A DNA stretch of 64,000 nucleotides from Verrucomicrobiia bacterium (GTDB lineage Bacteria > Verrucomicrobiota > Verrucomicrobiia > Verrucomicrobiales > DEV007): NCBI GenBank assembly GCA_030427505.1, contig JAUICH010000001.1:434001-498000 (forward strand). The letters are read 5' to 3'. The stretch's first letter is position 1, and each line of letters starts with the position of its first letter. Shown here one piece after another: positions 1 through 64,000 of the stretch. The position numbers were made by a program, and so were the translations under genes. The notes beneath the pieces are model-generated. The model saw nothing but the letters and a program-made list of their open reading frames with translations, was not told the origin of the DNA and searched no databases.

Positions 1-487
1 TGTAGCGCTTGATGGACTCGTCAGTCACGAGGCGGCGGATCATGACCTCGGAAGCTTGTTGCGCCAGGAAGACACGATCCAAATTGAGGCCGGCGTCGCG
101 AAGCAACGTGGTCACGAAGTAGCCGCACGCGATGGTTCCCTTTCCGGGAACTTCGGACGTTCCACTGTAGGCCCACGGTGTGCCATACCAGAAAGGCGCC
201 AGTTCTCCGGCGATGCCGAAGCCAAGCGCGTTACCGGCTTTGGAAAGAATCTGTTCCTGTTCGGTTTCGGATTCGGACGCCAGATAGGCTTGTTGTAGTT
301 CGAGCCTCAGCTGGTTTAGGGAGGATATGGTTTCCTGATAGGTGGCTTGGGTTTCGGAATCTTGCGTGGGGAGAGATGGAAAGTCTGCGCTGGGCTGTTT
401 CGGTGTCTCTTTTGAACAAGTTGGAAGGCATGTCCAAATCAGCCAAGCTAACGTGATGGTGGAAAATTTGCGGCAAATCCGGTTCAT
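1..487 (-). CDS. Lipoprotein with possible NlpC/P60-like hydrolase domain (3' end missing)
   Basis: An open frame begins at an ATG (complement of 485-487) and runs off the left edge of the window, giving 162 residues without a stop. The N-terminus has a hydrophobic signal segment ending in LPTC, a plausible lipobox, so the protein is probably membrane-anchored in the envelope. A Gln/Glu-rich helical stretch follows (about residues 45-80). Then come the segments APFWYGTPWAYSG and IACGYFVTTLLRDAGL. The Cys in ACGYFV sits where NlpC/P60 peptidases carry the catalytic Cys (consensus DCSGF), which suggests a cell-wall or amide hydrolase. The catalytic His would lie beyond the edge, so the assignment is tentative. 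It is followed upstream, on the same strand, by the decarboxylase gene, 96 bases away. Confidence 0.7.
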   Translation of the reverse strand, partial: MNRICRKFSTITLAWLIWTCLPTCSKETPKQPSADFPSLPTQDSETQATYQETISSLNQLRLELQQAYLASESETEQEQILSKAGNALGFGIAGELAPFWYGTPWAYSGTSEVPGKGTIACGYFVTTLLRDAGLNLDRVFLAQQASEVMIRRLVTDESIKRY

Positions 488-583
488 CCCTAATAGGTTA
501 GGATATGAGGTAGTCTGGAGGGCCGGCGGCTGGTTTGCCGGAGGCCGCTTTTACCAGGAAACGGAATTTCGGGCCGAAGTCTT

Positions 584-2110
584 TCAGGAAACTGTCTTTC
601 CAAGAAGGGCGGCTTGTTGCCTTCCAATCCGGACGACAAGCTCTGGCAAGGCTAGAACGTCCTGCAACGCGGTGCGGAAGTTCACGATGCAGGCGCGGAG
701 GACGTAGTCCCCTTTCAGCACGGCATTGGAGACAAAGGCGTCTCCCTCCTTCTGAAGCTGTTCGAGGAGCGCTTCGTTGAGTTGGTTTAGGTAGGCTTGC
801 CGGGTTTCCCCGGTCATGTCCAGGCCGTGGGGAACGTAGCGAAAGGTAACGATGCTGAGGTGGCGGGTAAACGCTTCCAACTCCGGATGCTCGTGAACGG
901 CGGCGTGTATGGCCTGGGCGAGCCGGATGTCCTGCCGGATCATCTTGACGAAAGCCTTGCTGCCCACTTGGCGGAAAGCCAGCCAGACTTTCAGGGCGCG
1001 AAAGCCGCGGGAATTTTGCAAACCCAGCTCGTAGAAATTCGTGGGCGGTTCCTCGCCTTCCAGGTCAAAACGGTAGTAATCCGGGTGAAAGCTGAACGCG
1101 TCTGGTAGCGCTTTGGGATCGCGAACCAGGACGCAGCCGGCCTCCAGCGGGCTATATAGCCACTTGTGCGGGTCCAGTGCGAGGGAATCCGCGCGGCGGA
1201 TGGCCTTCAGGTCGTCGCTGGCCTCGGGTAGGGCCGCGGCGGGACCGCCGTAGGCGCCGTCCACATGCAGCCATAGATTGTAGCGTTCGCAGACGTTCGC
1301 GATCGCCTGAATGGGATCGACCGCACCGGTGCCGACCGTGCCGGCGGTGGCCGCGACCAGGAGGGGAATCGTACCCTTTTCCAAGTCGGCGGCGATCTGG
1401 GTTTCCAGGGCGGCTACATCCATTCGCTGATCGCGGTCGCTGGGTATCCACCGGATGGCGCCGGTGCCCAGGCCAAAAAGATCGGCGGCCTTCTGGACCC
1501 AGGTATGGGTGGCGTCCGAGCAGTAAACGCACACCGGTGTGGTGTGGTTTTGCAGGCCTTCCTTGCGAATGTCCCAGGGCGTCTTGGCTTTTCGTCCCGC
1601 CAGGAAGCCGGCGAAATTCGCCATATTGCCACCGCTGACCATGAGACCGCCGCAACCTTCCGGGTACCCCACAAACTCGGCAATCCAGCGGATGGTCTGG
1701 ACCTCGATCTCGCTGGCCAGAGGCGAAAGCTGCCAGGCCCCTACGTTCGGGTTCAGGGTGGAGGCGAGGAAATCCCCCAGGGCTCCGATAGGCGCGGCGG
1801 AAGAGGTGACGTAGCCCCAGAAACGCGGGTGACCGTTGAAGAGGGAATGCGCCACCATCTGCGCGGTGACTTCCTTGAGCAGCCCCAGAGTGTCTGTTCC
1901 TTCGTGTGGCAGGGGCGCCTGGCCCAGTAGAGACTTGAGACTCGATACAGTGGGCGAAGACGTGACTTTTCTGCTGGGCAGGGAACCGAGAAAGTCCGCG
2001 AGGTCATCGACTAACTGATGGCCGGCGTCGCGAAAAGCCTCCGGTGTCATTTCCAGGGGAGCCTGGCGGGAGACGAGGTCCCCAGTTTCTTCGGAATCGG
2101 AACCAATCAT
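584..2110 (-). CDS. PLP-dependent amino-acid decarboxylase (group II, aromatic-L-amino-acid decarboxylase-like)
   Basis: 508 residues, the usual length for group II pyridoxal-phosphate decarboxylases. The PLP-binding Lys is K316 in LALDPHKWLY. The cofactor-contacting Asp lies in LHVDGAYGG (residues 281-289), and His202 in SDATHTW is placed to stack on the PLP ring. GNMANF near residue 161 fits the substrate/phosphate-binding region. The family decarboxylates aromatic or acidic amino acids to amines in the cytoplasm. The substrate cannot be read from sequence alone: DOPA/tryptophan, tyrosine or related acids are all possible. There is no signal peptide and the start is ATG. It stands alone between an envelope lipoprotein and a secreted protein, so context does not help with the substrate. 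Confidence 0.93.
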   Translation of the reverse strand: MIGSDSEETGDLVSRQAPLEMTPEAFRDAGHQLVDDLADFLGSLPSRKVTSSPTVSSLKSLLGQAPLPHEGTDTLGLLKEVTAQMVAHSLFNGHPRFWGYVTSSAAPIGALGDFLASTLNPNVGAWQLSPLASEIEVQTIRWIAEFVGYPEGCGGLMVSGGNMANFAGFLAGRKAKTPWDIRKEGLQNHTTPVCVYCSDATHTWVQKAADLFGLGTGAIRWIPSDRDQRMDVAALETQIAADLEKGTIPLLVAATAGTVGTGAVDPIQAIANVCERYNLWLHVDGAYGGPAAALPEASDDLKAIRRADSLALDPHKWLYSPLEAGCVLVRDPKALPDAFSFHPDYYRFDLEGEEPPTNFYELGLQNSRGFRALKVWLAFRQVGSKAFVKMIRQDIRLAQAIHAAVHEHPELEAFTRHLSIVTFRYVPHGLDMTGETRQAYLNQLNEALLEQLQKEGDAFVSNAVLKGDYVLRACIVNFRTALQDVLALPELVVRIGRQQAALLGKTVS

Positions 2111-2204
2111 GCGTCGTGGGGACTTGTGGGGAAGAATACCCTTACACCAGACCGCACGGATCCGCCGGGCGCAAGGCTGGAGCAGGGCTTGGAAGGGGAT
2201 TCCG

Positions 2205-3089
2205 CTACTCGGCCGCGAGGCGCTGGTTCAGCGGCCCAATCAGGGAGGGATCTTCCGCCTCCAGCAGACGCACCAGGTGACGCCGCAGGGTTTCCGCGCG
2301 GACTTTTTCCCCGGCGGCCAGGAGGTCCGCGGCGTGGTTGGCGATATCGTTGTAGTTCGGTTTCAGCCCCGTCGTTTCGGGCGTAAGGGCGGCTTGGGGA
2401 GCGGCTGTGCGCGCGTTTCCGCCGAAAAGGTATTTCACCTGGAGGAACCAGGCTTCTTTGCCGTCGGCGGAAAACGCCAACCAGATGAGCGGACCGCCCG
2501 GGCCACCCAGTTCGGTTTCAAACACCCGCCGCCCGGCAATTATGGGTTGGAGTTTTTCCGACTGCCATTCGTCGCCATTCTTGACGGCGGTTTCGAGCAC
2601 CGTGCCGTTCCAGCGGAATTTCATCGGGTTCAGGCCGCGTTCGTCCAGCTCGGAATCCCACACCTGGCCCACGATGTCCTCGGGAAACTGCTTGATGGGC
2701 TTGGGGGTACTTCCGTCGGTAAGCTTGAGGACGATTTCGCCCTCAATGGTCAATGGCGTGACCCACTTGAGATCGTCGCTGAAAAAATACCACCCGGCGT
2801 TGGGGCCCTTGAAATCGATGCGGATGACTCCGTCGTCCACAAAGGAATGGTCGTAACTGCCGCGGGGATTCCCCAGCCGGTCCAGGCTACGCAGAGATTC
2901 GCCATCGAAGCTCAGGTGCTTTAAAGAATTGGTGCCGCGCAGGTCCCAAATGACGCCAGTAATGCTTTTCGCAAAGGCTTCAATCTCCGGATAGCTCTCT
3001 TGGGCCGAGGCGTGAAAAGCACCGGAGAACGAGGACAGGAGAAACACCACGGCCGCAGGGAGGAAAAAGCGGTGAGAGAATGGGGGCAT
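2205..3089 (-). CDS. Secreted protein of unknown function
   Basis: 294 residues starting with a clear signal peptide (positively charged start, hydrophobic run, Ala-rich cleavage region near ASAQE at about residue 30). The mature part is mostly short beta-prone segments with repeated Trp and Gly (VIWDLRGTNSL, GWYFFSDDLKWV, VGQVWDSELDERG), consistent with a small beta-sandwich or lectin-like fold. The last 60 residues are helical. I do not recognise a named family. It is transcribed away from the RND operon. The 228-base divergent region between them contains a perfect palindrome (see 3214-3225), so the two may share regulation. Confidence 0.75.
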   Translation of the reverse strand: MPPFSHRFFLPAAVVFLLSSFSGAFHASAQESYPEIEAFAKSITGVIWDLRGTNSLKHLSFDGESLRSLDRLGNPRGSYDHSFVDDGVIRIDFKGPNAGWYFFSDDLKWVTPLTIEGEIVLKLTDGSTPKPIKQFPEDIVGQVWDSELDERGLNPMKFRWNGTVLETAVKNGDEWQSEKLQPIIAGRRVFETELGGPGGPLIWLAFSADGKEAWFLQVKYLFGGNARTAAPQAALTPETTGLKPNYNDIANHAADLLAAGEKVRAETLRRHLVRLLEAEDPSLIGPLNQRLAAE

Positions 3090-3213
3090 GAGAATCGGCG
3101 TATTTTTTTTGGAGTGGAATGGATCTTATCTCTCAGACTGAACCGGAGGGTCAAGTATCGAACCTAAAGAGAACCGGCGCAGGATGGATGAAGAAAAAAT
3201 CCTTTGATTTAAA

Positions 3214-3225
3214 AACTATATAGTT
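3214..3225. promoter_or_regulatory. Perfect 12-bp palindrome AACTATATAGTT, candidate operator
   Basis: This self-complementary sequence lies in the AT-rich middle of the divergent region between the secreted protein (minus) and the RND efflux operon (plus), 92 bases upstream of the efflux start codon. RND operons are commonly controlled by TetR- or MarR-type repressors that bind such palindromes. No regulator gene lies next to it, so the role is inferred from position and symmetry only. Confidence 0.35.
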
Positions 3226-3317
3226 AAACGGTAATATTTAAGCGGGTTTGAACGTCAGATAATGCAGGACCGTCTCCGCTATGCCAGGCGTGGTCTTGAT
3301 TCCCTTCGAACATCCTA

Positions 3318-4435
3318 ATGAATGAATTCGTGAAAGTTGCCAATCGAGAGTCGCCAAGACGCTTCGTTTCGCCCATTGGTGGTACCGTGCAGGTCCCCTT
3401 TAGCGCTATCTTCAGGACCCCGTCTGCAATCCTCGCCGCGGCTTTTTCCGCGGCCTTGGTGTTGGTGACCGGGTGTGGGCACTCCAGCCATAAAGCCACT
3501 GAGGTGGAGGAACTTCCACCAGTGGAAGCGAGTACCGTGGAGGTGCACGCGGGGAAGGAACCGCTTTTCGAGGAAGTGCTCGGCACGGTGCGGCCCCGTT
3601 TTGAGGCGGATGTTTCCGCGCGGATTTCCGGGCGCATCCTGACCATGGAAGCCGTGCCGGGCAAACGGGTGAAGAAAGGCGATGTGCTGGCCGAACTGGA
3701 GGCGGAAGAACTGAACGCCGCGCTGGAAGGCGCGAAGGCCGCTCTGGAACAGGCGGAGCGCGACCTGGAACGCTACCGGGGCCTGGTGGACAAAGGCGGG
3801 GTTTCGCGGGCGGAATTTGAAAAGGCCGAGGCTCAGCAGCGCATTTCCGCCGCCACGCTCAAGGAAGTACAGTCCAAGCTGGACGACGCCGTGGTGACGG
3901 CACCCTTCGACGGTGTCATCACCCGGAAATTCCTGGAAGCCGGAGACTTGGCCACGCCGGGCCGCGCGATTTTCGCGATGGAAGATCCCACGCTGCTCCG
4001 CCTGGAAATGGACGTGGCCGAATCCATCGCGGGGGATGTGAAACTGGGCCAGGCCCTGCGGGTGGTAGTCTCCGGCGCGGGAGCTGAGGTGGAAGGCACC
4101 GTCAGTGAGATTGCACCTTCCGCCGATCCTTCGAGCCGGACTTTCCTGGTGAAGCTGGACCTGCCCGCGCACGAACACCTTCGCGCGGGACAGTTTGGGC
4201 GTGCCTTCCTGCCCCGAGGCGAACGGATGTCCATTCGCGTACCGGAATCCGCCGTGCTGCAACGCGGGCAAATGGACTACGTCTTTGTCGCGGAGGGGGG
4301 GCTGGCCCACTTACGGATTGTCCGCACGGGTAGAAGCGACGGCGGGCAGGTGGAAATCCTGGCGGGACTGGAGGAAGGAGAAACCGTGGTAGCCGAACCT
4401 CCGGCCGAACTGTTGGACGGTCAGCCCCTGAAAGG

Positions 4436-4439
<4 letters not shown>
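3318..4439 (+). CDS. RND efflux system periplasmic adaptor subunit (HlyD/MFP family)
   Basis: 373 residues. The N-terminus has a hydrophobic segment followed by LVTGCGHSS, which looks like a lipobox, as in AcrA/MexA adaptors, although about 50 residues precede the Cys; a later start is possible. The lipoyl-like half-motif [24 protein letters not shown] is followed by a coiled-coil hairpin (about residues 125-185, rich in Ala, Glu and Lys) and the second half [21 protein letters not shown]. Beta-barrel and membrane-proximal domains complete the protein. It links an inner-membrane RND pump to an outer-membrane channel. The stop overlaps the pump's start (ATGA), so the two are translationally coupled. 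No TolC-like gene is present in the operon. Confidence 0.95.
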
Positions 4440-7768
<3,329 letters not shown>

Positions 7769-7780
7769 CGGCATACAAGC

Positions 7781-8785
7781 TCAAGGGGCCGTTCCCTGGA
7801 GCTTTTCGAGGATGAAGGCGTTTACGTCCGCGTGTTTCACGTCTGGCGCGCCGGGATAGACCAGTTCCGCTTCACCACCCACGCTGTCGATGTGTTCTTT
7901 AAGCTTCAGACCGAAGTTGGCGGTGTGGGTGGGGTCTTTCTGGTCTTCTCCGATGGCGGGCGGGGCGCTGTAGAGAAGATAGACCGGCGGATCGTCCTTC
8001 GTCACCAAGGCGTAAGGGGAGTATTCCGCGATCCAGGGCAGGATCTCTTCCCGCTTGGCGAGGAAGGCCTGGAAAGGTGTCTGGTCCGAGCCTTTCTCCG
8101 GTTCGATGCCGAAGGCGTGATTGCCGTAGCGGCTGTTCGGCGTCCACTCGATCATCTGCTGCGGGTCCAGCGTGGTCTGGGCGCCGCGCACGGCGGCACA
8201 GGTCAGGCGGGTGGATTCGCGGGCGATGGGATCGTCGCTGTCCGGATCCGCCAAGTCGTCATGAAAGGCCAGCCACAGGCTGGTGCAGGCGCCCGCCGAG
8301 CCACCGGAGGCAGCGACGCGCGTCTTGTCCAGATTCCACTCTTCCGCCTTGCTCCGAATGGTCTGCAAGGCCCGGGCCGCGTCATGCAGCGGGGCTTTCA
8401 CCGGCGGCTCCACTCCTTCCGCTTCCGTGACGAAACGGTACTCCACCGACGCGACGGAGATGCCGTGGTCCAGCATGATCTGAAGCGACTGATCGATACC
8501 GCCCGCCTCGAGGCTTCCGCCGCGCCAACCGCCGCCGTGAATGAAAAGGAAGAGGGGTGTGGGCTCCTCCGATTCCGCCTTCCAAAAGTGAAGGAATTGC
8601 TTTTCGTGCGGACCGTAGGAGAAATTCGCGACGGTGGGAGGGGGAAGCTTGGGGGCGGCCGGTTTGGCGGGTTTCTCCTTGGCGGGCGCCGGGTCCGCCG
8701 CGGAAAGAATGGCGGGGACTAACATGGAGATGAAGAGGAGAAACAAGGCTAAGCGTGGCACAGCGTGCCGGTACGAGGATTTCAT
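7781..8785 (-). CDS. Secreted alpha/beta-hydrolase (esterase/lipase-like)
   Basis: 334 residues from the ATG at 8785. This start was chosen because it begins a good signal peptide (MKSSYRHAVPRLALFLLFIS, cleavage near ILSAADP). A longer in-frame extension upstream to 9127 has no signal and no coding character. A Lys/Pro/Ala-rich linker precedes the catalytic domain. The oxyanion motif FIHGGGWRGG and the nucleophile motif AASGGSAGACTS are those of BD-FAE/hormone-sensitive-lipase-like esterases. A C-terminal KHADVN supplies a candidate catalytic His. It probably removes acyl groups from carbohydrates or lipids in the periplasm. It converges with the RND pump, leaving 12 bases between the stops. 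Confidence 0.88.
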   Translation of the reverse strand: MKSSYRHAVPRLALFLLFISMLVPAILSAADPAPAKEKPAKPAAPKLPPPTVANFSYGPHEKQFLHFWKAESEEPTPLFLFIHGGGWRGGSLEAGGIDQSLQIMLDHGISVASVEYRFVTEAEGVEPPVKAPLHDAARALQTIRSKAEEWNLDKTRVAASGGSAGACTSLWLAFHDDLADPDSDDPIARESTRLTCAAVRGAQTTLDPQQMIEWTPNSRYGNHAFGIEPEKGSDQTPFQAFLAKREEILPWIAEYSPYALVTKDDPPVYLLYSAPPAIGEDQKDPTHTANFGLKLKEHIDSVGGEAELVYPGAPDVKHADVNAFILEKLQGTAP

Positions 8786-8994
8786 GGTGAATGAATCAGA
8801 GCAAGGAATGGAGGGTGGGACAAGCGCGCAATGGTTTCGGGCATTGGCGTGTTTGCGGGAAGAACCCGGCCATTTGAATGGGAAAGGATAACCGGCTCGC
8901 TGGGTTTGTGAGAAAGCGTGGGCCAGCCAAAAAACCATGGTGGCTTTCCATCTCCGGTCGTGCGGCTGGCTCTGCTCCAGCTGGGCGCGTCGTC

Positions 8995-10695
8995 TCAAGA
9001 ATCGGATGATTCTTCCCCGGACCGGTTCCCTTTGGTCTTCTTCTGGTTGGTCGCGACAAAGCGGTACTTTACGGAAAGGTCTTCCCTGGAGGGGTCTCTC
9101 TCGAATTGCCACTCGTAGGTCACCCACTCCAGCCTGGAGAGAGCGGGAAGCTCTTTCTGCGCTCTGATCTCCTGGATGCGGTGAAACAGGAGATTGAATT
9201 TGGACTGGCTTTCGGATTTCGATGCGGAGGCAAAGTGTGGCCGCAGGTCTCTAAACCGAAGCTGGCTAAGGGCTGGAAACACATCCGTCAGATCCGTGCG
9301 AGTCTTGTTTCCGAGGACATCCGTGTAGTAGATTTCTGTGTACCTAGCCACCGGAAGGCGTGAGATACCAGCGTACATTTGCCACGCCGTCAGGGGAAAG
9401 CGCTCTATCTGAAAGATCCAGGATCCAAAGACGACAAGAAAAATGGCCGCCGCGAGGGAGCGGATGGAAGAGAGGCTGGAAGCCGGCGCCATTGGCTGGC
9501 CGGCCGAACGGAAAGGCCAGCCAGTCTTTAGCAAAATCTTTTCGTACACATTCCCCGGCACGATCACTAGGCCTATCAGTAGCGCGTCCAGGAAGAGGAA
9601 GCCCTGCATGAGATAGATGCCGCCATGAAGCGCCACGAGAAAGATGGGAACGATCAAACGGGCCCGTCTGCTGAAGACAATGGACAAGACAAACAGCTCG
9701 CCAAAGAGGCCAACCAGTCCGGCCACGGCATAGAGCCATGGTCCGGCACTGGAGAAATTTTCAAACAGGTCAAAGATCGATGCTATGGACGCGGACCGGT
9801 CCTGTGCGGCAATTCTTTCCAAGTTTTCTGGAATCCACCAATTGGGTCCTCCAAATCGAATCTTGCTGCACCCTGTAAGAAAGTAGCCCAGACCCAGAAA
9901 GAAACAGAGTAACCAATGGCAAGCCCCGTAGTATGCGGGGGAACGCAAGCGTATCCGGCCGCGAAGTGAATCGATGGAAAACCCGTCTCCACAAGCTGTG
10001 AAGCAAAGAATGGTCAGGAGATAAAGTGGCAATAGGCCGATGTGAAAGAAGTGGGTGAATTCCCGGTGAATGCCGCCGAGGACAAACCAGATGACGACCG
10101 CGAACCCAATGCTGACCCGGGAATAGAGACCCAGGGCTCCGAAAGTCAGAGCCAGGGCGATGGCGTAGTGTAAGAGGTGGAGAGCGGCGGGATTGAATGC
10201 CACATGCCCGGTAAATCCTGGAATGGCATGGAGGGGGGCTAAAGCCGATGAACCATGCCAGAACTCTGGTGGCAGTCTGGCGGCGGTCCAACTCTGTTCG
10301 GTGAAAAGCAGAGCCAGGGAAAGACCGCACAGAAGAAACCGGGTGATCCCGAGAGACCGCGCGGACATTGGCGTGGAAAGGTTGCGAGGTGTCCAGGGCC
10401 AATGACTGATCGCGATGTGCCCGAGAACGAAGCAGACGCAAAGAAGGGGGATGGAAAAAGTCGAAAAGGTACTAAACAGCTTCTGGTAGTAGTCGAAAGG
10501 AAATAAATCTTTGCCCTCCAGGAGAACTCCCAAACTAGAGCCGAAACCATGTCCGCTATAGGCCGAACGTAAAAGTAGGGGGCCAATGAAGTAGGCAAGG
10601 ACGAGCCATCCGGCGAGAACCAGAAAACAGATAATCCAATAGATCTTTAGTGCTCCTGTTGAAGGGGGGGATAGCTTCTTTTCTGGTTGGCCCAT
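8995..10695 (-). CDS. Polytopic membrane protein, HTTM/vitamin-K-carboxylase-like
   Basis: 566 residues with many hydrophobic segments between about residues 15 and 440, then a soluble C-terminal tail of about 110 residues. Repeated small/aromatic membrane motifs such as GLGYFLTGCSKIRF, followed by GGPNWW, resemble HTTM-domain proteins (horizontally transferred transmembrane domain, related to vitamin-K-dependent gamma-glutamyl carboxylase). The carboxylase active-site residues cannot be verified, so no enzymatic role is claimed. The start is the ATG at 10695; an upstream GTG (10701) adds only two residues. It is isolated between two secreted hydrolase genes on the same strand, with no obvious partner. 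Confidence 0.7.
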   Translation of the reverse strand: MGQPEKKLSPPSTGALKIYWIICFLVLAGWLVLAYFIGPLLLRSAYSGHGFGSSLGVLLEGKDLFPFDYYQKLFSTFSTFSIPLLCVCFVLGHIAISHWPWTPRNLSTPMSARSLGITRFLLCGLSLALLFTEQSWTAARLPPEFWHGSSALAPLHAIPGFTGHVAFNPAALHLLHYAIALALTFGALGLYSRVSIGFAVVIWFVLGGIHREFTHFFHIGLLPLYLLTILCFTACGDGFSIDSLRGRIRLRSPAYYGACHWLLCFFLGLGYFLTGCSKIRFGGPNWWIPENLERIAAQDRSASIASIFDLFENFSSAGPWLYAVAGLVGLFGELFVLSIVFSRRARLIVPIFLVALHGGIYLMQGFLFLDALLIGLVIVPGNVYEKILLKTGWPFRSAGQPMAPASSLSSIRSLAAAIFLVVFGSWIFQIERFPLTAWQMYAGISRLPVARYTEIYYTDVLGNKTRTDLTDVFPALSQLRFRDLRPHFASASKSESQSKFNLLFHRIQEIRAQKELPALSRLEWVTYEWQFERDPSREDLSVKYRFVATNQKKTKGNRSGEESSDS

Positions 10696-10772
10696 GGGCA
10701 CTCGCGGGAGGTTCTATTGGTGGAGGTTAGTTCTTGTAGGTAGGCTTCGGTGGGAAAGCTGGAACCGTGGCG

Positions 10773-12233
10773 CTACAAGCTTTTCAACTCATCCAACATT
10801 TCGAGGAGATTCCGTGATAAGACAACCGAAGACTCCGGCACAAAGCGGCTGGTGCCGATCCAGGTTTCGTAGCCGCCGAGCTTGTGCTGGTTTGGCGGGG
10901 GCAGGTAGCCGTAGGCGCCATTGGCGAGTTCGATGGTGAAAGTGTGAGGGAAGGGACTCTTTTCTTTGATCTCCAGGCCAATCTCCACGAGCACCTCGAA
11001 GGGTATGGAGACGATGGCTTGATCGCCGATGCGGATGGCTTGCACGATGACGTCCTCGGTGCGGTCCGGTTCCGTGTAGTTCAGCGTGGCGTTGGCGTAT
11101 TGCAGGGCTTTGCTGTTCAGCTCTTCGCGCTGCTTCCTGGTCAGGTTGAGGATCTCCGTGGCGCGTTGGACGTCTTCCGGGCTCATGGTGCGGTAGGTCA
11201 GGGTGACCTTTCGCTCTCGCATGGCGACGACCGGGTTTTCCTCATAGGTTTCGATCTTTTTCACGGCGCGCCAGGCCGCGTCCGCGGTCTTGCTGGCGAC
11301 AATGCGGACCTGCTCGAAGGGCGCCCGGGGTGGGCGGGTCTGGTAGAAGTCGATGTTATTGATATCACCGCTGGTGCCGTTGGTCATCATGGCGACGAAG
11401 TTGTCCGGCGGGTTGGAACCGCCCACGCGGTAGGGCATGACGCGGGAAAATTCCCCGAAGTAGTCGGCTGAGGCCATGCCGCGGACCTTGCCGTCGGCCT
11501 CCGTCACGGTGGGCATGCCACCCACGTAGTGGAGGGCGTAGTTGGCGAGGAGACCCAGGGGTTTTCCTCGCCGGGTGCGGAAGTCCACCACGCAAAGTTC
11601 CGGATCCGTGGGGCCGGCGGGTTTCAGGAGATTGCCACGCGGCGCATTGGTCCGGACCTGGTCGTAGCCACCGAAGGGGTTTTGGTCCATGGTTCCAGGC
11701 TTGAGGTACCAGCGGCGGTTGTAGACTTCGCTGGGCGCTTCGTCCGAAGCGTAGCCAACCTCCGCGGGTTCCAGGGATTCGATGGCCTGGGTGATGGCCT
11801 TCACGATACCGTTGAAGCGTTTCTCGTCGTAGTCCTTCCGTCCCGGACTGGTATCGCCGCCTTTGGGCGTGCTATGGCTGTGCGTGGCGCAGACCAGTAT
11901 TTCAGAGGTGGCCCAACCAGTCTTCTCCGCCGCCAGGGCCTTGGTGGCGTCCGCGACGTCCTGTCCCAGTCCCGTGGCATCGACCAGCACGATGACGGCG
12001 CGGCCCTCTCCATTTTCGAACGCAATGGCCCGCACGTGAATGGGATCGTGCACATAGCTGGACGGTCCGGAACGCAACTGCATGGGAAATACCGTGGGTG
12101 TGATGTCCACCACGGCGGCGCCGGCGCGAAAGCCTGGCGCGGTTTTTTCCTGGGCCGAAGCGGGGGAAGGGAAGGCGAAAACTAGAAGTGAGATGACCGC
12201 CAAGGGGAGGAAGAAAACGGAAAGGGGCTTCAT
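10773..12233 (-). CDS. Secreted neutral/alkaline ceramidase-like protein
   Basis: 486 residues from ATG 12233, selected because it starts a strong signal peptide (MKPLSVFFLPLAVISLLVF, cleavage near ASAQE). The mature protein begins FRAGAAVVDITPTVFPMQL, which matches the start of the neutral/alkaline non-lysosomal ceramidase N-terminal domain. ATHSHSTPKGGD carries the family's metal-binding His pair, and TNGTSGDINN is also typical. Canonical ceramidases are longer (about 650-700 residues) and carry a C-terminal immunoglobulin-like domain that is missing here. Amide or ester hydrolysis is likely but ceramide itself is not assured. Planctomycetes and Verrucomicrobiota often have many such paralogues with unknown substrates. 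The SGNH hydrolase gene diverges from it. Confidence 0.85.
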   Translation of the reverse strand: MKPLSVFFLPLAVISLLVFAFPSPASAQEKTAPGFRAGAAVVDITPTVFPMQLRSGPSSYVHDPIHVRAIAFENGEGRAVIVLVDATGLGQDVADATKALAAEKTGWATSEILVCATHSHSTPKGGDTSPGRKDYDEKRFNGIVKAITQAIESLEPAEVGYASDEAPSEVYNRRWYLKPGTMDQNPFGGYDQVRTNAPRGNLLKPAGPTDPELCVVDFRTRRGKPLGLLANYALHYVGGMPTVTEADGKVRGMASADYFGEFSRVMPYRVGGSNPPDNFVAMMTNGTSGDINNIDFYQTRPPRAPFEQVRIVASKTADAAWRAVKKIETYEENPVVAMRERKVTLTYRTMSPEDVQRATEILNLTRKQREELNSKALQYANATLNYTEPDRTEDVIVQAIRIGDQAIVSIPFEVLVEIGLEIKEKSPFPHTFTIELANGAYGYLPPPNQHKLGGYETWIGTSRFVPESSVVLSRNLLEMLDELKSL

Positions 12234-12384
12234 AGAGCTCAATGGTGGTAGAAGGGGCAATGAGCGTCGATCCCGAATCGCTCGTTTCCGCGATGACGTA
12301 GGGGCAACTGGATTGACTTTCTGACCGGTTTCCGTTCGGCTTTCTTTCAGACTCAAAATAACCACCACACCCAAATTCGTTCGC

Positions 12385-13371
12385 ATGCACCGCGCCCTAT
12401 ACCCCCTGTTGTTTCTCGTTCTTACGTTGCTAGTCACGCCCGCCTCCCCTGGGGCGGAGGAAAAACCGGAAAACGCGGAGGGCAAGACGCTTCGGGTGCT
12501 CTTCATCGGCAACAGCTTCACCGCCCGGCACAATCTCTCCAAGATCGTCAAGCAGATGGCGGAAGCGGGCAATCCGGGCCTGACGATGGAAGTTAAGACT
12601 GTCATCTACGGTGGGCGGACGCCCCGGGACCATTGGCGGCTAGGCTCTCAGAACTTTGTCAAACTGCCCACCCTGACCGCGGCGGAAGTGGAGGCGACCA
12701 TCGCCTCTCTGGAAGAGGCCGTGGCCAAAGATCCGAAAGACAAATACGCCAGCGCCGCCATCACGCGGCAGAAGGAACTCCTGGCCGGTCTCGAGTCCGC
12801 CGACCGTACCCCGTGGGACGTGGTGGTGGTGCAGTCCTACAAAGACGACCTGAACGGTGAGAATTCCCTCTACGCGCAGTTCGTGCCGAAGTTCGCCGAA
12901 CTCATTCACGCCCAGGGCGCGCGCGTTATTCTTTATGTCACCACGCCAAACACCCAGAACGCCGAGGCTCTGAAAGAGGCTCCTGATCCCGCGCCGATTC
13001 TGGAGAAAGCTCACGCCACGGCCGCCCTGGCGAACCAGGTGAAAGCTGACGTCGCCCCCATGGCACTGGTGGCCCTGAAATGCCAGACCGAACGCCCGGA
13101 CCTGACGCTGCGTTTCATCAATGACGCGCACCTCAACCAGACCATGGCCTACCTGACCGCCTGCACCCTCTACGCCGCCCTCTTTGATAAGAGTCCCGAA
13201 GGTCTGCCAGTGGACTCCGTGACGGACATCCGCTACTGGAACGACAAGGACAAGACCAAGGACCGGGATGGAGAACCCATTACCCGCACCTTCTCCGAAA
13301 AAGACCGCGCCGACCTGCAGCGCATCGCCTGGGAAGGCTATCAGGAATTCAAGAAGCTAAGGAAAGAGTAG
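12385..13371 (+). CDS. Secreted SGNH/GDSL-type hydrolase
   Basis: 328 residues. A signal peptide (MHRALYPLLFLVLTLLVTPA) is followed by LRVLFIGNSFTARHNL. The Ser in GNSFT is the expected nucleophile of this SGNH subgroup. WDVVVVQSYKDD is a later block. FINDAHLNQTMAYLTACTLY near residue 250 supplies the C-terminal Asp-x-x-His dyad (DAHLN). A long helical insertion (about residues 90-130) lies between the first blocks. The protein probably de-esterifies glycans in the periplasm. It is divergent from the ceramidase-like gene, and a GC-rich hairpin follows its stop (see 13415-13456). Confidence 0.85.
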   Translation: MHRALYPLLFLVLTLLVTPASPGAEEKPENAEGKTLRVLFIGNSFTARHNLSKIVKQMAEAGNPGLTMEVKTVIYGGRTPRDHWRLGSQNFVKLPTLTAAEVEATIASLEEAVAKDPKDKYASAAITRQKELLAGLESADRTPWDVVVVQSYKDDLNGENSLYAQFVPKFAELIHAQGARVILYVTTPNTQNAEALKEAPDPAPILEKAHATAALANQVKADVAPMALVALKCQTERPDLTLRFINDAHLNQTMAYLTACTLYAALFDKSPEGLPVDSVTDIRYWNDKDKTKDRDGEPITRTFSEKDRADLQRIAWEGYQEFKKLRKE

Positions 13372-13414
13372 CCGTTAGGGCTGTTTCCGATCCTGTCTTG
13401 TGAGGAAACGATTC

Positions 13415-13460
13415 GCGGCGGCGCGAGAGAAACAGGGAGAAAGCCCGCGCCGCCGCTCTT
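13415..13460 (+). terminator. GC-rich hairpin terminator after the SGNH hydrolase
   Basis: An 11-bp perfect stem, GCGGCGGCGCG at 13415-13425 pairing with CGCGCCGCCGC at 13446-13456, encloses a 20-base loop and is followed by TCTTTT. It lies between the convergent SGNH hydrolase and DsrE-like genes. The T-run is on the plus-strand side, so it should end transcription of the hydrolase. The long loop makes it less than ideal. Confidence 0.6.
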
Positions 13461-13481
13461 TTCGGGGGGAACCGCATTCGG

Positions 13482-13949
13482 TCAGTAGTCGATGACTTTT
13501 GAGGCCTTCGCGAAGAGACCCGCGAGGCCGTCCGGGGTCAGGAGGGTGCAGCCGTCGCGCAGGTGGGCGGTTTCCAGGCCGCAGGCCTTGGCGCAGTGAG
13601 GACAGACCCGCACCTTTCCACCGGCATCGGTGAAGCTCTTCAGCACCGTGGCCACGGTGGCGTCGGACTGACCCCACTTCAGGTCGTTGGGAACCCGGGC
13701 ATCCGCCAGGCGGGCGCCTTCGAGATCGACGAACAGAATCACGTCCTGGCCGTTTTCCTGGAGAGTCCCGGCGATCTTCAACGCCATGAAGACGGCGTGC
13801 ACGTCGTTGGAGTATTTGCTGAGGTGAACCACGGTGGTGGTTTCCGCGGGGTCCGCCGGGAAGGCGGCCGGAGACGCCAGCAGAGTCCAGCCAGCAATGA
13901 GAATGGCCGCGAGAGCCAGGGGGAATCGGGTTTTGGCGAGGGTTTTCAT
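13482..13949 (-). CDS. Exported DsrE/DsrF-like protein
   Basis: 155 residues with an N-terminal signal segment (MKTLAKTRFPLALAAILIAG, cleavage near PAAFPA). The mature part fits a DsrE-like alpha/beta fold: TTVVHLSKYSND, a helix (VFMALKIAGTLQ), DVILFVDLEGARL and GKVRVCPHCAKACG. DsrE/F proteins handle sulfur or act as small redox partners in the cytoplasm; exported versions with Cys pairs are less well characterised. The CPHC..C cluster at about residues 115-122 could be redox-active or bind metal. It converges on the SGNH hydrolase gene and appears monocistronic. Confidence 0.8.
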   Translation of the reverse strand: MKTLAKTRFPLALAAILIAGWTLLASPAAFPADPAETTTVVHLSKYSNDVHAVFMALKIAGTLQENGQDVILFVDLEGARLADARVPNDLKWGQSDATVATVLKSFTDAGGKVRVCPHCAKACGLETAHLRDGCTLLTPDGLAGLFAKASKVIDY

Positions 13950-14118
13950 GGGATTGGAGGTTTCGGGTACTTTGGTCTCTTCAAAATCGCGCCGGAGAAG
14001 GAAGTTACTCCGCGTTTATGGATTAATTATATGCTTATATTGGCAAATGTTATGACCGGCACTTTGGATGAAGCTGTTCTTTTGCCGGGACGAATTTGCA
14101 TGCTATGAGCCAAGGAGA

Positions 14119-15102
14119 ATGAAGGTGTTCCTGTCTGCGTTTTGCCTTTGGCTGGTTGGAGTGAGCGGGTTATTCGCTCCGCTTTCAGCCGGAGGTCAAG
14201 TGTCGCCGCCCGCGAGAGAATTGCTCTCCGCCGTCGCGAAGCGCCTGCCGGACCTTGAGCCGCCCGAGCCATCTTTGTCCCCGGAAGAGATGGATGCCAT
14301 CGTGGCCCTTGTTCTCGAAAGGCCGGACCCGGAAACGTTTTTCGACCGTTACGTCTTCGGTCTTCAGCGCCACGCCGCCAAGCTCTTGACGCCGGAACAG
14401 GCCGGGGAGCTGGAGCAGTTGATTGATCGCTACGCCCCACTCCGCACGCGTTGGCATGACGAACGGAACACGCTTCGCTGTAAGTTCAATGAAGTCATGT
14501 GGCGCTACGCCGCCGCGCCGGAGGCCGAAGCGCCTGGGCTCCGGACGGAACTGGAAGGGTGGATGGAACTCCGCATGGAGTGGACCCTGCGCGAGCACCT
14601 GGTGCATCATGCCCTGAATGCTGAGACTTGGGGCTTGCTCGATACTGAGCAAAGGCAGCACCTCTTGAATGGCGATTGGAAAACCTGCGCGAAGCTGGAC
14701 ACCGGGCACACCCGGGGAAACTTCACGGAGCGGATCATTACCCGTGCCCTTGGCCAGCCAGATCGCCCTAAGGCCTTTGCCTCTGCCTTGGCGGAGTGGG
14801 AGACGGAGCGCGGTCCGTTGCATCAAGAACTGGAAGAAACAGAGGACACGGCTCGACGCGTGGGCTTTGCCATGGATGTGAATTCAACGCCGCTCATCCG
14901 GGAGGTGACGGAAAAGGCTAACTCGGCCTATGCGAAGCTTTACCTGGCCGAAGCGGAAGCCATGCGGCGGCTGGTCCAGGCAGGATACGAGAAACCAGGT
15001 GAAGCGTGTGCCAAAGCTGCTGCGCAGGCCTGGGGAGAAGCCGAAAAGCGCTTCAGTGAAGGGGCGGAGGAGTTGATCCACTTCCTTTCCGCAACGCCTT
15101 AA
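14119..15102 (+). CDS. Secreted helical protein of unknown function
   Basis: 327 residues from ATG 14119, chosen because a signal peptide starts there (MKVFLSAFCLWLVGVSGLFA). An in-frame ATG at 14068 would bury the signal behind 17 polar residues. An AAGGAG stretch lies unusually close to the chosen ATG (about one base away), leaving some doubt. The mature protein is almost all helix, rich in Glu, Ala and Leu, with LLTPEQAGELEQLID near residue 97, reminiscent of LTxxQ/Spy-like periplasmic proteins, but the similarity is too slight for a call. Its TAA stop interlocks with the stop of the convergent HAD gene in a shared TTAA. Confidence 0.7.
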   Translation: MKVFLSAFCLWLVGVSGLFAPLSAGGQVSPPARELLSAVAKRLPDLEPPEPSLSPEEMDAIVALVLERPDPETFFDRYVFGLQRHAAKLLTPEQAGELEQLIDRYAPLRTRWHDERNTLRCKFNEVMWRYAAAPEAEAPGLRTELEGWMELRMEWTLREHLVHHALNAETWGLLDTEQRQHLLNGDWKTCAKLDTGHTRGNFTERIITRALGQPDRPKAFASALAEWETERGPLHQELEETEDTARRVGFAMDVNSTPLIREVTEKANSAYAKLYLAEAEAMRRLVQAGYEKPGEACAKAAAQAWGEAEKRFSEGAEELIHFLSATP

Positions 15103-15881
15103 AGTACTCCTGGCAATTCCCCGATCGATTCAATCACCACCTCCGGCGTCACGTCGGACTCTTCGACGTGTTTGGGCCGGTACTTGCCGGTCTTGACGAG
15201 GATTCCGGTCAGGCCGGCGGCCTGACCACCTCCAATGTCGGATTCGATGTCGTCGCCGATGATGGCGACATTCTCCGGGGGCAGGCCCAGGGATTCGATG
15301 CCGAGACGGAAGAAGTCAGGTGAGGGCTTGCCGATGATGCGCGCTTCGTGGCCGGTGACAAACTCCAGGCCCGCGACGAAGGCACCGATGTCCAGAAGGA
15401 GCCCTTCATCTCCCTGGAAGAAACGGTTCTTGTGCATGGCGACGAGTTCCGCGCCGTTCATGAGTTGTTGGAAGGCGCGGTTCAGCAGGGGATAGCTCCA
15501 GGCCGCTCCGATGTCGCCGACCACCACAAAGTCCGGGTGGTCGCCGTCCTTTGGAAAGGCTTCGAACTCGGGCAGCACGGACTCGCGCACGATCAAGTGA
15601 ACCGAGGGGAGGTTGCCGTTGCGGGACTGGCTGCGCAGGAAGTCCGCCGTCGCCGTGACCGCGCTGAATACCTCTTCGGGTTTTACTGTAAACCCGAACT
15701 TGCGCAGTTTTTCCACCAACTCACCCGCTGTCCGGGTGGTTGTGTTGGTGATGAAGCGGCAGGCGATGCCCTTTTCCGCGAGGGCTTCGAGCGCCTCTTG
15801 AGCCCCTTCGATTGGCTGGTTTCCCACATAGAGCACGCCATCGAGATCGATCAGTAACCCCCGGATGTCGCGCCGCTCCAT
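15099..15881 (-). CDS. HAD superfamily IIA phosphatase (LHPP/NagD-like)
   Basis: 260 residues. HAD motif I is LLIDLDGVLYVG (nucleophile Asp in DLDGV), motif II is FITNTTTRT, the conserved Lys is in GKPSPDFF and motif IV is IIGDDIESDIGGG. The squared C2a-type cap lies between motifs II and III. The arrangement matches the HAD-IIA group that includes NagD and the mammalian phospholysine/phosphohistidine pyrophosphatase LHPP. It is cytoplasmic, with no signal. The substrate is probably a small phosphate ester or pyrophosphate. The gene ends inside the stop codon of the convergent secreted-protein gene, so the two share a TTAA tetranucleotide. Confidence 0.9.
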   Translation of the reverse strand: MERRDIRGLLIDLDGVLYVGNQPIEGAQEALEALAEKGIACRFITNTTTRTAGELVEKLRKFGFTVKPEEVFSAVTATADFLRSQSRNGNLPSVHLIVRESVLPEFEAFPKDGDHPDFVVVGDIGAAWSYPLLNRAFQQLMNGAELVAMHKNRFFQGDEGLLLDIGAFVAGLEFVTGHEARIIGKPSPDFFRLGIESLGLPPENVAIIGDDIESDIGGGQAAGLTGILVKTGKYRPKHVEESDVTPEVVIESIGELPGVL

Positions 15882-15961
15882 GACCTATTAGTGCATCAGG
15901 TTTCCTGCCAGACGCCGTTAGAGATTGCGACTCGGGCCGGAAACCAGTGCCGGATGGAGAG

Positions 15962-17431
15962 CTACTCTTTCTTGTTCCCTTTTTTCTTATCCGAAAGCCA
16001 GCGGGCGAATTCCGGGCGGTCTTTCCATGCGTCCAGGTAGGGTTGGTAGGCAGGTTCTTCCATCCAGGTGCGGGGCGCGGACTCGGCGGGATCGGCGGAA
16101 CCGCTGGGCAAGTCTTTGCCAGCCAGGCTCGCGTCCGCCGAGGCGCTCCATGTCAGCAGTTGCTGTTTCAGCTTGTCGGCCAGCTCGGGTTTCTCTTTCG
16201 ATAGATCCTTCGATTCGCTGGGATCGTCCGTCAGGTTGTAGAGTTCAAAGGTGGCCTTTTCCCCCTTCGTGATGTCCTGGGTGAGAATCTTGTAGTCGTT
16301 GTCCACCAGCGCGGCCCGGTTGGTATGGCGGAAAGGCAGCGGCTTCTTTCGGGGGCCGATTTCTTTCTCGAATAAAGGCTCCAGGCTCATCCCGTCCAGT
16401 GGCTGGAGAAGGGCGGAGTCCGGAAGGTCCAACACGTCCGCCAGGGTGGGGAAGATGTCCACCGTGCCCGCCGGGTAGCTGGTGATGCGCGGCTGAGTGA
16501 TTGCGGCGGGCCATTCGATGATGGCGGGCACGCGCAGGCCGCCTTCGTAGATGGAGTTCTTGAACCCGCGCAGTTCGCCCACGGAGGAGGGGGTAATCTT
16601 CGGCAGGCCGCCGTTGTCGCTGTTGAACCAGAGGAGCGTGTTTTCCGCAATGCCCAGGTCCCGCAGGCCCTGGCGCAGAGTCCCGATGCTGCGGTCCATG
16701 GCCACCAGTTCGCCGTGGTGATCCTGCGACTCTTTATCCAATGCGCCAAAGTCTTCTTTGTCCGCATCCACCGCGCGGAAAGGGCTGTGCGGAGAGCCAT
16801 ACCAGATGACCGTGAAGGAAGGCTGCCCGGCCTCCACCTTGGCGCGGATGAATTTCAGGGCTTCGTCCACGATGATCTCCGAGGAGTCCCCTTCAAACTC
16901 TTCGATCTCGCCCTGCCGGGACATGAGGGGATTGAGGTCGAAGAAGTTCGTTACCGACAACCAGGTATCGAATCCAAAAGCGCCGGGGCTGTGTTCGTCG
17001 CTCGCGAGGATGGGGGCTCCCGGCCCGCGTAAGCCATCGAGGTGCCACTTTCCGAAGTGGCCGGTGGCATAGCCGGCATCCCGCAGCGCCCGGGCCACGG
17101 TTTTTTCTTCCAGGTGCATGGCGTAGCCGTGATTTTCCACCCCCGTGCGGTCATTGGAACGGCCCGTCATGACTGTCGAGCGCGTGGGCGAGCAGTTGGG
17201 CGCCCCGGCATAAAAGCGGTCGAGCCGCAGCCCGTTTTCCGCCATGGCGTTCAGGTTCGGCGTTTTCAGGATGGGGTGGCCGTAGTATTCCGTTTGGGCC
17301 CAGCCCATGTCGTCCGCCATGACGAGTACGATGTGGGGCCGTTCCGCCGCCTGAGCAGGCCGGGCCAGCCAGCCGCCCACGGCGACCAATATGAGAAGCA
17401 AGGGGAGCGAAAAGGGGGTGAAGGGTTTCAT
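15962..17431 (-). CDS. Secreted type I sulfatase
   Basis: 489 residues from ATG 17431 (an ATG nine bases upstream is also possible). A signal peptide ([20 protein letters not shown]) precedes the sulfatase core. [13 protein letters not shown] carries the metal-binding Asp pair. The formylglycine site is C80-S-P-T-R84, the canonical CxPx[10 protein letters not shown] and [12 protein letters not shown] supply further active-site blocks (Lys, His, Asp-Asn). The enzyme should remove sulfate esters from glycans in the periplasm after a maturase converts Cys80; no maturase gene is in the window. The C-terminus ([13 protein letters not shown]...) matches arylsulfatase-A-type proteins of Verrucomicrobiota. 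It lies downstream of the malic enzyme gene on the same strand. Confidence 0.94.
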
Positions 17432-17500
17432 GCCAGCCATGTTGGCCGACGGCGGCGCCCGCGTCCACTACGTACCTGCGTCCCCTGGGGTGCTTTACAT

Positions 17501-18664
17501 TTAGGCCGCCGCGCTGACCGCCCGGGCCACGATGGGCGCGATGGTGGTATTCAGGGGCGAGGGAAGAATCTTGTCAGCGCTCAGGTCATCCACCGCACCG
17601 GCCAGGGCGCGGGCGGCGGCGATCTTCATTTCCGGAGTGATCCGGGCCGCTTGCGCATCCAGCGCTCCGCGAAAGATTCCGGGGAAGGCCAGCACATTGT
17701 TCACCTGGTTGGGAAAGTCGCTCCGGCCCGTGCCGATGACGGCGGCGCCCCCGGCCCGGGCTTCATCAGGCATGATTTCCGGTACCGGGTTGGCCATGGC
17801 CAGGATGATGGAGTCGTCCGCCATGGTGCGGATGTCTTCCGCCGTCAAAAGGTTACCCTTGCTGACTCCCACGAAGACATCAGCGCCTTTCAAGACCTCT
17901 TTGAGCGAGCCGCTTCGGTCATTGGGGTTCGAAAAGGTCAGTAGCGCTTGTTTCTCAGCATTCAGGTCACTCCGGCCGCGGTGAATGGCGCCCCGGCTGT
18001 CGCACAGAATCACGTCCGCCACGGGCGTGCAGACATTCGGGTCCTGATCGATGCAGCGCAGCAGCTTGGCGATGGCCGTGCCCGCCGCGCCGGCGCCATT
18101 GATGACCACTTTCAGGTCGGCGGGTTCTTTCCCCACCACTTTGGCCGCGTTCAGCATGGCCGCCAGGAGAACGATGGCCGTGCCGTGCTGATCGTCGTGA
18201 AATACCGGGATACCGAGATCTTGGAGCCGGTTTTCAATCTCGAAACACCTCGGCGCGGATATGTCTTCCAGGTTCACGCCCCCGAAAACGGGCGCGATCC
18301 GGCGGACGGTTTCCACGATTTCGTCCGCGTCCTGGGTGTCCACGCAGATGGGCCAGGCGTCGATGTTCGCATACTGCTTGAAGAGCAGCGCTTTGCCCTC
18401 CATCACGGGAATGGCCGCCAAGGGGCCAATATTGCCCAAGCCCAAGACCGCCGAGCCGTCGCTGACGACCGCCACCGTATTGTGCTTGATGGTCAGTTCG
18501 CGCGCCCGGGACGGGTCGGCGGCAATCGCCTCGCAGGGGCTGGCCACACCGGGTGTGTAGGCGATCGAAAGATCGTCTTGCGATTCCACTGGCAACTTTG
18601 AGCTGACCGCGATCTTTCCGCGCAGTTGCTCGTGAATAATGAGAGAGCGTTGGCCGTAGTCCAT
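17501..18664 (-). CDS. NAD(P)-dependent malic enzyme
   Basis: 387 residues, typical of the short bacterial malic enzymes. YTPGVASPCEAIAADP is the malate/active-site region. KHNTVAVVSDGSAVLGLGNIG and VFHDDQHGTA (divalent-metal Asp residues) are signature blocks, and VVINGAGAAGTAIAKLL is the dinucleotide-binding glycine-rich loop. It oxidatively decarboxylates malate to pyruvate and CO2, yielding NADH or NADPH. It begins eight bases after the stop of the Rieske-TPP enzyme gene, so the two are almost certainly co-transcribed. Malic enzyme would supply pyruvate, a likely substrate of the TPP enzyme. No C-terminal phosphotransacetylase-like domain is present. Confidence 0.95.
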   Translation of the reverse strand: MDYGQRSLIIHEQLRGKIAVSSKLPVESQDDLSIAYTPGVASPCEAIAADPSRARELTIKHNTVAVVSDGSAVLGLGNIGPLAAIPVMEGKALLFKQYANIDAWPICVDTQDADEIVETVRRIAPVFGGVNLEDISAPRCFEIENRLQDLGIPVFHDDQHGTAIVLLAAMLNAAKVVGKEPADLKVVINGAGAAGTAIAKLLRCIDQDPNVCTPVADVILCDSRGAIHRGRSDLNAEKQALLTFSNPNDRSGSLKEVLKGADVFVGVSKGNLLTAEDIRTMADDSIILAMANPVPEIMPDEARAGGAAVIGTGRSDFPNQVNNVLAFPGIFRGALDAQAARITPEMKIAAARALAGAVDDLSADKILPSPLNTTIAPIVARAVSAAA

Positions 18665-18672
18665 AGGGTTGA

Positions 18673-20655
18673 TCAGACGAGTAAGGAATCAGTCATGACT
18701 TCCACCAGCGCGGGTCCGCGGTGGTCGCGCGCTTCCATGAGAGCAGCTTCCAGGCTCTCGGGCCGTTCCACCCGAATACCTTTCGCGCCGCAGAGTTCGG
18801 CATACTCGGCAAAGCTGGGGTTGTGGAGGTCAGTCTTCCAAACCGCGAATTCGCCGGCCCGCTGTTCCTTGGTGATTTTGCCCAGTTCGTCGTTGTGCAG
18901 CAGGACGTGGGTGATGTTCATGCCATACTTCACGGCTGTAAGCAGTTCCATCATGTACTGGCCGAAACCGCCATCGCCCGTCACGCACCATACCGGCCGG
19001 CCGAACCACTCGGTATCCTCTTCCAAGGTGGCGGACCAGGCGCCCATTGCAGCGGGATACCCAAAGCCGATGGACCCCAGGTAGCCGCTCATTAGCACGG
19101 CCTGGTTCCCACTGGCTTCGAAGTAGCGGCCGAATGAATAAGTGTTGTTGCCCACGTCCACGGCGATGACGGCGTCTTCCTGCACCTGCCGGTTCATGGC
19201 GTCGAAGACGGCGGCGGAATTGATGCCCCGGCCCCGGTCGTCCGCCAGGCGGCTCGTCTTTTCTTCACGCCAGATGCGCCAGCGCTCCGACACTTCCTCC
19301 CGCATCCCGGGCCGGCGGATGGGTGCCGGAAAAGATTCGCGCAGGAGAGCCAGGGTCCGCCCGATCTCGCCACACACCGGGGTTTCCACGGCGTGGAATT
19401 TTCCGAGCGCCATCGGTTCGAAGTCGATCTGGATGATCGGTTTGTAGGGCGCGATGCCGGTGTGGTTGGAGAACGACGTGCCGATGGCGATGATGCGGTC
19501 GCACTCATTCATGAACCAACTCGCGATGGGAGTGCCCGAGCGGCCCAGCACCCCGCAGCCCAGCGGGTGGTGATCGGAGATTAGCCCCTTCGCTTTGAAA
19601 GTGGTCACCACCGGAATGTCCAGCGCCTCCGCAAAGGCGATCACCGCGTCCCGGTGGAACCGCGCGCCGTGTCCCACGACAATGAGGGGACGTTTCGACT
19701 CGCGGATCTGGGCGGCGGCGGTTTCCAGGACATCTTCCGGTGGCGCTGTTTCGAGGGACGGCAAACGGCCGGAGGGGGCGCCGGCCTTGCCGTTGGGGTT
19801 TTCCATTTCCTGCACTTCGTTCGGTAAAATCAGCGTCACGGGGTTGCGGGTCAGCAGGGCATTTTTCAAAGCCAGGGAAACGAGTTCCCCGTGTTTGCTG
19901 TCCGCGTAAACTGTGTGGTTGAAGGCTGAGACATCCTGAAAAGCCCCTTGTAGATTGACCTCCTGAAACGCGCCGGGCCCCAGCACCTGCGTATCGACCT
20001 GACCGCTCAGGGCGAGCAGGGGAGCGCGGTCCACCTTGGCGTCGTAGAGGCCGGTAATGAGATTGGTGGCGCCCGGTCCGGCGATGGTAAAGCAGGCCGC
20101 CGGCTTGCCGGTCAGCTTAGCGTAGGCAGAGCAGGCAAACGAAGCCGCCCCTTCGTGCCGAATGCCGTAGAAGCTAAGCTCACCCGCTTCCTCCCGGCGG
20201 CGGAGAGCGTCTGCCATGCCCAGGTTGCTGTGACCTACCATTCCCCAGACGTGTTTGACGCCCCAGTTGACCAGCGTTTCCGCCATGACATCCGCGTTGG
20301 TGCGGGGCGCCTTGGGGGGAGCTTCCACCGCGACGTAGATGCCGTCCTCCCGCTCTTCCACGGGAAAGCTCTTCAGCCGGTCGCCATGGCCGCCGGGCGA
20401 CTCTCCGGTCAGCGGATTGAAGTCCCAGCCGTGCCAGGGGCAGCGGAGCCAGCATTGGTCTTCCACGCCTTTCTCGATAGAGCCTTCGCCCAAGGGGCCA
20501 CCCTGGTGCGGGCAGGCATTTTCCAGGGCCCCGTACTGTCCCTGGAAACGCGACAGGGCGATGGAAGCCGTGCCCGCCGTGACGGTGGTGACCCGGCCTT
20601 CCTCCAGGCCGGGAAGGTCGAGCACTTTGTGCCAGAGGAGTGAGGTGTCGGACAT
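18673..20655 (-). CDS. Rieske [2Fe-2S] domain fused to a pyruvate-oxidase-like TPP enzyme
   Basis: 660 residues. Residues 1-112 form a complete Rieske ferredoxin domain with C48-P-H50 and C72-P-W-H75. From about residue 120 the protein is a three-domain thiamine-diphosphate enzyme: PYR domain with candidate catalytic Glu168 (IRHEGAASF), a middle Rossmann domain (about 300-445) and a PP domain with GDGGFGQYMMEL (560-571) ending in HND (587-589), the Mg/TPP motif. GPGAFQEV (227-234) resembles the FQE block of PoxB-type pyruvate oxidases. Known PoxB and acetolactate synthase lack a Rieske domain, so the fusion suggests electrons from a 2-oxo acid (via FAD or directly) pass to the cluster. The substrate is inferred as pyruvate because malic enzyme follows eight bases downstream. 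The Rieske-glutamate-synthase-like gene lies 25 bases upstream. Confidence 0.92.
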   Translation of the reverse strand: MSDTSLLWHKVLDLPGLEEGRVTTVTAGTASIALSRFQGQYGALENACPHQGGPLGEGSIEKGVEDQCWLRCPWHGWDFNPLTGESPGGHGDRLKSFPVEEREDGIYVAVEAPPKAPRTNADVMAETLVNWGVKHVWGMVGHSNLGMADALRRREEAGELSFYGIRHEGAASFACSAYAKLTGKPAACFTIAGPGATNLITGLYDAKVDRAPLLALSGQVDTQVLGPGAFQEVNLQGAFQDVSAFNHTVYADSKHGELVSLALKNALLTRNPVTLILPNEVQEMENPNGKAGAPSGRLPSLETAPPEDVLETAAAQIRESKRPLIVVGHGARFHRDAVIAFAEALDIPVVTTFKAKGLISDHHPLGCGVLGRSGTPIASWFMNECDRIIAIGTSFSNHTGIAPYKPIIQIDFEPMALGKFHAVETPVCGEIGRTLALLRESFPAPIRRPGMREEVSERWRIWREEKTSRLADDRGRGINSAAVFDAMNRQVQEDAVIAVDVGNNTYSFGRYFEASGNQAVLMSGYLGSIGFGYPAAMGAWSATLEEDTEWFGRPVWCVTGDGGFGQYMMELLTAVKYGMNITHVLLHNDELGKITKEQRAGEFAVWKTDLHNPSFAEYAELCGAKGIRVERPESLEAALMEARDHRGPALVEVMTDSLLV

Positions 20656-20680
20656 GGTTTGGGTGGTGGGTTTGACAGGG

Positions 20681-22297
20681 TTAGGCTTCCGGATCTCCGG
20701 CCCAGGGGATGCCGGTCAGGCGATGCATCGTTTCGTCCCAGGTGGACAAGTCGCTGAAGCGGAACTGGTTCAGGTGGGCGTAGCCACAGGCCCGGGCCAG
20801 CACTTTCATCAGGTCGGTTGAAGCCAGGAGGAAGTTCTTCAGCCGTGTGGCGGACTTGGCAATTTCCAGTCTCCGGCGCAGGTGATCCTTTTGGGTGGCG
20901 ATGCCGACCGGGCAATTGTTGGAGCTACAGGCCCGCATGCCAATGCAGCCGATGGCCTGCATGGCGGAATTGGCCAGAGCCACCGCGTCCGCTCCCAGCG
21001 CCAGGGCTTTCGCAAAATCCGGAGCCGTGCGCAGGCCGCCAGTGACGATCAAGGTCACGCCACGCGCTTCGCAGCGATCCAAGTGGCGCCGGGCCCGGGC
21101 CAGCGCGGGAATGGTGGGCACCGAGATGTGGTCGCGGAAAATCCTGGGAGCGGACCCCGTGCCGCCTCCGCGCCCGTCCAGGATGATGTAGTCCGCGCCC
21201 GCTTCCAGAGCGAAGTCGATATCTTTCTCAATATGCTGGGCAGACATCTTGAAGCCGATGGGAATCCCCCCGGTCAATTGCCTGACATGATCGCCAAAGG
21301 CCTTGAAGTCCGCCACGGTGGCTAAGTCCGCGAACCGGGCCGGAGAGATGGCCGGCGTACCGGGCGCCAGCCCCCGCACCTCCGCGATCTTTCCTTGCAC
21401 CTTCGAGCCGGGCAAGTGACCGCCGGTGCCGGTCTTGGCTCCCTGGCCGCCTTTGAAGTGGAAGGCTTGCACGCGGGAAAGCTTGTCTTCCGAAAAACCA
21501 AACTTCGCGCTGGCCAGCTCGTACAGGTAGCGGGAATTTTCCGCCTGCTCTTCGTCCAGCATGCCGCCTTCGCCGGAGCAGATCCCAGTGCCCGCCATCT
21601 CCGCGCCCCGCGCCAGGGAGATCTTGGCCTCTTCGGACAGCGCGCCAAAGCTCATGTCGGACACGAAAAGCGGGATCTCCAAGCGCAATGGTTTGGCTGC
21701 GTTGGGGCCGATGACGACTTCGCTGCCCACGGGTTCTTCGTCGAACTTCGGCAGTTGATGAAACTGTCCGGTCAGTATCTGGATGTCGTCCCAGCGGGGC
21801 AGACTGGTACGTTCCACCCCCATGGCCGCGGAGTTTCCGTGGTGACCCCACTTTTCCAAGCCAAAGCGGGCCAAGTGCTGAATCTCGCCCACCTTGTCTT
21901 CTTCAGATATGGGGTGGGTGTCCGCGTACTGTCCCAGGTAAGCCTCGCGATTGAAGGGCTGGGGATGGTCCCTGGCCCAGGCGGCGATTTCGTCGGCGTC
22001 CACCAGGACTTGGCCGTCTTCCACCCAGTGTCCGAACTTGTGCAGCTTTTCCGCGTTGTTGTACTCCGAAATGCCGGTATCCACCCGGAAGTCCCAGCCG
22101 TGGACCCCACAGATTAGGTTATTCCCGGAGACATGGCCGTCCGCCATCAGAGCTCCGCGGTGCTGGCAGCGGCCGTAGAGCACCGAGACATCCTGCTCTC
22201 CGTACCGTGTGACCACGAGGTCCACGTTTTCGATCAGCGCCGCGACGGGCTGGTTCAGGACAAGTTTCGAGAAAGTAGCGACGGCAGTTTTTCGCAT
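20681..22297 (-). CDS. Rieske [2Fe-2S] domain fused to a glutamate-synthase-like FMN/Fe-S domain
   Basis: 538 residues. The first 105 residues form a Rieske domain (C44-Q-H46 and C63-G-V-H66). Residues from about 130 match the synthase (FMN) domain of glutamate synthase: FVSDMSFGALSEEAK, FKGGQGAKTGTGGHLPGSKV, DGRGGGTGSAP and the cluster motif C451..C457..C462 in IGMRACSSNNCPVGIATQ, identical in spacing to the [3Fe-4S] site of GltB. The glutaminase and C-terminal beta-helix domains of full GltB are absent, as in archaeal-type enzymes and in relatives that form gamma-glutamyl or N-methylglutamate products. The Rieske domain could feed or drain electrons from FMN. It is the first gene of the three-gene unit with the Rieske-TPP enzyme and malic enzyme, and starts 98 bases after the anti-sigma gene. 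Confidence 0.92.
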   Translation of the reverse strand: MRKTAVATFSKLVLNQPVAALIENVDLVVTRYGEQDVSVLYGRCQHRGALMADGHVSGNNLICGVHGWDFRVDTGISEYNNAEKLHKFGHWVEDGQVLVDADEIAAWARDHPQPFNREAYLGQYADTHPISEEDKVGEIQHLARFGLEKWGHHGNSAAMGVERTSLPRWDDIQILTGQFHQLPKFDEEPVGSEVVIGPNAAKPLRLEIPLFVSDMSFGALSEEAKISLARGAEMAGTGICSGEGGMLDEEQAENSRYLYELASAKFGFSEDKLSRVQAFHFKGGQGAKTGTGGHLPGSKVQGKIAEVRGLAPGTPAISPARFADLATVADFKAFGDHVRQLTGGIPIGFKMSAQHIEKDIDFALEAGADYIILDGRGGGTGSAPRIFRDHISVPTIPALARARRHLDRCEARGVTLIVTGGLRTAPDFAKALALGADAVALANSAMQAIGCIGMRACSSNNCPVGIATQKDHLRRRLEIAKSATRLKNFLLASTDLMKVLARACGYAHLNQFRFSDLSTWDETMHRLTGIPWAGDPEA

Positions 22298-22395
22298 GGC
22301 GGGGAGGGATCACGTTGGCCGCCTTCTGGCGGAGTCATCGGATTGGTAGCGGACACCGCGAAAAACTTACGAAAGAAAGTGATTCGCTTCTTACT

Positions 22396-22689
22396 TTATT
22401 TGGAATCCTCCTCTTCCGCCGCCTTTTTTAAAGCGTCAGACAGTTTCTTGCGGCTGTCACTGGAGAGCTTCCCAGCCTCGCCGAAATCATGTTTCTCCTC
22501 CATGCCGTGCAGGATCCGGCGCATGACCTTGAACTGATCGGCGAGACGCTTGCAGCACCAGCAGTAGCGGAGGTGCAGACGGAGCAGAATTCGCTCGCGC
22601 CAGTTCAGGTCACCATCCATTTCGCGTGAGATGGCGTGCTGCGCCTCCCGGCACTGCATGTTCTTGAAAACCCAGTTAGAAAATTTCAC
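22396..22689 (-). CDS. Zinc-finger anti-sigma factor, soluble
   Basis: 97 residues from a GTG that overlaps the sigma gene's stop (GTGA, four-base overlap); an upstream frame to 22755 lies wholly inside the sigma gene and is unlikely. The motif MQCREAQHAISREMDG, then LHLRYCWCCKRLADQ, gives a Cys-x3-His...Cys-x2-Cys pattern typical of zinc-binding anti-sigma domains. There is no transmembrane segment, so it should act in the cytoplasm, possibly sensing redox state through the cluster of Cys residues. The C-terminal 35 residues are charged helix. It is translationally coupled to the ECF sigma factor and probably binds it. Regulation of the neighbouring Rieske genes is possible but not shown. 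Confidence 0.82.
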   Translation of the reverse strand: MKFSNWVFKNMQCREAQHAISREMDGDLNWRERILLRLHLRYCWCCKRLADQFKVMRRILHGMEEKHDFGEAGKLSSDSRKKLSDALKKAAEEEDSK

Positions 22690-23267
22690 GGCGTGTACCA
22701 GTTCTTCTCCAGACACTGCCGCAACATTTGCCGGGCCCGGTGCAGCAGAACCCAAGTATTGTTGCGGGTCAGATTGTAGCGGGCGGCGATGTCCTCCGTG
22801 GACTCACCCTGCACTTCACAGGCCATGAAGACCTCCGCCGTCCGGTCCGGCAGGCCACCCAGGCATTTCTGCAGCGCGGTCCGGAATTCGGAACGGTCCA
22901 GCGCCCGGATCGGATCGCTCCCCCAATCTTTTGGGGCGAAATCCACATTGATGTGGCCGATGCTGTCAAACAGCCCTTCCGGGTCCGGGTCGTCCGGCAT
23001 CAACTCACTCAGGGGGATGTCCCGCCGCTTCTTGCGGAAGTAGTCACGGATTTTGTTCTTCAGAATCGCCGTTAGCCAGGTTCGCTCGTTGCTGCGGCCC
23101 TCATACCGCTCATGACCTTTGAACGCAGCGATTAGAGTCTCCTGTACCAGGTCTTCCGCCAGCCCGGAATCGCGCACTCGGAACTGGGCCAGACCGTAGA
23201 GGTAGTCGCCGTGCTTTTCGACCCAACCGCTCGGATCTAGTTTGCCGGGTTCTGAGGTAGCGCTCAT
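22686..23267 (-). CDS. ECF-type RNA polymerase sigma factor (TIGR02943-like)
   Basis: 193 residues from ATG 23267; the open frame continues upstream to 23504 but that part lacks sigma homology and would cross the divergent sulfatase start. Region 2 is YGLAQFRVRDSGLAEDLVQETLIAAF with TWLTAILKNKIRDYFRKK. Region 4 is GLPDRTAEVFMACEVQG through LTRNNTWVLLHRARQMLRQCLE. The ending CLEKNWYTP and the insert between regions 2 and 4 (GLFDSIGHINVDFAPKDWG) are those of the TIGR02943 group of sigma-70 factors. It is paired with a zinc-finger anti-sigma by a GTGA overlap. It diverges from a sulfatase gene, and the Rieske operon follows on the same strand. Confidence 0.9.
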   Translation of the reverse strand: MSATSEPGKLDPSGWVEKHGDYLYGLAQFRVRDSGLAEDLVQETLIAAFKGHERYEGRSNERTWLTAILKNKIRDYFRKKRRDIPLSELMPDDPDPEGLFDSIGHINVDFAPKDWGSDPIRALDRSEFRTALQKCLGGLPDRTAEVFMACEVQGESTEDIAARYNLTRNNTWVLLHRARQMLRQCLEKNWYTP

Positions 23268-23457
23268 CGAAGCAGGGTGAACTAGCGTATTCGAACCGGG
23301 ATGACAAGTGGCGAGTTCTTGACGAAAGGAAGGATGTCGAAAGAATCTGCAACCGGCTTGTTTGGTGCGGGCGCGAAAACCCAGTTGAGCGAATAGCCTT
23401 CGCGTGGCCTGACAAAGGCTGGCGTTTGTGGCGGAAGGTTCGCCGAAGTCCTTTATG
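23268..23457. promoter_or_regulatory. Divergent intergenic region between the ECF sigma gene and a sulfatase
   Basis: These 190 bases must hold the start sites for both genes. I see no convincing sigma-70 hexamers and no repeat that marks an operator. If the sigma factor autoregulates, as ECF factors often do, its target promoter should lie here. Confidence 0.4.
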
Positions 23458-24882
23458 ATGAAACGCTTTCTAACATTCATGCTATTGGCTGTTGGGCTTG
23501 CCATTCCGTGGGCTCACGCGGCAGAGCTTCAGCATCCGGATGTGCTCTTTCTCATCGTGGATGACATGAACGACTGGGTATCCTTGCTGGACCCGGAGTC
23601 GCCGATCCAGACCCCTAATCTGGAACGCCTGGCGGGGCAGGGGATGCTTTTCACGCGGGCCTATTGTGCCTCTCCCGCTTGCAATCCTTCCCGGGCCGCC
23701 ACGCTGACGGGGCTGCGGCCCACGACCACGGGTGTCTATGGTAATAAGAGCGACTGGCGGGGCGCCACGCCGGACCGGAAGACAATCATGCAGCAGTTCC
23801 GGGCGGCGGGTTACGATGTGCGGGGCGCGGGAAAGATCTTTCACCATCACCTGGACGGCGCCTTTCACGATCCGGCGTCCTTTGACGACTTTCAGCCAAT
23901 GGCGCCGCAGAACATGCCACCGCAAAAGCTGAACCAGGCGCCGGAGTATGGCTCCGCCAATACTGACTGGGGCGCCTGGCCGTCTGAGGAAAGCGATACC
24001 ATAGATGCTAAGAGCGCGGCCTATTGCATCGAAGCGTTGAAGAATCCGCCGGCGGACCGCCCGATGTTTCTTGCCTGCGGCGTCTTCAAACCCCATTCGC
24101 CATTTTTCGCTCCACCTGCTTATCATGAGAGTTTGGCGGACGTTCCGCTGCCTTTGCGCCTGGAAGATGACTGGTTGGATCTGCCCACCGGCGCGGAAAA
24201 GCTGATGCGGAAAACGAAATGGTTCTGGACTGGCATGCAGGCCCTGGATGCCAGGATTCCGGGTTCGTATCATGATTTCATCCGCGCCTACGCGGCTTGC
24301 TGCGCTTTCTCGGACGCTCAGATCGGCCGGGTGCTCGACGCGCTGAAAGCCAGCCCGCGCCGCGATTCCACGGTTGTCGTGCTCTGGTCGGACCATGGGT
24401 TTCACCTGGGCGAGAAAGATCATATCGAGAAGTTCGCGCTCTGGGAAAAGACCAACCACATCCCCTTCATCATGGTGGCGCCCGGAGTGACCGTGCCGGG
24501 TAGCCGCTGCGAAGCGCCGGTGGACATGACAGCGCTCTACCCCACGTTGTTGGAGCTTTCCGGCCTGCCGCCGGACCCGGCCTGCGACGGTGTCAGCATC
24601 GCCCCCCTGTTGAAAGATCCCAAAGCTGATTGGGAACGCCCGGCCCTCATGACCTATGGACCGGGCAATCATGCCGTGCGGAGCCGCCGGTGGCGCTACA
24701 TTCGCTACGCGGATGGGACGGAAGAACTCTACGACCACACTACTGACCCCCACGAATGGACGAACCTGGCCGGGAATCCCGAACACGTTGCCGTGATTGA
24801 GAAGCACCGGAAGTGGCTGCCCACCAGGGAAGCAAAGCCGGTCGCCGATCTGAAGGCGAAAGGAAAGAAAGAGGCCCATTGA
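23458..24882 (+). CDS. Secreted sulfatase, iduronate-2-sulfatase-like
   Basis: 474 residues from ATG 23458 (an adjacent ATG at 23455 is equivalent). Signal peptide MKRFLTFMLLAVGLAIPWAHA. DVLFLIVDDMNDW carries the metal-binding Asp pair. The formylglycine site is C75-N-P-S-R79 (ACNPSRAATL). GAGKIFHHH, KPHSPFFAPPAYH and VVLWSDHGFHLGEKDH are blocks characteristic of iduronate-2-sulfatase-type enzymes, including the His residues around the sulfate pocket. The likely substrate is a sulfated uronic-acid-containing glycan; this is family inference. It diverges from the ECF sigma gene and is followed at 150 bases by another sulfatase on the same strand. A 10-bp tandem duplication spans its stop codon. 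Confidence 0.93.
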   Translation: MKRFLTFMLLAVGLAIPWAHAAELQHPDVLFLIVDDMNDWVSLLDPESPIQTPNLERLAGQGMLFTRAYCASPACNPSRAATLTGLRPTTTGVYGNKSDWRGATPDRKTIMQQFRAAGYDVRGAGKIFHHHLDGAFHDPASFDDFQPMAPQNMPPQKLNQAPEYGSANTDWGAWPSEESDTIDAKSAAYCIEALKNPPADRPMFLACGVFKPHSPFFAPPAYHESLADVPLPLRLEDDWLDLPTGAEKLMRKTKWFWTGMQALDARIPGSYHDFIRAYAACCAFSDAQIGRVLDALKASPRRDSTVVVLWSDHGFHLGEKDHIEKFALWEKTNHIPFIMVAPGVTVPGSRCEAPVDMTALYPTLLELSGLPPDPACDGVSIAPLLKDPKADWERPALMTYGPGNHAVRSRRWRYIRYADGTEELYDHTTDPHEWTNLAGNPEHVAVIEKHRKWLPTREAKPVADLKAKGKKEAH

Positions 24883-25032
24883 GGCCCATTGATGGGTTCG
24901 ATCCTTCCCCGCCGTCTGAGTGGCGCGTGTGCGCCCGCCACGGAGCCTTGACGAATCGGCGGGTCCTGAAAGAGTGAGGAGGTCCGAGGCATTGGCCCTC
25001 CCTGACATGAACCCTCAGTCTTTCGTGTAGCG

Positions 25033-26487
25033 ATGAATCCATTCTTTTCGCGGCTCTGGCGGCCGCTTTTATCTGCCGGTTTGGGACCGGTCTTGTTGTG
25101 GCTGGCTTCCGTGGCTGCTCTGGCACAGATCGACCGGCCCAATATGGTCATCCTGCTGGCGGATGATCTGGGATATGGTGAGCTGGGTTGCCAGGGAAAC
25201 CCGGAAATCCCCACGCCGAACATCGATGCCATCGCGGAAAACGGAGTGCGGTTTACCAATGGCTACGTCACGGCGCCGTTCTGCGCGGCCTCGCGGGCCG
25301 CGTTGCTGTCGGGGCGGTACCAGACACGCTTCGGATTTGAGTTCAATCCCATCGGGCCAAAGAACGAAGCGCCGGGCATTGGATTGCCGCCGGAGGAGGT
25401 GACACTGGCCGAGCATCTCCAGGACGCGGGCTACACGACCGGTCTCTTCGGCAAGTGGCACCTGGGCGGCACGGCGGAGTTTCATCCATTCCGCCATGGG
25501 TTTGATGAGTTTTTCGGCTTTCTGCACGAGGGGCACTACTTCGTCCCGCCACCCTATGAAGGGGTAACAACGATGCTGCGCCGGAACACTTTGCCGGACG
25601 GTACCGCGGGCCGCTGGATCTCGCCCAACGGCAAGCTGGTATATTCCAGCCATATGGGGCATAACGAACCTGACTACGACGCTGACAACCCCATCTTTCG
25701 GGGCGGCCAGCCGGTGGTGGAGGAAGAGTATCTGACCAATGCGCTGACGCGTGAGGCCGTGGACTTCATCGGCCGCAACGCGGACCGGCCGTTCTTTCTC
25801 TACCTGGCCTACAACGCGGTGCACAGCCCCCTTCAGGGACTGGACGGTTACATGGAGAAATTCAGCGGCATCGAGGACATTCACCGGCGTATCTTTGCGG
25901 CTATGTTAGGGAATCTGGACGACAGCGTGGGGACCGTCATGGCAAAGCTGCGGGAGGAAGGCCTGGAAGAAAATACCTTGGTCGTTTTCCTCAGCGACAA
26001 TGGAGGGCCGACCCGGGAGCTGACCTCCAGCAACCTGCCTTTGCGCGGTGAAAAGGGGCAGGTTTACGACGGAGGGCTCCGCATTCCCTTCATGATGCAG
26101 TGGCCGGGCACTCTGCCGGCGGGAACGGTCTATGAGAAGCCGGTCATTTCTCTGGACCTTTACCCCATGGCGGCCGATTTGGCGAATGCACCCGTGCCGC
26201 CGGACCGGCGCCTGGACGGGGTGAATCTTCTCCCCTACTTGACAGGCGAGGCCGCTGGCGATCCTCACGAAACGCTCTTCTGGCGAGTCGGGCAGAGCGG
26301 GGCGCTCCGCATGGGCGACTGGAAACTCGTTCGGCTCCGGAACCCGAAAAAGCGCTGGGAACTCTACAACCTGGCTGAAGACATCGGCGAAACGGAAGAC
26401 CGGATCGAACTGTATCCGGAAGAAGCCGCGAAGCTTCAAAAGGCTTGGGAAAGCTACAACGCGCAGATGGTGGAGCCTCTGTGGTAG
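25033..26487 (+). CDS. Secreted type I sulfatase (arylsulfatase-like)
   Basis: 484 residues. Signal peptide of about 32 residues (cleavage near ALAQ). MVILLADDLGYGELGCQG holds the metal Asp pair. The formylglycine motif is C84-A-A-S-R88, with Ala instead of Pro at the third position, which is tolerated in the family. TGLFGKWHLGG, YNAVHSPLQ and VVFLSDNGGPTRE complete the active site. The protein resembles arylsulfatases and N-acetylgalactosamine-6-sulfatases of marine Verrucomicrobiota and Planctomycetes. It follows another sulfatase, so the two may act in sequence on one polysaccharide. The 150-base gap could carry its own promoter. No carbohydrate-binding or glycoside hydrolase gene lies alongside. 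Confidence 0.94.
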   Translation: MNPFFSRLWRPLLSAGLGPVLLWLASVAALAQIDRPNMVILLADDLGYGELGCQGNPEIPTPNIDAIAENGVRFTNGYVTAPFCAASRAALLSGRYQTRFGFEFNPIGPKNEAPGIGLPPEEVTLAEHLQDAGYTTGLFGKWHLGGTAEFHPFRHGFDEFFGFLHEGHYFVPPPYEGVTTMLRRNTLPDGTAGRWISPNGKLVYSSHMGHNEPDYDADNPIFRGGQPVVEEEYLTNALTREAVDFIGRNADRPFFLYLAYNAVHSPLQGLDGYMEKFSGIEDIHRRIFAAMLGNLDDSVGTVMAKLREEGLEENTLVVFLSDNGGPTRELTSSNLPLRGEKGQVYDGGLRIPFMMQWPGTLPAGTVYEKPVISLDLYPMAADLANAPVPPDRRLDGVNLLPYLTGEAAGDPHETLFWRVGQSGALRMGDWKLVRLRNPKKRWELYNLAEDIGETEDRIELYPEEAAKLQKAWESYNAQMVEPLW

Positions 26488-26599
26488 TTCACCTACAGCG
26501 CCAGGAAACCAGGGAGATTGAGTCCTGTTCTCAATAAGTGAATAACTCATTACTTAAATACGCTTGCGCTGATTCCCTGGCAGTGGCAGGCTCTGAACC

Positions 26600-27007
26600 G
26601 TGACGGGAATCAAGGCGGTGTTTTGCATGTGGGTGGGGGTCTTTCTCCTGCTGCCCAACTGCATTTGCCAGGTGCTTGCGCCTTTCGGCATCATTCTCCA
26701 TCCAGCCGAATTTGCGTCTGCCTCATCCGCTTCCAAAAGGACTCCGGTGGAGGTGGGGCCTCCCAACCAAGTGGTGGACAGGCAGTTTCACTGCTGCTGT
26801 GGAGAAGAGACCAGCAAGACAGCGGAAGAAGACCTGGCTGAAAACGAATACGTTTCAGAGGGATTCGGCCCCGCGGTTTTCGCCGCCATGCCCTGGGGTG
26901 ATTTCGAGTTCCAGAAATACCTGGGTGAGCGGATGGTTCTTTCCCGTCCACCTCCAGGGCTCGTCCCTGCATGGTCATTCGTTTGGACGGGAAGCTTCCG
27001 TTGTTGA
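26600..27007 (+). CDS. Possible small Cys-rich secreted protein
   Basis: A 135-codon frame opens at a GTG and starts with a hydrophobic segment (AVFCMWVGVFLLLPNCICQV) that could be a signal or lipoprotein peptide. The middle contains HCCCGEE, and the C-terminus RPPPGLVPAWSFVWTGSFRC is Pro/Trp-rich and ends in Cys. The composition looks protein-like, and the position just upstream of the YceI and methyltransferase genes, on their strand, fits an operon of envelope proteins. No ATG start and no clear Shine-Dalgarno sequence are present, and I do not recognise the family. A different reading frame overlaps the same DNA, so this remains tentative. Confidence 0.45.
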   Translation: MTGIKAVFCMWVGVFLLLPNCICQVLAPFGIILHPAEFASASSASKRTPVEVGPPNQVVDRQFHCCCGEETSKTAEEDLAENEYVSEGFGPAVFAAMPWGDFEFQKYLGERMVLSRPPPGLVPAWSFVWTGSFRC

Positions 27008-27073
27008 GTTGACGCGTATCCGGCGCGTGGTGCCATCACCTGTGCCGGCAATCCGTTTTCTTTTGTTTTGTAG

Positions 27074-27105
27074 GAGCCTTGCGGAAGAAAGGCCTTCCGC
27101 GGCTC
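27074..27105. terminator. Hairpin between the small Cys-rich frame and the YceI gene
   Basis: GAGCC (27074-27078) plus GCGGAAG (27081-27087), with a TT bulge, pairs with CTTCCGC (27094-27100) and GGCTC (27101-27105), leaving a six-base loop. A short T-run (AAATTTTT) begins about ten bases later. It may be a weak terminator or a structured leader upstream of YceI. A promoter-like pair (CCGACA, 17 bases, TATACT) follows at 27155-27183, which would start YceI transcription almost at its ATG. Confidence 0.35.
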
Positions 27106-27195
27106 GAAGGGCTGAAATTTTTCGCCGAGTCGAGGCGTCTTGTCATGCATCAGCCCGACACTTTGATTCGAACCAATTATACTGGACCCAACGAT

Positions 27196-27819
27196 ATGAA
27201 ACTTTCCGTACCATACTTGTGGGCTGTGGTGATCGGTCTTTTTGTGACCGGCCTGCCCGCGGTGCATGCCCAGAATACCTGGACTGGCGCCGCGGAGATC
27301 ACTTTTCACGGAACCTCGCCATTGAGCGATTTTACCGGAACCGTACCCTGCGATCCCTTCACCGTCACGGTGCGGGACCTGGATAAAGGGCTGAAACAAG
27401 CGTCGGTGGGCGGTTCCGTCGCGGTCAATTCCGCGGACATGGACACCGCCAACGAAACCCGGGATGCCAAGATGCACGATCTGATGAAGGTGAAAGACCA
27501 TCCCCACATCATTGGAGCGGTGGAAGATCTGCATCTCAGCGAGACCGGTTTGAACGAAAAGGGAGAACCCACCTCTCTACCCTTCACGCTGACGCTGTTG
27601 GGAAAGGATCTTCCCATGAAGGGGACCTTGACCAATTGGCGTGCAGGCCGGGCGAAGGTGTCGTTTACGCTTTCGTTTCCCGTGTCGCTGAAACGCGCGG
27701 GGATCGAGGCGCCCACCTTGCTGAAGTTCTTCCACGTGGATGACCGGATCGATGTCACCGTGGACATCGCCTTGACGCCGGATTCGGGGACCGTATTGCC
27801 CGACTCAGCTTTGCCATGA
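27196..27819 (+). CDS. YceI family protein, exported
   Basis: 207 residues from ATG 27196, which begins a good signal peptide (MKLSVPYLWAVVIGLFVTGL, cleavage near VHAQN). The frame extends upstream to 27079, but that part is polar and unrelated. The mature protein is all-beta: ITFHGTSPLSDFTG, VGGSVAVNSADMDTANETRD, LPFTLTLLGKDLPMKGTL and RIDVTVDIALTPDS, the pattern of the lipocalin-like YceI fold that binds isoprenoid-type lipids. Its physiological ligand is unknown. It overlaps the downstream methyltransferase gene by four bases (ATGA), suggesting a shared lipid- or quinone-related role. Confidence 0.85.
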   Translation: MKLSVPYLWAVVIGLFVTGLPAVHAQNTWTGAAEITFHGTSPLSDFTGTVPCDPFTVTVRDLDKGLKQASVGGSVAVNSADMDTANETRDAKMHDLMKVKDHPHIIGAVEDLHLSETGLNEKGEPTSLPFTLTLLGKDLPMKGTLTNWRAGRAKVSFTLSFPVSLKRAGIEAPTLLKFFHVDDRIDVTVDIALTPDSGTVLPDSALP

Positions 27820-28751
27820 CACGGGACGGTTCGCCTCCGTCCGGTCCCGCCGCTGAGGTGAGGCCGGCCGCGAGTGAGACGGGCCCCGTGCGCTACTCCA
27901 CCGCCCAGCGCTACCTGGCGCTGGCGATGGGGGTAGTGTGTCATGGGGCGTTTGCCGCCGGCGTGCTGGCCATGGCCACCGGCCTGTACACTGGGCTTCA
28001 CGCGGGACATGGGACTCTGACGGGACCCCTCCGCTGGTTGGGGAACGGACTGCTCCTGGGCGGGTTCGCCGTTTCCCATTCGGTTTTCCTGTCTCAGAAA
28101 GGCCGGCGGTGGCTGGCCCGGACGGTTCCGCTGGGCATTGGGCGAGAGGTGGGTACCACCACCTTTGCCACTCTGTCGTCCCTGCAACTCCTGGCTGCTT
28201 TCTGGTGGTGGAGCCCTGGGCAGGGGCCGGTTTATCAGCCCGGGGTTATCCTGGGAGGTACCGCCACCGGGCTCTATGCCGCCTCCTGGTTGTTCCTGTT
28301 CCTGGCGATGAAAGACGCCGGCCTGGGCATTCAGATGGGCTACCTGGGGTGGTACGCGGTGTGGAAAAACCGCCGGCCCGACTACGGTACCATGCCGGAG
28401 CGCGGCACCTTCCGGCACACCCGTCAGCCCATCTACCTGGCCTTTACGCTGATCCTCTGGACAGGGCCGGTGTGGACGGTGGATCACGCCTTCGCGGCAG
28501 GTCTCTGGACTCTGTATTGTGTATTTGGGCCGCGCCTCAAAGAGCGGCGAAACCAGTCCCGGTATGGACCGGCATTCGAGCGCTATCGGGAGGCGGTGCC
28601 TTACTTTCTACCATCGCTTAGGCGGCTAGGTAGCGAAAAGGGGCTGACCGACGTCACGCCTCGGGCTGTTCCGTTGCTCCCAGAGGAGCGACCTGGCGCA
28701 ACTTCCGGGACTCCAAGGCCGCGTAAATGTCCGGCAGATCGAAGGACTTGA
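27816..28751 (+). CDS. Integral-membrane methyltransferase (PEMT/ICMT/NnrU-like)
   Basis: 311 residues. A polar N-terminal segment (about 30 residues) is followed by six or so hydrophobic segments. The C-terminal block RHTRQPIYLAFTLILW, then LKERRNQSRYGPAFERYREA, matches the methyltransferase motif of phospholipid methyltransferases, isoprenylcysteine carboxyl methyltransferases and MddA (RHPxYxG...E...YGxxYxxY). S-adenosylmethionine-dependent methylation of a small thiol, lipid or isoprenoid is therefore likely. The start overlaps the YceI stop. The last 40 or so residues are low-complexity and lie in DNA shared, on the other strand, with the 3' end of the esterase gene. The true functional end may be near VPYFLPSLRR. 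Confidence 0.8.
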   Translation: MTRDGSPPSGPAAEVRPAASETGPVRYSTAQRYLALAMGVVCHGAFAAGVLAMATGLYTGLHAGHGTLTGPLRWLGNGLLLGGFAVSHSVFLSQKGRRWLARTVPLGIGREVGTTTFATLSSLQLLAAFWWWSPGQGPVYQPGVILGGTATGLYAASWLFLFLAMKDAGLGIQMGYLGWYAVWKNRRPDYGTMPERGTFRHTRQPIYLAFTLILWTGPVWTVDHAFAAGLWTLYCVFGPRLKERRNQSRYGPAFERYREAVPYFLPSLRRLGSEKGLTDVTPRAVPLLPEERPGATSGTPRPRKCPADRRT

Positions 28752-30774
28752 GTACCCCCGGCAGGAAGGTGGAAAGCGGCCAGGTATAAGTGGGCGTGGT
28801 GGCCACCTCGTGGTAGCTGGTCAGGGACTGCTTCAGGGTTGCTTGCTTGACGTTTTTGCTAAGCAAAGAAGCGAATGCCGCGGGCAGAGCCCCCCAGCCC
28901 CGGCCGGCCAGGTGGATTTCGTCATAGCCATTGGAGGCGAGCCATTCGACGACCCGAAGCACGTCATGCGTCTTACCACCCAGGTAAGGGCGGTTCAGCA
29001 TGAAGGAATAGGACGTATAGAAGTAGTCTGAGCCATAGTAAGACCAGGGGGCGGACTGCGTGGTGCCAGGGGTGGATTCCCCGACGCCGCGCGGGTCACA
29101 GGCAAAGACGGTCGTGCCCTCCGGCTCTGCTGCAATAAGTTCCCGGACCAGCGGTTCGTTGCGGAGATCCAGGTCGGACGACTGGTGCGGAATGTAGAGC
29201 AGGGCGCGGGTGCCGGGTTTTACCTGTGGAGGACGGCCATACCAGCGTTCTCCCGTGAGCATGGTCACCAGGGCCAGAATGCCGGGCTCCGTCTCCACGG
29301 CGTAGTTGATGTGATATTCGGAAGGATACCCCGGGGACTTTCCGGAGAAGCGCAGGATGCGGGCGCGGGGAGCGTCTTTCACTTCGGGAAGGTGAAGCAC
29401 GTCCCGCACGGCGGTTTCCAGAACTTCGCCCTTCAGGGCAGTTCGCTGCTTGGCGAGCGTCTTCGCTTTTGCCGCGGTGAAGCTGTGGATGGGGCGGGAT
29501 TTTAGCCCGGCGATTTGGCCTTCCGGCGTGCAGTAAAGATCCGCGTCCGCTTCCATGGTGAGTTCCGGTTCCTTCGTGGCGTCCGAGACTTTGGTCACCT
29601 GGTTGAACCAGCGATACATGGACTCGCGGTTTTCGATGGAATAGCCGTGGGTCGCGGGACCGGCGGCGAGTTGGATATTTTCCTCCGCGCCCAGTAACCG
29701 GTAGAGGTGCTTGAGCCGCTCGAAGGTTTCTTCCGAACCCCGCACGTCGAAGTAGTCGTTCTGCTGCGGCAGGATGATGACCGGTTTGGGCGCCATGGTC
29801 GCCAGGTAGTCATCGTGGTCCAGGTTCATCGCCAGGGAGCGTGGCGGGCATTGTTCCACGTCCTGGGGAAGTTCGTTTTCCATGTTGTGCCGCCAGGTGG
29901 TCACAAAGCAACTGGCTGCCGCCATGGTCCAGCGCGGCTCCACGCCGCAGAGCCAGGTGGTCATGGTGCCGCCGCCGGAGTTTCCGGTCACGCCGACGTG
30001 TTTGGGGTCCACCTCTTTCCGGGTCAGCAGGTAGTCCAAGGCGCGGATGCCGTCCCAGGCCCGCCAAGTGCCGAAGAACTCGCCCACGAGATACTGATGA
30101 TTTCCCGCCTGATTGTGCTCCCGTGTGCCGGTGCCCATGGTGGGCTGTAGTTTGTCGTCCGTGAATTGCAGCCGTTCTCCCTGTCCGATGGGGTCGTAAA
30201 TCAGCACGACGTAACCCTGCCGGGCCAGGCCCTGGGAAAAGGACTGGTAGGTCTCCGCCGCCTTACCGTTCGTGGAGTGGCCGCAGGTTCCCACCACGCC
30301 GGGCAAGGGAAATTTCCGGTTCTTCGGAATGTAGAGGTTTGCCGTAACCAGAAAGTTGGGGCGGCTTTCAAAAATGACCTTCTCTACCGTGTAAACGTCC
30401 CGGTCCAGAGTGCCGGTGACGCGGGCGTTCAGCGGCGTTTTCGTTTTGGGAAAGGGGGCGAAGCTGCGCCGAATGCGTTCTTGGACGGCCTTCACGTAGG
30501 CCTCCGCGTCCGCCTTGGTCTTCAACTCCGCTTTTTTCGCCAGCCCACGGCGCTCGGCGCGGGTGACCTGGGTAACGTAATATTCGTGCACCATCCGGGG
30601 AAACCGGTTGGGGTAGGCGCCGGGACCATCGCCTTCCGCCGCCAGGGCGCTCACACCGGCGATCCAGTCCAGGGAAGAGAAGGCGCCAGCCGTGGCGGCC
30701 AGACCGCAAAGGGCTTGGCGGCGGCTCACAAAGGTGGATGCAGTGGGGGAGAGAGAGGAATCGGGGGTTTCCAT
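28654..30774 (-). CDS. Two-domain acetyl-xylan-esterase-like alpha/beta-hydrolase, Tat-type signal
   Basis: 706 residues. The N-terminus has SRRQALCGLAATAGAF, consistent with a Tat signal. The first hydrolase domain (about residues 55-420) shows GVVGTCGHSTNGK, VLIYDPIGQGER and the nucleophile Ser266 in VTGNSGGGTMT. The His in THGYSIENR is a good partner. This is the arrangement of secreted acetyl-xylan-esterase-type hydrolases of Verrucomicrobiota and Planctomycetes. The second half (about 430-690) repeats the fold with VFACDPRGVGEST, but its expected nucleophile elbow reads LAGRGWGALP, lacking Ser, so it is probably non-catalytic. It overlaps the convergent methyltransferase gene by 98 bases at the 3' end. 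Confidence 0.86.
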   Translation of the reverse strand: METPDSSLSPTASTFVSRRQALCGLAATAGAFSSLDWIAGVSALAAEGDGPGAYPNRFPRMVHEYYVTQVTRAERRGLAKKAELKTKADAEAYVKAVQERIRRSFAPFPKTKTPLNARVTGTLDRDVYTVEKVIFESRPNFLVTANLYIPKNRKFPLPGVVGTCGHSTNGKAAETYQSFSQGLARQGYVVLIYDPIGQGERLQFTDDKLQPTMGTGTREHNQAGNHQYLVGEFFGTWRAWDGIRALDYLLTRKEVDPKHVGVTGNSGGGTMTTWLCGVEPRWTMAAASCFVTTWRHNMENELPQDVEQCPPRSLAMNLDHDDYLATMAPKPVIILPQQNDYFDVRGSEETFERLKHLYRLLGAEENIQLAAGPATHGYSIENRESMYRWFNQVTKVSDATKEPELTMEADADLYCTPEGQIAGLKSRPIHSFTAAKAKTLAKQRTALKGEVLETAVRDVLHLPEVKDAPRARILRFSGKSPGYPSEYHINYAVETEPGILALVTMLTGERWYGRPPQVKPGTRALLYIPHQSSDLDLRNEPLVRELIAAEPEGTTVFACDPRGVGESTPGTTQSAPWSYYGSDYFYTSYSFMLNRPYLGGKTHDVLRVVEWLASNGYDEIHLAGRGWGALPAAFASLLSKNVKQATLKQSLTSYHEVATTPTYTWPLSTFLPGVLKSFDLPDIYAALESRKLRQVAPLGATEQPEA

Positions 30775-30877
30775 CGTGGATGGAAACTAGCGGGTGGACG
30801 AGGAAGGCGTCAATCACGCGAAAGCGGCGTTTTTTCTTTGAACGGTTCCATTTTGCCGCGGGTTCAGTCTCAAGCGG

Positions 30878-31102
30878 TTAGCTTTCCTTCGAGCTGTCAT
30901 CGTTTTCGAACCGGAGGAGATCGCCAGGCTGGCAATCCAGAGCCTGGCAGATGGCCTCCAGGGTCGAAAACTTGATGGCTTTGGCTTTGCCCGTTTTCAG
31001 GATGGAGAGGTTCGGCACGGTAATGCCGACGGCGTCGGCCAGTTCGTTGAGCCGCATTTTCCGCTCCGCGAGGAGCACATCGAGCCGGACGTTGATAGAC
31101 AT
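30878..31102 (-). CDS. XRE-family transcriptional regulator (YozG-like)
   Basis: 74 residues, essentially a single Cro/C1 helix-turn-helix: VLLAERKMRLNELADAVGIT (helix 1-2), VPNLSILKTGKAKAIKFSTL (recognition helix region) and EAICQALDCQPGDLL. This short form is regularly paired with DUF2975 membrane proteins. Here it starts 46 bases after the stop of the DUF2975 gene on the same strand, so they form an operon. The inverted repeat at 31748-31768, upstream of the operon, is a good candidate for its own binding site. It may sense membrane state through its partner, but that is inference. Confidence 0.93.
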   Translation of the reverse strand: MSINVRLDVLLAERKMRLNELADAVGITVPNLSILKTGKAKAIKFSTLEAICQALDCQPGDLLRFENDDSSKES

Positions 31103-31148
31103 GTCTGTTTTCGTGAAGTGGGAGAGAATGGAATGGCCCGGTGCCCGG

Positions 31149-31703
31149 CTAGATCGTCAGCTCTTGTTCGGCCCGCAGTTCGCACGCTTCCTCCAGTATC
31201 CAGCCGATCATCAGGATGATGGCGCCTAACAAAGCCGGGCTGCTTGCCGGGGCAAGGATCGCAATAATTTCGGATGCCCGCAGGTTGCCAATCGCAAAAC
31301 TAAACATGCCAAGCACCAGGGGAATACATCCGGAAAGGAGAAACCAGAACCCCAACCATTTTAGATAGCGGGCGCCGCTGGGGTGAAAGACGCCGTTTGT
31401 TGAGAACGAGCGAAACATGCGTTCGAGGAACCAGATCGCGGCGAACCACCAGGCATGAAGGAAGAGTGCCGCCGGGAAGAAGGCCTGCTGAGGGGTCTGG
31501 GCATCTCCGTCTCCTCCCGTGAAGAGCTTCTGGATTTGCGGAATGGAAACACCGATGGCGGCAAGGATCAGGCCGGCCATCATGATCCAGCAAATGATGC
31601 GGAACACCCGGCTCAGTTTTAGAACTCTGCGCAGCCGAGGGGATTGGAGGCCGGCGTTCGGATCAGAATTTGGGGATTTGGATGAGGTGGACTCAGCGTT
31701 CAT
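31149..31703 (-). CDS. DUF2975 family membrane protein
   Basis: 184 residues from ATG 31703 (an earlier in-frame start at 31742 adds a stretch that covers the promoter). Four hydrophobic segments are evident: VFRIICWIMMAGLILAAIGV, FFPAALFLHAWWFAAIW, LKWLGFWFLLSGCIPLVLGM and ASSPALLGAIILMIGWIL. The block FRSFSTNGVFHPSGARYLKW, then the C-terminal LEEACELRAEQELTI, is characteristic of DUF2975, whose members end with this charged signature (EEARALQEEQDLTV-like). It is first in a two-gene operon with an XRE regulator and probably modulates its activity. The function is otherwise unknown. Confidence 0.88.
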   Translation of the reverse strand: MNAESTSSKSPNSDPNAGLQSPRLRRVLKLSRVFRIICWIMMAGLILAAIGVSIPQIQKLFTGGDGDAQTPQQAFFPAALFLHAWWFAAIWFLERMFRSFSTNGVFHPSGARYLKWLGFWFLLSGCIPLVLGMFSFAIGNLRASEIIAILAPASSPALLGAIILMIGWILEEACELRAEQELTI

Positions 31704-31747
31704 GGTGAAGCCAAGTCTTATCTCGAGTATCACATTTTGCAATAAAA

Positions 31748-31768
31748 AATTATCGTAAAACGATAATT
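31748..31768. promoter_or_regulatory. Inverted repeat operator candidate for the XRE/DUF2975 operon
   Basis: AATTATCGT (31748-31756), a three-base spacer, then ACGATAATT (31760-31768) form a perfect 9-bp inverted repeat. It lies 45 bases upstream of the DUF2975 start and in the divergent region leading to the TM2 gene. Its location and symmetry fit autoregulation by the small XRE protein, and possible co-control of the TM2 gene. Confidence 0.6.
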
Positions 31769-31927
31769 AAATGCCGAAAAACAGTATCGATGGAGCAATG
31801 ATATTATTTTCTGCCTGAGATGCCGGGGCTTCCATTTCACGGTGGAGCTTACTTCTTAGGGTTCCAATCTTGTCAGCCTTTTGTAGTGGCGAGCCCTTTG
31901 GGACGTATGAAAGGATACTTGGCAAAC

Positions 31928-32380
31928 ATGAATACAGAATTGACAGCTCAAACGACTCTTGAAGGAGAGGCTCACACCCCCACCGACACTCATAGCCGGA
32001 CGATCGGCTATCTGTTGTGGATCTTTGGTTTCACCGGTTCCCACCGGTTTTACTTTGGGAAACCCGTCTCTGGAACCATCTGGTTGTTGACCGGCGGTCT
32101 TTTCCTCATCGGATGGATCATCGACTTGTTCCTCATTCCCGGTATGGACCGCAAGGCGGACCGGAAATACGTGGCCGGAGAACTGGATTACTCAGTGGCC
32201 TGGTTGCTTCAAACTTTCCTGGGTATCTTTGGTGTCCACCGCTTTTACATGGGCAAGTGGGGCACCGGCATCCTTTGGTTGCTGACCGGTGGTCTGATCG
32301 GCATTGGATGGATCTACGACTTCTGCACGCTTAATTCGCAGGTCTCCGAGATCAACCAGACGCGTAAGAGCGCGGCCTGA
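31928..32380 (+). CDS. TM2-domain membrane protein (two TM2 units)
   Basis: 150 residues from ATG 31928 (31907 is an alternative, 21 bases upstream). Two TM2 units are present: YLLWIFGFTGSHRFYFGKP followed by WLLTGGLFLIGWIIDLFLIP, and LLQTFLGIFGVHRFYMGKWG followed by WLLTGGLIGIGWIYDFCTL. Each has the G-x-HRFY-x-G-K turn between a hairpin of membrane helices that defines TM2. The duplication in one chain gives four helices. TM2 proteins have no settled function. It diverges from the DUF2975/XRE operon and shares with it the region containing the inverted repeat, so joint regulation is plausible. Confidence 0.88.
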   Translation: MNTELTAQTTLEGEAHTPTDTHSRTIGYLLWIFGFTGSHRFYFGKPVSGTIWLLTGGLFLIGWIIDLFLIPGMDRKADRKYVAGELDYSVAWLLQTFLGIFGVHRFYMGKWGTGILWLLTGGLIGIGWIYDFCTLNSQVSEINQTRKSAA

Positions 32381-32559
32381 CGCCAAAAAACTTAAACGTA
32401 ACGCCGTCCTTGGAACGCAATTGCGAGTCCCGGGGCGGCTACCGTTTGGGCCCGGCTCGGTGAGGCCCGGTATCTTGGCGTATGGTTAGGCAAGATTGGT
32501 GCAGGTTCCGTCAATATGCGCTGGGCATCATGGAGTGGCAGCGTCTATAGTGTCCTCCA

Positions 32560-33024
32560 ATGAGTAAAGAAGGCGAACTTTGGCGGGCCGCCAGCGAGGT
32601 GGCCAAGAGCACGAAGCTGGCAATCATGACCACGGCCGACGCGTCAGGCATGCCGCACGCGGCGTGGATGAACCTTCTCGCGGACAGCGTGATGGAGGAG
32701 GTCATCTGCATTACGGCCCCCAACACGCAAAAGATCGCCAACCTGCGCGCGAACCCCCAGGCGGAGTGGATGATTTCCTCGCCCACCATGGAAACGGTGG
32801 TCTATCTCTCCGGCCCGACGGAAATTCTCAGCGACGACGAGGCCCGGAAATACTGGAACTCCATGCCGGGAAAATCACAGGCTTACTATCGGAGGTATTG
32901 CGACGAGGACGATCCGGATAAATTCTGCATCCTCCGCACGAAGGTGACTCGCGTGGTCTATTGCCGCCCGCCCGGCTACCATAAGACGGTGGTGCATGAG
33001 ATCACGCCGGAGGCGGCTGAGTAG
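32560..33024 (+). CDS. Pyridoxamine 5'-phosphate oxidase-like flavin-binding protein
   Basis: 154 residues, the length of single-domain PNPOx-like split-barrel proteins. KLAIMTTADASGMPHAAWM is the first flavin-contacting strand pair, and TQKIANLRANPQAEWMI and VVYLSGPTEILSDDEARKYW complete the typical general-stress-protein-26 pattern. Such proteins bind FMN, F420 or heme. The exact activity cannot be inferred. The start is ATG. It is monocistronic between a TM2 gene and the pgsA region. Confidence 0.85.
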   Translation: MSKEGELWRAASEVAKSTKLAIMTTADASGMPHAAWMNLLADSVMEEVICITAPNTQKIANLRANPQAEWMISSPTMETVVYLSGPTEILSDDEARKYWNSMPGKSQAYYRRYCDEDDPDKFCILRTKVTRVVYCRPPGYHKTVVHEITPEAAE

Positions 33025-33357
33025 GCGCTAGTGTGGTTTATAATCGCGGTCTTCTTTTCCAATTTCCGCGTTGCTTGATCGGTCGTTGAGCTTGCTGGTG
33101 AATGCGATATCCGGCCTGCCACCGAAAGACGCGCCAAGTAGAGCCAGGCGGCGCGGGCCGAAAGTTATCGCGTCTTGCCTGGGGGAGATCTCCCACAAGC
33201 GCTAACCCTGGTTTTTTCGGCCTAGCGAGCGAACTAGATCCGAAGGCGATAGGGGTAAGACAGGGATCTGTTGAAGAGCTTCTTTCCGGGGGATTGGGAA
33301 GAGCTGGCTATTGAGCATGAGGCGCTCAAGGGCTTGCGCAAAGACAAGTCAGACCAG
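33025..33357. other. Gene-free stretch of about 330 bases with a perfect palindrome
   Basis: No convincing coding frame is seen on either strand: the longest frames have no family resemblance. The only clear structure is GGGAGATCTCCC at 33183-33194, a 12-bp perfect palindrome flanked by C and A. The stretch could hold the 3' region of the PNPOx-like gene, and either a small RNA or decayed sequence. No tRNA-like cloverleaf was recognised. Confidence 0.4.
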
Positions 33358-33939
33358 CTACCAGTCCGTCAGCAGCTTGCGATTCTTCCACAGGTAGCTC
33401 AGGCCAGAGACCACGGTCAGAATGAGAGATACCGCAATGAGGATGCGGCCGAGCACCGCCACGCCAGTGAACCACCAACCGAAGAAAAAGCCCAGCCAGG
33501 AAAAGACGGCTTCGTCAGAGGCCAGGTAGACCAGGAAATAGATGATCGTGATAATCTGCCAGGTCGTTTTGTGTTTCCCCAGACCTTCCGCCGCCAGCAC
33601 GTGTCCATCCGCGGAAGCCACCAGCCGCAGCCCGGTCACCAGAAACTCTCGCGCCAGGATGGCCACCACGACCCAGGCGGGAATGAGGTGCAGCTCCGTC
33701 AGCATGACGAAACCCGCGCACATCATCACCTTATCCGCCAGCGGGTCCATCAGCTTGCCGAAGCTGGTGATCAGGTTGTGCTTCCGCGCCAGGTAGCCGT
33801 CCAGAAAGTCCGTGACCGCCGCCACCACGAAAATGATCAGCGCCAGGCTGTGCGACAGGGGAAACTCCACCGTCAGCACCGCCACGAAAATTACCGTCAG
33901 GACGAGGCGGGCCAGAGTCAGTTGGTTCGGAACATTCAT
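33358..33939 (-). CDS. pgsA: CDP-diacylglycerol-glycerol-3-phosphate 3-phosphatidyltransferase
   Basis: 193 residues. The CDP-alcohol phosphatidyltransferase signature is present as DFLDGYLARKHNLITSFG, then KLMDPLADK, giving D-G-x2-A-R-x8-G-x3-D-x3-D with the metal-binding Asp residues. Five to six membrane helices surround it. The start MNVPNQLTLARL is typical of PgsA. It makes phosphatidylglycerol phosphate from CDP-diacylglycerol and glycerol-3-phosphate at the inner membrane. It is followed on the same strand by nothing closer than the PNPOx-like gene, and preceded at 93 bases by moaE. Confidence 0.95.
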   Translation of the reverse strand: MNVPNQLTLARLVLTVIFVAVLTVEFPLSHSLALIIFVVAAVTDFLDGYLARKHNLITSFGKLMDPLADKVMMCAGFVMLTELHLIPAWVVVAILAREFLVTGLRLVASADGHVLAAEGLGKHKTTWQIITIIYFLVYLASDEAVFSWLGFFFGWWFTGVAVLGRILIAVSLILTVVSGLSYLWKNRKLLTDW

Positions 33940-34032
33940 GCGGCGCGACCATTGTGGAATGGCAATCCGGGAATGTCCAATTTCGCCGTAAAAACTTCTC
34001 GCTGGAAGCCCCGATACCCTGCAAAGAGCCGG

Positions 34033-34431
34033 TTACTCTTCAAATACCGGGTGTTTCCAAATGGGCACCGTTTCCTTGATCCGGCGCAGGTACTCCCGGC
34101 AAAGCTCGAAGCCGTCCGCGCTGTGGGGGGTCTGCACCCGGATGATGATGGAGGCTTCTCCCGTAGCCACAAACCCCAGACGGTGATGCACTTGGGCCCG
34201 GTGCGGCGGGCCTTCGGCCACTAGCGCCTCTCCGATTTCCCGCAGGGTTTTCTCCGCCATGGCGGGGTAGCAGGCGTAGTCGATTCCCCGGATCGGCCGC
34301 CCGTTTTCCAGGCCCCGCACCACGCCGTGAAAACGGATGTCGGCGCCGTGCGCCCCCGACGGCTCAAACGTTTGCTCCACTTCCGGGATGGATTGTAGCG
34401 AAATGGTCGATTTGAAATGACTGCTTGCCAT
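34033..34431 (-). CDS. moaE: Molybdopterin synthase catalytic subunit (MoaE)
   Basis: 132 residues. The blocks GADIRFHGVVRGLENGRPI, YACYPAMAEKTLREIGEAL and AQVHHRLGFVATGEASIIIR, ending with ETVPIWKHPVF, follow MoaE closely. The C-terminal Lys in PIWK and the Arg/Lys around HHRLG are the residues known to contact the pterin and the MoaD thiocarboxylate. It converts cyclic pyranopterin monophosphate to molybdopterin with MoaD. No moaD lies beside it in the window, so the partner must be elsewhere. The presence of MoaE implies molybdoenzymes in the organism. Confidence 0.93.
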   Translation of the reverse strand: MASSHFKSTISLQSIPEVEQTFEPSGAHGADIRFHGVVRGLENGRPIRGIDYACYPAMAEKTLREIGEALVAEGPPHRAQVHHRLGFVATGEASIIIRVQTPHSADGFELCREYLRRIKETVPIWKHPVFEE

Positions 34432-34557
34432 TTACAATTCCTGCATAGCTTTCGTAGGCTTTTCGCGCGGGGAGCCCTCCCTGGTGGGACACTACGGGAG
34501 GCGCGGGTGGAGGCCTGGTCACACTAACTACGCGAAAATACTGACGAGAGCAAAAAG

Positions 34558-35976
<1,419 letters not shown>

Positions 35977-36024
35977 GAAAGAAGAACGAAAGCCAAGAAG
36001 GCGAACTTCGTTCTATTGAAAGGG

Positions 36025-36049
36025 AGCCCCGCAACTGCGGGGCTTTTTT
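36025..36049 (+). terminator. Rho-independent terminator of gnd
   Basis: AGCCCCGC (36025-36032), loop AACT, GCGGGGCT (36037-36044), then a T-run to 36049. The 8-bp GC-rich stem and six consecutive T residues are a textbook intrinsic terminator, 48 bases after the gnd stop. Confidence 0.93.
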
Positions 36050-36094
36050 GTTTGGCCCATGGGATTGATCTTCCCATTAGTTCAAACTTTCCGC

Positions 36095-38014
36095 CTAACT
36101 AAACCGAATCTCCCGATCAATAAAGATCAGGTGCCACAGTTCCAGGATGACCAGGGACATCACCTGTTTCAGGCCCACGAATTCACCTGCCGCCATGGTG
36201 TCCACGAGGTGGCGGACTTTCTTCGGATCGAAGTAGCCGCGTTTCTTCACCTGGCTCTCGTTCAGGGTCAGGTCGATCAGTTCGCGGATCTTGGGATTCT
36301 GGTAGAAATAATCCATCGGAAGGAAGAAAGGATTCTTGGGCCGATTGGTTACTTCGGGAGGTAAGCGCTTCGCCGCCAACCGGCGTTCGATGATCTTGTC
36401 CTTGCTGCCATGGGCCTTCAGGTGAGGCGGCATTTGGAAGGCTAGCTCAATGAGTTCGTGGTCCAGGAAAGGCAGCCGGATTTCCAGGCTGTGGGCCATC
36501 GTGTTTTTATCCTGCCGGATCAGAGCCCAGTCCTGAAGCCACTCGTCGTATTGCAGCTTTAGCAGCCGGTCCAGAAAAGGCGCGCCACTGTCGCGGTCGG
36601 CAGGGTCTTCGGGCTGGATCCAGGACTGCCCGGCGTGCTGCTTAAACTCGTCCGTGTAAATGTCCGTCCGCTCGTCCTGAGCCCAGAGAGTTTTCAGGGC
36701 GAAGTAATTTTCCCGCAGATTGCGCCGGTCGTAGCGGGAGAGGAAGTCCGCGATCCGTTTTTTTCCCTTTTTGCCGAGATCGGCGGGAAACTCGAAAAAC
36801 TGGTTCAGCAGCGCCATGGGCGTCGCGCGGAAGCCGGGCACCATCAGGCCATGATGAATGAAGCCCGGCATCTTGCTCATGTAGCGCTCCACCAGAGGAA
36901 TGATTTTGTGAAACTGGTACCCCGCGAACATTTCGTCTGCTCCCTCGCCGCCCAGCACCACCTTGAACTCGGCGCCGCAGTTCGCCGCCAGCCGGTCAAA
37001 GGCCAGGATCAGAGCATCGCCCACCGGGCGGTCCATCTGGTAAATCACCCTCGGCAGGCGCTCGAAATCTTCCGGCACTACATGAATTTCATGGTGCTTG
37101 GTGCCCAGCAGACGGGCGGTTTCGGCGGCATCCTTGGTTTCGTCGATGCCGGAGTTGAAGCCGATGGAAAAGGTGTGGAGATTGGAGTTGAACTCCCGCG
37201 CCGCCTCCGTGATGAGGGAGGAGTCCACCCCCGCGCTCAGGTAGGAGGAAACCGGCACGTCGCTCCGCATGGTCAGTTTCACGGCGTCCCGGAACTTTGC
37301 TTCCAGTTCTTCCAGGTATTCCCCGTCGCTCTTGTAATTCCGGTCTTTCCGTAGAGGCACGCTCCAGTAGCGCTGAATGCGGATGGCGCCGGAAGGCTTC
37401 AACGTCAGGCTGTGCGCGGCGGGCAAGATGTAAACGTCCGCGAACATCGTTTGCGGCTCCGGCACGTAGCGGAGGCCCAGATAGGGATCAATGGCAGCCA
37501 GGTTCGGAGCGCGTTCGATGAAAGGGCACTCCAGCAAGGCCTTTACCTCGGAGGCGAAGGCAAATTTCCCCTTATGGTGCCAGTAGTAAAAGGGCTTCTG
37601 GCCGCAACGGTCGCGGGCAAAGAAGGTCTCACCCGTTCGCAGATTGTGCACCGCGAAGGCGTACATGCCGTTCAGGCGTTTCGGCAGGTCCTCGCCCCAC
37701 TCTTCGTAGCCGTGGACGAGCACCTCGGTGTCGCAATGCGTCTTAAAAACGTGGCCGCGTTCCTGGAGCTGTTCGCGGAGTTCCACATAGTTGTAAATCT
37801 CCCCGTTCTGCACCACGGCCAGGTCGCGGGTCTCGTTGTAGATGGGCTGATCTCCCCCCGCGAGGTCGATGATGGAGAGCCGGCAGTTCCCCATGGAAAA
37901 ACGCTCGCTCTCGAAGTAGCCGCGCCCGTCCGGACCGCGCAGGTGCAGGGTCTCCGCCATCCTGCGCAGCAGCTCAGGATCGTGATAGCCGGAAAACCCG
38001 AAAATGGCGCACAT
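36095..38014 (-). CDS. asnB: Asparagine synthetase (glutamine-hydrolysing)
   Basis: 639 residues. The N-terminal class II glutamine amidotransferase domain starts MCAIFGFSGYHD, with Cys2 as the nucleophile, then LHLRGPDGRGYFE and VVQNGEIYNYVELRE. The C-terminal synthetase domain carries SYLSAGVDSSLI (the SGG-type ATP pyrophosphatase loop, here SAGVDSS) and VLGGEGADEMFAGY. It transfers ammonia from glutamine to aspartate with ATP. The length (639) is in the range of asnB-type paralogues that also amidate other substrates, for example in surface-polysaccharide modification. It converges on gnd and no glycan-synthesis genes flank it, so asparagine synthesis is the default call. Confidence 0.93.
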   Translation of the reverse strand: MCAIFGFSGYHDPELLRRMAETLHLRGPDGRGYFESERFSMGNCRLSIIDLAGGDQPIYNETRDLAVVQNGEIYNYVELREQLQERGHVFKTHCDTEVLVHGYEEWGEDLPKRLNGMYAFAVHNLRTGETFFARDRCGQKPFYYWHHKGKFAFASEVKALLECPFIERAPNLAAIDPYLGLRYVPEPQTMFADVYILPAAHSLTLKPSGAIRIQRYWSVPLRKDRNYKSDGEYLEELEAKFRDAVKLTMRSDVPVSSYLSAGVDSSLITEAAREFNSNLHTFSIGFNSGIDETKDAAETARLLGTKHHEIHVVPEDFERLPRVIYQMDRPVGDALILAFDRLAANCGAEFKVVLGGEGADEMFAGYQFHKIIPLVERYMSKMPGFIHHGLMVPGFRATPMALLNQFFEFPADLGKKGKKRIADFLSRYDRRNLRENYFALKTLWAQDERTDIYTDEFKQHAGQSWIQPEDPADRDSGAPFLDRLLKLQYDEWLQDWALIRQDKNTMAHSLEIRLPFLDHELIELAFQMPPHLKAHGSKDKIIERRLAAKRLPPEVTNRPKNPFFLPMDYFYQNPKIRELIDLTLNESQVKKRGYFDPKKVRHLVDTMAAGEFVGLKQVMSLVILELWHLIFIDREIRFS

Positions 38015-38183
38015 ACAGGGGGAAACCAGTGGCGTGGTCCGCGAGGGGGGTCAAATGAGAAATGGCGGGAGGCGTTTCCGGATCGTCATTCATTTTGATG
38101 GTCGGGACCTTTCTTTTCGATCCTCAGGAGCGATCCGGTTGTGTTAGATTCGAGCCGCGCACCGAAACAAGCGCGATCCCACC

Positions 38184-38642
38184 ATGGCCGAATCCGATAC
38201 TCCCTCGTCCACTCCCGTCTCAGTGGAGCCGAACACGGCTGACCTCACGACTCTGGCTACTGGGGGGAAACGGGCTGAAATTCCCGAGACCCCGGAACAG
38301 GAACGGAATCGCAAAAAGAATGTCCGTATCTTCCAGGTGTTGCCACTGATTTTGTCGGCGCTTCTGGCGGGACTCGTGTTGTTTGGGGCGTTTTCGGCTG
38401 GAAATGGATCCGGCGGAGCAGGGGAATCCGTCTCAACCCTGGTTGCCGCCGGGCTGTGTATTTTCATCGTGGCGGCAGCCTTTTTGTTTGGAGGATTTGC
38501 CATCGCGCTTGTCTGGAAACGCACTTCTCCGGCTCTCTACGCGCTGCTAGGCGTAGGCATGTCCGCGGCACTGGTCGTCGCGCTGGTGTGCATTGTCTTT
38601 GCGGGCTGTCTCGTGCTGGTGGGGTCGGGATCTTTTCATTGA
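38184..38642 (+). CDS. Small membrane protein, first copy of a tandem family
   Basis: 152 residues. A polar N-terminus beginning MAESDTPSSTPVSVEPNTAD is followed by three hydrophobic segments (LPLILSALLAGLVLFGAF, LVAAGLCIFIVAAAFLFGGF and LLGVGMSAALVVALVCIVFA). The TPVSVEP stretch and the C-terminal block GGFAIALVWKR...ALYALLGVG...VFAGCLVL recur in the gene at 39105-39494 and in the frame-broken stretch 38801-39001, so the three descend from tandem duplication. No characterised family is recognised. The radical SAM enzyme gene follows the cluster on the same strand. Confidence 0.75.
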   Translation: MAESDTPSSTPVSVEPNTADLTTLATGGKRAEIPETPEQERNRKKNVRIFQVLPLILSALLAGLVLFGAFSAGNGSGGAGESVSTLVAAGLCIFIVAAAFLFGGFAIALVWKRTSPALYALLGVGMSAALVVALVCIVFAGCLVLVGSGSFH

Positions 38643-38800
38643 CCCTGTGCGGGTGCCTGACTGCGAAGGCGAGCTGAGACAGAGTGAGTTCAAAAAATCG
38701 AGAAAAACGATAAACGGAAAGTTTCTTTCGATTTTTGTGATGAGGAAGTTGGGTCCACGGTGGGAACTGCTGACCCCTTCATTTCCCGAGCCATGAATGA
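38643..38800. other. Spacer with AT-rich inverted repeat
   Basis: AAAAATCGA at 38693-38701 is repeated inverted as TCGATTTTT at 38728-38736. The 26-base gap and low GC make a strong hairpin unlikely, but the T-run at the end could act as a weak terminator of the first membrane-protein gene. No coding frame seen. Confidence 0.3.
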
Positions 38801-39001
38801 CATCGAAAGAAAACGCCGAAATCAAAGAATCAACAAGACACGGCAAGCACTCGTTCCGTTGGGTTTGCCTGCTGCTGGAGCCAAGTGTCCCCCTGGATGT
38901 TTGCGCTACTTGGATTGGCGCTTTCCGTTGGTGTGATGGTGTCCCTCATCGCTATCGCTTATGCCGGGTGCCTTTTGGTCTTGGAGCGGTTCACCTCTTG
39001 A
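38801..39001 (+). pseudogene. Relict of the tandem membrane-protein family
   Basis: A 67-codon frame without a usable start codon (it opens right after a TGA) reads VGFACCWSQVSPWMFALLGL, then SVGVMVSLIAIAYAGCLLVL, and stops at 38999-39001. It aligns with the C-terminal halves of the flanking paralogues (GGFAIALVWKRTSPALYALLG and GGFAIALVWRREHPFGYALMG, each followed by a helix ending FAGCL). The N-terminal half, including TPVSVEP, is missing. The best explanation is a third copy that lost its 5' half. Two ATG codons at 38793 and 38797 lead into other frames and do not restore it. Confidence 0.7.
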
Positions 39002-39104
39002 GATTCCTGACAAAACCATGCCGGTTACTTTCAAGGCTGTGGAAAACATTTCGGTCTGCCCGGCCCGGCTCTATTTTCCGCCGCACTCTCTCAGGCCCAG
39101 CACC

Positions 39105-39494
39105 ATGGAGAATGGCATCAAACACAGGACTCCGGTTTCCGTCGAACCCAGGGCTGCCCTGATTCCTGGGCGGAATGGAAATTCGCGAAAACAGAAGCGG
39201 CATATCGCGATCAACTGTGGTCTTTTCCTTTCTCTCCCGCTGTTCCTAACTTTCTTCATCAACTGGGGGCTTCAAACCAGTGGCCGGTTTCCAAGGGATA
39301 CTGTCCGCTTGGTGAGCGGTTGGAACTGGCTCCCTCTTTATGGTGGCTTTGCCATCGCTCTCGTTTGGCGGCGGGAGCATCCATTCGGCTATGCGCTGAT
39401 GGGTGTGACGCTCTACGCAATGATCGTGGTCGCGCTGGTGAGCCTGATATTCGCCGGGTGCCTGATGCTGGCCAGCTATCAGGCAAACCATTGA
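39105..39494 (+). CDS. Small membrane protein, third copy of the tandem family
   Basis: 129 residues from ATG 39105, selected because the protein then begins MENGIKHRTPVSVEPRAALI, matching the N-terminus of the first copy (TPVSVEP). An in-frame start at 38961 lies inside the relict copy. Three hydrophobic segments follow: LFLSLPLFLTFFINWGL, WLPLYGGFAIALVW and YALMGVTLYAMIVVALVSLIFAGCLML. Compared with the first copy, the loop between helices 1 and 2 is longer and the C-terminus ends ASYQANH. It lies 38 bases before the radical SAM gene and may be co-transcribed with it. Function unknown. Confidence 0.72.
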   Translation: MENGIKHRTPVSVEPRAALIPGRNGNSRKQKRHIAINCGLFLSLPLFLTFFINWGLQTSGRFPRDTVRLVSGWNWLPLYGGFAIALVWRREHPFGYALMGVTLYAMIVVALVSLIFAGCLMLASYQANH

Positions 39495-39532
39495 TGGAGT
39501 GAGAAAATCTAACATTACCACATTCTTCTCCC

Positions 39533-41092
39533 ATGCGGACAGAACCCGTTTCATTGAGTAATGACGTCTCGAAACAGACTGAAGATCGGTCCCATCCGTC
39601 CAAACTACTCAAGAGCACCCGTGGCCGGTGCCTGGTATGTGGTGGGGACGCGCCAGCGGAGATCTGGCTGGAAGAAGCGCTGGAGAACTCCGCCGCCGAT
39701 CGCGTGATGATCTCCCGCACCTGCGCGGAACACGGAAAGCAGACCAACTGCCTCAGCTCCGACGCCCGCTTTTTCTGGCTGAGCCACGGGCATCCGGAAA
39801 ACGCGGCGGCGGGAACACCCGCCGTGAGCCAGTTTGGACCTGAAACCGGTGGGGGTTGTTGCGGCTCCTTCCGCGGTTGCGAAGCCGGCGCGACCGTTTC
39901 ACCTCCCGCCGCCGAACCTGTCGAAGCCCGGCCCGCGTCGTCTAAGGGCCTTCCCGGTTCGCTGGGCCGCAATGCCCGGCTGCCGCGCGAGTCCGCTTTC
40001 GAAACTCTCTCCACCTGCCTGGCCCTCATTGAGATTGTGGATTCGTGTAACCTGCGCTGCCCGGCCTGCTACGCGGATTCACCGCACGGCGTGGGCAACA
40101 ACCTGAACTACGTGCCCCTGGAAACCCTCCAGGGGCGAATTCAGAGCGCTATCGACCGCAAAGGAGGGCTGGAGATTCTGCAATTCTCTGGCGGCGAACC
40201 GACCCTGCACCCCCAGTTTTTCGAACTGCTGGAATGGGCGCAGTGCCATGAGGGGATCGACTACGTTCTCATCAATACCAATGGTGTGCGCCTGGCCGGC
40301 GACGACGCTTTTCTGGAAGGCTTGCGCGCCGCGATGGAGTGGAAAAACCTCCAACTCTACCTTCAGTTTGACGGTGTGCAGGAGGCCGGACAAGCCACGC
40401 TTCGAGGCCTGGACCTCAGGAAGACCAAAGAACGGGCCATCGAACGCGCCGGTGACGTGGGCCTGCCTTTGACACTGGCCATGACCGTGACGCGCGAAAA
40501 CCTGGGCCATCTCTGGGACGCGGTCCAGTTCGGCCTGCGCTACGATCATGTGCGGGGTATTTGCTTTCAGCCGCTCTTTACGTCCGGGCGGCAGATCCTG
40601 GACCTGGCGGAGTGGCGGTCCGCCGCCACGGAGCGGTTGAACACGGCGGACATCATCGTTTCCGTGGTGGAGCAGAGCGAAGGCGGGCTGCGCTACGAAG
40701 ACTTCACGCCGCTTCCCTGCGGAGATCCTAACTGCGCCACCATCGGTTACCTGCTGAAGGTAAGCGGAGCCGTCCGTTCCATCAGCGATTTTGTGGATTT
40801 TTCCCAAGTACAGGAATTTCTACAGGACCGCGTCCGCTATGAATTGGAGGACCTGTCCCGCTGTGGCTGCGAGAGCGAACCGCTGGGCGAGTTGCTGCAC
40901 GAATTCGAAATGGACGAGAGCCACACCTTCCGCCTGTTGGTAAAACCCTTCATGGATGCCTTTACCTGGGACGAGGACCGGATCGACCGCTGCTGCACCC
41001 ACGTTATCCGTCCGGATGGAAAGCTGGATTCCTTTTGCCGCTACTACGCTCTGGGCGGGCCGGCGGCGCATCCCGCCGGAGCAGAGGCATGA
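39533..41092 (+). CDS. Radical SAM enzyme, tetraether-lipid-synthase (Tes)-like
   Basis: 519 residues. The [4Fe-4S] SAM cluster motif is C172-x3-C176-x2-C179 in VDSCNLRCPACYADSP, with FSGGEPTLHP (residues 218-227) as the SAM-binding GGE motif. An N-terminal CxxC (C33, C36) with C64-AEHG matches a zinc- or cluster-binding element. The C-terminal RCCTHVIRPDGKLDSFCRYY echoes the C-x-H-x4-DG-x3-FC-x-Y/N ending of the archaeal Tes (MJ0619) family, which joins lipid chains to make tetraethers. Residues 90-145 are a low-complexity Gly/Pro/Ala insert. It overlaps the Lgt-like gene by four bases (ATGA), which fits a lipid-related role. Bacterial members are largely uncharacterised, so the substrate is unknown. 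Confidence 0.82.
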   Translation: MRTEPVSLSNDVSKQTEDRSHPSKLLKSTRGRCLVCGGDAPAEIWLEEALENSAADRVMISRTCAEHGKQTNCLSSDARFFWLSHGHPENAAAGTPAVSQFGPETGGGCCGSFRGCEAGATVSPPAAEPVEARPASSKGLPGSLGRNARLPRESAFETLSTCLALIEIVDSCNLRCPACYADSPHGVGNNLNYVPLETLQGRIQSAIDRKGGLEILQFSGGEPTLHPQFFELLEWAQCHEGIDYVLINTNGVRLAGDDAFLEGLRAAMEWKNLQLYLQFDGVQEAGQATLRGLDLRKTKERAIERAGDVGLPLTLAMTVTRENLGHLWDAVQFGLRYDHVRGICFQPLFTSGRQILDLAEWRSAATERLNTADIIVSVVEQSEGGLRYEDFTPLPCGDPNCATIGYLLKVSGAVRSISDFVDFSQVQEFLQDRVRYELEDLSRCGCESEPLGELLHEFEMDESHTFRLLVKPFMDAFTWDEDRIDRCCTHVIRPDGKLDSFCRYYALGGPAAHPAGAEA

Positions 41093-41814
41093 CAACCCCT
41101 TCTCACGCGCTGCCGGGAGGCGCCTACCGGATCGTCATGATCGCGGTGCTGGGACTGTCCTTTCTAGCCTGGGCCTTTGCGGCGCGGCGGGACCGGCGCC
41201 TTCTGGCCATCTATCTGGGAGGGGTGCTGGGCGGCTTCACCGGGGCAAAGCTGGGATATATCTTCGCGGAAATCTGGCAGGTTTGGGGCCAGCCCTACGT
41301 GATTCAAGCCCTGCTGACGGGCAAGACCATCACCGGCGCCTTGTTGGGTGGCTACGCGGGGATAGAAATTGCCAAGCGGGCCGTGAACTATGCCAAACCC
41401 ACGGGAGACTGGTTCGCGTTGGTGGTGCCGTTGGGCGTCGTGGCGGGCCGGATAGGGTGCATCTGTCACGGGTGTTGTTTGGGGGCGCCTCTGTCCGGAG
41501 CAGGTTGGTGGTGGACCGCGGCCGATACCGCGGGGGTGGCCCGCTGGCCGGCAGCCGCGGTGGAGCTGGGGTTCAACGCGGCAGTGGTTCTCTTGTTAGG
41601 AGTCTTGCGGTGGCGGCGGGTCTTGCCCGGTCAGCTATTTCACGTGTATCTCATCTGCTATGGTATTTTTCGCTTCGCCCATGAATTTATCAGGGACACT
41701 CCGCGAATTTGGGGACCGTTTACAGGGTACCATCTCCTTTCCCTGGGACTGATCGTCTTAGGAGTCTGGCGTTTTTGGGCCCGGAGCCGTTCAGCCAGCC
41801 AAACACCGGAGTGA
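41089..41814 (+). CDS. Prolipoprotein diacylglyceryl transferase (Lgt)-like protein
   Basis: 241 residues from the ATG overlapping the radical SAM gene's stop. Six or seven membrane helices with VVAGRIGCICHGCCLGAPL, the Arg/Gly-rich signature of Lgt-family proteins (GRxGCxxxGCC form). HVYLICYGIFRFAHEFIRDT is the C-terminal Lgt block with the conserved Arg/Glu. True Lgt transfers diacylglycerol from phosphatidylglycerol to the lipobox Cys. This shorter, Cys-rich form may be a second Lgt-like protein with a different acceptor or lipid substrate. Coupling to a Tes-like radical SAM enzyme suggests membrane-lipid or lipoprotein modification. A terminator follows at 41841-41867. Confidence 0.82.
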   Translation: MTTPSHALPGGAYRIVMIAVLGLSFLAWAFAARRDRRLLAIYLGGVLGGFTGAKLGYIFAEIWQVWGQPYVIQALLTGKTITGALLGGYAGIEIAKRAVNYAKPTGDWFALVVPLGVVAGRIGCICHGCCLGAPLSGAGWWWTAADTAGVARWPAAAVELGFNAAVVLLLGVLRWRRVLPGQLFHVYLICYGIFRFAHEFIRDTPRIWGPFTGYHLLSLGLIVLGVWRFWARSRSASQTPE

Positions 41815-41840
41815 ATTTCGTGGCCTCGTTTCAGGGCTCT

Positions 41841-41867
41841 CCGCGAGGACTCTTCGCGGAATTTTTT
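41841..41867 (+). terminator. Intrinsic terminator of the radical SAM/Lgt-like operon
   Basis: CCGCGA (41841-41846), a seven-base loop, TCGCGG (41854-41859), then AATTTTTT. The 6-bp stem and T-run lie 26 bases after the Lgt-like stop and fit a Rho-independent terminator. The remaining DNA up to 42074 shows no gene. Confidence 0.75.
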
Positions 41868-42074
41868 GAAACTTTGTTATTGCAAGAAGGGGGGCATTTC
41901 CGCTAGCAATTCGCCCTCTCGCGTCCATAACGGAAATGATGGGTTGTAAACTGCGTGCTTGCAGGTTAGGGATAGTTAGCGTGTTAGGATGTCGAGCCTG
42001 CTTATTATCAAGGCTGAGCATGAATCTGTTCGCCTTTTCCCCTTCCGCCAATCGTAAACTTTCTTCACTGAGTG

Positions 42075-42683
42075 ATGAAGTGTCCTCATTGTTCCATCTT
42101 GGTCCGCGGCGTGCCGCAGGAGGCGGTGTTGCTTGGGCGAGACGCGGAATCAAACTGGGTCGCGGTCATTCAGCGTTGCGGGGCTTGTGGCCGGGTGATC
42201 ATAGAAATTTGTGAAGGAGAGCGGAATGTGCCGGAGCCCCCTTCAGAAGGGGATTTACCGGTCAGCTTCAAACGCCGCCAACTGGTTCAGCCGCTGGCGT
42301 TTCCACACGATCTGGATCGCTGGAGTTTGCCTCTGGAACTGGACCGGGAGTTTCGCGAAGCCTGCCGGGTGCTGGCGGCCAGTCCGCGGGCGGCGGCGGC
42401 ACTCGGCCGCAACTGTCTGAGATCCATCTTGCGTTCTCAGGCTGGCGTTCGGCCAGGCACTCTAGGAGAAGAGATAGATTTCTTTCTTTCGATGGTCGAG
42501 GTACCTGTCCACCTCCGGAATGCAGTAGAGCGACTGCGCCATTTTGGAAACTACCAGGAACATCCGCAGAAATGCGAACACCCGGATTCGCTCTACGAAG
42601 TGTCTCAAGAGGAAGCCCAGCTAACGCTGCAAGTGGTGGAAATCCTGAGCCGTCACTATTTCGGCGAGCGTGAGACGCGCTGA
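42075..42683 (+). CDS. DUF4145-like protein with N-terminal zinc ribbon
   Basis: 202 residues from ATG 42075 (a GTG three bases earlier is also in frame). The first 40 residues hold MKCPHC and RCGACGRV, a four-Cys zinc ribbon. The body LPLELDREFREACRVLAASP, then RAAAALGRNCLRSILRSQ, closely follows the DUF4145 pattern (helical, with SPRAAAALxRRxLQ). DUF4145 appears in restriction-modification and defence contexts and as stand-alone proteins; its biochemical role is not established. The neighbours here (an Lgt-like gene upstream, convergent PEP-CTERM gene downstream) give no defence context, so no function is proposed. Confidence 0.8.
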   Translation: MKCPHCSILVRGVPQEAVLLGRDAESNWVAVIQRCGACGRVIIEICEGERNVPEPPSEGDLPVSFKRRQLVQPLAFPHDLDRWSLPLELDREFREACRVLAASPRAAAALGRNCLRSILRSQAGVRPGTLGEEIDFFLSMVEVPVHLRNAVERLRHFGNYQEHPQKCEHPDSLYEVSQEEAQLTLQVVEILSRHYFGERETR

Positions 42684-42719
42684 CCTTCCAGGGCAGAGAG
42701 GCAGGCAGGGTGCGCCGCG

Positions 42720-43415
42720 TTACTTTGAAGCTAAGGAAGCCACTCTCCTCCGGCGGCGCAGAAAGGCGAAACCGCCCGCCGAGAGCCCTAACAAGGCCAT
42801 CGTGCCAGGTTCCGGCACGGCTTCCGTCTGTAGATCGAAACCATCTCCGCCGGAAGCGTCTACATTGATGCCAGTTTCGCTGCCGGTGTACATCGAATCA
42901 TAAGCACCGTAAATGGCTTCAATGCTAGGATCGCCCAGATCGGGGATGTAGAATTCAGTGACGGAGGGGTCGATTGCTTCGGCGGTTGGGAAAAGCCAGG
43001 CTGGCGATGTCAGGAGAATCCACTCCGTGCCGCCTCCGATGGCCATATCGTTGAGACCCCAGATGAAGGCCCGCTCGCCTGCGGCGAAAACCGTGTTATT
43101 GCTGATGCTGGCGGAACCGCCGAAACTGTCGGCGAAGGGGCCCGTCGTCACATAGCTGACGCTGTTAAAGGTCGTCCAGTTGCTGGCCCACTGATCGATG
43201 TTTGAGCGAGTGGGGGTGAACGAACCCAGGGCATTAAACGCGCCCACGTAAAAGGTGTAGTTTCCGTCGAGTGGGTTGGCAAAGCTATCGACGCTGTCCG
43301 TGGGAGCGAATGAAGTGCCCCAGTCAATGGTATCGGCGGAAAGTTGAGCGGGCAGATACCAGGAGAAAACGACAGCGCTGAAGAGGGCCGCGAATAGTGT
43401 CTTGCTCTGGTTCAC
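42720..43415 (-). CDS. PEP-CTERM sorting-domain protein
   Basis: 231 residues from a GTG at 43415; the frame continues upstream, but that part overlaps the secretin gene and lacks a signal. The start VNQSKTLFAALFSAVVFSWY is a plausible signal peptide (cleavage near LSADTID). The mature part is Ser/Thr/Asn-rich and beta-prone. The C-terminus is AVPEPGTMALLGLSAGGFAF followed by LRRRRR: the VPEP motif, a hydrophobic helix and an Arg cluster, the PEP-CTERM signal recognised by exosortases. The protein should be anchored, cleaved and exported to the surface or extracellular matrix. No exosortase lies in the window. It is co-directional with and 34 bases after the secretin gene, so co-transcription is possible. 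Confidence 0.82.
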   Translation of the reverse strand: MNQSKTLFAALFSAVVFSWYLPAQLSADTIDWGTSFAPTDSVDSFANPLDGNYTFYVGAFNALGSFTPTRSNIDQWASNWTTFNSVSYVTTGPFADSFGGSASISNNTVFAAGERAFIWGLNDMAIGGGTEWILLTSPAWLFPTAEAIDPSVTEFYIPDLGDPSIEAIYGAYDSMYTGSETGINVDASGGDGFDLQTEAVPEPGTMALLGLSAGGFAFLRRRRRVASLASK

Positions 43416-43449
43416 GATGAAAGATGAGGTGATGGTTCTGTCAGGGTAG

Positions 43450-45699
43450 CTATTCTTCTTTTCTCCAGTGTTTGCCGACCATGCCTTTTTTGCGGACCTC
43501 AGCTTGCGGAGAAAGGTCGACCTCGGAGAAATCCAGGACATCGTCCAAAATGGTGCTGCGCCCGTGCTCGAGTTCGTTGGGGCTTGTTGGGGCGCGGCTA
43601 CCCGAAATGATGTGCGGTTGAATGAAAATGAGCAATTCTTCCTTGGAAATGCTCTTTTCCGTTCCGCCGAGGACCTTGCCCAGGACGGGAATCTTCCGCA
43701 CCACGGGAATTCCTGTCTCAGTTTTCTCCTCGCGTTCGGTAATGAGACCGCCCAGGACAATGGTGGAGCCGTGTTTCACGGTCACCGTGGTAAGCAATTC
43801 CTGCGTGCTGATGGTGGGAATCTCGTTTCCTGAAATGTTCTGACTGCCCACGATGTTGTCATTCAGTTGCGCGATCTTCAGGGTGACTTCATCGTCGGAA
43901 TTGATCAACGGCACGACTTCCAGTTTCAGCACCACGTCACGGTACTCGATGTTCGAAGTGATGGAGCCCGGATACTCCCCGGAAAGACTGCCGTCCAGCG
44001 TGGTGAGGGTGGAAATCGGTACCGCAATGCGTTGGCCGCTGGAGATGACGGCTTTTACATTGTTCTGTGCATACACGCTTGGGCGGGAAAGAATACGGAA
44101 GCGCGAGTCGCGCGCCAGCAGCCGCACCCAGGAATTCAAGGTGCCCATGTCTCCGTAGGCAAACTGGCCATACAAGGTAAGGCCGCGGAGGAGCGGGAAA
44201 TTTTCGAAGCTGTCCAGACCGCCGACATCCGTCAGAGGGCCGCCAGTGCTGTACGACCCGGCGCCGAGAATCTCATTGCCGTCGTCGAATTTGAAGGTTT
44301 CCAAGGTTTGCAGCGCATTCAGGCCATACTCCAGATCGTCCCCCAGGGTGAGCTGGCCGATGACGGTGGAGATGTAAACCTGCTTCGGCTCGATATCGAT
44401 TTCATCGATGAGTTTTTCCACGATCTCCAACTGTTCGGGAGAGCCGGAAGCAATCAAGCTGTTGTTCCGCGAGTCGGCAATCAGGAGAGTATTCCCAATA
44501 ACATAAGACTGCGGGCCGCCGTCCTCCTCCGGTTCTGAGAGGCGATCTGGGGCAGTGATTTGTCCGCCCGAGCCGCTACTGCCTGAGTACCCGGTGCTAC
44601 CTGTGGAAGCGCGGCCACTCTGCCGGAAGTCTGGCTGTCCCCCGGGCTGGGCGCCTTCCATGAGATCGTCGGGGGATTCGATATCCGTGTCCCGGGCTAA
44701 AGCATTGTAAGCCACTGGCAGATAGTCCAACACGGAAACGTAGCGGAGCTTCCGCTTCAGGAAGTTGATGCCGTCGCTCGGTTGATCCAGCGTTTCCACC
44801 AGGCCGCGGATGTAGGTGATGTCCACGGGCCGGGCGATTACCAGGACGCTGTTGGTCCGGCGGTAGGGAATGATGAGCACTTTGGGACCCGGAGCGGCAG
44901 TCCCAGCAGCGGAAAGATTGGCGGCAGGTCCAGACTGACCTCCCGCGCCAGGGTTGGAACCAGAAGCCGCCACGATGGGAGCGATGCCGGTTTGCGCCTC
45001 GTAAACGGAGCTGATGATTTCCGCTACCTTGTCCGCGTCCGCCCGCTGAAGCTTCACAAACTCATTCGACACCTGCGCGGGCGGCACATCGACATGAGTT
45101 TTGAGATCGATCAGGCTGCGAATGACTGAGGTGTTCTCCGTGATGACCACGCCTGAGGCGCTGCTCAGCGGAGTGATGGCGCCGTAGGGGTTCAGAGACA
45201 CCACCTGGGAAAAGGTCCGCACCGCTTCCTCGGGGGAAATGTGCTCTAGTTCCATCACATAGTTCACCACTGCGTCGGTGTCCGGCAGATCGTTCGGAGA
45301 AGCCACCACAGGCAGACCCTGGCTGCGGGGGCTTTTTCCAGAGGCGTAGTTCACCAGTTTCAACGTGTTCTCGTCCACGGGAATGAAGGCGTAGCCGTTT
45401 AGGAGCAGCACGCTTTCGATGAAACTGATCGCCTGGCCACGGGTCAGCATTTGCGTCGAGGTGACCGTAATGTTCGCGCCGGTCAGGTTGGCGTCCTGAA
45501 TGATACGTTTTCCTGTAAGTGCCTCGTAATAAGGGAGTATGGCGGATACCGGGGCGTTGGGAAACTCCACCCGCACGGAGGGCGCCTCCGGATTGGGAAC
45601 GCCAGGTGCGGGATCTTGGGCCCACAGCGGTACCGAGGCGGCCAGAAGAACCAGGGCCGCCGTCCACCAGCAAACGAAGCGTTTTTTGTGAGCGATCAA
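43450..45699 (-). CDS. Secretin (GspD/PilQ superfamily)
   Basis: 749 residues from a TTG at 45699, chosen because it begins a signal sequence (IAHKKRFVCWWTAALVLLAA, cleavage near LWAQD). The upstream frame reaches 45846 but runs into the divergent dinB gene. Several N-domains (about residues 30-400) with a Gly/Ser-rich linker and SEPEEDGGPQ insert precede the secretin core. The core contains STQELLTTVTVKHGSTIVLG, GLITEREEKT and VVRKIPVLGKVLGG, the VPxLGxIPxLGxLF-type signature of the outer-membrane ring. It forms a large gated channel for a type II secretion or type IV pilus system. No other secretion genes are in the window; the PEP-CTERM gene follows at 34 bases. Confidence 0.9.
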   Translation of the reverse strand: MIAHKKRFVCWWTAALVLLAASVPLWAQDPAPGVPNPEAPSVRVEFPNAPVSAILPYYEALTGKRIIQDANLTGANITVTSTQMLTRGQAISFIESVLLLNGYAFIPVDENTLKLVNYASGKSPRSQGLPVVASPNDLPDTDAVVNYVMELEHISPEEAVRTFSQVVSLNPYGAITPLSSASGVVITENTSVIRSLIDLKTHVDVPPAQVSNEFVKLQRADADKVAEIISSVYEAQTGIAPIVAASGSNPGAGGQSGPAANLSAAGTAAPGPKVLIIPYRRTNSVLVIARPVDITYIRGLVETLDQPSDGINFLKRKLRYVSVLDYLPVAYNALARDTDIESPDDLMEGAQPGGQPDFRQSGRASTGSTGYSGSSGSGGQITAPDRLSEPEEDGGPQSYVIGNTLLIADSRNNSLIASGSPEQLEIVEKLIDEIDIEPKQVYISTVIGQLTLGDDLEYGLNALQTLETFKFDDGNEILGAGSYSTGGPLTDVGGLDSFENFPLLRGLTLYGQFAYGDMGTLNSWVRLLARDSRFRILSRPSVYAQNNVKAVISSGQRIAVPISTLTTLDGSLSGEYPGSITSNIEYRDVVLKLEVVPLINSDDEVTLKIAQLNDNIVGSQNISGNEIPTISTQELLTTVTVKHGSTIVLGGLITEREEKTETGIPVVRKIPVLGKVLGGTEKSISKEELLIFIQPHIISGSRAPTSPNELEHGRSTILDDVLDFSEVDLSPQAEVRKKGMVGKHWRKEE

Positions 45700-45740
45700 A
45701 GAATGAATCGGCTTGGAAATCCGAAAATTTAACAAAATTA

Positions 45741-45754
45741 TACTATTTATAGTA
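45741..45754. promoter_or_regulatory. Palindrome in the dinB/secretin divergent region
   Basis: TACTAT, TT, ATAGTA (45741-45754) is a 14-base perfect palindrome in a strikingly AT-rich stretch (about 45720-45775) between two divergent genes, 55 bases upstream of the dinB start. dinB is often under LexA control, so an SOS operator is possible, but no known verrucomicrobial LexA box could be confirmed from memory. It may instead serve the secretin gene. Confidence 0.35.
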
Positions 45755-45808
45755 ATTAACGCCACTTCTTTTTCAAATTCCCCTCTGGCGGGGTAAGTTT
45801 CTCCGTTG

Positions 45809-46864
45809 ATGGAAGAAGGCCGGCGCAAGATTATCCATATCGACATGGACTGCTTCTACGCGGCCATCGAGATGCGGGAGCGGCCCGAACTAAAGGGCCT
45901 GCCCGTGGCCGTCGGCGGGCGGAAGCGGGGCGTCCTGACCACCTGCAACTATGAAGCTCGAAAGTATGGTTGCCGGTCCGCCATGCCCACTTTCCAGGCG
46001 CTGGAGCGCTGCCCCCACCTGGTACTGCTGCCGGTGCGCTTTGAGCTTTACCGGCAGGAATCGCAGAGGATCCGCAAGATTTTCGCCGAGTTCGCGGATC
46101 TTGTGGAGCCACTGTCGCTGGACGAAGCCTATCTGGACGTGTCCCACCTGCGGTCCAACCCTGAAGCCGTGGCCGCCGAAATTCGCGACCGCATCCGGGA
46201 AACCACTCAGTTGACCGCATCCGCCGGCATTGCGGCGAATAAATTCCTCGCCAAGATCGCCAGCGACTGGCGGAAGCCGGACGGGCAGTTCGCCATTCGG
46301 GAAGACGAGGTGGAAGCATTCATGAAGACGCTGCCCATCGAAAAGATCTGGGGGGTTGGCCAGCGCACCGCGGAAAAAATCCACCGCCTGGGTGTCCGGA
46401 CCTGTGGCGATCTTCAACAAATGCCGCTGGTGGAGTTGGACCGGCATTTCGGGAAATTCGGCCGGGACCTTTACGAGCTAAGCCGGGGCATCGATCACCG
46501 CAGGGTGAACCCTAACCGGGAGCGAAAGTCTGTCAGCAATGAGCGCACTTTCTTCGAAGATGTCACCACATCGGAACAGGGATTGGAAAAACTGACCCCT
46601 CTGATCGAGGAACTGGCCGAAGACTACCGGGACAAGCATCGCGACCGCCGCATCCGTGAAGGCTTCGTGAAGCTGAAGTTCACCGACTTCTCCATCACCA
46701 CCGCCCAGCGTTCCATGCAGGAGGTGGACGCCACGGAACTCAGAAAGCTGCTCCTGGAAGCCTGGGAACGCGGCGGCGGCCGCCCCGTCCGGCTCATTGG
46801 GGCGGGGGTGCGGTTCGTGCCTCTGGGAGAGGGCGAAAGCGGCGGTCAGATGCGAATGTTTTAG
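45809..46864 (+). CDS. dinB: DNA polymerase IV (Y-family)
   Basis: 351 residues from ATG 45809 (a TTG three bases earlier is in frame). The palm residues are IIHIDMDCFYAAIEM (Asp pair) and LVEPLSLDEAYLDVS (SLDEAY). TASAGIAANKFLAKIASDWR and KIWGVGQRTAEKIHRLG (helix-hairpin-helix thumb) follow. The C-terminal little-finger domain ends GESGGQMRMF, which could include a clamp-binding peptide (QMRMF resembles QLxLF). It performs error-prone translesion synthesis in the cytoplasm. The divergent neighbour is a secretin, unrelated in function, and the palindrome between them may govern damage-induced expression. Confidence 0.96.
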   Translation: MEEGRRKIIHIDMDCFYAAIEMRERPELKGLPVAVGGRKRGVLTTCNYEARKYGCRSAMPTFQALERCPHLVLLPVRFELYRQESQRIRKIFAEFADLVEPLSLDEAYLDVSHLRSNPEAVAAEIRDRIRETTQLTASAGIAANKFLAKIASDWRKPDGQFAIREDEVEAFMKTLPIEKIWGVGQRTAEKIHRLGVRTCGDLQQMPLVELDRHFGKFGRDLYELSRGIDHRRVNPNRERKSVSNERTFFEDVTTSEQGLEKLTPLIEELAEDYRDKHRDRRIREGFVKLKFTDFSITTAQRSMQEVDATELRKLLLEAWERGGGRPVRLIGAGVRFVPLGEGESGGQMRMF

Positions 46865-46891
46865 AGGAATCTGACTGTAGTCTGATTTTTC

Positions 46892-47752
46892 TTAGGAAGA
46901 GGGAAGCCGCCGCACGCGCAAGTCCTTCCAATACACGCGGGCGTCTTCCGGCCAGCTTTTATGGCCGCCGTGCACCTGGAGGCCGATGGCGCCGGTTTCT
47001 TCCACCACGGCGGTGGCTTTTTCTTTATCGAATCCGGGGTGCGGTGTGGTGGCGGTGTTCAGGCGGCAGACTTTCAGGCCGTTGATCCAGACTTCAAAAA
47101 TGGGAAATTTTCCCTTACCCGTGCAGCGGATTTTCATACGGTTCCAGTCGTCCGGTTTCCAGACGGCGAGCCACTCCTCCGGCGTGCAGGTTTCTTCGTA
47201 AACCCCTTCCGGCCAGTCCTTCGTCCGGCTGTCCGGGGCCATCTCCAGGGAATCCGGCTTATCCGGATCCTGGCGCGAAAACCCAAACGGCCGGAAGGGC
47301 ACGCTGTAGGCTTTCGTCTCCAGGCGGATGTGCCCCACGTTTCCGTGATCGTGGTGATCCACGTAAATCTGCCAGCCTTCCCCCCGTTCGTTCGTCCGGA
47401 TAAACACCCCGCTGTCCGGCCCCCAATCCGGGTGGAGAGAGAGTTCGAGTTCGAACTCAGAATAGCTTTCGTCTGTCAATAGGAGCCCTCCATTTCCTGA
47501 GCCTGGAGGGCCCTGTTCCCCAAAAAGCACGCCATCCTCCGCGACATCCCAGTGCCCGCCGTCTCCGTGAATCCAGGGCTCGGATTGCTTGTGCCAGCCG
47601 GTGAGATCCTTGCCGTTGAACAGGGAGACCCAAGCCCCGTCCGCGCTCGTTTTTGCTTCGTTGTCGCCGGCGAAGGTGGAGGTTATGGCGGGGTAAAATA
47701 AGACCAGCACCCCCAACAATGAGATGCCGAGAGATCGCCTAATAGGGTTCAT
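46892..47752 (-). CDS. Secreted DUF1080 (3-keto-disaccharide hydrolase-like) protein
   Basis: 286 residues from ATG 47752, which starts a signal peptide (MNPIRRSLGISLLGVLVLFY, cleavage near FAGD). The mature protein follows the DUF1080 pattern: WVSLFNGKDLTGWHKQSE, VLFGEQGPPGSGNGGLLLTD, FELELSLHPDWGPDSGVFIR, VGHIRLETKAYSVPF, DDWNRMKIRCTGKG and TGAIGLQVHGGHKSWPEDAR. The fold is a concanavalin-like beta-sandwich; some members hydrolyse 3-keto-glucosides. The His and Glu/Asp residues above are consistent with carbohydrate processing. It converges with dinB, leaving 27 bases between the stops. Confidence 0.9.
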   Translation of the reverse strand: MNPIRRSLGISLLGVLVLFYPAITSTFAGDNEAKTSADGAWVSLFNGKDLTGWHKQSEPWIHGDGGHWDVAEDGVLFGEQGPPGSGNGGLLLTDESYSEFELELSLHPDWGPDSGVFIRTNERGEGWQIYVDHHDHGNVGHIRLETKAYSVPFRPFGFSRQDPDKPDSLEMAPDSRTKDWPEGVYEETCTPEEWLAVWKPDDWNRMKIRCTGKGKFPIFEVWINGLKVCRLNTATTPHPGFDKEKATAVVEETGAIGLQVHGGHKSWPEDARVYWKDLRVRRLPSS

Positions 47753-47876
47753 GACAGGAGCTTTTGTAGGGGGCATGAATGATATGCTGGCGAAGCGGCG
47801 CGGGAGAGTCAATGCAAGGTTGGGCCCTGATGACGGTACCTAAGGGGAACCACGGGTGTGGAGAGAAAAGCGAATT

Positions 47877-48335
47877 TCAGCCGGATTCCTTTGGCGGCCA
47901 GGTGACACCGTCCAGCTCCCTGGGTAGCTGCGTTGGGTCCACCGGCCAGAAGAGTTTCATGTCCATGGGCTGCCCTTCCTCCAGCTCCGCGTCCGGGGCG
48001 GCGACAATCAGCCACAGGACCTCCTCTTCCGTGTCGTTAAAGATTTGGCGCATCTGGTCCGGGCCAACCAGAACGGCCCCATACTGGGGAACGGTCACAG
48101 TTTCGTCGCCAATGCGAATGCGGCCGGTGCCTTCGATGACAAAATAGAACTCTTCCGCCTTTACGTGCTTGTGCCAGGTATTGGCGCTCATGGGCGGAAA
48201 TCGCCAGAGCCTCGCGCCCAGGATCTGGCTGCCCGTGCGCTCCAGGAAGTCGGCATTGGGAATGTGCATGAGATTGGACGGCCGCCAGTGAAGGTCATCC
48301 GGAGTGATGAGGTGATAGCCTTGGATGGGAGTCAT
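47877..48335 (-). CDS. Cupin domain protein
   Basis: 152 residues from ATG 48335. The cupin metal motifs are visible: SANTWHKHVKAEEFYFVIEG (motif 1, with His-x-His...Glu) and GPDQMRQIFNDTEEEVLWL (motif 2, with Asn in place of the usual His). VPQYGAVLVGP links them. Such small cupins bind a metal and act as isomerases, dioxygenases or sugar-binding regulators; the substrate is unknown. It is followed 90 bases upstream, on the same strand, by a glyoxalase-fold gene, giving a set of small metabolic proteins. Confidence 0.85.
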   Translation of the reverse strand: MTPIQGYHLITPDDLHWRPSNLMHIPNADFLERTGSQILGARLWRFPPMSANTWHKHVKAEEFYFVIEGTGRIRIGDETVTVPQYGAVLVGPDQMRQIFNDTEEEVLWLIVAAPDAELEEGQPMDMKLFWPVDPTQLPRELDGVTWPPKESG

Positions 48336-48425
48336 GGTTGGGGAAGGCGGTGGTGCGGTATCGTGTGCCAGCATTGGGATCGCCCGATATGCGGCAGCTT
48401 ATTCCAAGCCCCGTCCATCAGATTT

Positions 48426-48788
48426 TCACTCAAGAAGGTAGCCATTGGAAATCTGGATGAGGTTCTTTGCCGGGTCGCGGGCGTTTGAAAATTCGTAGCC
48501 GGGGCCTTTGTGGATAACCCCGAACTTCAGACCCTCTGCCTCTTTCGCCTTCTTGAAGGCGGCAATGTCGTCCACGTCGAACACGATCTTCACGCAGGAC
48601 TGTCCAATGCGGTGGCCCTTGCTGGCCTGCAACAACACCAGGGAACAACCACCGGCGGGGGAGCGTAGCGTGATCTTGTCCTCCGTATCCATGTCTGAAG
48701 GCTGAAAGCCGAAGTGCTTTTGATAGAAAGCCGAGATCTTGGGCATGTCTCTGACATACAGAGCGATTCGAGTAATCGGCGGGGACAT
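48426..48788 (-). CDS. Glyoxalase/bleomycin-resistance (VOC) family protein
   Basis: 120 residues from ATG 48788. A single vicinal-oxygen-chelate unit: ITRIALYVRDMPKISAFYQK, then FGFQPSDMDTED, SLVLLQASKGHRIG, VKIVFDVDDIAAFKKA and GPGYEFSNARDPAKNLIQIS. The His and Glu ligands of glyoxalase I are not in the usual places, although His and Glu-like residues occur, so a dioxygenase, resistance or binding role is equally possible. It probably forms a dimer. It starts 20 bases downstream of the transglutaminase-like gene's stop and may be co-transcribed. Confidence 0.87.
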   Translation of the reverse strand: MSPPITRIALYVRDMPKISAFYQKHFGFQPSDMDTEDKITLRSPAGGCSLVLLQASKGHRIGQSCVKIVFDVDDIAAFKKAKEAEGLKFGVIHKGPGYEFSNARDPAKNLIQISNGYLLE

Positions 48789-48808
48789 GAGATGAACGGC
48801 TTCGGCGG

Positions 48809-49864
48809 TCAATTCTTTGCCGTGATGACAAGGCGGGACGCGGGATCGTCAACGTCGAAGAACACGACCGTTGTCCCATCTTCCAGGGTAATCGTGCCGT
48901 TCGGGTGGTCGAGTCCATCCAGGGAATGTGGGAAGTATTTCTCAAGAAATCCCAAGGGCACGACTGGCTGACCGTTGTGAGTCTCCACCAAGAAGAGGTG
49001 ACCCTTCGCCATGGGCAGGAAGCGGTCATAGTCCCCATTGAAGGAGTAGCGGACGCGGAAGCCGTTCTCATGCGCCAGAGAGGTCAATTTTTCATAGTAG
49101 GGAGAGTTTCCCGCCACAAAGGCCTGGTTCGCCACCAGGAAAGTACCTGTTGCCGTGTCCACGGGCAGGAGGGAGTCTTCCAGTTTGGAAAAATACTCCG
49201 TGGTCTGTTCCTTCCACTCTTCCCACTGAAGTGACATGATCATCGCTTTCGGATCATCCCCCTTATGGTAAGCAAACCGGTTTCCCGGCAAGATGCGCGC
49301 CTGGGGAGAATAGTCTTGGTAGAGCATTCTCCCGCCGGGGTCGAGCAGTGCCCACTGGCCCTCCACATACACCTCCAGGAACACATGGCCGGACCAAGCC
49401 GAAAAGGAGCGGTTTTCCTTGAAGGCATGAATCCAGGCGACATCCATCGTTTTCACCCAGATCGTGGGAATGCCCGCCGCTTTCAGTAGCACCCCGCAGA
49501 AGATGCCCTGGTCGGCACAGCCGCCATAGCACTGCTCATCCAGCACGGTATCGAAATTTCTCCAGGCATAGGCGGCGTCGCCTTTGTATTCGAGATTTTG
49601 GTCCATCCAATCGAGCACGTTCTGGATGGTGACGAGGTCTGAGCCGTCATTCCTTAGATCCGCCGCGAGAGAGCTGATGCGTGAATCGGTGCCGAGAGTG
49701 TCCTTGATCGCGAGATACTTTTCTGGCGCATCGTAGTCAATGTGATCGACCGAAGGATCTTCAGGAGCAGTGATGCCCGCGCTCGCGATGGTTGGGATTG
49801 CGGCTGCCAATAGGAGGCTGAGGTACCCAATACGAGGGAGAGCGATCATATTGTGATGGGGCAT
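48809..49864 (-). CDS. Secreted transglutaminase-like cysteine protease-fold protein
   Basis: 351 residues from ATG 49864; ATG 49849, five residues later, is an alternative start of the same signal peptide (LSLLLAAAIPTIASA). The active-site Cys is in DEQCYGGCADQGIFCGVL, the His in SAWSGHVFLEVYVEG and the Asp in QWALLDPGG, giving the Cys-His-Asp triad order of the transglutaminase core. It could be a peptidase or amide-forming enzyme in the envelope. The C-terminal 120 residues form a separate alpha/beta domain with no family match. The glyoxalase gene follows at 20 bases. Confidence 0.8.
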   Translation of the reverse strand: MPHHNMIALPRIGYLSLLLAAAIPTIASAGITAPEDPSVDHIDYDAPEKYLAIKDTLGTDSRISSLAADLRNDGSDLVTIQNVLDWMDQNLEYKGDAAYAWRNFDTVLDEQCYGGCADQGIFCGVLLKAAGIPTIWVKTMDVAWIHAFKENRSFSAWSGHVFLEVYVEGQWALLDPGGRMLYQDYSPQARILPGNRFAYHKGDDPKAMIMSLQWEEWKEQTTEYFSKLEDSLLPVDTATGTFLVANQAFVAGNSPYYEKLTSLAHENGFRVRYSFNGDYDRFLPMAKGHLFLVETHNGQPVVPLGFLEKYFPHSLDGLDHPNGTITLEDGTTVVFFDVDDPASRLVITAKN

Positions 49865-49953
49865 TGGAAAGGAGGAGGTTTTTTACGGAATGATACCGTA
49901 GGGAAATGGCAGCGTCCTTCCCTGTTGGACCGAAAGGATACCCTTCCTGGAGT

Positions 49954-50397
49954 TCAGGTTCTCACCTTAAGCGAGGGAACCCTGTAGTGCAGATCGCAAT
50001 GGTGGCATTCCACGATTTGCCAAGGAGTCGTGGCTTGCAGGTTCAGAGCGGCCTTTTTAGTGAGGTTGATCGTCTCGGTTTGCTTCATTCTCCGATGGCA
50101 ATGAGGGCACTTCGGTGTGGCCACCAAGGCGTTGTAGAGAATGGTCAGCACGAACCAGACAGCGCCAATAATGAAGACAACAGCCAGACAGTTCTGTAGG
50201 GCATCACTCGCCAAGTAGGCTTCCTGACGATAATAAGCCCAGCTGCCGGCAATGATCGGCACCAGAAAGGTAAGGAAAGCGTGGAGCATGTTCCGGTTGT
50301 GAAAACCCTTCAGTTCCGGAGGAGGGTAGTTCGGCGTCATGGGCTTGGATGGGCTGACGAGAAGCATTGTGTCCCGAGTGGGAAGAAGCGTCTCCAT
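49954..50397 (-). CDS. Membrane protein with C-terminal zinc ribbon
   Basis: 147 residues. Two hydrophobic segments (LHAFLTFLVPIIAGSWAYY and CLAVVFIIGAVWFVLTILYN) are followed by a soluble tail with KCPHCHRR and IVECHHCDLHY, a two-CxxC zinc ribbon. The layout (two helices, then CxxC ... CxxC) resembles each half of the duplicated protein at 52224-53081, although the sequences are not obviously close. Function unknown. It is monocistronic, with the transglutaminase-like gene on the same strand 89 bases away. Confidence 0.7.
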   Translation of the reverse strand: METLLPTRDTMLLVSPSKPMTPNYPPPELKGFHNRNMLHAFLTFLVPIIAGSWAYYRQEAYLASDALQNCLAVVFIIGAVWFVLTILYNALVATPKCPHCHRRMKQTETINLTKKAALNLQATTPWQIVECHHCDLHYRVPSLKVRT

Positions 50398-50531
50398 ATT
50401 AAAAAGGGTAGCCTCGCCAGAAAAGGAAAATTAACGGCCGCCAAGCCGAGCGAACTGAGAGACCCGGCCCGGAGGAAGCGCTAGATTTATCGAGTGGACC
50501 CTTTCAAAGGAATGTTCTTCATTAGGTCACG

Positions 50532-50975
50532 ATGGTCCAGCTGAGAGCGGTTGATAGAGAAAACTGGCGGGACTGTGCCAAGCTGGAACTGCACCCCGCG
50601 CAGGAGGGCTTTCTCGCGCCCAATGTCTACACCATTGCCCAATCAAAGTTTGAAACCATCCACCGCCCTCGGGCCATCTATGAAGGGGATACTCTGGTGG
50701 GCATGCTGTGCTTTTGTCACGAAGACGAGCCGGAAGACGACTTGGAACTTTACTGGTTGTTCCGCTTCATGATCGATAAGCGCTACCAGAACCGTGGGCT
50801 TGGGATCGCCGCGCTGGAGGCTTTGTTAGAAGAAGTCAGAACCCTGGGCGGAAAACGGCTGCGGACCATGCACCACCCCAAGAACGATGGCGCCGCGCGG
50901 GTCTATCAGAAATTTGGTTTTACGAAGATCGGCACGCTGGATGATGGGGACATTCTTTATGAGATGGAAGTATGA
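50532..50975 (+). CDS. GNAT family N-acetyltransferase (spermine/spermidine-type)
   Basis: 147 residues. The acetyl-CoA-binding motif A is FMIDKRYQNRGLGIAALEAL (R/Q-x2-G-x-G), preceded by YEGDTLVGMLCF and followed by RLRTMHHPKNDGAARVYQKF. This combination is seen in BltD/spermine acetyltransferase-like GNAT proteins. It probably acetylates a small amine in the cytoplasm. The last codons overlap a 12-bp inverted repeat (50957-50988) that would place a hairpin across its stop codon. Confidence 0.87.
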   Translation: MVQLRAVDRENWRDCAKLELHPAQEGFLAPNVYTIAQSKFETIHRPRAIYEGDTLVGMLCFCHEDEPEDDLELYWLFRFMIDKRYQNRGLGIAALEALLEEVRTLGGKRLRTMHHPKNDGAARVYQKFGFTKIGTLDDGDILYEMEV

Positions 50976-50988
50976 CTCCATCTCATAA
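50957..50988. terminator. 12-bp inverted repeat spanning the GNAT stop codon
   Basis: TTATGAGATGGA (50957-50968) is repeated in inverted form as TCCATCTCATAA (50977-50988) with an eight-base loop. The stop codon lies in the loop (50973-50975). No T-run follows, so it is not a classical terminator. It could stabilise the 3' end of the mRNA or mark a protein-binding site between the convergent GNAT and esterase genes. Confidence 0.5.
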
Positions 50989-51024
50989 AGCCAGGATTCC
51001 CGGCTCTCGCATAGGGACGGGGAG

Positions 51025-52128
51025 CTACTTTTTTCTTAGAACGCGATCAAAGAACTCCGCCATGGCGGGGTGTGTTTCTTTTTGTTTCGCCCCAAAAACG
51101 CCGTGTCCGCCGTCGTCATAGCTCATGAGGGTGACGTCGGCACCGGCGGCTTTCAGCTTTTCGCTGAGGTCGCGTCCCTGCTGATAGGGAACCGTCCGGT
51201 CGTCCTTGGCGTGAACCAGGAGGAAAGGAGGCGCATCCTTGGAGACATAGGTTACTGGAGAGGCTTTCTTCGCATTCTCTTCCATCTCGCCACCGCCTTG
51301 GGTTAGGGCCGGGATGCTCGCGGGCTGGTTCGAACTCCAGTGGATGAAATCCGCTGGTGTGGCCGAGGCGCAGACCGCCTGCACCTGGCTGGAAACGTCT
51401 TTATAGGGACCGTCGCCTTCCAGTCCGGCTTCCTTGCTAGTCAATCCCAGGATGGAAACCAGGTGCGCGCCCGCCGAGTTTCCGTAGGCGCCGATGCGGT
51501 CCGAGTCCAGCCCATACTCCTCAGCGTGCGCCCGCAGCCAGCGCACCGCGCACTTCACGTCCGCGATGCAGTCCAGCATCCCTACCTCGGGATACATCCG
51601 GTAATTCACGCCGATGGCCACATACCCTTTTGCCGCATACCCCGCCGGGATGGAGGACCACATGCCGCCCGCCTTGTCTCCATTTTTCCAACCACCGCCG
51701 TGAACCACGACCAGCCCCGGCCGGCCGCCTTCGGGCGCCGCGCCCTCTGGCAGATAGAGGTCCAGCACCCACATCGGGTTCCCCTCCCGGTAAGCAATGT
51801 CTTTTTTTACCGTCACGCCTTCCGGCACGGGACCGGCGGCGCGGCCGCCTCCCGAGTTGTTGTTCTGGCTGTTGCCGGTGCGGGAACTCATCCGCTCCGC
51901 CAGCGCTTCCAGTTCGGTCTGGTCCAGAAAACCGTCGCCATTGGAATCCAGCCGCGCGAAATTCTGCTTCATCCGCGCGGGCGCTTCTTCGGAGGAAATC
52001 TTGCCGTCTTCATTTGTATCCGCCTTCAAGAGCCGTTCGAGCTGAGGCGATCGCGATTGAGCGTGGACTGAACCGCTCCCGAACGCCAATAAGAAGACGA
52101 AGGATAGGAAAGAGATTTGGACTTTCAT
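51025..52128 (-). CDS. Secreted alpha/beta-hydrolase with N-terminal EF-hand pair
   Basis: 367 residues from ATG 52128, which starts the signal peptide MKVQISFLSFVFLLAFGSGS; the frame extends upstream into the neighbouring gene without a signal. Two EF-hand loops follow: DTNEDGKISSEE and DSNGDGFLDQTE, with the Asp/Asn/Glu spacing needed to bind calcium. A Gly/Asn/Ser-rich linker (SSRTGNSQNNNSGGG) leads to a BD-FAE-type hydrolase domain with VVVHGGGWKNGDK, nucleophile IGAYGNSAGAHLVS, Asp in VHAKDDRTVPY and His in YDDGGHGVFG. It is likely a calcium-stabilised esterase acting on acylated polysaccharides in the envelope. Confidence 0.9.
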   Translation of the reverse strand: MKVQISFLSFVFLLAFGSGSVHAQSRSPQLERLLKADTNEDGKISSEEAPARMKQNFARLDSNGDGFLDQTELEALAERMSSRTGNSQNNNSGGGRAAGPVPEGVTVKKDIAYREGNPMWVLDLYLPEGAAPEGGRPGLVVVHGGGWKNGDKAGGMWSSIPAGYAAKGYVAIGVNYRMYPEVGMLDCIADVKCAVRWLRAHAEEYGLDSDRIGAYGNSAGAHLVSILGLTSKEAGLEGDGPYKDVSSQVQAVCASATPADFIHWSSNQPASIPALTQGGGEMEENAKKASPVTYVSKDAPPFLLVHAKDDRTVPYQQGRDLSEKLKAAGADVTLMSYDDGGHGVFGAKQKETHPAMAEFFDRVLRKK

Positions 52129-52223
52129 CTTAGTTAAAACCAGTGGTTCCACGGCGAGTAGCGGAGTTTGAGAGAAAAAGTCTGCCGCGGCGGAGTCAAG
52201 TCTGGATGAGTGCCGGCCATATC

Positions 52224-53081
52224 CTATGGCCCTTGGAACTTGGACGGATGGTCTGAAACCAACTGAGTGCCGCAATTTCCGCAATGGCCCGTGGCAACGG
52301 TCAGCGTGATGAGATTGTTCATCAAAAGTTTTGAACACGAGGGACACACGAGACCAAAGCTCCGGTACCGGTTTCTGGTGGAGCGAATGATTGCCAAAAA
52401 AGGTAAGATCCAAATACACGAGAAGGCCAGGAAAGTGGCGGCGTGAGCCCAAAGAGGAAGAGACTCGACTTTTTCGTCCAACCAATCGGCCACGGGCATT
52501 AGGGATATTAAGGTTCCGCAGAAAAGAGCCAATAGAAACCAGACCCGGAGGTTTTCAAATTGCGCTCGTTGATCCCGCCGTTCAATCAGTTCTCTTAAGG
52601 GAACGGGCCAGTGGGCTTGAGTGTGTTTCAGGGTATCCATAGGTTTGAACGGATCTGACCATGCGTCGCTGTCTGACTGAACAGCGGAATGATCGGAGAC
52701 CAGCAAGGTGGCGCAGTTTCCGCAGCGGCCCGTGGTGACTGCTGTGCTCATGAATTCGTCTTTCAGTTCTTTCGAACACGACGGACAAAGGAGGTCAAAA
52801 GACCCAAGCCATTTTCTCGGGAAATGCCAACAGACAAGGAAGTTTACCAGAAGCACAAGGCTGAATAGAACGATCTGCCAAATGCTTTTGAACGATTCGG
52901 GGAACTGCCCAGAGCGCACCAACAAGGGAATTCCGATTGAGCCGGCAATTGCCAGCCCCGTAATAGGTACCAATAGACTCCTGAGGAGTCGCAACTGAAC
53001 GCGGTCAAACTGGTTGCGCCGTTCGATCAGTTCCTCGCGAGGAATTGGCCACTCTGCTTTGGAGTTTCGAAAAGAAGGCAT
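52224..53081 (-). CDS. Internally duplicated membrane/zinc-ribbon protein
   Basis: 285 residues from ATG 53081. The protein is two tandem units about 147 residues apart. Unit 1 has WPIPREELIERR (11-22), two membrane helices, CPSC (99-102), CGNC (120-123) and LVSDH. Unit 2 has WPVPLRELIERR (159-170), two helices, CPSC (246-249), CGNC (267-270) and LVSDH. Each unit should bind one zinc ion on one side of the membrane. The preserved motifs show a fusion of duplicated genes. No known family. It is co-directional with the EF-hand esterase (95 bases downstream). Confidence 0.75.
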   Translation of the reverse strand: MPSFRNSKAEWPIPREELIERRNQFDRVQLRLLRSLLVPITGLAIAGSIGIPLLVRSGQFPESFKSIWQIVLFSLVLLVNFLVCWHFPRKWLGSFDLLCPSCSKELKDEFMSTAVTTGRCGNCATLLVSDHSAVQSDSDAWSDPFKPMDTLKHTQAHWPVPLRELIERRDQRAQFENLRVWFLLALFCGTLISLMPVADWLDEKVESLPLWAHAATFLAFSCIWILPFLAIIRSTRNRYRSFGLVCPSCSKLLMNNLITLTVATGHCGNCGTQLVSDHPSKFQGP

Positions 53082-53336
53082 CGTTCTCAAAGGTGCCCCT
53101 CAGGAAAGGACGAATGTCTTCATGTTGAAGCGCCATGGGCATTGAGTGAATTACAATCCGGCCGCCCGTTTGTACCGGGCCGGCGAGTGTATTTTCTTCC
53201 GATAGAACCTCGGCAGCCAGTCAGTCTTTCAGCCACATCTGGCTCTCATTTGTGACAGCACACCAGAATCCTGACTATTGTTGAATTCGAAGACAAGGAA
53301 AGGTAATACAGCCGCCCTGTAGTCTGCTCAGATCGC
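53082..53336. other. Intergenic stretch, nothing recognised
   Basis: About 255 bases between two small membrane-protein genes on the same strand. No coding frame, terminator or repeat of note is seen. It must carry the promoter of the duplicated zinc-ribbon gene. Confidence 0.4.
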
Positions 53337-53813
53337 CTAGGATCTGATATCCGGATCTGGGCGCAACGAAACCAAATATTTCAGAATATCGTTCAAAGTT
53401 TCGAAATGATCGACATCAGAGCCTGAGATATCCAGGTGGTAGTCGAGCCCCAGGTTGTCCAAAGCCGTGATCACAATCCCTTTGGGAACATTGAGGTCGT
53501 CGAAAAGATGCCGGTCCGCGTCTGATGGGTCGATCCCCAATTCTGAGCACAGGTCTTCGGCTGCGTGGTATTTTAATTTGTCGAATGGTAAAGACTCCAC
53601 TGCTTCGTCCCACGCCTCGCGGTGTTTTCTGTCTCTTTTCGCGGTCCGATAGATATAGAGCACCACGGAGGAAAGACTCAGTATCAGTCCGCAGATGGCC
53701 TCGATGCTTTCGACAAGGGGATCGGAAGCATCCCGCTGGTAGAGAGTGATGGCAGCCCAGGCGATAACCATCACGATGCAGAATCCGAAAACGATTTTTA
53801 AAAGGACTCTCAT
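53337..53813 (-). CDS. Small membrane protein of unknown function
   Basis: 158 residues. Two hydrophobic segments at the N-terminus (LLKIVFGFCIVMVIAWAAIT and AICGLILSLSSVVLYIYRT) are followed by a charged, helical cytoplasmic tail (KRDRKHREAWDEAVE, then LKYHAAEDLCSELGIDPSD). The C-terminal half with repeated Asp (DADRHLFDDL, DYHLDISGSDVDHFE) could be a small alpha/beta protein-interaction module. I do not recognise the family. It lies between a zinc-ribbon membrane protein and an ATP-grasp gene, all on the same strand. Confidence 0.65.
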   Translation of the reverse strand: MRVLLKIVFGFCIVMVIAWAAITLYQRDASDPLVESIEAICGLILSLSSVVLYIYRTAKRDRKHREAWDEAVESLPFDKLKYHAAEDLCSELGIDPSDADRHLFDDLNVPKGIVITALDNLGLDYHLDISGSDVDHFETLNDILKYLVSLRPDPDIRS

Positions 53814-53876
53814 TCTAAAAAGATGCAGGGAGAAACGGTCGAAGAAAGGGATGTCAACGGATCAGGCTTACCATGA

Positions 53877-53945
53877 CTAATTCGATTCAAAGATCAATCC
53901 TTTCAGTCCGTATCGATCGCTGATCCCCTTGAACCGCTTGTTCAT
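53877..53945 (-). CDS. Possible 22-residue small ORF downstream of the ATP-grasp gene
   Basis: A short frame MNKRFKGISDRYGLKGLIFE followed by SN and a stop, in the same reading frame as the ATP-grasp gene but separated from it by two stop codons (TGA, then TGA six bases later). Its codons look protein-like and start with ATG. It might be a real micropeptide, a translation extension after readthrough, or the remnant tail of a longer ancestral protein. Nothing else supports it. Confidence 0.2.
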   Translation of the reverse strand: MNKRFKGISDRYGLKGLIFESN

Positions 53946-53975
53946 TCCGCGGAGAGCCAGCGGAAAAAATCAACT

Positions 53976-54842
53976 TCAATCGAACAGCTTTGGGCGGGGC
54001 TCGTCGTTTTCCTTGCGAAGGATAGAAATCACCTTCCGCCACATTTCCCGGGCGTTCACGCCCGCATACCCGGAGTCCTGACCATCATTGCATTCGATGA
54101 CAATCCAGTGGCCGTTGCTCGTTTTGGCGAAGTCGATGACGAGGAAAGGCACGTTCAACTTATCGGTGATGGCTTTGCCAATCTCCTCAACTTCTGACAA
54201 TTCATTGGGCAAAATGGAATACTGTTCCGCGATCCAGTAGCGGCCTGCGCCCATGAGTTGGCCGTGAAACCAGAAAGTGCGGAATTCGTAACTCTTCGGA
54301 ATGCCTGAACCGTGATCGGTCGAGACGGGACACAGAGGCACAAACTCCCGGCATACCAGGCGTTGCCACCAGAGAATGGTCTCGGATGACCACTCGTCTA
54401 GAAGCCGGTTCAGTTCGTCTTGCGTTTCGATGATGCTCTGGCTGCGGGAGTGTTTGTTAGTTTGACGCTCGCCCTTGATGAAAACCGGCAGTTCAAATTC
54501 GGAAAGAATCGCCTCGGCGGTGGGAAGTATGTCATACCACCGGCTTCGCGGAGTGAGTTCTTTTATGAGCGGATACCAATGCGGCAGCAAACTGCTTCTC
54601 TGGTATTGTTCCGGGGTATGGATCAGCCGGATGCCCCACTCCGCCATTTCCGCATAGCGGGCCGGGTAGTCCGGCGCGCTCCCCAATCTCGCAATGGCCG
54701 TGATCTCCCTATCGATCTGATAGGGGTGCGTGCACTGAAACTGATCCTCAAAGCTGAAGTCATACTGCACAAACCCGACCGGTTTCGTCACGATCCAAAG
54801 CACGCCCTCGACCAGAGTGGGACTGGGTGGGCGGTCAGGCAT
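53976..54842 (-). CDS. ATP-grasp-like protein
   Basis: 288 residues. FELPVFIKGERQTNKHSRSQ places a Lys in an ATP-grasp beta-hairpin, EFVPLCPVS and YEFRTFWFHGQLMGAGRYW match the central sheet with the conserved Arg, and FLVIDFAKTSNGHWIVIECN, then DGQDSGY, carries the Asp/Glu/Asn residues that bind Mg-ATP. The pattern fits DUF4343-type ATP-grasp proteins that make or modify peptides. The N-terminal 90 residues form a separate domain. The acceptor is unknown. It starts 98 bases downstream of a small membrane-protein gene and may accompany it. Confidence 0.75.
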   Translation of the reverse strand: MPDRPPSPTLVEGVLWIVTKPVGFVQYDFSFEDQFQCTHPYQIDREITAIARLGSAPDYPARYAEMAEWGIRLIHTPEQYQRSSLLPHWYPLIKELTPRSRWYDILPTAEAILSEFELPVFIKGERQTNKHSRSQSIIETQDELNRLLDEWSSETILWWQRLVCREFVPLCPVSTDHGSGIPKSYEFRTFWFHGQLMGAGRYWIAEQYSILPNELSEVEEIGKAITDKLNVPFLVIDFAKTSNGHWIVIECNDGQDSGYAGVNAREMWRKVISILRKENDEPRPKLFD

Positions 54843-54940
54843 TCGAAAGTGTGAGGGTCAGATTCAGGTTGTTCAGGACCTTCATAGTCGAAGGGGTAAA
54901 ATTCCCAAGGAATATCGTGATTCTTGTCTGCTCGAAATGC

Positions 54941-55351
54941 TCAGCTTCGCAAACGCAGCAATCGGCGCGTGACGGACATAGGAATCAAGATTGCGGCGCC
55001 CGCTCCAGTTCCTGCGAACAGTGCAGACCAAAAAGCGAACCCCTCGTTCGGAACAAAGAACATCCGGAAAAGAAGAAACGCCAACCCCGAAAATATGATC
55101 ATGCTCCAAACGGCGGAAACCCAAAAGGGCTTTCGGTCCAAGACACCGTCTAAAAGATTGAGGATGGCGAAGCCCAAATAGAAATGCGGGCAGGCCGTGA
55201 GAAGAAACAGGCTCGCGCGTAGCGGAGCGTCGTCGATCTGGCCGTTGATGATTCTTGGCGGGCCGAGACTCTCAGAGACGAAAACCCATCCGCACAGTAG
55301 GATGATTAGTCCGGCCGGGATCAAAGGCGGAATGAGCATTCGTTTCAGCAT
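54941..55351 (-). CDS. Small integral-membrane protein of unknown function
   Basis: 136 residues from ATG 55351; the frame extends upstream to 55468 but that portion overlaps the next gene and has no membrane character. Four hydrophobic segments (MLIPPLIPAGLIILLCGWVF, ASLFLLTACPHFYLGFAILN, FWVSAVWSMIIFSGLAFLLF and GFAFWSALFAGTGAGAAILI) and an Arg-rich C-terminus (TRRLLRLRS) inside the cell. No known family is recognised. It lies 22 bases after the 81-residue membrane-protein gene on the same strand. Confidence 0.65.
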   Translation of the reverse strand: MLKRMLIPPLIPAGLIILLCGWVFVSESLGPPRIINGQIDDAPLRASLFLLTACPHFYLGFAILNLLDGVLDRKPFWVSAVWSMIIFSGLAFLLFRMFFVPNEGFAFWSALFAGTGAGAAILIPMSVTRRLLRLRS

Positions 55352-55373
55352 GGTTGGATTGTCAGTAAATTGG

Positions 55374-55619
55374 TTATTCTCTATAGGTCTTGATAGGGGA
55401 CGAGCGTTTTCGAAAACACCAGACCGCTCCGAGGAGAAAGCAAAGAAACAAAAGGAGTCCGAAGGCAAAGTAGAGGAGGGTAGGAATGCGGTCGGGATTG
55501 CTTGTGGCCAATTCGGAAATGTTCGATTCGTGATCGCGGATAGTAAGACACAGGGCGTATTGCGCTAAGGCTTCCGCAAAGGCAAAAAAGAGAAGAATGA
55601 GTCCAAGAAGTTTTCTCAT
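55374..55619 (-). CDS. Small membrane protein (81 residues)
   Basis: 81 residues with two hydrophobic segments (LLGLILLFFAFAEALAQYAL and LYFAFGLLLFLCFLLGAVWC) joined by a polar loop (TIRDHESNISELATSNPDRI). The C-terminus FRKRSSPIKTYRE is basic and should lie in the cytoplasm. ATG start. Function unknown. It is followed at 22 bases by another small membrane gene, so the two are probably co-transcribed. Confidence 0.6.
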   Translation of the reverse strand: MRKLLGLILLFFAFAEALAQYALCLTIRDHESNISELATSNPDRIPTLLYFAFGLLLFLCFLLGAVWCFRKRSSPIKTYRE

Positions 55620-55799
55620 TGAGGTGTCTTAGAATCCCAATCTTTACACGCTGGCGATGTAGCAGAGAAGCTTTCAACGCCTCGAAATTGGAATGTGGAA
55701 GCGCCGAATGATTCGGATTTGCGCGGGCGTGATCGCGTTTCCCCGAACGTCTTGAGCCAATCGCCAGTCTGCGCTAAGGGTAAGACCCCAGATCAGATC

Positions 55800-58043
55800 A
55801 TGAAAACCCGCCTGACCCTCTTCATTACCTGCCTCCTCGTCTCTTTCACCTGGCTCAACGGTTCGTTCGGTCCTGCCTCTGCCCAGGGCGCGGACAAAAA
55901 CGAAGACCCAGCCCAGAAGCAGCCCCCAAATATCGTCTTTTTCTTCGCGGACGATCAGACTTCCAGCGTGCTGGGGTGCTATGGGAATGCCGTGGCGCGG
56001 ACGCCGAACATTGACGAACTGGCGGCCACTGGGGTGCGGTTTGAGAACATGTTCGTGAGCCAGCCGATTTGCTGGGTGAGCCGGACGACGATTCTTTCGG
56101 GGCTGTATGGGCGGAGCTATGGAAATCTGGACGATCCGGAAAAGGCCACGGCGGAGGCAGTGGAAACGCTGTATCCAGACCACCTGCGGGAGGAGGCAGG
56201 CTACCGGACGGGGTTCTTTGGGAAGTGGCACATGAAGGCGCCGAAGGAGTATCAGCCGGAGGATCATTTCGACGAGTATGAGGCCATCTTCCGAAACCCT
56301 TATTTCAAGAAAATACCGGACGGGACCCTGCGCCACGAGACGGACCTGATCGTGGACAAGGGCATCGAGTTCCTCAAGGCGCAGCCGAAGGACAAACCGT
56401 TCTCTTTGAATCTGTGGTTCAATGCCTGCCACGCGGAAGACAGCGACCGCCGGCCTGGCATCGGGAGCTTTGCGTGGCCGCAGTCCTCGAACGGCCTGTA
56501 TGACGAGATGGAGATGTACCGGCCCAAGCTGGACGATCCCGCTACCTTTGAGGCGCTGCCTTCGTTCTTCCAGAACTCCATCACGCGGGAGCGCTACTTC
56601 TGGCGGTGGAACACGCCGGAGAAATACCAAACCAATATGCGCGCCTACCTGCGGATGGTCAGCGGGATCGATAGCGCCATTGGCCGCTTCCGCGTAGCGC
56701 TGGAGGAAGCCGGGCTGGCGGACAACACCATCATCGTTTACTCGGCGGACAACGGCTACGAGATGGCCAACCGCGGGCTGGCGGGCAAGTGGTCGCACTT
56801 CGAGGAATCCATCCGCGTGCCGCTGATCGTCTATGATCCGCGCCTGCCGGAGGATGCGCGAGGCAAGACTACGGATGCGCCGGCGCTGAATGTGGACCTG
56901 CCCGCCACCTTCCTGGACTGGGCAGGGGTGACCATTCCGGGCACCTACCAGGGCAACAGCCTGGCGCCGGTGGTGGCCAAGGGAAAACCGGACGATTGGC
57001 GGACGGAAACCTTCCACGAGCACTTCGCCGTGCGGAACCGCATCCCCTCCTGGGAAGGCCTGCGCACGGAGCGCTACAAGTATGCGCGTTACTTCGATGA
57101 CGATTACGAGTTTCTCTACGATCTCCAGGAAGATCCTGACGAACTCACCAATCTGGCGGACGATCCTGCTTACAAAGATACGTTAGCTAATTTCCGCGAC
57201 CGCACGAAGAAACGCGTCGCCGAGCTGGGTGGTGAGCTGCCGCCCATGAAGGGCGAGTTCTCCCCGTCCACCGATCCCCATCCGGAGATCGCCGCCACGG
57301 TGACGGTCAGGCCGGGCAAAGACGGCTTTGTAAACCTCTTCAACGGGAAGAACCTGAGCGGCTGGTCGGGAGACGATGCCTACTGGTCGGTGGAAGACGG
57401 CGCCATCACCGGCGTGACGGACGGCACGCTGAAGATGAACCGCTTCCTCAGTTGGAAAGGCGCCACCATTCGGAACTTCGATCTCCAGGTGAAAGTGAAA
57501 GTCACGCCCGGCGGGAACAGCGGCCTCCAGTACCGCGGCCAGATGCGTCCGGACCTGGGTCTGGACGTCGTCAGCGGCTACCAGTGCGACGTGGTCGCGA
57601 ACGTGCCGGAATACAACGGCATGCTGTATGAAGAGAAAGGCCGCCGCATCCTCTCCCACACCGGCGAAAAAGTGATCGTGGACCCCAAAGGGCAACCGTG
57701 GATCGTGGGCAACATGGAAGTGAAAGAGTTCGCCCCGGACGAATGGCACGACTACCGCGTGCTGGTGGAGGGGAACCATCACCAGCACTGGATCGACGGC
57801 CACCAGACGGCTGACCTCATTGATTTCGACGAAGCCGGCCGCTCCTTGGACGGCGTCTTAGCCGTACAGGTTCATGTGGGCCCGGCCATGAAGATCCAGT
57901 TCAAGGATTTCAAGATCAAACACTTGCCGGATGATCTGCCGTTGTTGAAACCGGAGGATTATCCCATTCCCATCGGCTCCAAAGGCGTGAAGCCACAAGG
58001 TAAGCTCCCGAAAGACTGGCAGCCGCCGGTGTATGGGGAGTAG
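55800..58043 (+). CDS. Secreted sulfatase fused to a DUF1080 domain
   Basis: 747 residues from ATG 55800, which begins a signal peptide (MKTRLTLFITCLLVSFTWLN); the frame extends upstream without coding character. The sulfatase core (about residues 40-500) has IVFFFADDQTSSVLGCYGN, the formylglycine site C91-W-V-S-R95 with Val at the usual Pro/Ala position, TGFFGKWHMKAP and VYSADNGYEMANRG. A DUF1080 domain fills the C-terminus (about 520-720): FVNLFNGKNLSGWSGDDAYW, VTPGGNSGLQYRGQM, PDEWHDYRVLVEGNHHQHW. Desulfation and 3-keto-sugar or lectin-type functions are thus joined in one chain, presumably acting on one glycan. It ends 341 bases before the SUFU gene. Confidence 0.93.
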   Translation: MKTRLTLFITCLLVSFTWLNGSFGPASAQGADKNEDPAQKQPPNIVFFFADDQTSSVLGCYGNAVARTPNIDELAATGVRFENMFVSQPICWVSRTTILSGLYGRSYGNLDDPEKATAEAVETLYPDHLREEAGYRTGFFGKWHMKAPKEYQPEDHFDEYEAIFRNPYFKKIPDGTLRHETDLIVDKGIEFLKAQPKDKPFSLNLWFNACHAEDSDRRPGIGSFAWPQSSNGLYDEMEMYRPKLDDPATFEALPSFFQNSITRERYFWRWNTPEKYQTNMRAYLRMVSGIDSAIGRFRVALEEAGLADNTIIVYSADNGYEMANRGLAGKWSHFEESIRVPLIVYDPRLPEDARGKTTDAPALNVDLPATFLDWAGVTIPGTYQGNSLAPVVAKGKPDDWRTETFHEHFAVRNRIPSWEGLRTERYKYARYFDDDYEFLYDLQEDPDELTNLADDPAYKDTLANFRDRTKKRVAELGGELPPMKGEFSPSTDPHPEIAATVTVRPGKDGFVNLFNGKNLSGWSGDDAYWSVEDGAITGVTDGTLKMNRFLSWKGATIRNFDLQVKVKVTPGGNSGLQYRGQMRPDLGLDVVSGYQCDVVANVPEYNGMLYEEKGRRILSHTGEKVIVDPKGQPWIVGNMEVKEFAPDEWHDYRVLVEGNHHQHWIDGHQTADLIDFDEAGRSLDGVLAVQVHVGPAMKIQFKDFKIKHLPDDLPLLKPEDYPIPIGSKGVKPQGKLPKDWQPPVYGE

Positions 58044-58384
58044 GAGGCGATGTTGGATGCAGAGTCTGTTTTTGAATGGCCGCGAAAAAGCGCAAAAGGC
58101 GCAAGATTTTGGAAATGGTGGGTTGGTGAGGTTCATGAAGGCATTGGGCGGCTGGATTGGGAAGGAGGTTTCTGCGACCCAGCTCATCCATCGTCGGCGG
58201 CTGCGAAATAGCTTGGCGGACATGCATTTCCCGGAAGCCGGTATACTGTCGTCACTCTGCTGAAGTCCGTCCAGATGAGGCGGATGGCCTCGATTCTCGT
58301 CCTCACCTACCGGTAAGCTGTCACTCAGAGTGGGGAGAGAAAATTGATGGCCTGTGGATCTCTTGTCTCGGACAGTAGTACCGC
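58044..58384. other. Gene-free stretch of about 340 bases with short A-rich repeats
   Basis: No convincing gene. Near 58078-58110 a run of GCGAAAAA, GCGCAAAA and GGCGCAAGA resembles the degenerate (GCGCAAAA)-type repeats sometimes seen between genes in GC-rich environmental bacteria. The rest shows no hairpin terminator and no tRNA. Confidence 0.45.
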
Positions 58385-59053
58385 CTACATGCTGTCCGGC
58401 CGGTCCAGATCGGTGATCAGCAGCGGATTGGTCTTCCGGTGGCGTTCGATGGTTTCTTTGGCGGGTTCTCTGGATCTGGGATCCATGGTGTCGATTTCGC
58501 TTTGAGTCACACCGAATGCCTGGATGAACTTCACTTTACCGTGTGGGGTATCCGCGGGCTTCAGGACCGGATCATCCAGAAAAGCGAGGCCAACCAGGGC
58601 GGTGCCGGACTCCAGCAAGATAGGCCCGTTAGCAGGCATGACGCTGTAATTCTTGAACACGTTTCCAGTCTGGAACACGTAGCGAGCCAGGTTTTGCATC
58701 AGGCCGCACACCCAGACAAACTCCTCGCCGGTTGGCAGATCGACCGCGAGACGGAAGGTCATTTCAAATCCGTAGCCACTTACCTCGTCTCCGACGGCCT
58801 CTTCGTTGTAGTCGAGCTCTGTGTAACCATAAGTGACAAAGTGGAGGTGATCTCTCCCGCCGTCTCTACACTCGAAAGCTTCAAAGGCGTCCAGAGGGTC
58901 CGGCCCTCCCATCATCCATTTGTGTAAGGTGAACCAGTCCTTCGGCGTTTGTCCGGGGTAGAGTTCCCGGAGATGGGACTGGATGGCGTCTTTCCCCGGA
59001 GAATCATCCTCCGTGAATCGGCGTCGATATTCGGCTAGGTCCATGGGTGGCAT
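58385..59053 (-). CDS. Suppressor-of-fused (SUFU) domain protein
   Basis: 222 residues from ATG 59053 (an ATG nine bases later is possible). The protein shows the SUFU pattern: LHFVTYGYTELDYNEEAVGD, GYGFEMTFRLAVDLPTGEEF, VWVCGLMQNLARYVFQTGN and the later LVGLAFLDDPVLKPADTPHG, followed by FIQAFGVTQSEIDTM. In animals this fold binds Gli transcription factors; in bacteria it is found alone or as an immunity protein against polymorphic toxins. No toxin gene is adjacent here, so a binding or immunity role is only inferred. It is a lone cytoplasmic protein downstream of pyruvate carboxylase on the same strand. Confidence 0.87.
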   Translation of the reverse strand: MPPMDLAEYRRRFTEDDSPGKDAIQSHLRELYPGQTPKDWFTLHKWMMGGPDPLDAFEAFECRDGGRDHLHFVTYGYTELDYNEEAVGDEVSGYGFEMTFRLAVDLPTGEEFVWVCGLMQNLARYVFQTGNVFKNYSVMPANGPILLESGTALVGLAFLDDPVLKPADTPHGKVKFIQAFGVTQSEIDTMDPRSREPAKETIERHRKTNPLLITDLDRPDSM

Positions 59054-59201
59054 GATTTTCCGCAACCCGGAGGCACGGAGCAAGCCCTAACCGGAGGGAT
59101 AGGCGGAAACCTGAGCCCCCGCCTGCTCAACCGGCTCTCCACAGACTTTAGCGGGGCCCGCCAGATCGGCCGGTTCCCGCTCGTCGATAGATCCTGACAA
59201 A

Positions 59202-62200
59202 CTACTCCAGCACCACCAGCAGGTCGTCCGTCGAAACCGTGTCGCCTTTTGCGACCAGAATCTCCTTCACCGTGCCGGACTGTTGGGCGCTGATGGAGGT
59301 GAGCATCTTCATCGCTTCCAGGGTGACGAGTTTTTCGCCTTCCTCCACCTTCTTTCCCGCGGTCACGTTTACTTCGCTGACCATGCCGGGCATGGGGGCG
59401 CAGGCTTGGAGAGGATTGTTAGAGTCGCCCTTGAGGCGGGCTTTCACCTCTACCTTCAGAGATTTGTCCACCACCTGGGATTCGCGCGGCATGCCGTTCA
59501 GTTCGTAGAAGACCGTGCGGCGGCCCTCCACGTCCGCATCGCCGATGGAGATGAGCTTCACGAAGAGCGTTTTCCCCGGCGCGATCTCCACGGAGATTTC
59601 TTCATTCACCTGGAGGCCGTAGAAAAACGCCGTGGTCGGCAGGCCGGAAAGGTCGTCGTACTTCTTGAGGAAATCCTGGAAGCCCGTGAAGACCTGGGGA
59701 TACATCAGGTGGCTAAACAGGTCGTCGTCCGTTGCTGGGCGTCCTAATTCTTTCGTCAGATTGGCGCGGGTCTGCTCCAGGTCCATCGGGGCGGCCAGTT
59801 CTCCGGGCCGTTTCGTGGTGGCGGGGCGATTGCCCAGCACCGCTTTCTGCACGTCCGCGGGCCAGCCGCCGTCCGGCTGACCCAGGCCACCGGCCAGCAT
59901 GTCGATGACCGATTCCGGGAAGTCCAGCGAGCCTGGCGCCATGGTCTTTACTTCCTCCGGCTTAATACCCCGGGTAATGAGGAACATCGCCATGTCGCCC
60001 ACCACCTTGGAACTGGGGGTCACCTTGATGATGTCGCCAAAAAGCTTGTTCACCTCCGCGTAGCACTGGGCGATCTCCGGCCACCGCTGGCCCAGGCCCA
60101 TGGCGTTGGCCTGTTCCTTCAGGTTCGTGAACTGCCCGCCGGGCATCTCGTGTTCGTACACTTCCGCCGTTCCCGCGCGCGGCGCGGTGTCGAAGGGTTT
60201 GTAGAATCCCAAGACGTGTTCCCAGTAGTCGGAAAACTCGTTCAAGGCCGCAAGGTTCAGGCCCGTGTCGCGCTCGTTCCCTTGCAGCGCCGCCACCACG
60301 GAGTTCAGGTTCGGCTGGCTGGTCGATCCCGACATGGAGGAAATGGCCAGGTCCGCGATATCCACGCCCGCTTCGCAGGCTTGGAGGACCGAGGCCGCGT
60401 TCAGGCCGGAGCTGTCGTGGGTGTGGAAGTGAATCGGAATGCCGATCTCATTTTTCAACGTGGCGACCAGCTTGTGCGCGGCGAAAGGACGGCAGAGGCC
60501 CGCCATGTCCTTGATGGCCAGGATGTGGGCGCCCATCCGTTCCAGTTCCTTCGCCTTGGAGACGTAGTATTCCAGGGAGTACTTGTCCCGTTCAGGGTCC
60601 AGAATATTTCCCGTGTAACAGATCGCCGCTTCGCAGATGGCCTTGCCGTGGTCGCGCACTGCTTCCATGGCCACCTTCATGTTCGGCAGGTAGTTCAGGG
60701 AGTCGAAAATGCGGAAAATATCCATCCCGGAATCCGCCGCGTGTTTGACGAAGCCCGCCACCACGTTGTCAGGGTAGTTGGAGTAGCCCACCGCGTTGGA
60801 GCCGCGGAAGAGCATCTGGAAACAGATGTTCGGGATCTTTTCCCGCAGCTTGCGCAGGCGCAGCCAGGGATCTTCACAGAGGAAGCGCATCGCGGTGTCA
60901 AAGGTGGCGCCGCCCCACATCTCCAGACTGAAAAGCCTCGGAGTTTCGTGAGAAATAGCGTCCGCCACCATCATCATGTCCTGCGTGCGCATACGGGTGG
61001 CGATCAGGCTCTGGTGCGCGTCGCGCAGGGTGGTGTCCGTGATCAGCAGCGGCTTTTGCTCCAGGATCCACTGGGCAAACTTCTCCGGTCCCAACTCCAG
61101 AAGCAGGTCGCGGGAACCTTTCTGCCGTTCGGACTTCGGGTCCGTGTGCGGCAGGCGCGCCGGAGGAATGGCCTCAGTCAGCCGGAAACCCTTGGTGTGC
61201 GGGTTGCCGTTTACCGATACGTCGCTCAGGTAGGCCAGCAGCTTGGTGGCACGGTCCCGCCGGGCCTTGTACTTCAGCAGGTCCGGATTGTCATCGATTA
61301 GCTTCGTGGTCGCGCCGCCGGATTGAAAGACTGGGTCCGCCACCACGTTCTCCAGGAAGGGGATGTTCGTCTTCACCCCCCGGATGCGGAACTCCCGCAG
61401 GGCGCGGTTCATGCGTTTCAGCGCGATGTCGAAGCGGGAGCCAAAGGCCGTCAGCTTCACCAGCATGGAGTCGTAGAATGGTGTGATGACGCTGCCCGCG
61501 TCGCCAGCGCCCGCATCCAGGCGGATGCCGAAGCCGGCGGCGGAGCGGTAGTTCAAAATGCGGCCGTAGTCTGGAGCGAAACCTCTCTCCGGGTCTTCCG
61601 TGGTAATGCGGCACTGCACCGCGTAGCCGTTCCGGGGAATCTCGTCCTGCGGAGGAATGTCCACATCCGCGTCGTGCAGCTTGTGACCCTGGGCAATCAG
61701 GACCTGGGAACGTACTAAGTCCACGCCCGTAATGCACTCCGTGACCGTGTGCTCCACCTGGATGCGGGGGTTCATCTCAATGAAGAACCACTCGTTCGCG
61801 TCCATGTCATAGAGGAACTCCACGGTACCCGCGTTGTTGTACTTGATTTCGCGAGCCAGGCGCACCGCGGCGGCGCAGAGTTCCGTGCGCACCATTTCGT
61901 CCAGGTCCACGGAGGGCGCGATCTCGATGACCTTCTGGTAGCGGCGTTGCACCGAGCAGTCGCGTTCGTGCAGGTGCACCACGTTGCCGTGGTTGTCGCC
62001 CAGGACCTGGACTTCCAGGTGTTTGGCGCGGGCGATGAAACGTTCCAGGAAGACGGCGGAGTTGCCGAAGGCCCGTTCCGCTTCGCCCTGGGCCTCGAGG
62101 AGCTTGGTTTCCAGTTCGGATTCCTTGTAGACCACCCGCATCCCGCGGCCGCCGCCGCCAAAGGCCGCCTTGATGATGAGGGGAAAGCCAATTTCCTTCG

Positions 62201-62672
62201 CGATCTTCAGCGCTTCCACCGGGTCGGACACCGGGTCTTCCGTGCCGGGCAGGGTGGGCACGCTCACTTTATGGGCCATGGCTCGCGCCGCGACCTTGTC
62301 CCCCATCTGTTGCAGGAGGTGGGGCGAGGGACCCACGAAAATAATGCCGGCGTCCGCACAGGCTTTGGCAAAGTCAGGATTCTCCGAAAGAAAGCCGTAG
62401 CCCGGATGGATCAGTTGGATGCCCTTCTCGACAGCCAGGGCGACGATACCCTCTATGTCAAGGTAAGCGCCCACGGCGCCCTTTTCCTTCCGCAATTGAT
62501 AGGCTTCGTCCGCTTTGAAACGGTGCCGGGAGAACCGGTCTTCATCCGCGTAGATGGCGACGGTTCGCAGGCCCAGCTCCGTGGCGGCGCGGAAGATGCG
62601 AATGGCGATTTCGCCGCGGTTTGCGGCCATTAATTTCAACGGGGTTTCCCCCTCGGAAGGAGCTGCGGACAT
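59202..62672 (-). CDS. pyc: Pyruvate carboxylase
   Basis: 1156 residues from ATG 62672 (a GTG 24 bases upstream is in frame). The biotin carboxylase domain (about 15-470) has LMAANRGEIAIRIFRAATEL, LIIKAAFGGGGRGMRVV, FIEMNPRIQVEHTVTECITG. The carboxyltransferase domain (about 550-830) has ITDTTLRDAHQSLIATRMRT, LFRGSNAVGYSNYPDNVV, HILAIKDMAGLCRP and IPIHFHTHDSSGLNAASVL. The biotin carboxyl carrier domain at the C-terminus has VTLEAMKMLTSIS, the biotinylated Lys in AMKM. It carboxylates pyruvate to oxaloacetate with ATP, a single-chain anaplerotic enzyme. Together with malic enzyme and the pyruvate-oxidase-like TPP enzyme it connects the window to pyruvate metabolism. Confidence 0.97.
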   Translation of the reverse strand: MSAAPSEGETPLKLMAANRGEIAIRIFRAATELGLRTVAIYADEDRFSRHRFKADEAYQLRKEKGAVGAYLDIEGIVALAVEKGIQLIHPGYGFLSENPDFAKACADAGIIFVGPSPHLLQQMGDKVAARAMAHKVSVPTLPGTEDPVSDPVEALKIAKEIGFPLIIKAAFGGGGRGMRVVYKESELETKLLEAQGEAERAFGNSAVFLERFIARAKHLEVQVLGDNHGNVVHLHERDCSVQRRYQKVIEIAPSVDLDEMVRTELCAAAVRLAREIKYNNAGTVEFLYDMDANEWFFIEMNPRIQVEHTVTECITGVDLVRSQVLIAQGHKLHDADVDIPPQDEIPRNGYAVQCRITTEDPERGFAPDYGRILNYRSAAGFGIRLDAGAGDAGSVITPFYDSMLVKLTAFGSRFDIALKRMNRALREFRIRGVKTNIPFLENVVADPVFQSGGATTKLIDDNPDLLKYKARRDRATKLLAYLSDVSVNGNPHTKGFRLTEAIPPARLPHTDPKSERQKGSRDLLLELGPEKFAQWILEQKPLLITDTTLRDAHQSLIATRMRTQDMMMVADAISHETPRLFSLEMWGGATFDTAMRFLCEDPWLRLRKLREKIPNICFQMLFRGSNAVGYSNYPDNVVAGFVKHAADSGMDIFRIFDSLNYLPNMKVAMEAVRDHGKAICEAAICYTGNILDPERDKYSLEYYVSKAKELERMGAHILAIKDMAGLCRPFAAHKLVATLKNEIGIPIHFHTHDSSGLNAASVLQACEAGVDIADLAISSMSGSTSQPNLNSVVAALQGNERDTGLNLAALNEFSDYWEHVLGFYKPFDTAPRAGTAEVYEHEMPGGQFTNLKEQANAMGLGQRWPEIAQCYAEVNKLFGDIIKVTPSSKVVGDMAMFLITRGIKPEEVKTMAPGSLDFPESVIDMLAGGLGQPDGGWPADVQKAVLGNRPATTKRPGELAAPMDLEQTRANLTKELGRPATDDDLFSHLMYPQVFTGFQDFLKKYDDLSGLPTTAFFYGLQVNEEISVEIAPGKTLFVKLISIGDADVEGRRTVFYELNGMPRESQVVDKSLKVEVKARLKGDSNNPLQACAPMPGMVSEVNVTAGKKVEEGEKLVTLEAMKMLTSISAQQSGTVKEILVAKGDTVSTDDLLVVLE

Positions 62673-62769
62673 GGCGGCAATATATAGGGGCCGCACGACA
62701 GCCAGTGCAAAGAAATTTGCCCGCTTGCGTTCCGAATGCGGCCATTTGAGGCCGCCGTGGATTCAGAGA

Positions 62770-63693
62770 TCAGTTTGCGCCCGCCTCCGGCGCATAGGTC
62801 ATCTGCTCCACTGAGTAGCCCTTTTTCCGCAGGAGATCGACGACGCTCTTCTCTCCCACCAGATGCCCGGCGCCCACGACGAACATCATGTTCTTCTTGC
62901 CCTGAATGGCTTTCTCAATCTCGGGGATCCAGCTGGCGTTCCGGTCGAAGAGGAGGATTTTCGCCAGTTCAGGGGCCTCCTCGAAGTCTTCGTTGACCAG
63001 TTTGTCCAGAGTGGCGGCGTCCCCTTGTTTCCAGGCGCTGATCATTTCGCCCAGAATTTCCGGCAGCTTCTCCACGGTCTCCAGCGTCATGGCCAAGATT
63101 TCCTCCTGCTTTTCCGCCGGTAGTTTGTCGAAGAGCTTTAGCTGAAACTCCATGGTCTCCAGCGCGCCGGTCGGCTTCCCGTCCGCCACGGCCCGGCCAT
63201 GGTACTTCATGTCCAGCCCCAGGTGGGGCAGGGCGCCCATCCGCAGCGCTTCCAGGCTACTGATGTTCATGGCCATGAGCCCCGGCTTCATCCGGTCGAA
63301 AACTGGCCCGCTCAAGCCGCGGCTTTTCAGGTAGTCCTGAAGCTTGGCGTAGGTTTCTTCGCTGAGGTGATTCTTGATGTGATCTCCCTCGGGGTAGCCC
63401 GCCATCTCCAGCATGGTCTGGACGTTGCTCAGGGCCATCGCGTCGTTCAGATCGATCTCGAAATAAAGCTTCCGGCTATCTTGATAAGCTTCCTCAAACA
63501 CCGGCGGAAGAGGGTAGTCCTGCTGCCGGAGGAGGTGAACCGAGCCCGCCAGGTAAATGGTGTTGTCCTCGTCCTCGATCTTCCAGAGGCAGGCGGTCTC
63601 TTCCGGCGCTGATGGTTCTTGGGCCAGACTGGCTCCGCCGAGGAGGCAGGCCAGCCCGGCGAAACTAGCCAGCGTGTAGGCTCGGGTTTTCAT
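62770..63693 (-). CDS. Secreted TraB/GumN family protein
   Basis: 307 residues from ATG 63693, which begins a signal peptide (MKTRAYTLASFAGLACLLGG, cleavage near SLAQE); the frame extends upstream without a signal. ACLWKIEDEDNTIYLAGSVH, FEEAYQDSRKLYFEIDLNDA, LSEETYAKLQDYLKSRGLSG, DRMKPGLMAM, GALETMEFQLKLFDKLP and KNMMFVVGAGHLVGEKSV are the TraB/GumN blocks, with the GxxH pair (AGSVH and GAGHL) that probably binds metal for hydrolysis. Some family members are metalloproteases (Tiki-like). It probably acts in the envelope. It is 97 bases upstream of pyruvate carboxylase on the same strand and diverges from the FG-GAP gene. Confidence 0.9.
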   Translation of the reverse strand: MKTRAYTLASFAGLACLLGGASLAQEPSAPEETACLWKIEDEDNTIYLAGSVHLLRQQDYPLPPVFEEAYQDSRKLYFEIDLNDAMALSNVQTMLEMAGYPEGDHIKNHLSEETYAKLQDYLKSRGLSGPVFDRMKPGLMAMNISSLEALRMGALPHLGLDMKYHGRAVADGKPTGALETMEFQLKLFDKLPAEKQEEILAMTLETVEKLPEILGEMISAWKQGDAATLDKLVNEDFEEAPELAKILLFDRNASWIPEIEKAIQGKKNMMFVVGAGHLVGEKSVVDLLRKKGYSVEQMTYAPEAGAN

Positions 63694-63767
63694 GGCAAAA
63701 GGCAGGGTTTCAGTGCATGAACTAACTGGAAAAGACCTTCCCCCGCAAAGCAAAACTTCCCCCGCTC

Positions 63768-64000
63768 ATGACACGCCCAATCAGTTTCCTTGCCGCTGGC
63801 TTCTTCCTTCTGCCCATCGTTGCCAAGGGTCAGGAACCGCCCGCGGCGGATCCCGCCTGGAAAAAGCACGTCATCCAGGATGGCTTCGCCACCCAAACTG
63901 CCGTGGCGGCGGATTTCACCGGAGACGGCCACATGGACATCATCGCCAGCAATGGCGGCAAGGTCCGGCTCTTTGCGGGGCCGGACTGGAAAGACGAGCA
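63768..64000 (+). CDS. Secreted FG-GAP/VCBS repeat protein (5' part)
   Basis: A frame from ATG 63768 runs off the right edge (77 codons). It starts with a signal peptide (MTRPISFLAAGFFLLPIVAK, cleavage near KGQE) and continues HVIQDGFATQTAVAADFTGD, then GHMDIIASNGGKVRLFAGPD. ADFTGDGHMDIIAS is a VCBS/FG-GAP repeat with a calcium-binding Asp-x-Thr-Gly-Asp-Gly loop. Such proteins form beta-propellers on the cell surface or in secreted enzymes. No further domain can be seen because of truncation. Confidence 0.75.
   Translation, partial: MTRPISFLAAGFFLLPIVAKGQEPPAADPAWKKHVIQDGFATQTAVAADFTGDGHMDIIASNGGKVRLFAGPDWKDE

Follow-up and report, generated by a model that had tools for sequence, protein, structure and literature searches.

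The locus

The 64,000-nucleotide stretch of DNA analysed here (the window), from a member of the Verrucomicrobiia, encodes a radical SAM enzyme (rSAM), a second, divergent Lgt-family protein (Lgt2) and, directly upstream of the rSAM gene (38184-39494), a set of small membrane proteins with a cysteine near the C-terminus. The first-pass annotation had described the rSAM and Lgt-family ORFs, whose positions and overlap are borne out by the ORF list, and did not include the small proteins. The Lgt2 start codon lies inside the rSAM stop codon (ATGA, a four-base overlap); an in-frame TTG at 41035 offers an alternative start further upstream.

Features of the locus (TM, transmembrane segment)
Feature	Position	Strand	Basis or remark
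Small membrane protein A, 152 aa, ~3 TM	38184..38642	+	ORF, TM scan, tail
Tail of protein A, ...IVFAGC-LVLVGSGSFH	tail Cys codon 38607-38609	+	candidate substrate
Middle small-protein copy, broken	38794..39001	+	homology to third copy, sequence, tail
Small membrane protein C, 129 aa from ATG 39105	39105..39494	+	ORF, paralogy
Tail of protein C, ...LIFAGC-LMLASYQANH	tail Cys codon 39459-39461	+	
Tes/TrsS-like radical SAM enzyme (rSAM), 519 aa	39533..41092	+	ORF, profile, fold, alignment
Lgt2, divergent second Lgt-family member, 241 aa, 7 or 8 helices	41089..41814	+	

The window thus holds two intact copies of the small-protein gene and a broken one. Protein C is a paralogue of protein A (39% identity), and a longer ORF listed for it starts at 38961. 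The broken copy was found at G000:C6:472864-472980 by homology to the third copy; its N-terminal part and its tail (...AIAYAGC-LLVLERFTS) are out of frame, and its first TM segments are gone. The pattern [FY]AGC[LF] has 20 matches in the genome, of which the three tandem copies alone sit at the end of a TM segment near a stop.

A Tes-like radical SAM enzyme and a second Lgt

The rSAM matches the Radical_SAM model of Pfam at 56.6 bits (cut-off 29.5) and is built from an N-terminal rubredoxin-like CxxC...CxxH element, a second cluster region, a CxxxCxxC core and a C-terminal CCTH...DG...FC block. The three cysteine motif blocks reported in the first-pass annotation are real. The corresponding residues (C33xxC36...C64-A-E-H67-G; C172xxxC176xxC179; C487-C488-T-H490...D495-G496...F501-C502) are conserved across 67 aligned sequences, with C172, C176, C179 and C488 invariant and the rubredoxin ligands C33, C36, C64 and H67 present. 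The architecture of three clusters plus rubredoxin, the domain order down to the C-terminal CC.H...FC cluster region, and the overall fold are those of Tes (GDGT-MAS; MJ0619; 7tol), which is the best structure and profile match. Among PDB profiles, 7tol gives the single full-length match (E 7e-77, followed by SkfB at 4e-12), and Foldseek likewise places 7tol (1.9e-31) ahead of SkfB (6e-11). SPASM/Twitch models, a better match to which had been named as grounds for discarding the Tes-like label, are far behind, with the mycofactocin maturase at 45.2 bits and StsB at 38.4 bits versus 195.2 bits for TrsS.

While the full-length likeness to Tes therefore stands, identity with Tes does not. The rSAM scores 146.3 bits on the curated Tes equivalog NF045702 (cut-off 450; relatives 140-324 bits) and 195.2 bits on the TrsS equivalog NF045646 (cut-off 490). 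TrsS is the top curated model both for the window rSAM and for all ten of the relatives scanned, with scores of 194-353, all below 490. In addition, Met439, a labile ligand, and Tyr459 are conserved in about 1,000 archaeal Tes homologues (PMC9433317), and are replaced in the rSAM by Lys471 (Lys in 62 of the 67 sequences) and Val491 (Val in 63). Because the curated cut-offs are failed and these two residues are replaced, the rSAM is Tes-like, not Tes. That the rSAM is a true tetraether synthase, producing tetraethers that span the membrane in Verrucomicrobiota, as the similarity over the full length might be taken to imply, is very improbable given these replacements and a Tes score that falls below the TrsS score.

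Further differences separate the rSAM from both named families. Compared with Tes, it is bacterial, adjoins Lgt2 and the small cysteine-tail proteins, and possesses an invariant Cys162 together with the extra cysteines C396, C401, C444 and C446; the third cysteine of the N-terminal cluster is variable, and Cys162 may be a stand-in for the His ligand. As for TrsS, only two plasmid relatives (L195 and L196) were seen to adjoin a DVU_1556-type methyltransferase gene and not an Lgt gene, whereas the neighbour in the window is Lgt2; moreover, unlike the TrsS (seleno)protein, the window rSAM gene contains no in-frame stop able to encode Sec. Residues ~94-134 of the rSAM form a stretch longer than in its relatives, and the insertion of an in-frame repeat element was rejected as an explanation, since no second copy of this DNA is present in the window or elsewhere in the genome.

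Lgt2 matches the LGT family of Pfam (PF01790) at 77.8 bits (cut-off 24.9), and its predicted structure (pLDDT 93) has 5azb (Lgt) as its sole match at E < 0.001, with a Foldseek probability of 1.00 and a TM score of 0.63. It falls below the curated Lgt equivalogs TIGR00544 (45.7 of 118.9 bits) and NF000778 (74.4 of 334 bits), and it is not the only Lgt available to the cell, as the genome holds a separate standard lgt scoring 227.9 bits versus 77.6 for Lgt2. In E. coli Lgt, the residues Y26, H103, R143, N146, G154 and R239 are essential (PMC13251419; for His103 and Asn146, PMC13251419 and PMC4728403). Lgt2 possesses only part of this set: Y13, R121, G132 and R195 correspond to Y26, R143, G154 and R239, and the Glu243 and Arg246 positions of Lgt are retained as well, but H103 is replaced by T82 (Thr, Val or Met across Lgt2s) and N146 by C124. 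These losses need not be fatal, since the sole Lgts of other genomes carry Tyr and Cys at the His103 and Asn146 sites.

The replacement of Asn146 is one of three, as Glu151 and Leu152 of Lgt are also cysteines in the Lgt2 motif GRIGCICHGCCLG (GRIGCICHGCC, residues 120-130); C124 is invariant in 65 sequences, and C129 and C130 are almost so. This cysteine-rich signature, singled out as unusual in the first-pass annotation, is real but also occurs in sole Lgts of other genomes of the phylum, and the N146C/E151C variation has already been published (PMC13251419). It was consequently rejected as the hallmark of a new activity, being found in the only Lgt of several families of the phylum. Similarly, the periplasmic head segment of Lgt2 comprises ~20 residues, not the 41-85 of Lgt, but a short head as an adaptation to a tail cysteine was also rejected, since the sole GCC-type Lgts of other genomes have an equally short head and the same three cysteines. 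The N146C paralogues MSMEG_5408 of M. smegmatis and Lgt of Leptospira (PMC13251419) share the change from Asn146 to Cys in a second or variant Lgt; no published radical SAM partner or cysteine-tail membrane proteins were found for them. The original note is partly upheld. The likeness to Tes and the linked pair stand, and neither of its grounds for rejection (a closer SPASM match, or a second Lgt that is the genome's only lgt and a neighbour by chance) came about, whereas the identity as Tes and the unusual Lgt signature fall away.

Linkage, co-inheritance and the cysteine tail

The order is represented here by 190 genomes: all 50 that carry the rSAM have Lgt2, as does one of the 140 that do not (G437, a broken copy), a co-occurrence with a Fisher probability of 2e-45, uncorrected for phylogeny. 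The check proposed in the first-pass annotation, co-occurrence of the Tes-like and Lgt-like genes, has therefore come out well beyond chance. Of 76 relatives fetched by their rSAM alone, including some truncated contigs, 60 have Lgt2 no more than 1.3 kb from the rSAM gene and in the same orientation. The two genes are 333 kb apart in G320, and on different contigs in G278, G429, G457, G472, G499 and G531; as they are unlinked in such genomes, linkage alone does not explain their co-inheritance. Their distance matrices are also correlated (Mantel r 0.84 over 61 loci, reached in 0 of 2000 permutations), a value to which shared ancestry contributes. Co-occurrence and conserved gene order span three phyla, which refutes the possibility that the genes are neighbours by chance or that a gene call is spurious; nothing was found in favour of it, and it is scarcely credible. 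The rSAM and Lgt2 almost certainly constitute one functional module, and very probably this module includes the small proteins. No description of a module of radical SAM and Lgt was found in open-licence papers.

The small proteins have 2-4 TM segments, are often encoded in tandem (in 21 loci), and the membrane segment in which they end carries a lipobox-like cysteine motif, in which F/L occurs at -3, G/A at -2, G/A/S/T/V at -1 and L at +1, with a median of 9 residues after the cysteine. By hydropathy and charge counts, the sole basis of the TM and topology calls, there are on average 2.8 Lys and Arg residues ahead of the last TM segment and 0.4 past the tail cysteine, a bias that, by the positive-inside rule, indicates an N-in/C-out topology. 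Of the 76 small TM ORFs with the strict motif in the fetched loci, 71 are on the same strand and no more than 1.5 kb upstream of, or between, the rSAM and Lgt2 genes; the density of such ORFs is ~6 per 10 kb near the pair versus ~0.1 elsewhere, with none on the opposite strand. A cysteine within the last 26 residues was found in 94 of 100 small TM ORFs near the pair, the remaining six lacking it, versus 18 of 39 elsewhere. Outside the tail motif the sequences are strongly divergent, as is common among substrates, and Pfam assigned no convincing family, zinc ribbons matching the N-terminal part of some and nothing matching protein C. The canonical lipobox is [LVI][ASTVI][GAS]C, located where a positively flanked hydrophobic segment reaches the periplasm; the small proteins show the residues given above and an N-in charge bias, but in a C-terminal, not an N-terminal, segment, and we know of no C-terminal lipobox. 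In two small proteins of G357 (L162), it is the first TM segment that ends in GTC or GVC, and not the last.

The association also extends to distant relatives, and the tail cysteine is conserved across distant lineages. The trio is retained at 29-35% rSAM identity in L159-L161, L163 and the Bacteroidota plasmid L194. In L159-L161, an ICMT-like methyltransferase gene lies between the rSAM and Lgt2 genes, and the best match of the L160 copy is protein-S-isoprenylcysteine O-methyltransferase (73 bits, cut-off 160).

Possible chemistry of the module

The small proteins make their conserved tail cysteine the most plausible target of the module. As a working model, to which we give a probability of roughly 40%, Lgt2 would lipidate the tail cysteine and the rSAM would alter the lipid chain. 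In the small proteins, the last membrane segment would end on its periplasmic side in a cysteine, within lipobox-like surroundings near the C-terminus; a phospholipid would donate a diacylglyceryl-type group, which Lgt2 would attach to this cysteine; and the rSAM, on the cytoplasmic side, would modify a hydrocarbon chain of the participating lipid, through C-C coupling, C-S insertion or some other C-H activation. The parts of this model differ in strength. The role of the cysteine as acceptor is put forward tentatively, at a little under even odds, while a lipid is somewhat favoured as the substrate of the rSAM and a protein is a possible but doubtful one. That the whole represents a new bacterial lipidation system, with a dedicated Lgt paralogue, a C-terminal tail-anchored lipobox and a lipid chain remodelled by a radical SAM enzyme, is a rather unlikely proposition.

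It is conceivable that the rSAM and Lgt2 instead make an unusual membrane lipid, with the small proteins as accessory subunits or anchors rather than substrates; such a product might, for example, have chains that are coupled or bridged by sulfur, or be a thioether lipid. The nearest fold and profile of the rSAM are indeed those of Tes, which joins lipid tails by way of a cluster-bound carbon-sulfur intermediate (PMC9433317), and Lgt2 has kept the phospholipid-donor residues (Tyr26, Arg143 and Arg239). Moreover, the filter found no small TM ORF in 14 of the 68 loci with sufficient upstream sequence, although some of these cases reflect the limits of ORF calling. Such a lipid-only pathway nonetheless leaves the tandem copies and the membrane-end cysteine, the sole conserved feature of the small proteins, unexplained, and the ICMT-like gene of the deep relatives would better suit a lipidated cysteine, even though members of the ICMT family have many substrates. 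We regard it as unlikely.

Less probable still is a membrane-bound, RiPP-like system in which residues of the small proteins are the substrate of the rSAM, with Lgt2 serving to lipidate or anchor these proteins. The small proteins do resemble precursors in being small, multi-copy and variable around a constant motif, and peptides are frequent substrates of radical SAM enzymes that contain auxiliary clusters. However, the rSAM is no SPASM maturase by either profile or fold, the tail cysteine is predicted by the positive-inside rule to be periplasmic and hence away from a cytoplasmic rSAM, and there is no conserved residue outside the tail that would be an obvious target.

About equally improbable is the reuse of the Lgt fold for redox or metal handling, in which the Lgt2 cysteines and the tail cysteine would pair in a disulfide or jointly bind a metal, the rSAM being the partner. 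The near-invariance of the three Lgt2 cysteines and the conservation of the tail cysteine would fit such a relay, as would a cupredoxin gene beside Lgt2, but the latter occurs in only four loci (L047, L069, L165 and L166), and the deep relatives L163 and L194 retain only the first cysteine of Lgt2. The same three cysteines are, moreover, found in sole and presumably working Lgts, the disulfide proposed for Leptospira Lgt is structural (PMC13251419), and a relay would have no need to keep Arg143 and Arg239.

Lipidation of the tail cysteine, if true, would constitute a C-terminal counterpart to the N-terminal lipobox. Hundreds of bacterial Tes homologues, including those of Planctomycetota, have been counted before and have often been taken as possible makers of membrane-spanning lipids (PMC8941075, PMC11868695). 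One large branch of them now has a genetic context, comprising a dedicated Lgt paralogue and small cysteine-tail proteins, which points to protein lipidation, or to a lipid produced for that purpose, rather than to the synthesis of brGDGTs. Caution is therefore warranted in that Tes matches in Planctomycetota and Verrucomicrobiota should not be taken as a tetraether signal. The carriers of the module include cultured strains of Haloferula, Roseibacillus and Luteolibacter, which makes it directly testable.

Linkage of rSAM, Lgt2 and small Cys-tail proteins

The window (G000:C6:434001-498000, in a genome of 6.4 Mb that is 96% complete) contains a Tes/TrsS-like radical SAM gene, rSAM, overlapping a divergent second Lgt-family gene, Lgt2, and preceded by small membrane proteins. 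The sequence motifs recorded in the first-pass annotation were all found and are conserved among 67 aligned sequences. There are 16 radical SAM matches and two LGT matches in the genome, the latter being a standard lgt (227.9 bits; GRIANFINGELYG) and Lgt2 (77.6 bits; GRIGCICHGCCLG); the standard gene lies elsewhere on the same contig, which rules out Lgt2 as the sole lgt.

Features of the window around rSAM and Lgt2
Feature	Position	Strand	Remarks
Small membrane protein	38184-38642		Intact copy, directly upstream of rSAM
Small membrane protein	about 38794-39001		Broken third copy, between the two intact copies
Small membrane protein	39105-39494		Intact paralogous copy, directly upstream of rSAM
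rSAM	39533-41092	+	ORF; Pfam Radical_SAM above cut-off
Lgt2	41089-41814	+	ORF; ATG within rSAM stop codon (ATGA); Pfam LGT above cut-off
DUF4145 protein	42072-42683	+	Just 3′ of Lgt2; relatives do not keep it next to the pair
Protein with PEP-CTERM-like C-terminus	42720-43760	-	VPEPGTMALLGL...RRRR

When 84,980 species genomes were scanned once with rSAM as the only query, 76 loci were recovered, almost all of them labelled as Verrucomicrobiota or Planctomycetota. Lgt2 is encoded no more than 1.3 kb downstream on the same strand at 60 of these 76 loci, a set that includes truncated contigs. Whole-genome searches of 190 genomes of the order found rSAM in 50; Lgt2 is present in all 50 and in one further genome, G437 (Fisher 2e-45, uncorrected for shared ancestry), so that the suspected co-occurrence of the Tes-like and Lgt-like genes is borne out. 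Moreover, rSAM and Lgt2 are separated by 333 kb in G320 and lie on different contigs in G278, G429, G457, G472, G499 and G531, and their co-inheritance therefore rests on more than adjacency. G437, which lacks rSAM, has an Lgt2 remnant split over two frames (G437:C29:39743-40098), and the module thus seems to decay as a unit. A standard lgt is kept besides Lgt2 in all six same-order carriers scanned with the LGT family, as in the window's genome, and both non-carriers of the order that were scanned have a single lgt. Distances within the rSAM and Lgt2 families are correlated (Mantel r 0.84, without a neutral gene pair as control).

Each of the three small proteins of the window has a hydrophobic final segment, then [F/Y]AGC-L and another 9 or 10 residues before the C-terminus; a whole-genome search with the corresponding pattern gave no other hit at a membrane segment near a stop. 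Under a strict filter (2-4 TM segments, Cys motif within the last 26 residues), 71 of 76 ORFs in relatives were on the same strand and within 1.5 kb upstream of rSAM or between rSAM and Lgt2, a density of about 6 per 10 kb versus about 0.1 elsewhere, with none on the opposite strand. When Cys was not required by the filter, 94 of 100 small TM ORFs there had one near the end, versus 18 of 39 elsewhere. At least 54 of the 68 loci with enough upstream sequence carry such a protein, and 21 loci carry several. The proteins otherwise share little, some having N-terminal zinc ribbons and some proline-rich heads, and none of ten scanned had a convincing Pfam family. The preferred sequence around the tail Cys is F/L, G/A, G/A/S/T/V, C, L. 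Positive charges lie ahead of the last segment and are almost lacking beyond the Cys, which is therefore predicted to be periplasmic.

The radical SAM protein compared with Tes

As judged from profile and model, rSAM is Tes-like over its full length. Its family profile aligns in one piece to Tes, the archaeal tetraether synthase (7tol, E 7e-77), and 7tol is also the best structural match of the AlphaFold model (1.9e-31, next 6e-11; mean pLDDT 82.6, pTM 0.85). Peptide modification by rSAM is a rival explanation of the module, and a better match to peptide maturases of the SPASM type was looked for; the second-best profile match, SkfB, is far weaker at 4e-12. Tes has a rubredoxin site with the ligands CxxC...CxxH (PMC9433317), whose counterparts here are C33, C36, C64 and H67. 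At the N-terminus the Pfam HMPTM zinc ribbon scores near its cut-off (25.9 vs 27 bits).

The Tes resemblance noted at first pass holds for profile and fold and fails for identity. A true Tes was rejected at 146 bits, the cut-off being 450; the curated TrsS model scores higher at 195 bits, still below its cut-off of 490. Met439, which in Tes is the labile C-terminal cluster ligand (PMC9433317), and Tyr459 are replaced by Lys471 and Val491, kept in 62 and 63 of the 67 aligned sequences, respectively, while Cys162, C396, C401, C444 and C446 are constant in the rSAM family and its own. Because of these replacements and family-specific cysteines, ligation of the C-terminal cluster probably differs from that in Tes, and a reaction other than chain coupling may be catalysed. 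Another context of the rSAM family occurs in L170 (G345), where two Tes/TrsS-like genes within 5.5 kb, without Lgt, adjoin SDR and ketosynthase-like genes.

Lgt2 and the Cys-type Lgt branch

The AlphaFold model of Lgt2 (pLDDT 93) has E. coli Lgt 5azb as its sole structural match at E < 0.001. Tyr26, Arg143, Arg239, Glu243 and Arg246 of standard Lgt are kept as Y13, R121, R195, E199 and R202, with Arg143 and Arg239 lying at the donor site of Lgt (PMC4728403, PMC13251419), whereas His103 is replaced by Thr, Val or Met, and Asn146, Glu151 and Leu152 by Cys.

The Cys-rich signature, first taken as unusual, proved to be neither confined to Lgt2 nor new. Several other families of the phylum have GCxLNGCCYG in their sole lgt (e.g., G246, G268 and G145; 191-210 bits), where Tyr takes the place of His103 and the head segment is short, at about 18 residues; lipidation in these families must work without Asn146 and His103. 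The Cys-type GRxGCxLNGCCYG protein is the only Lgt in L109, L111-L119, L139 and L143-L148 (G246, G268, G145, G047, G151, G020 and others). The Asn146-to-Cys change has already been described, along with a second, weak Lgt of the type in Mycobacterium smegmatis (PMC13251419). Since the signature also occurs in sole Lgts and the substitution is published, Lgt2 is best regarded as a divergent paralogue within the Cys-type branch, with an intact donor site, and as a putative diacylglyceryl transferase. A cupredoxin gene adjoins Lgt2 in L047, L069, L165 and L166, including genomes where Lgt2 no longer lies beside rSAM.

A possible lipidation scheme and its deeper relatives

In the Lgt reaction, phosphatidylglycerol donates a diacylglyceryl group to the thiol of a cysteine located where a hydrophobic segment meets the periplasm (PMC4728403, PMC13251419), and Tes activates unreactive lipid C-H bonds via a carbon-sulfur intermediate (PMC9433317). 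In the most economical reading, the small Cys-tail proteins would be acceptors, Lgt2 would be the transferase acting on them, and rSAM would change a hydrocarbon chain, most plausibly that of the donor lipid. The acceptor and transferase steps are suggested by anatomy and conservation; chain alteration by rSAM is the weakest of the three steps. A lipid-only pathway and a thiol or metal relay are, besides peptide modification by rSAM, rival readings of the module. The parts are members of known superfamilies, and no description of a radical SAM and Lgt module was found in open-licence papers; there is a real chance that the module represents a form of protein lipidation that is new in kind. Separately, the PEP-CTERM-like C-terminus in the window makes it probable that exosortase-type C-terminal sorting operates in this organism as well.

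The trio is kept in other classes of the phylum at rSAM identities of 29-35%. In L159, L160 and L161 (G050, G160 and G310), rSAM is followed by an ICMT-type methyltransferase, then by Lgt, and last by a small protein whose C-terminus reads IGSCFALFSFSQ, IGSCFALVSYN or LGACFGMANGCR; the L160 methyltransferase best matches protein-S-isoprenylcysteine O-methyltransferase (73 bits vs a cut-off of 160). L163 combines Lgt and rSAM with a small protein that ends in GLGVCFNILKDL, and on a Persicobacter (Bacteroidota) plasmid (L194) an Lgt-like gene overlaps rSAM, and a 59-aa protein ending in GTGICGSLLS comes next. Two more distant rSAM relatives, on Mycolicibacterium and Halorarius plasmids, adjoin a DVU_1556-type methyltransferase without Lgt. 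Finally, between rSAM and Lgt in L162 (L162:7642-8230) are two small TM proteins in which GTC or GVC ends the first membrane segment, a GxC placement resembling an ordinary lipobox.
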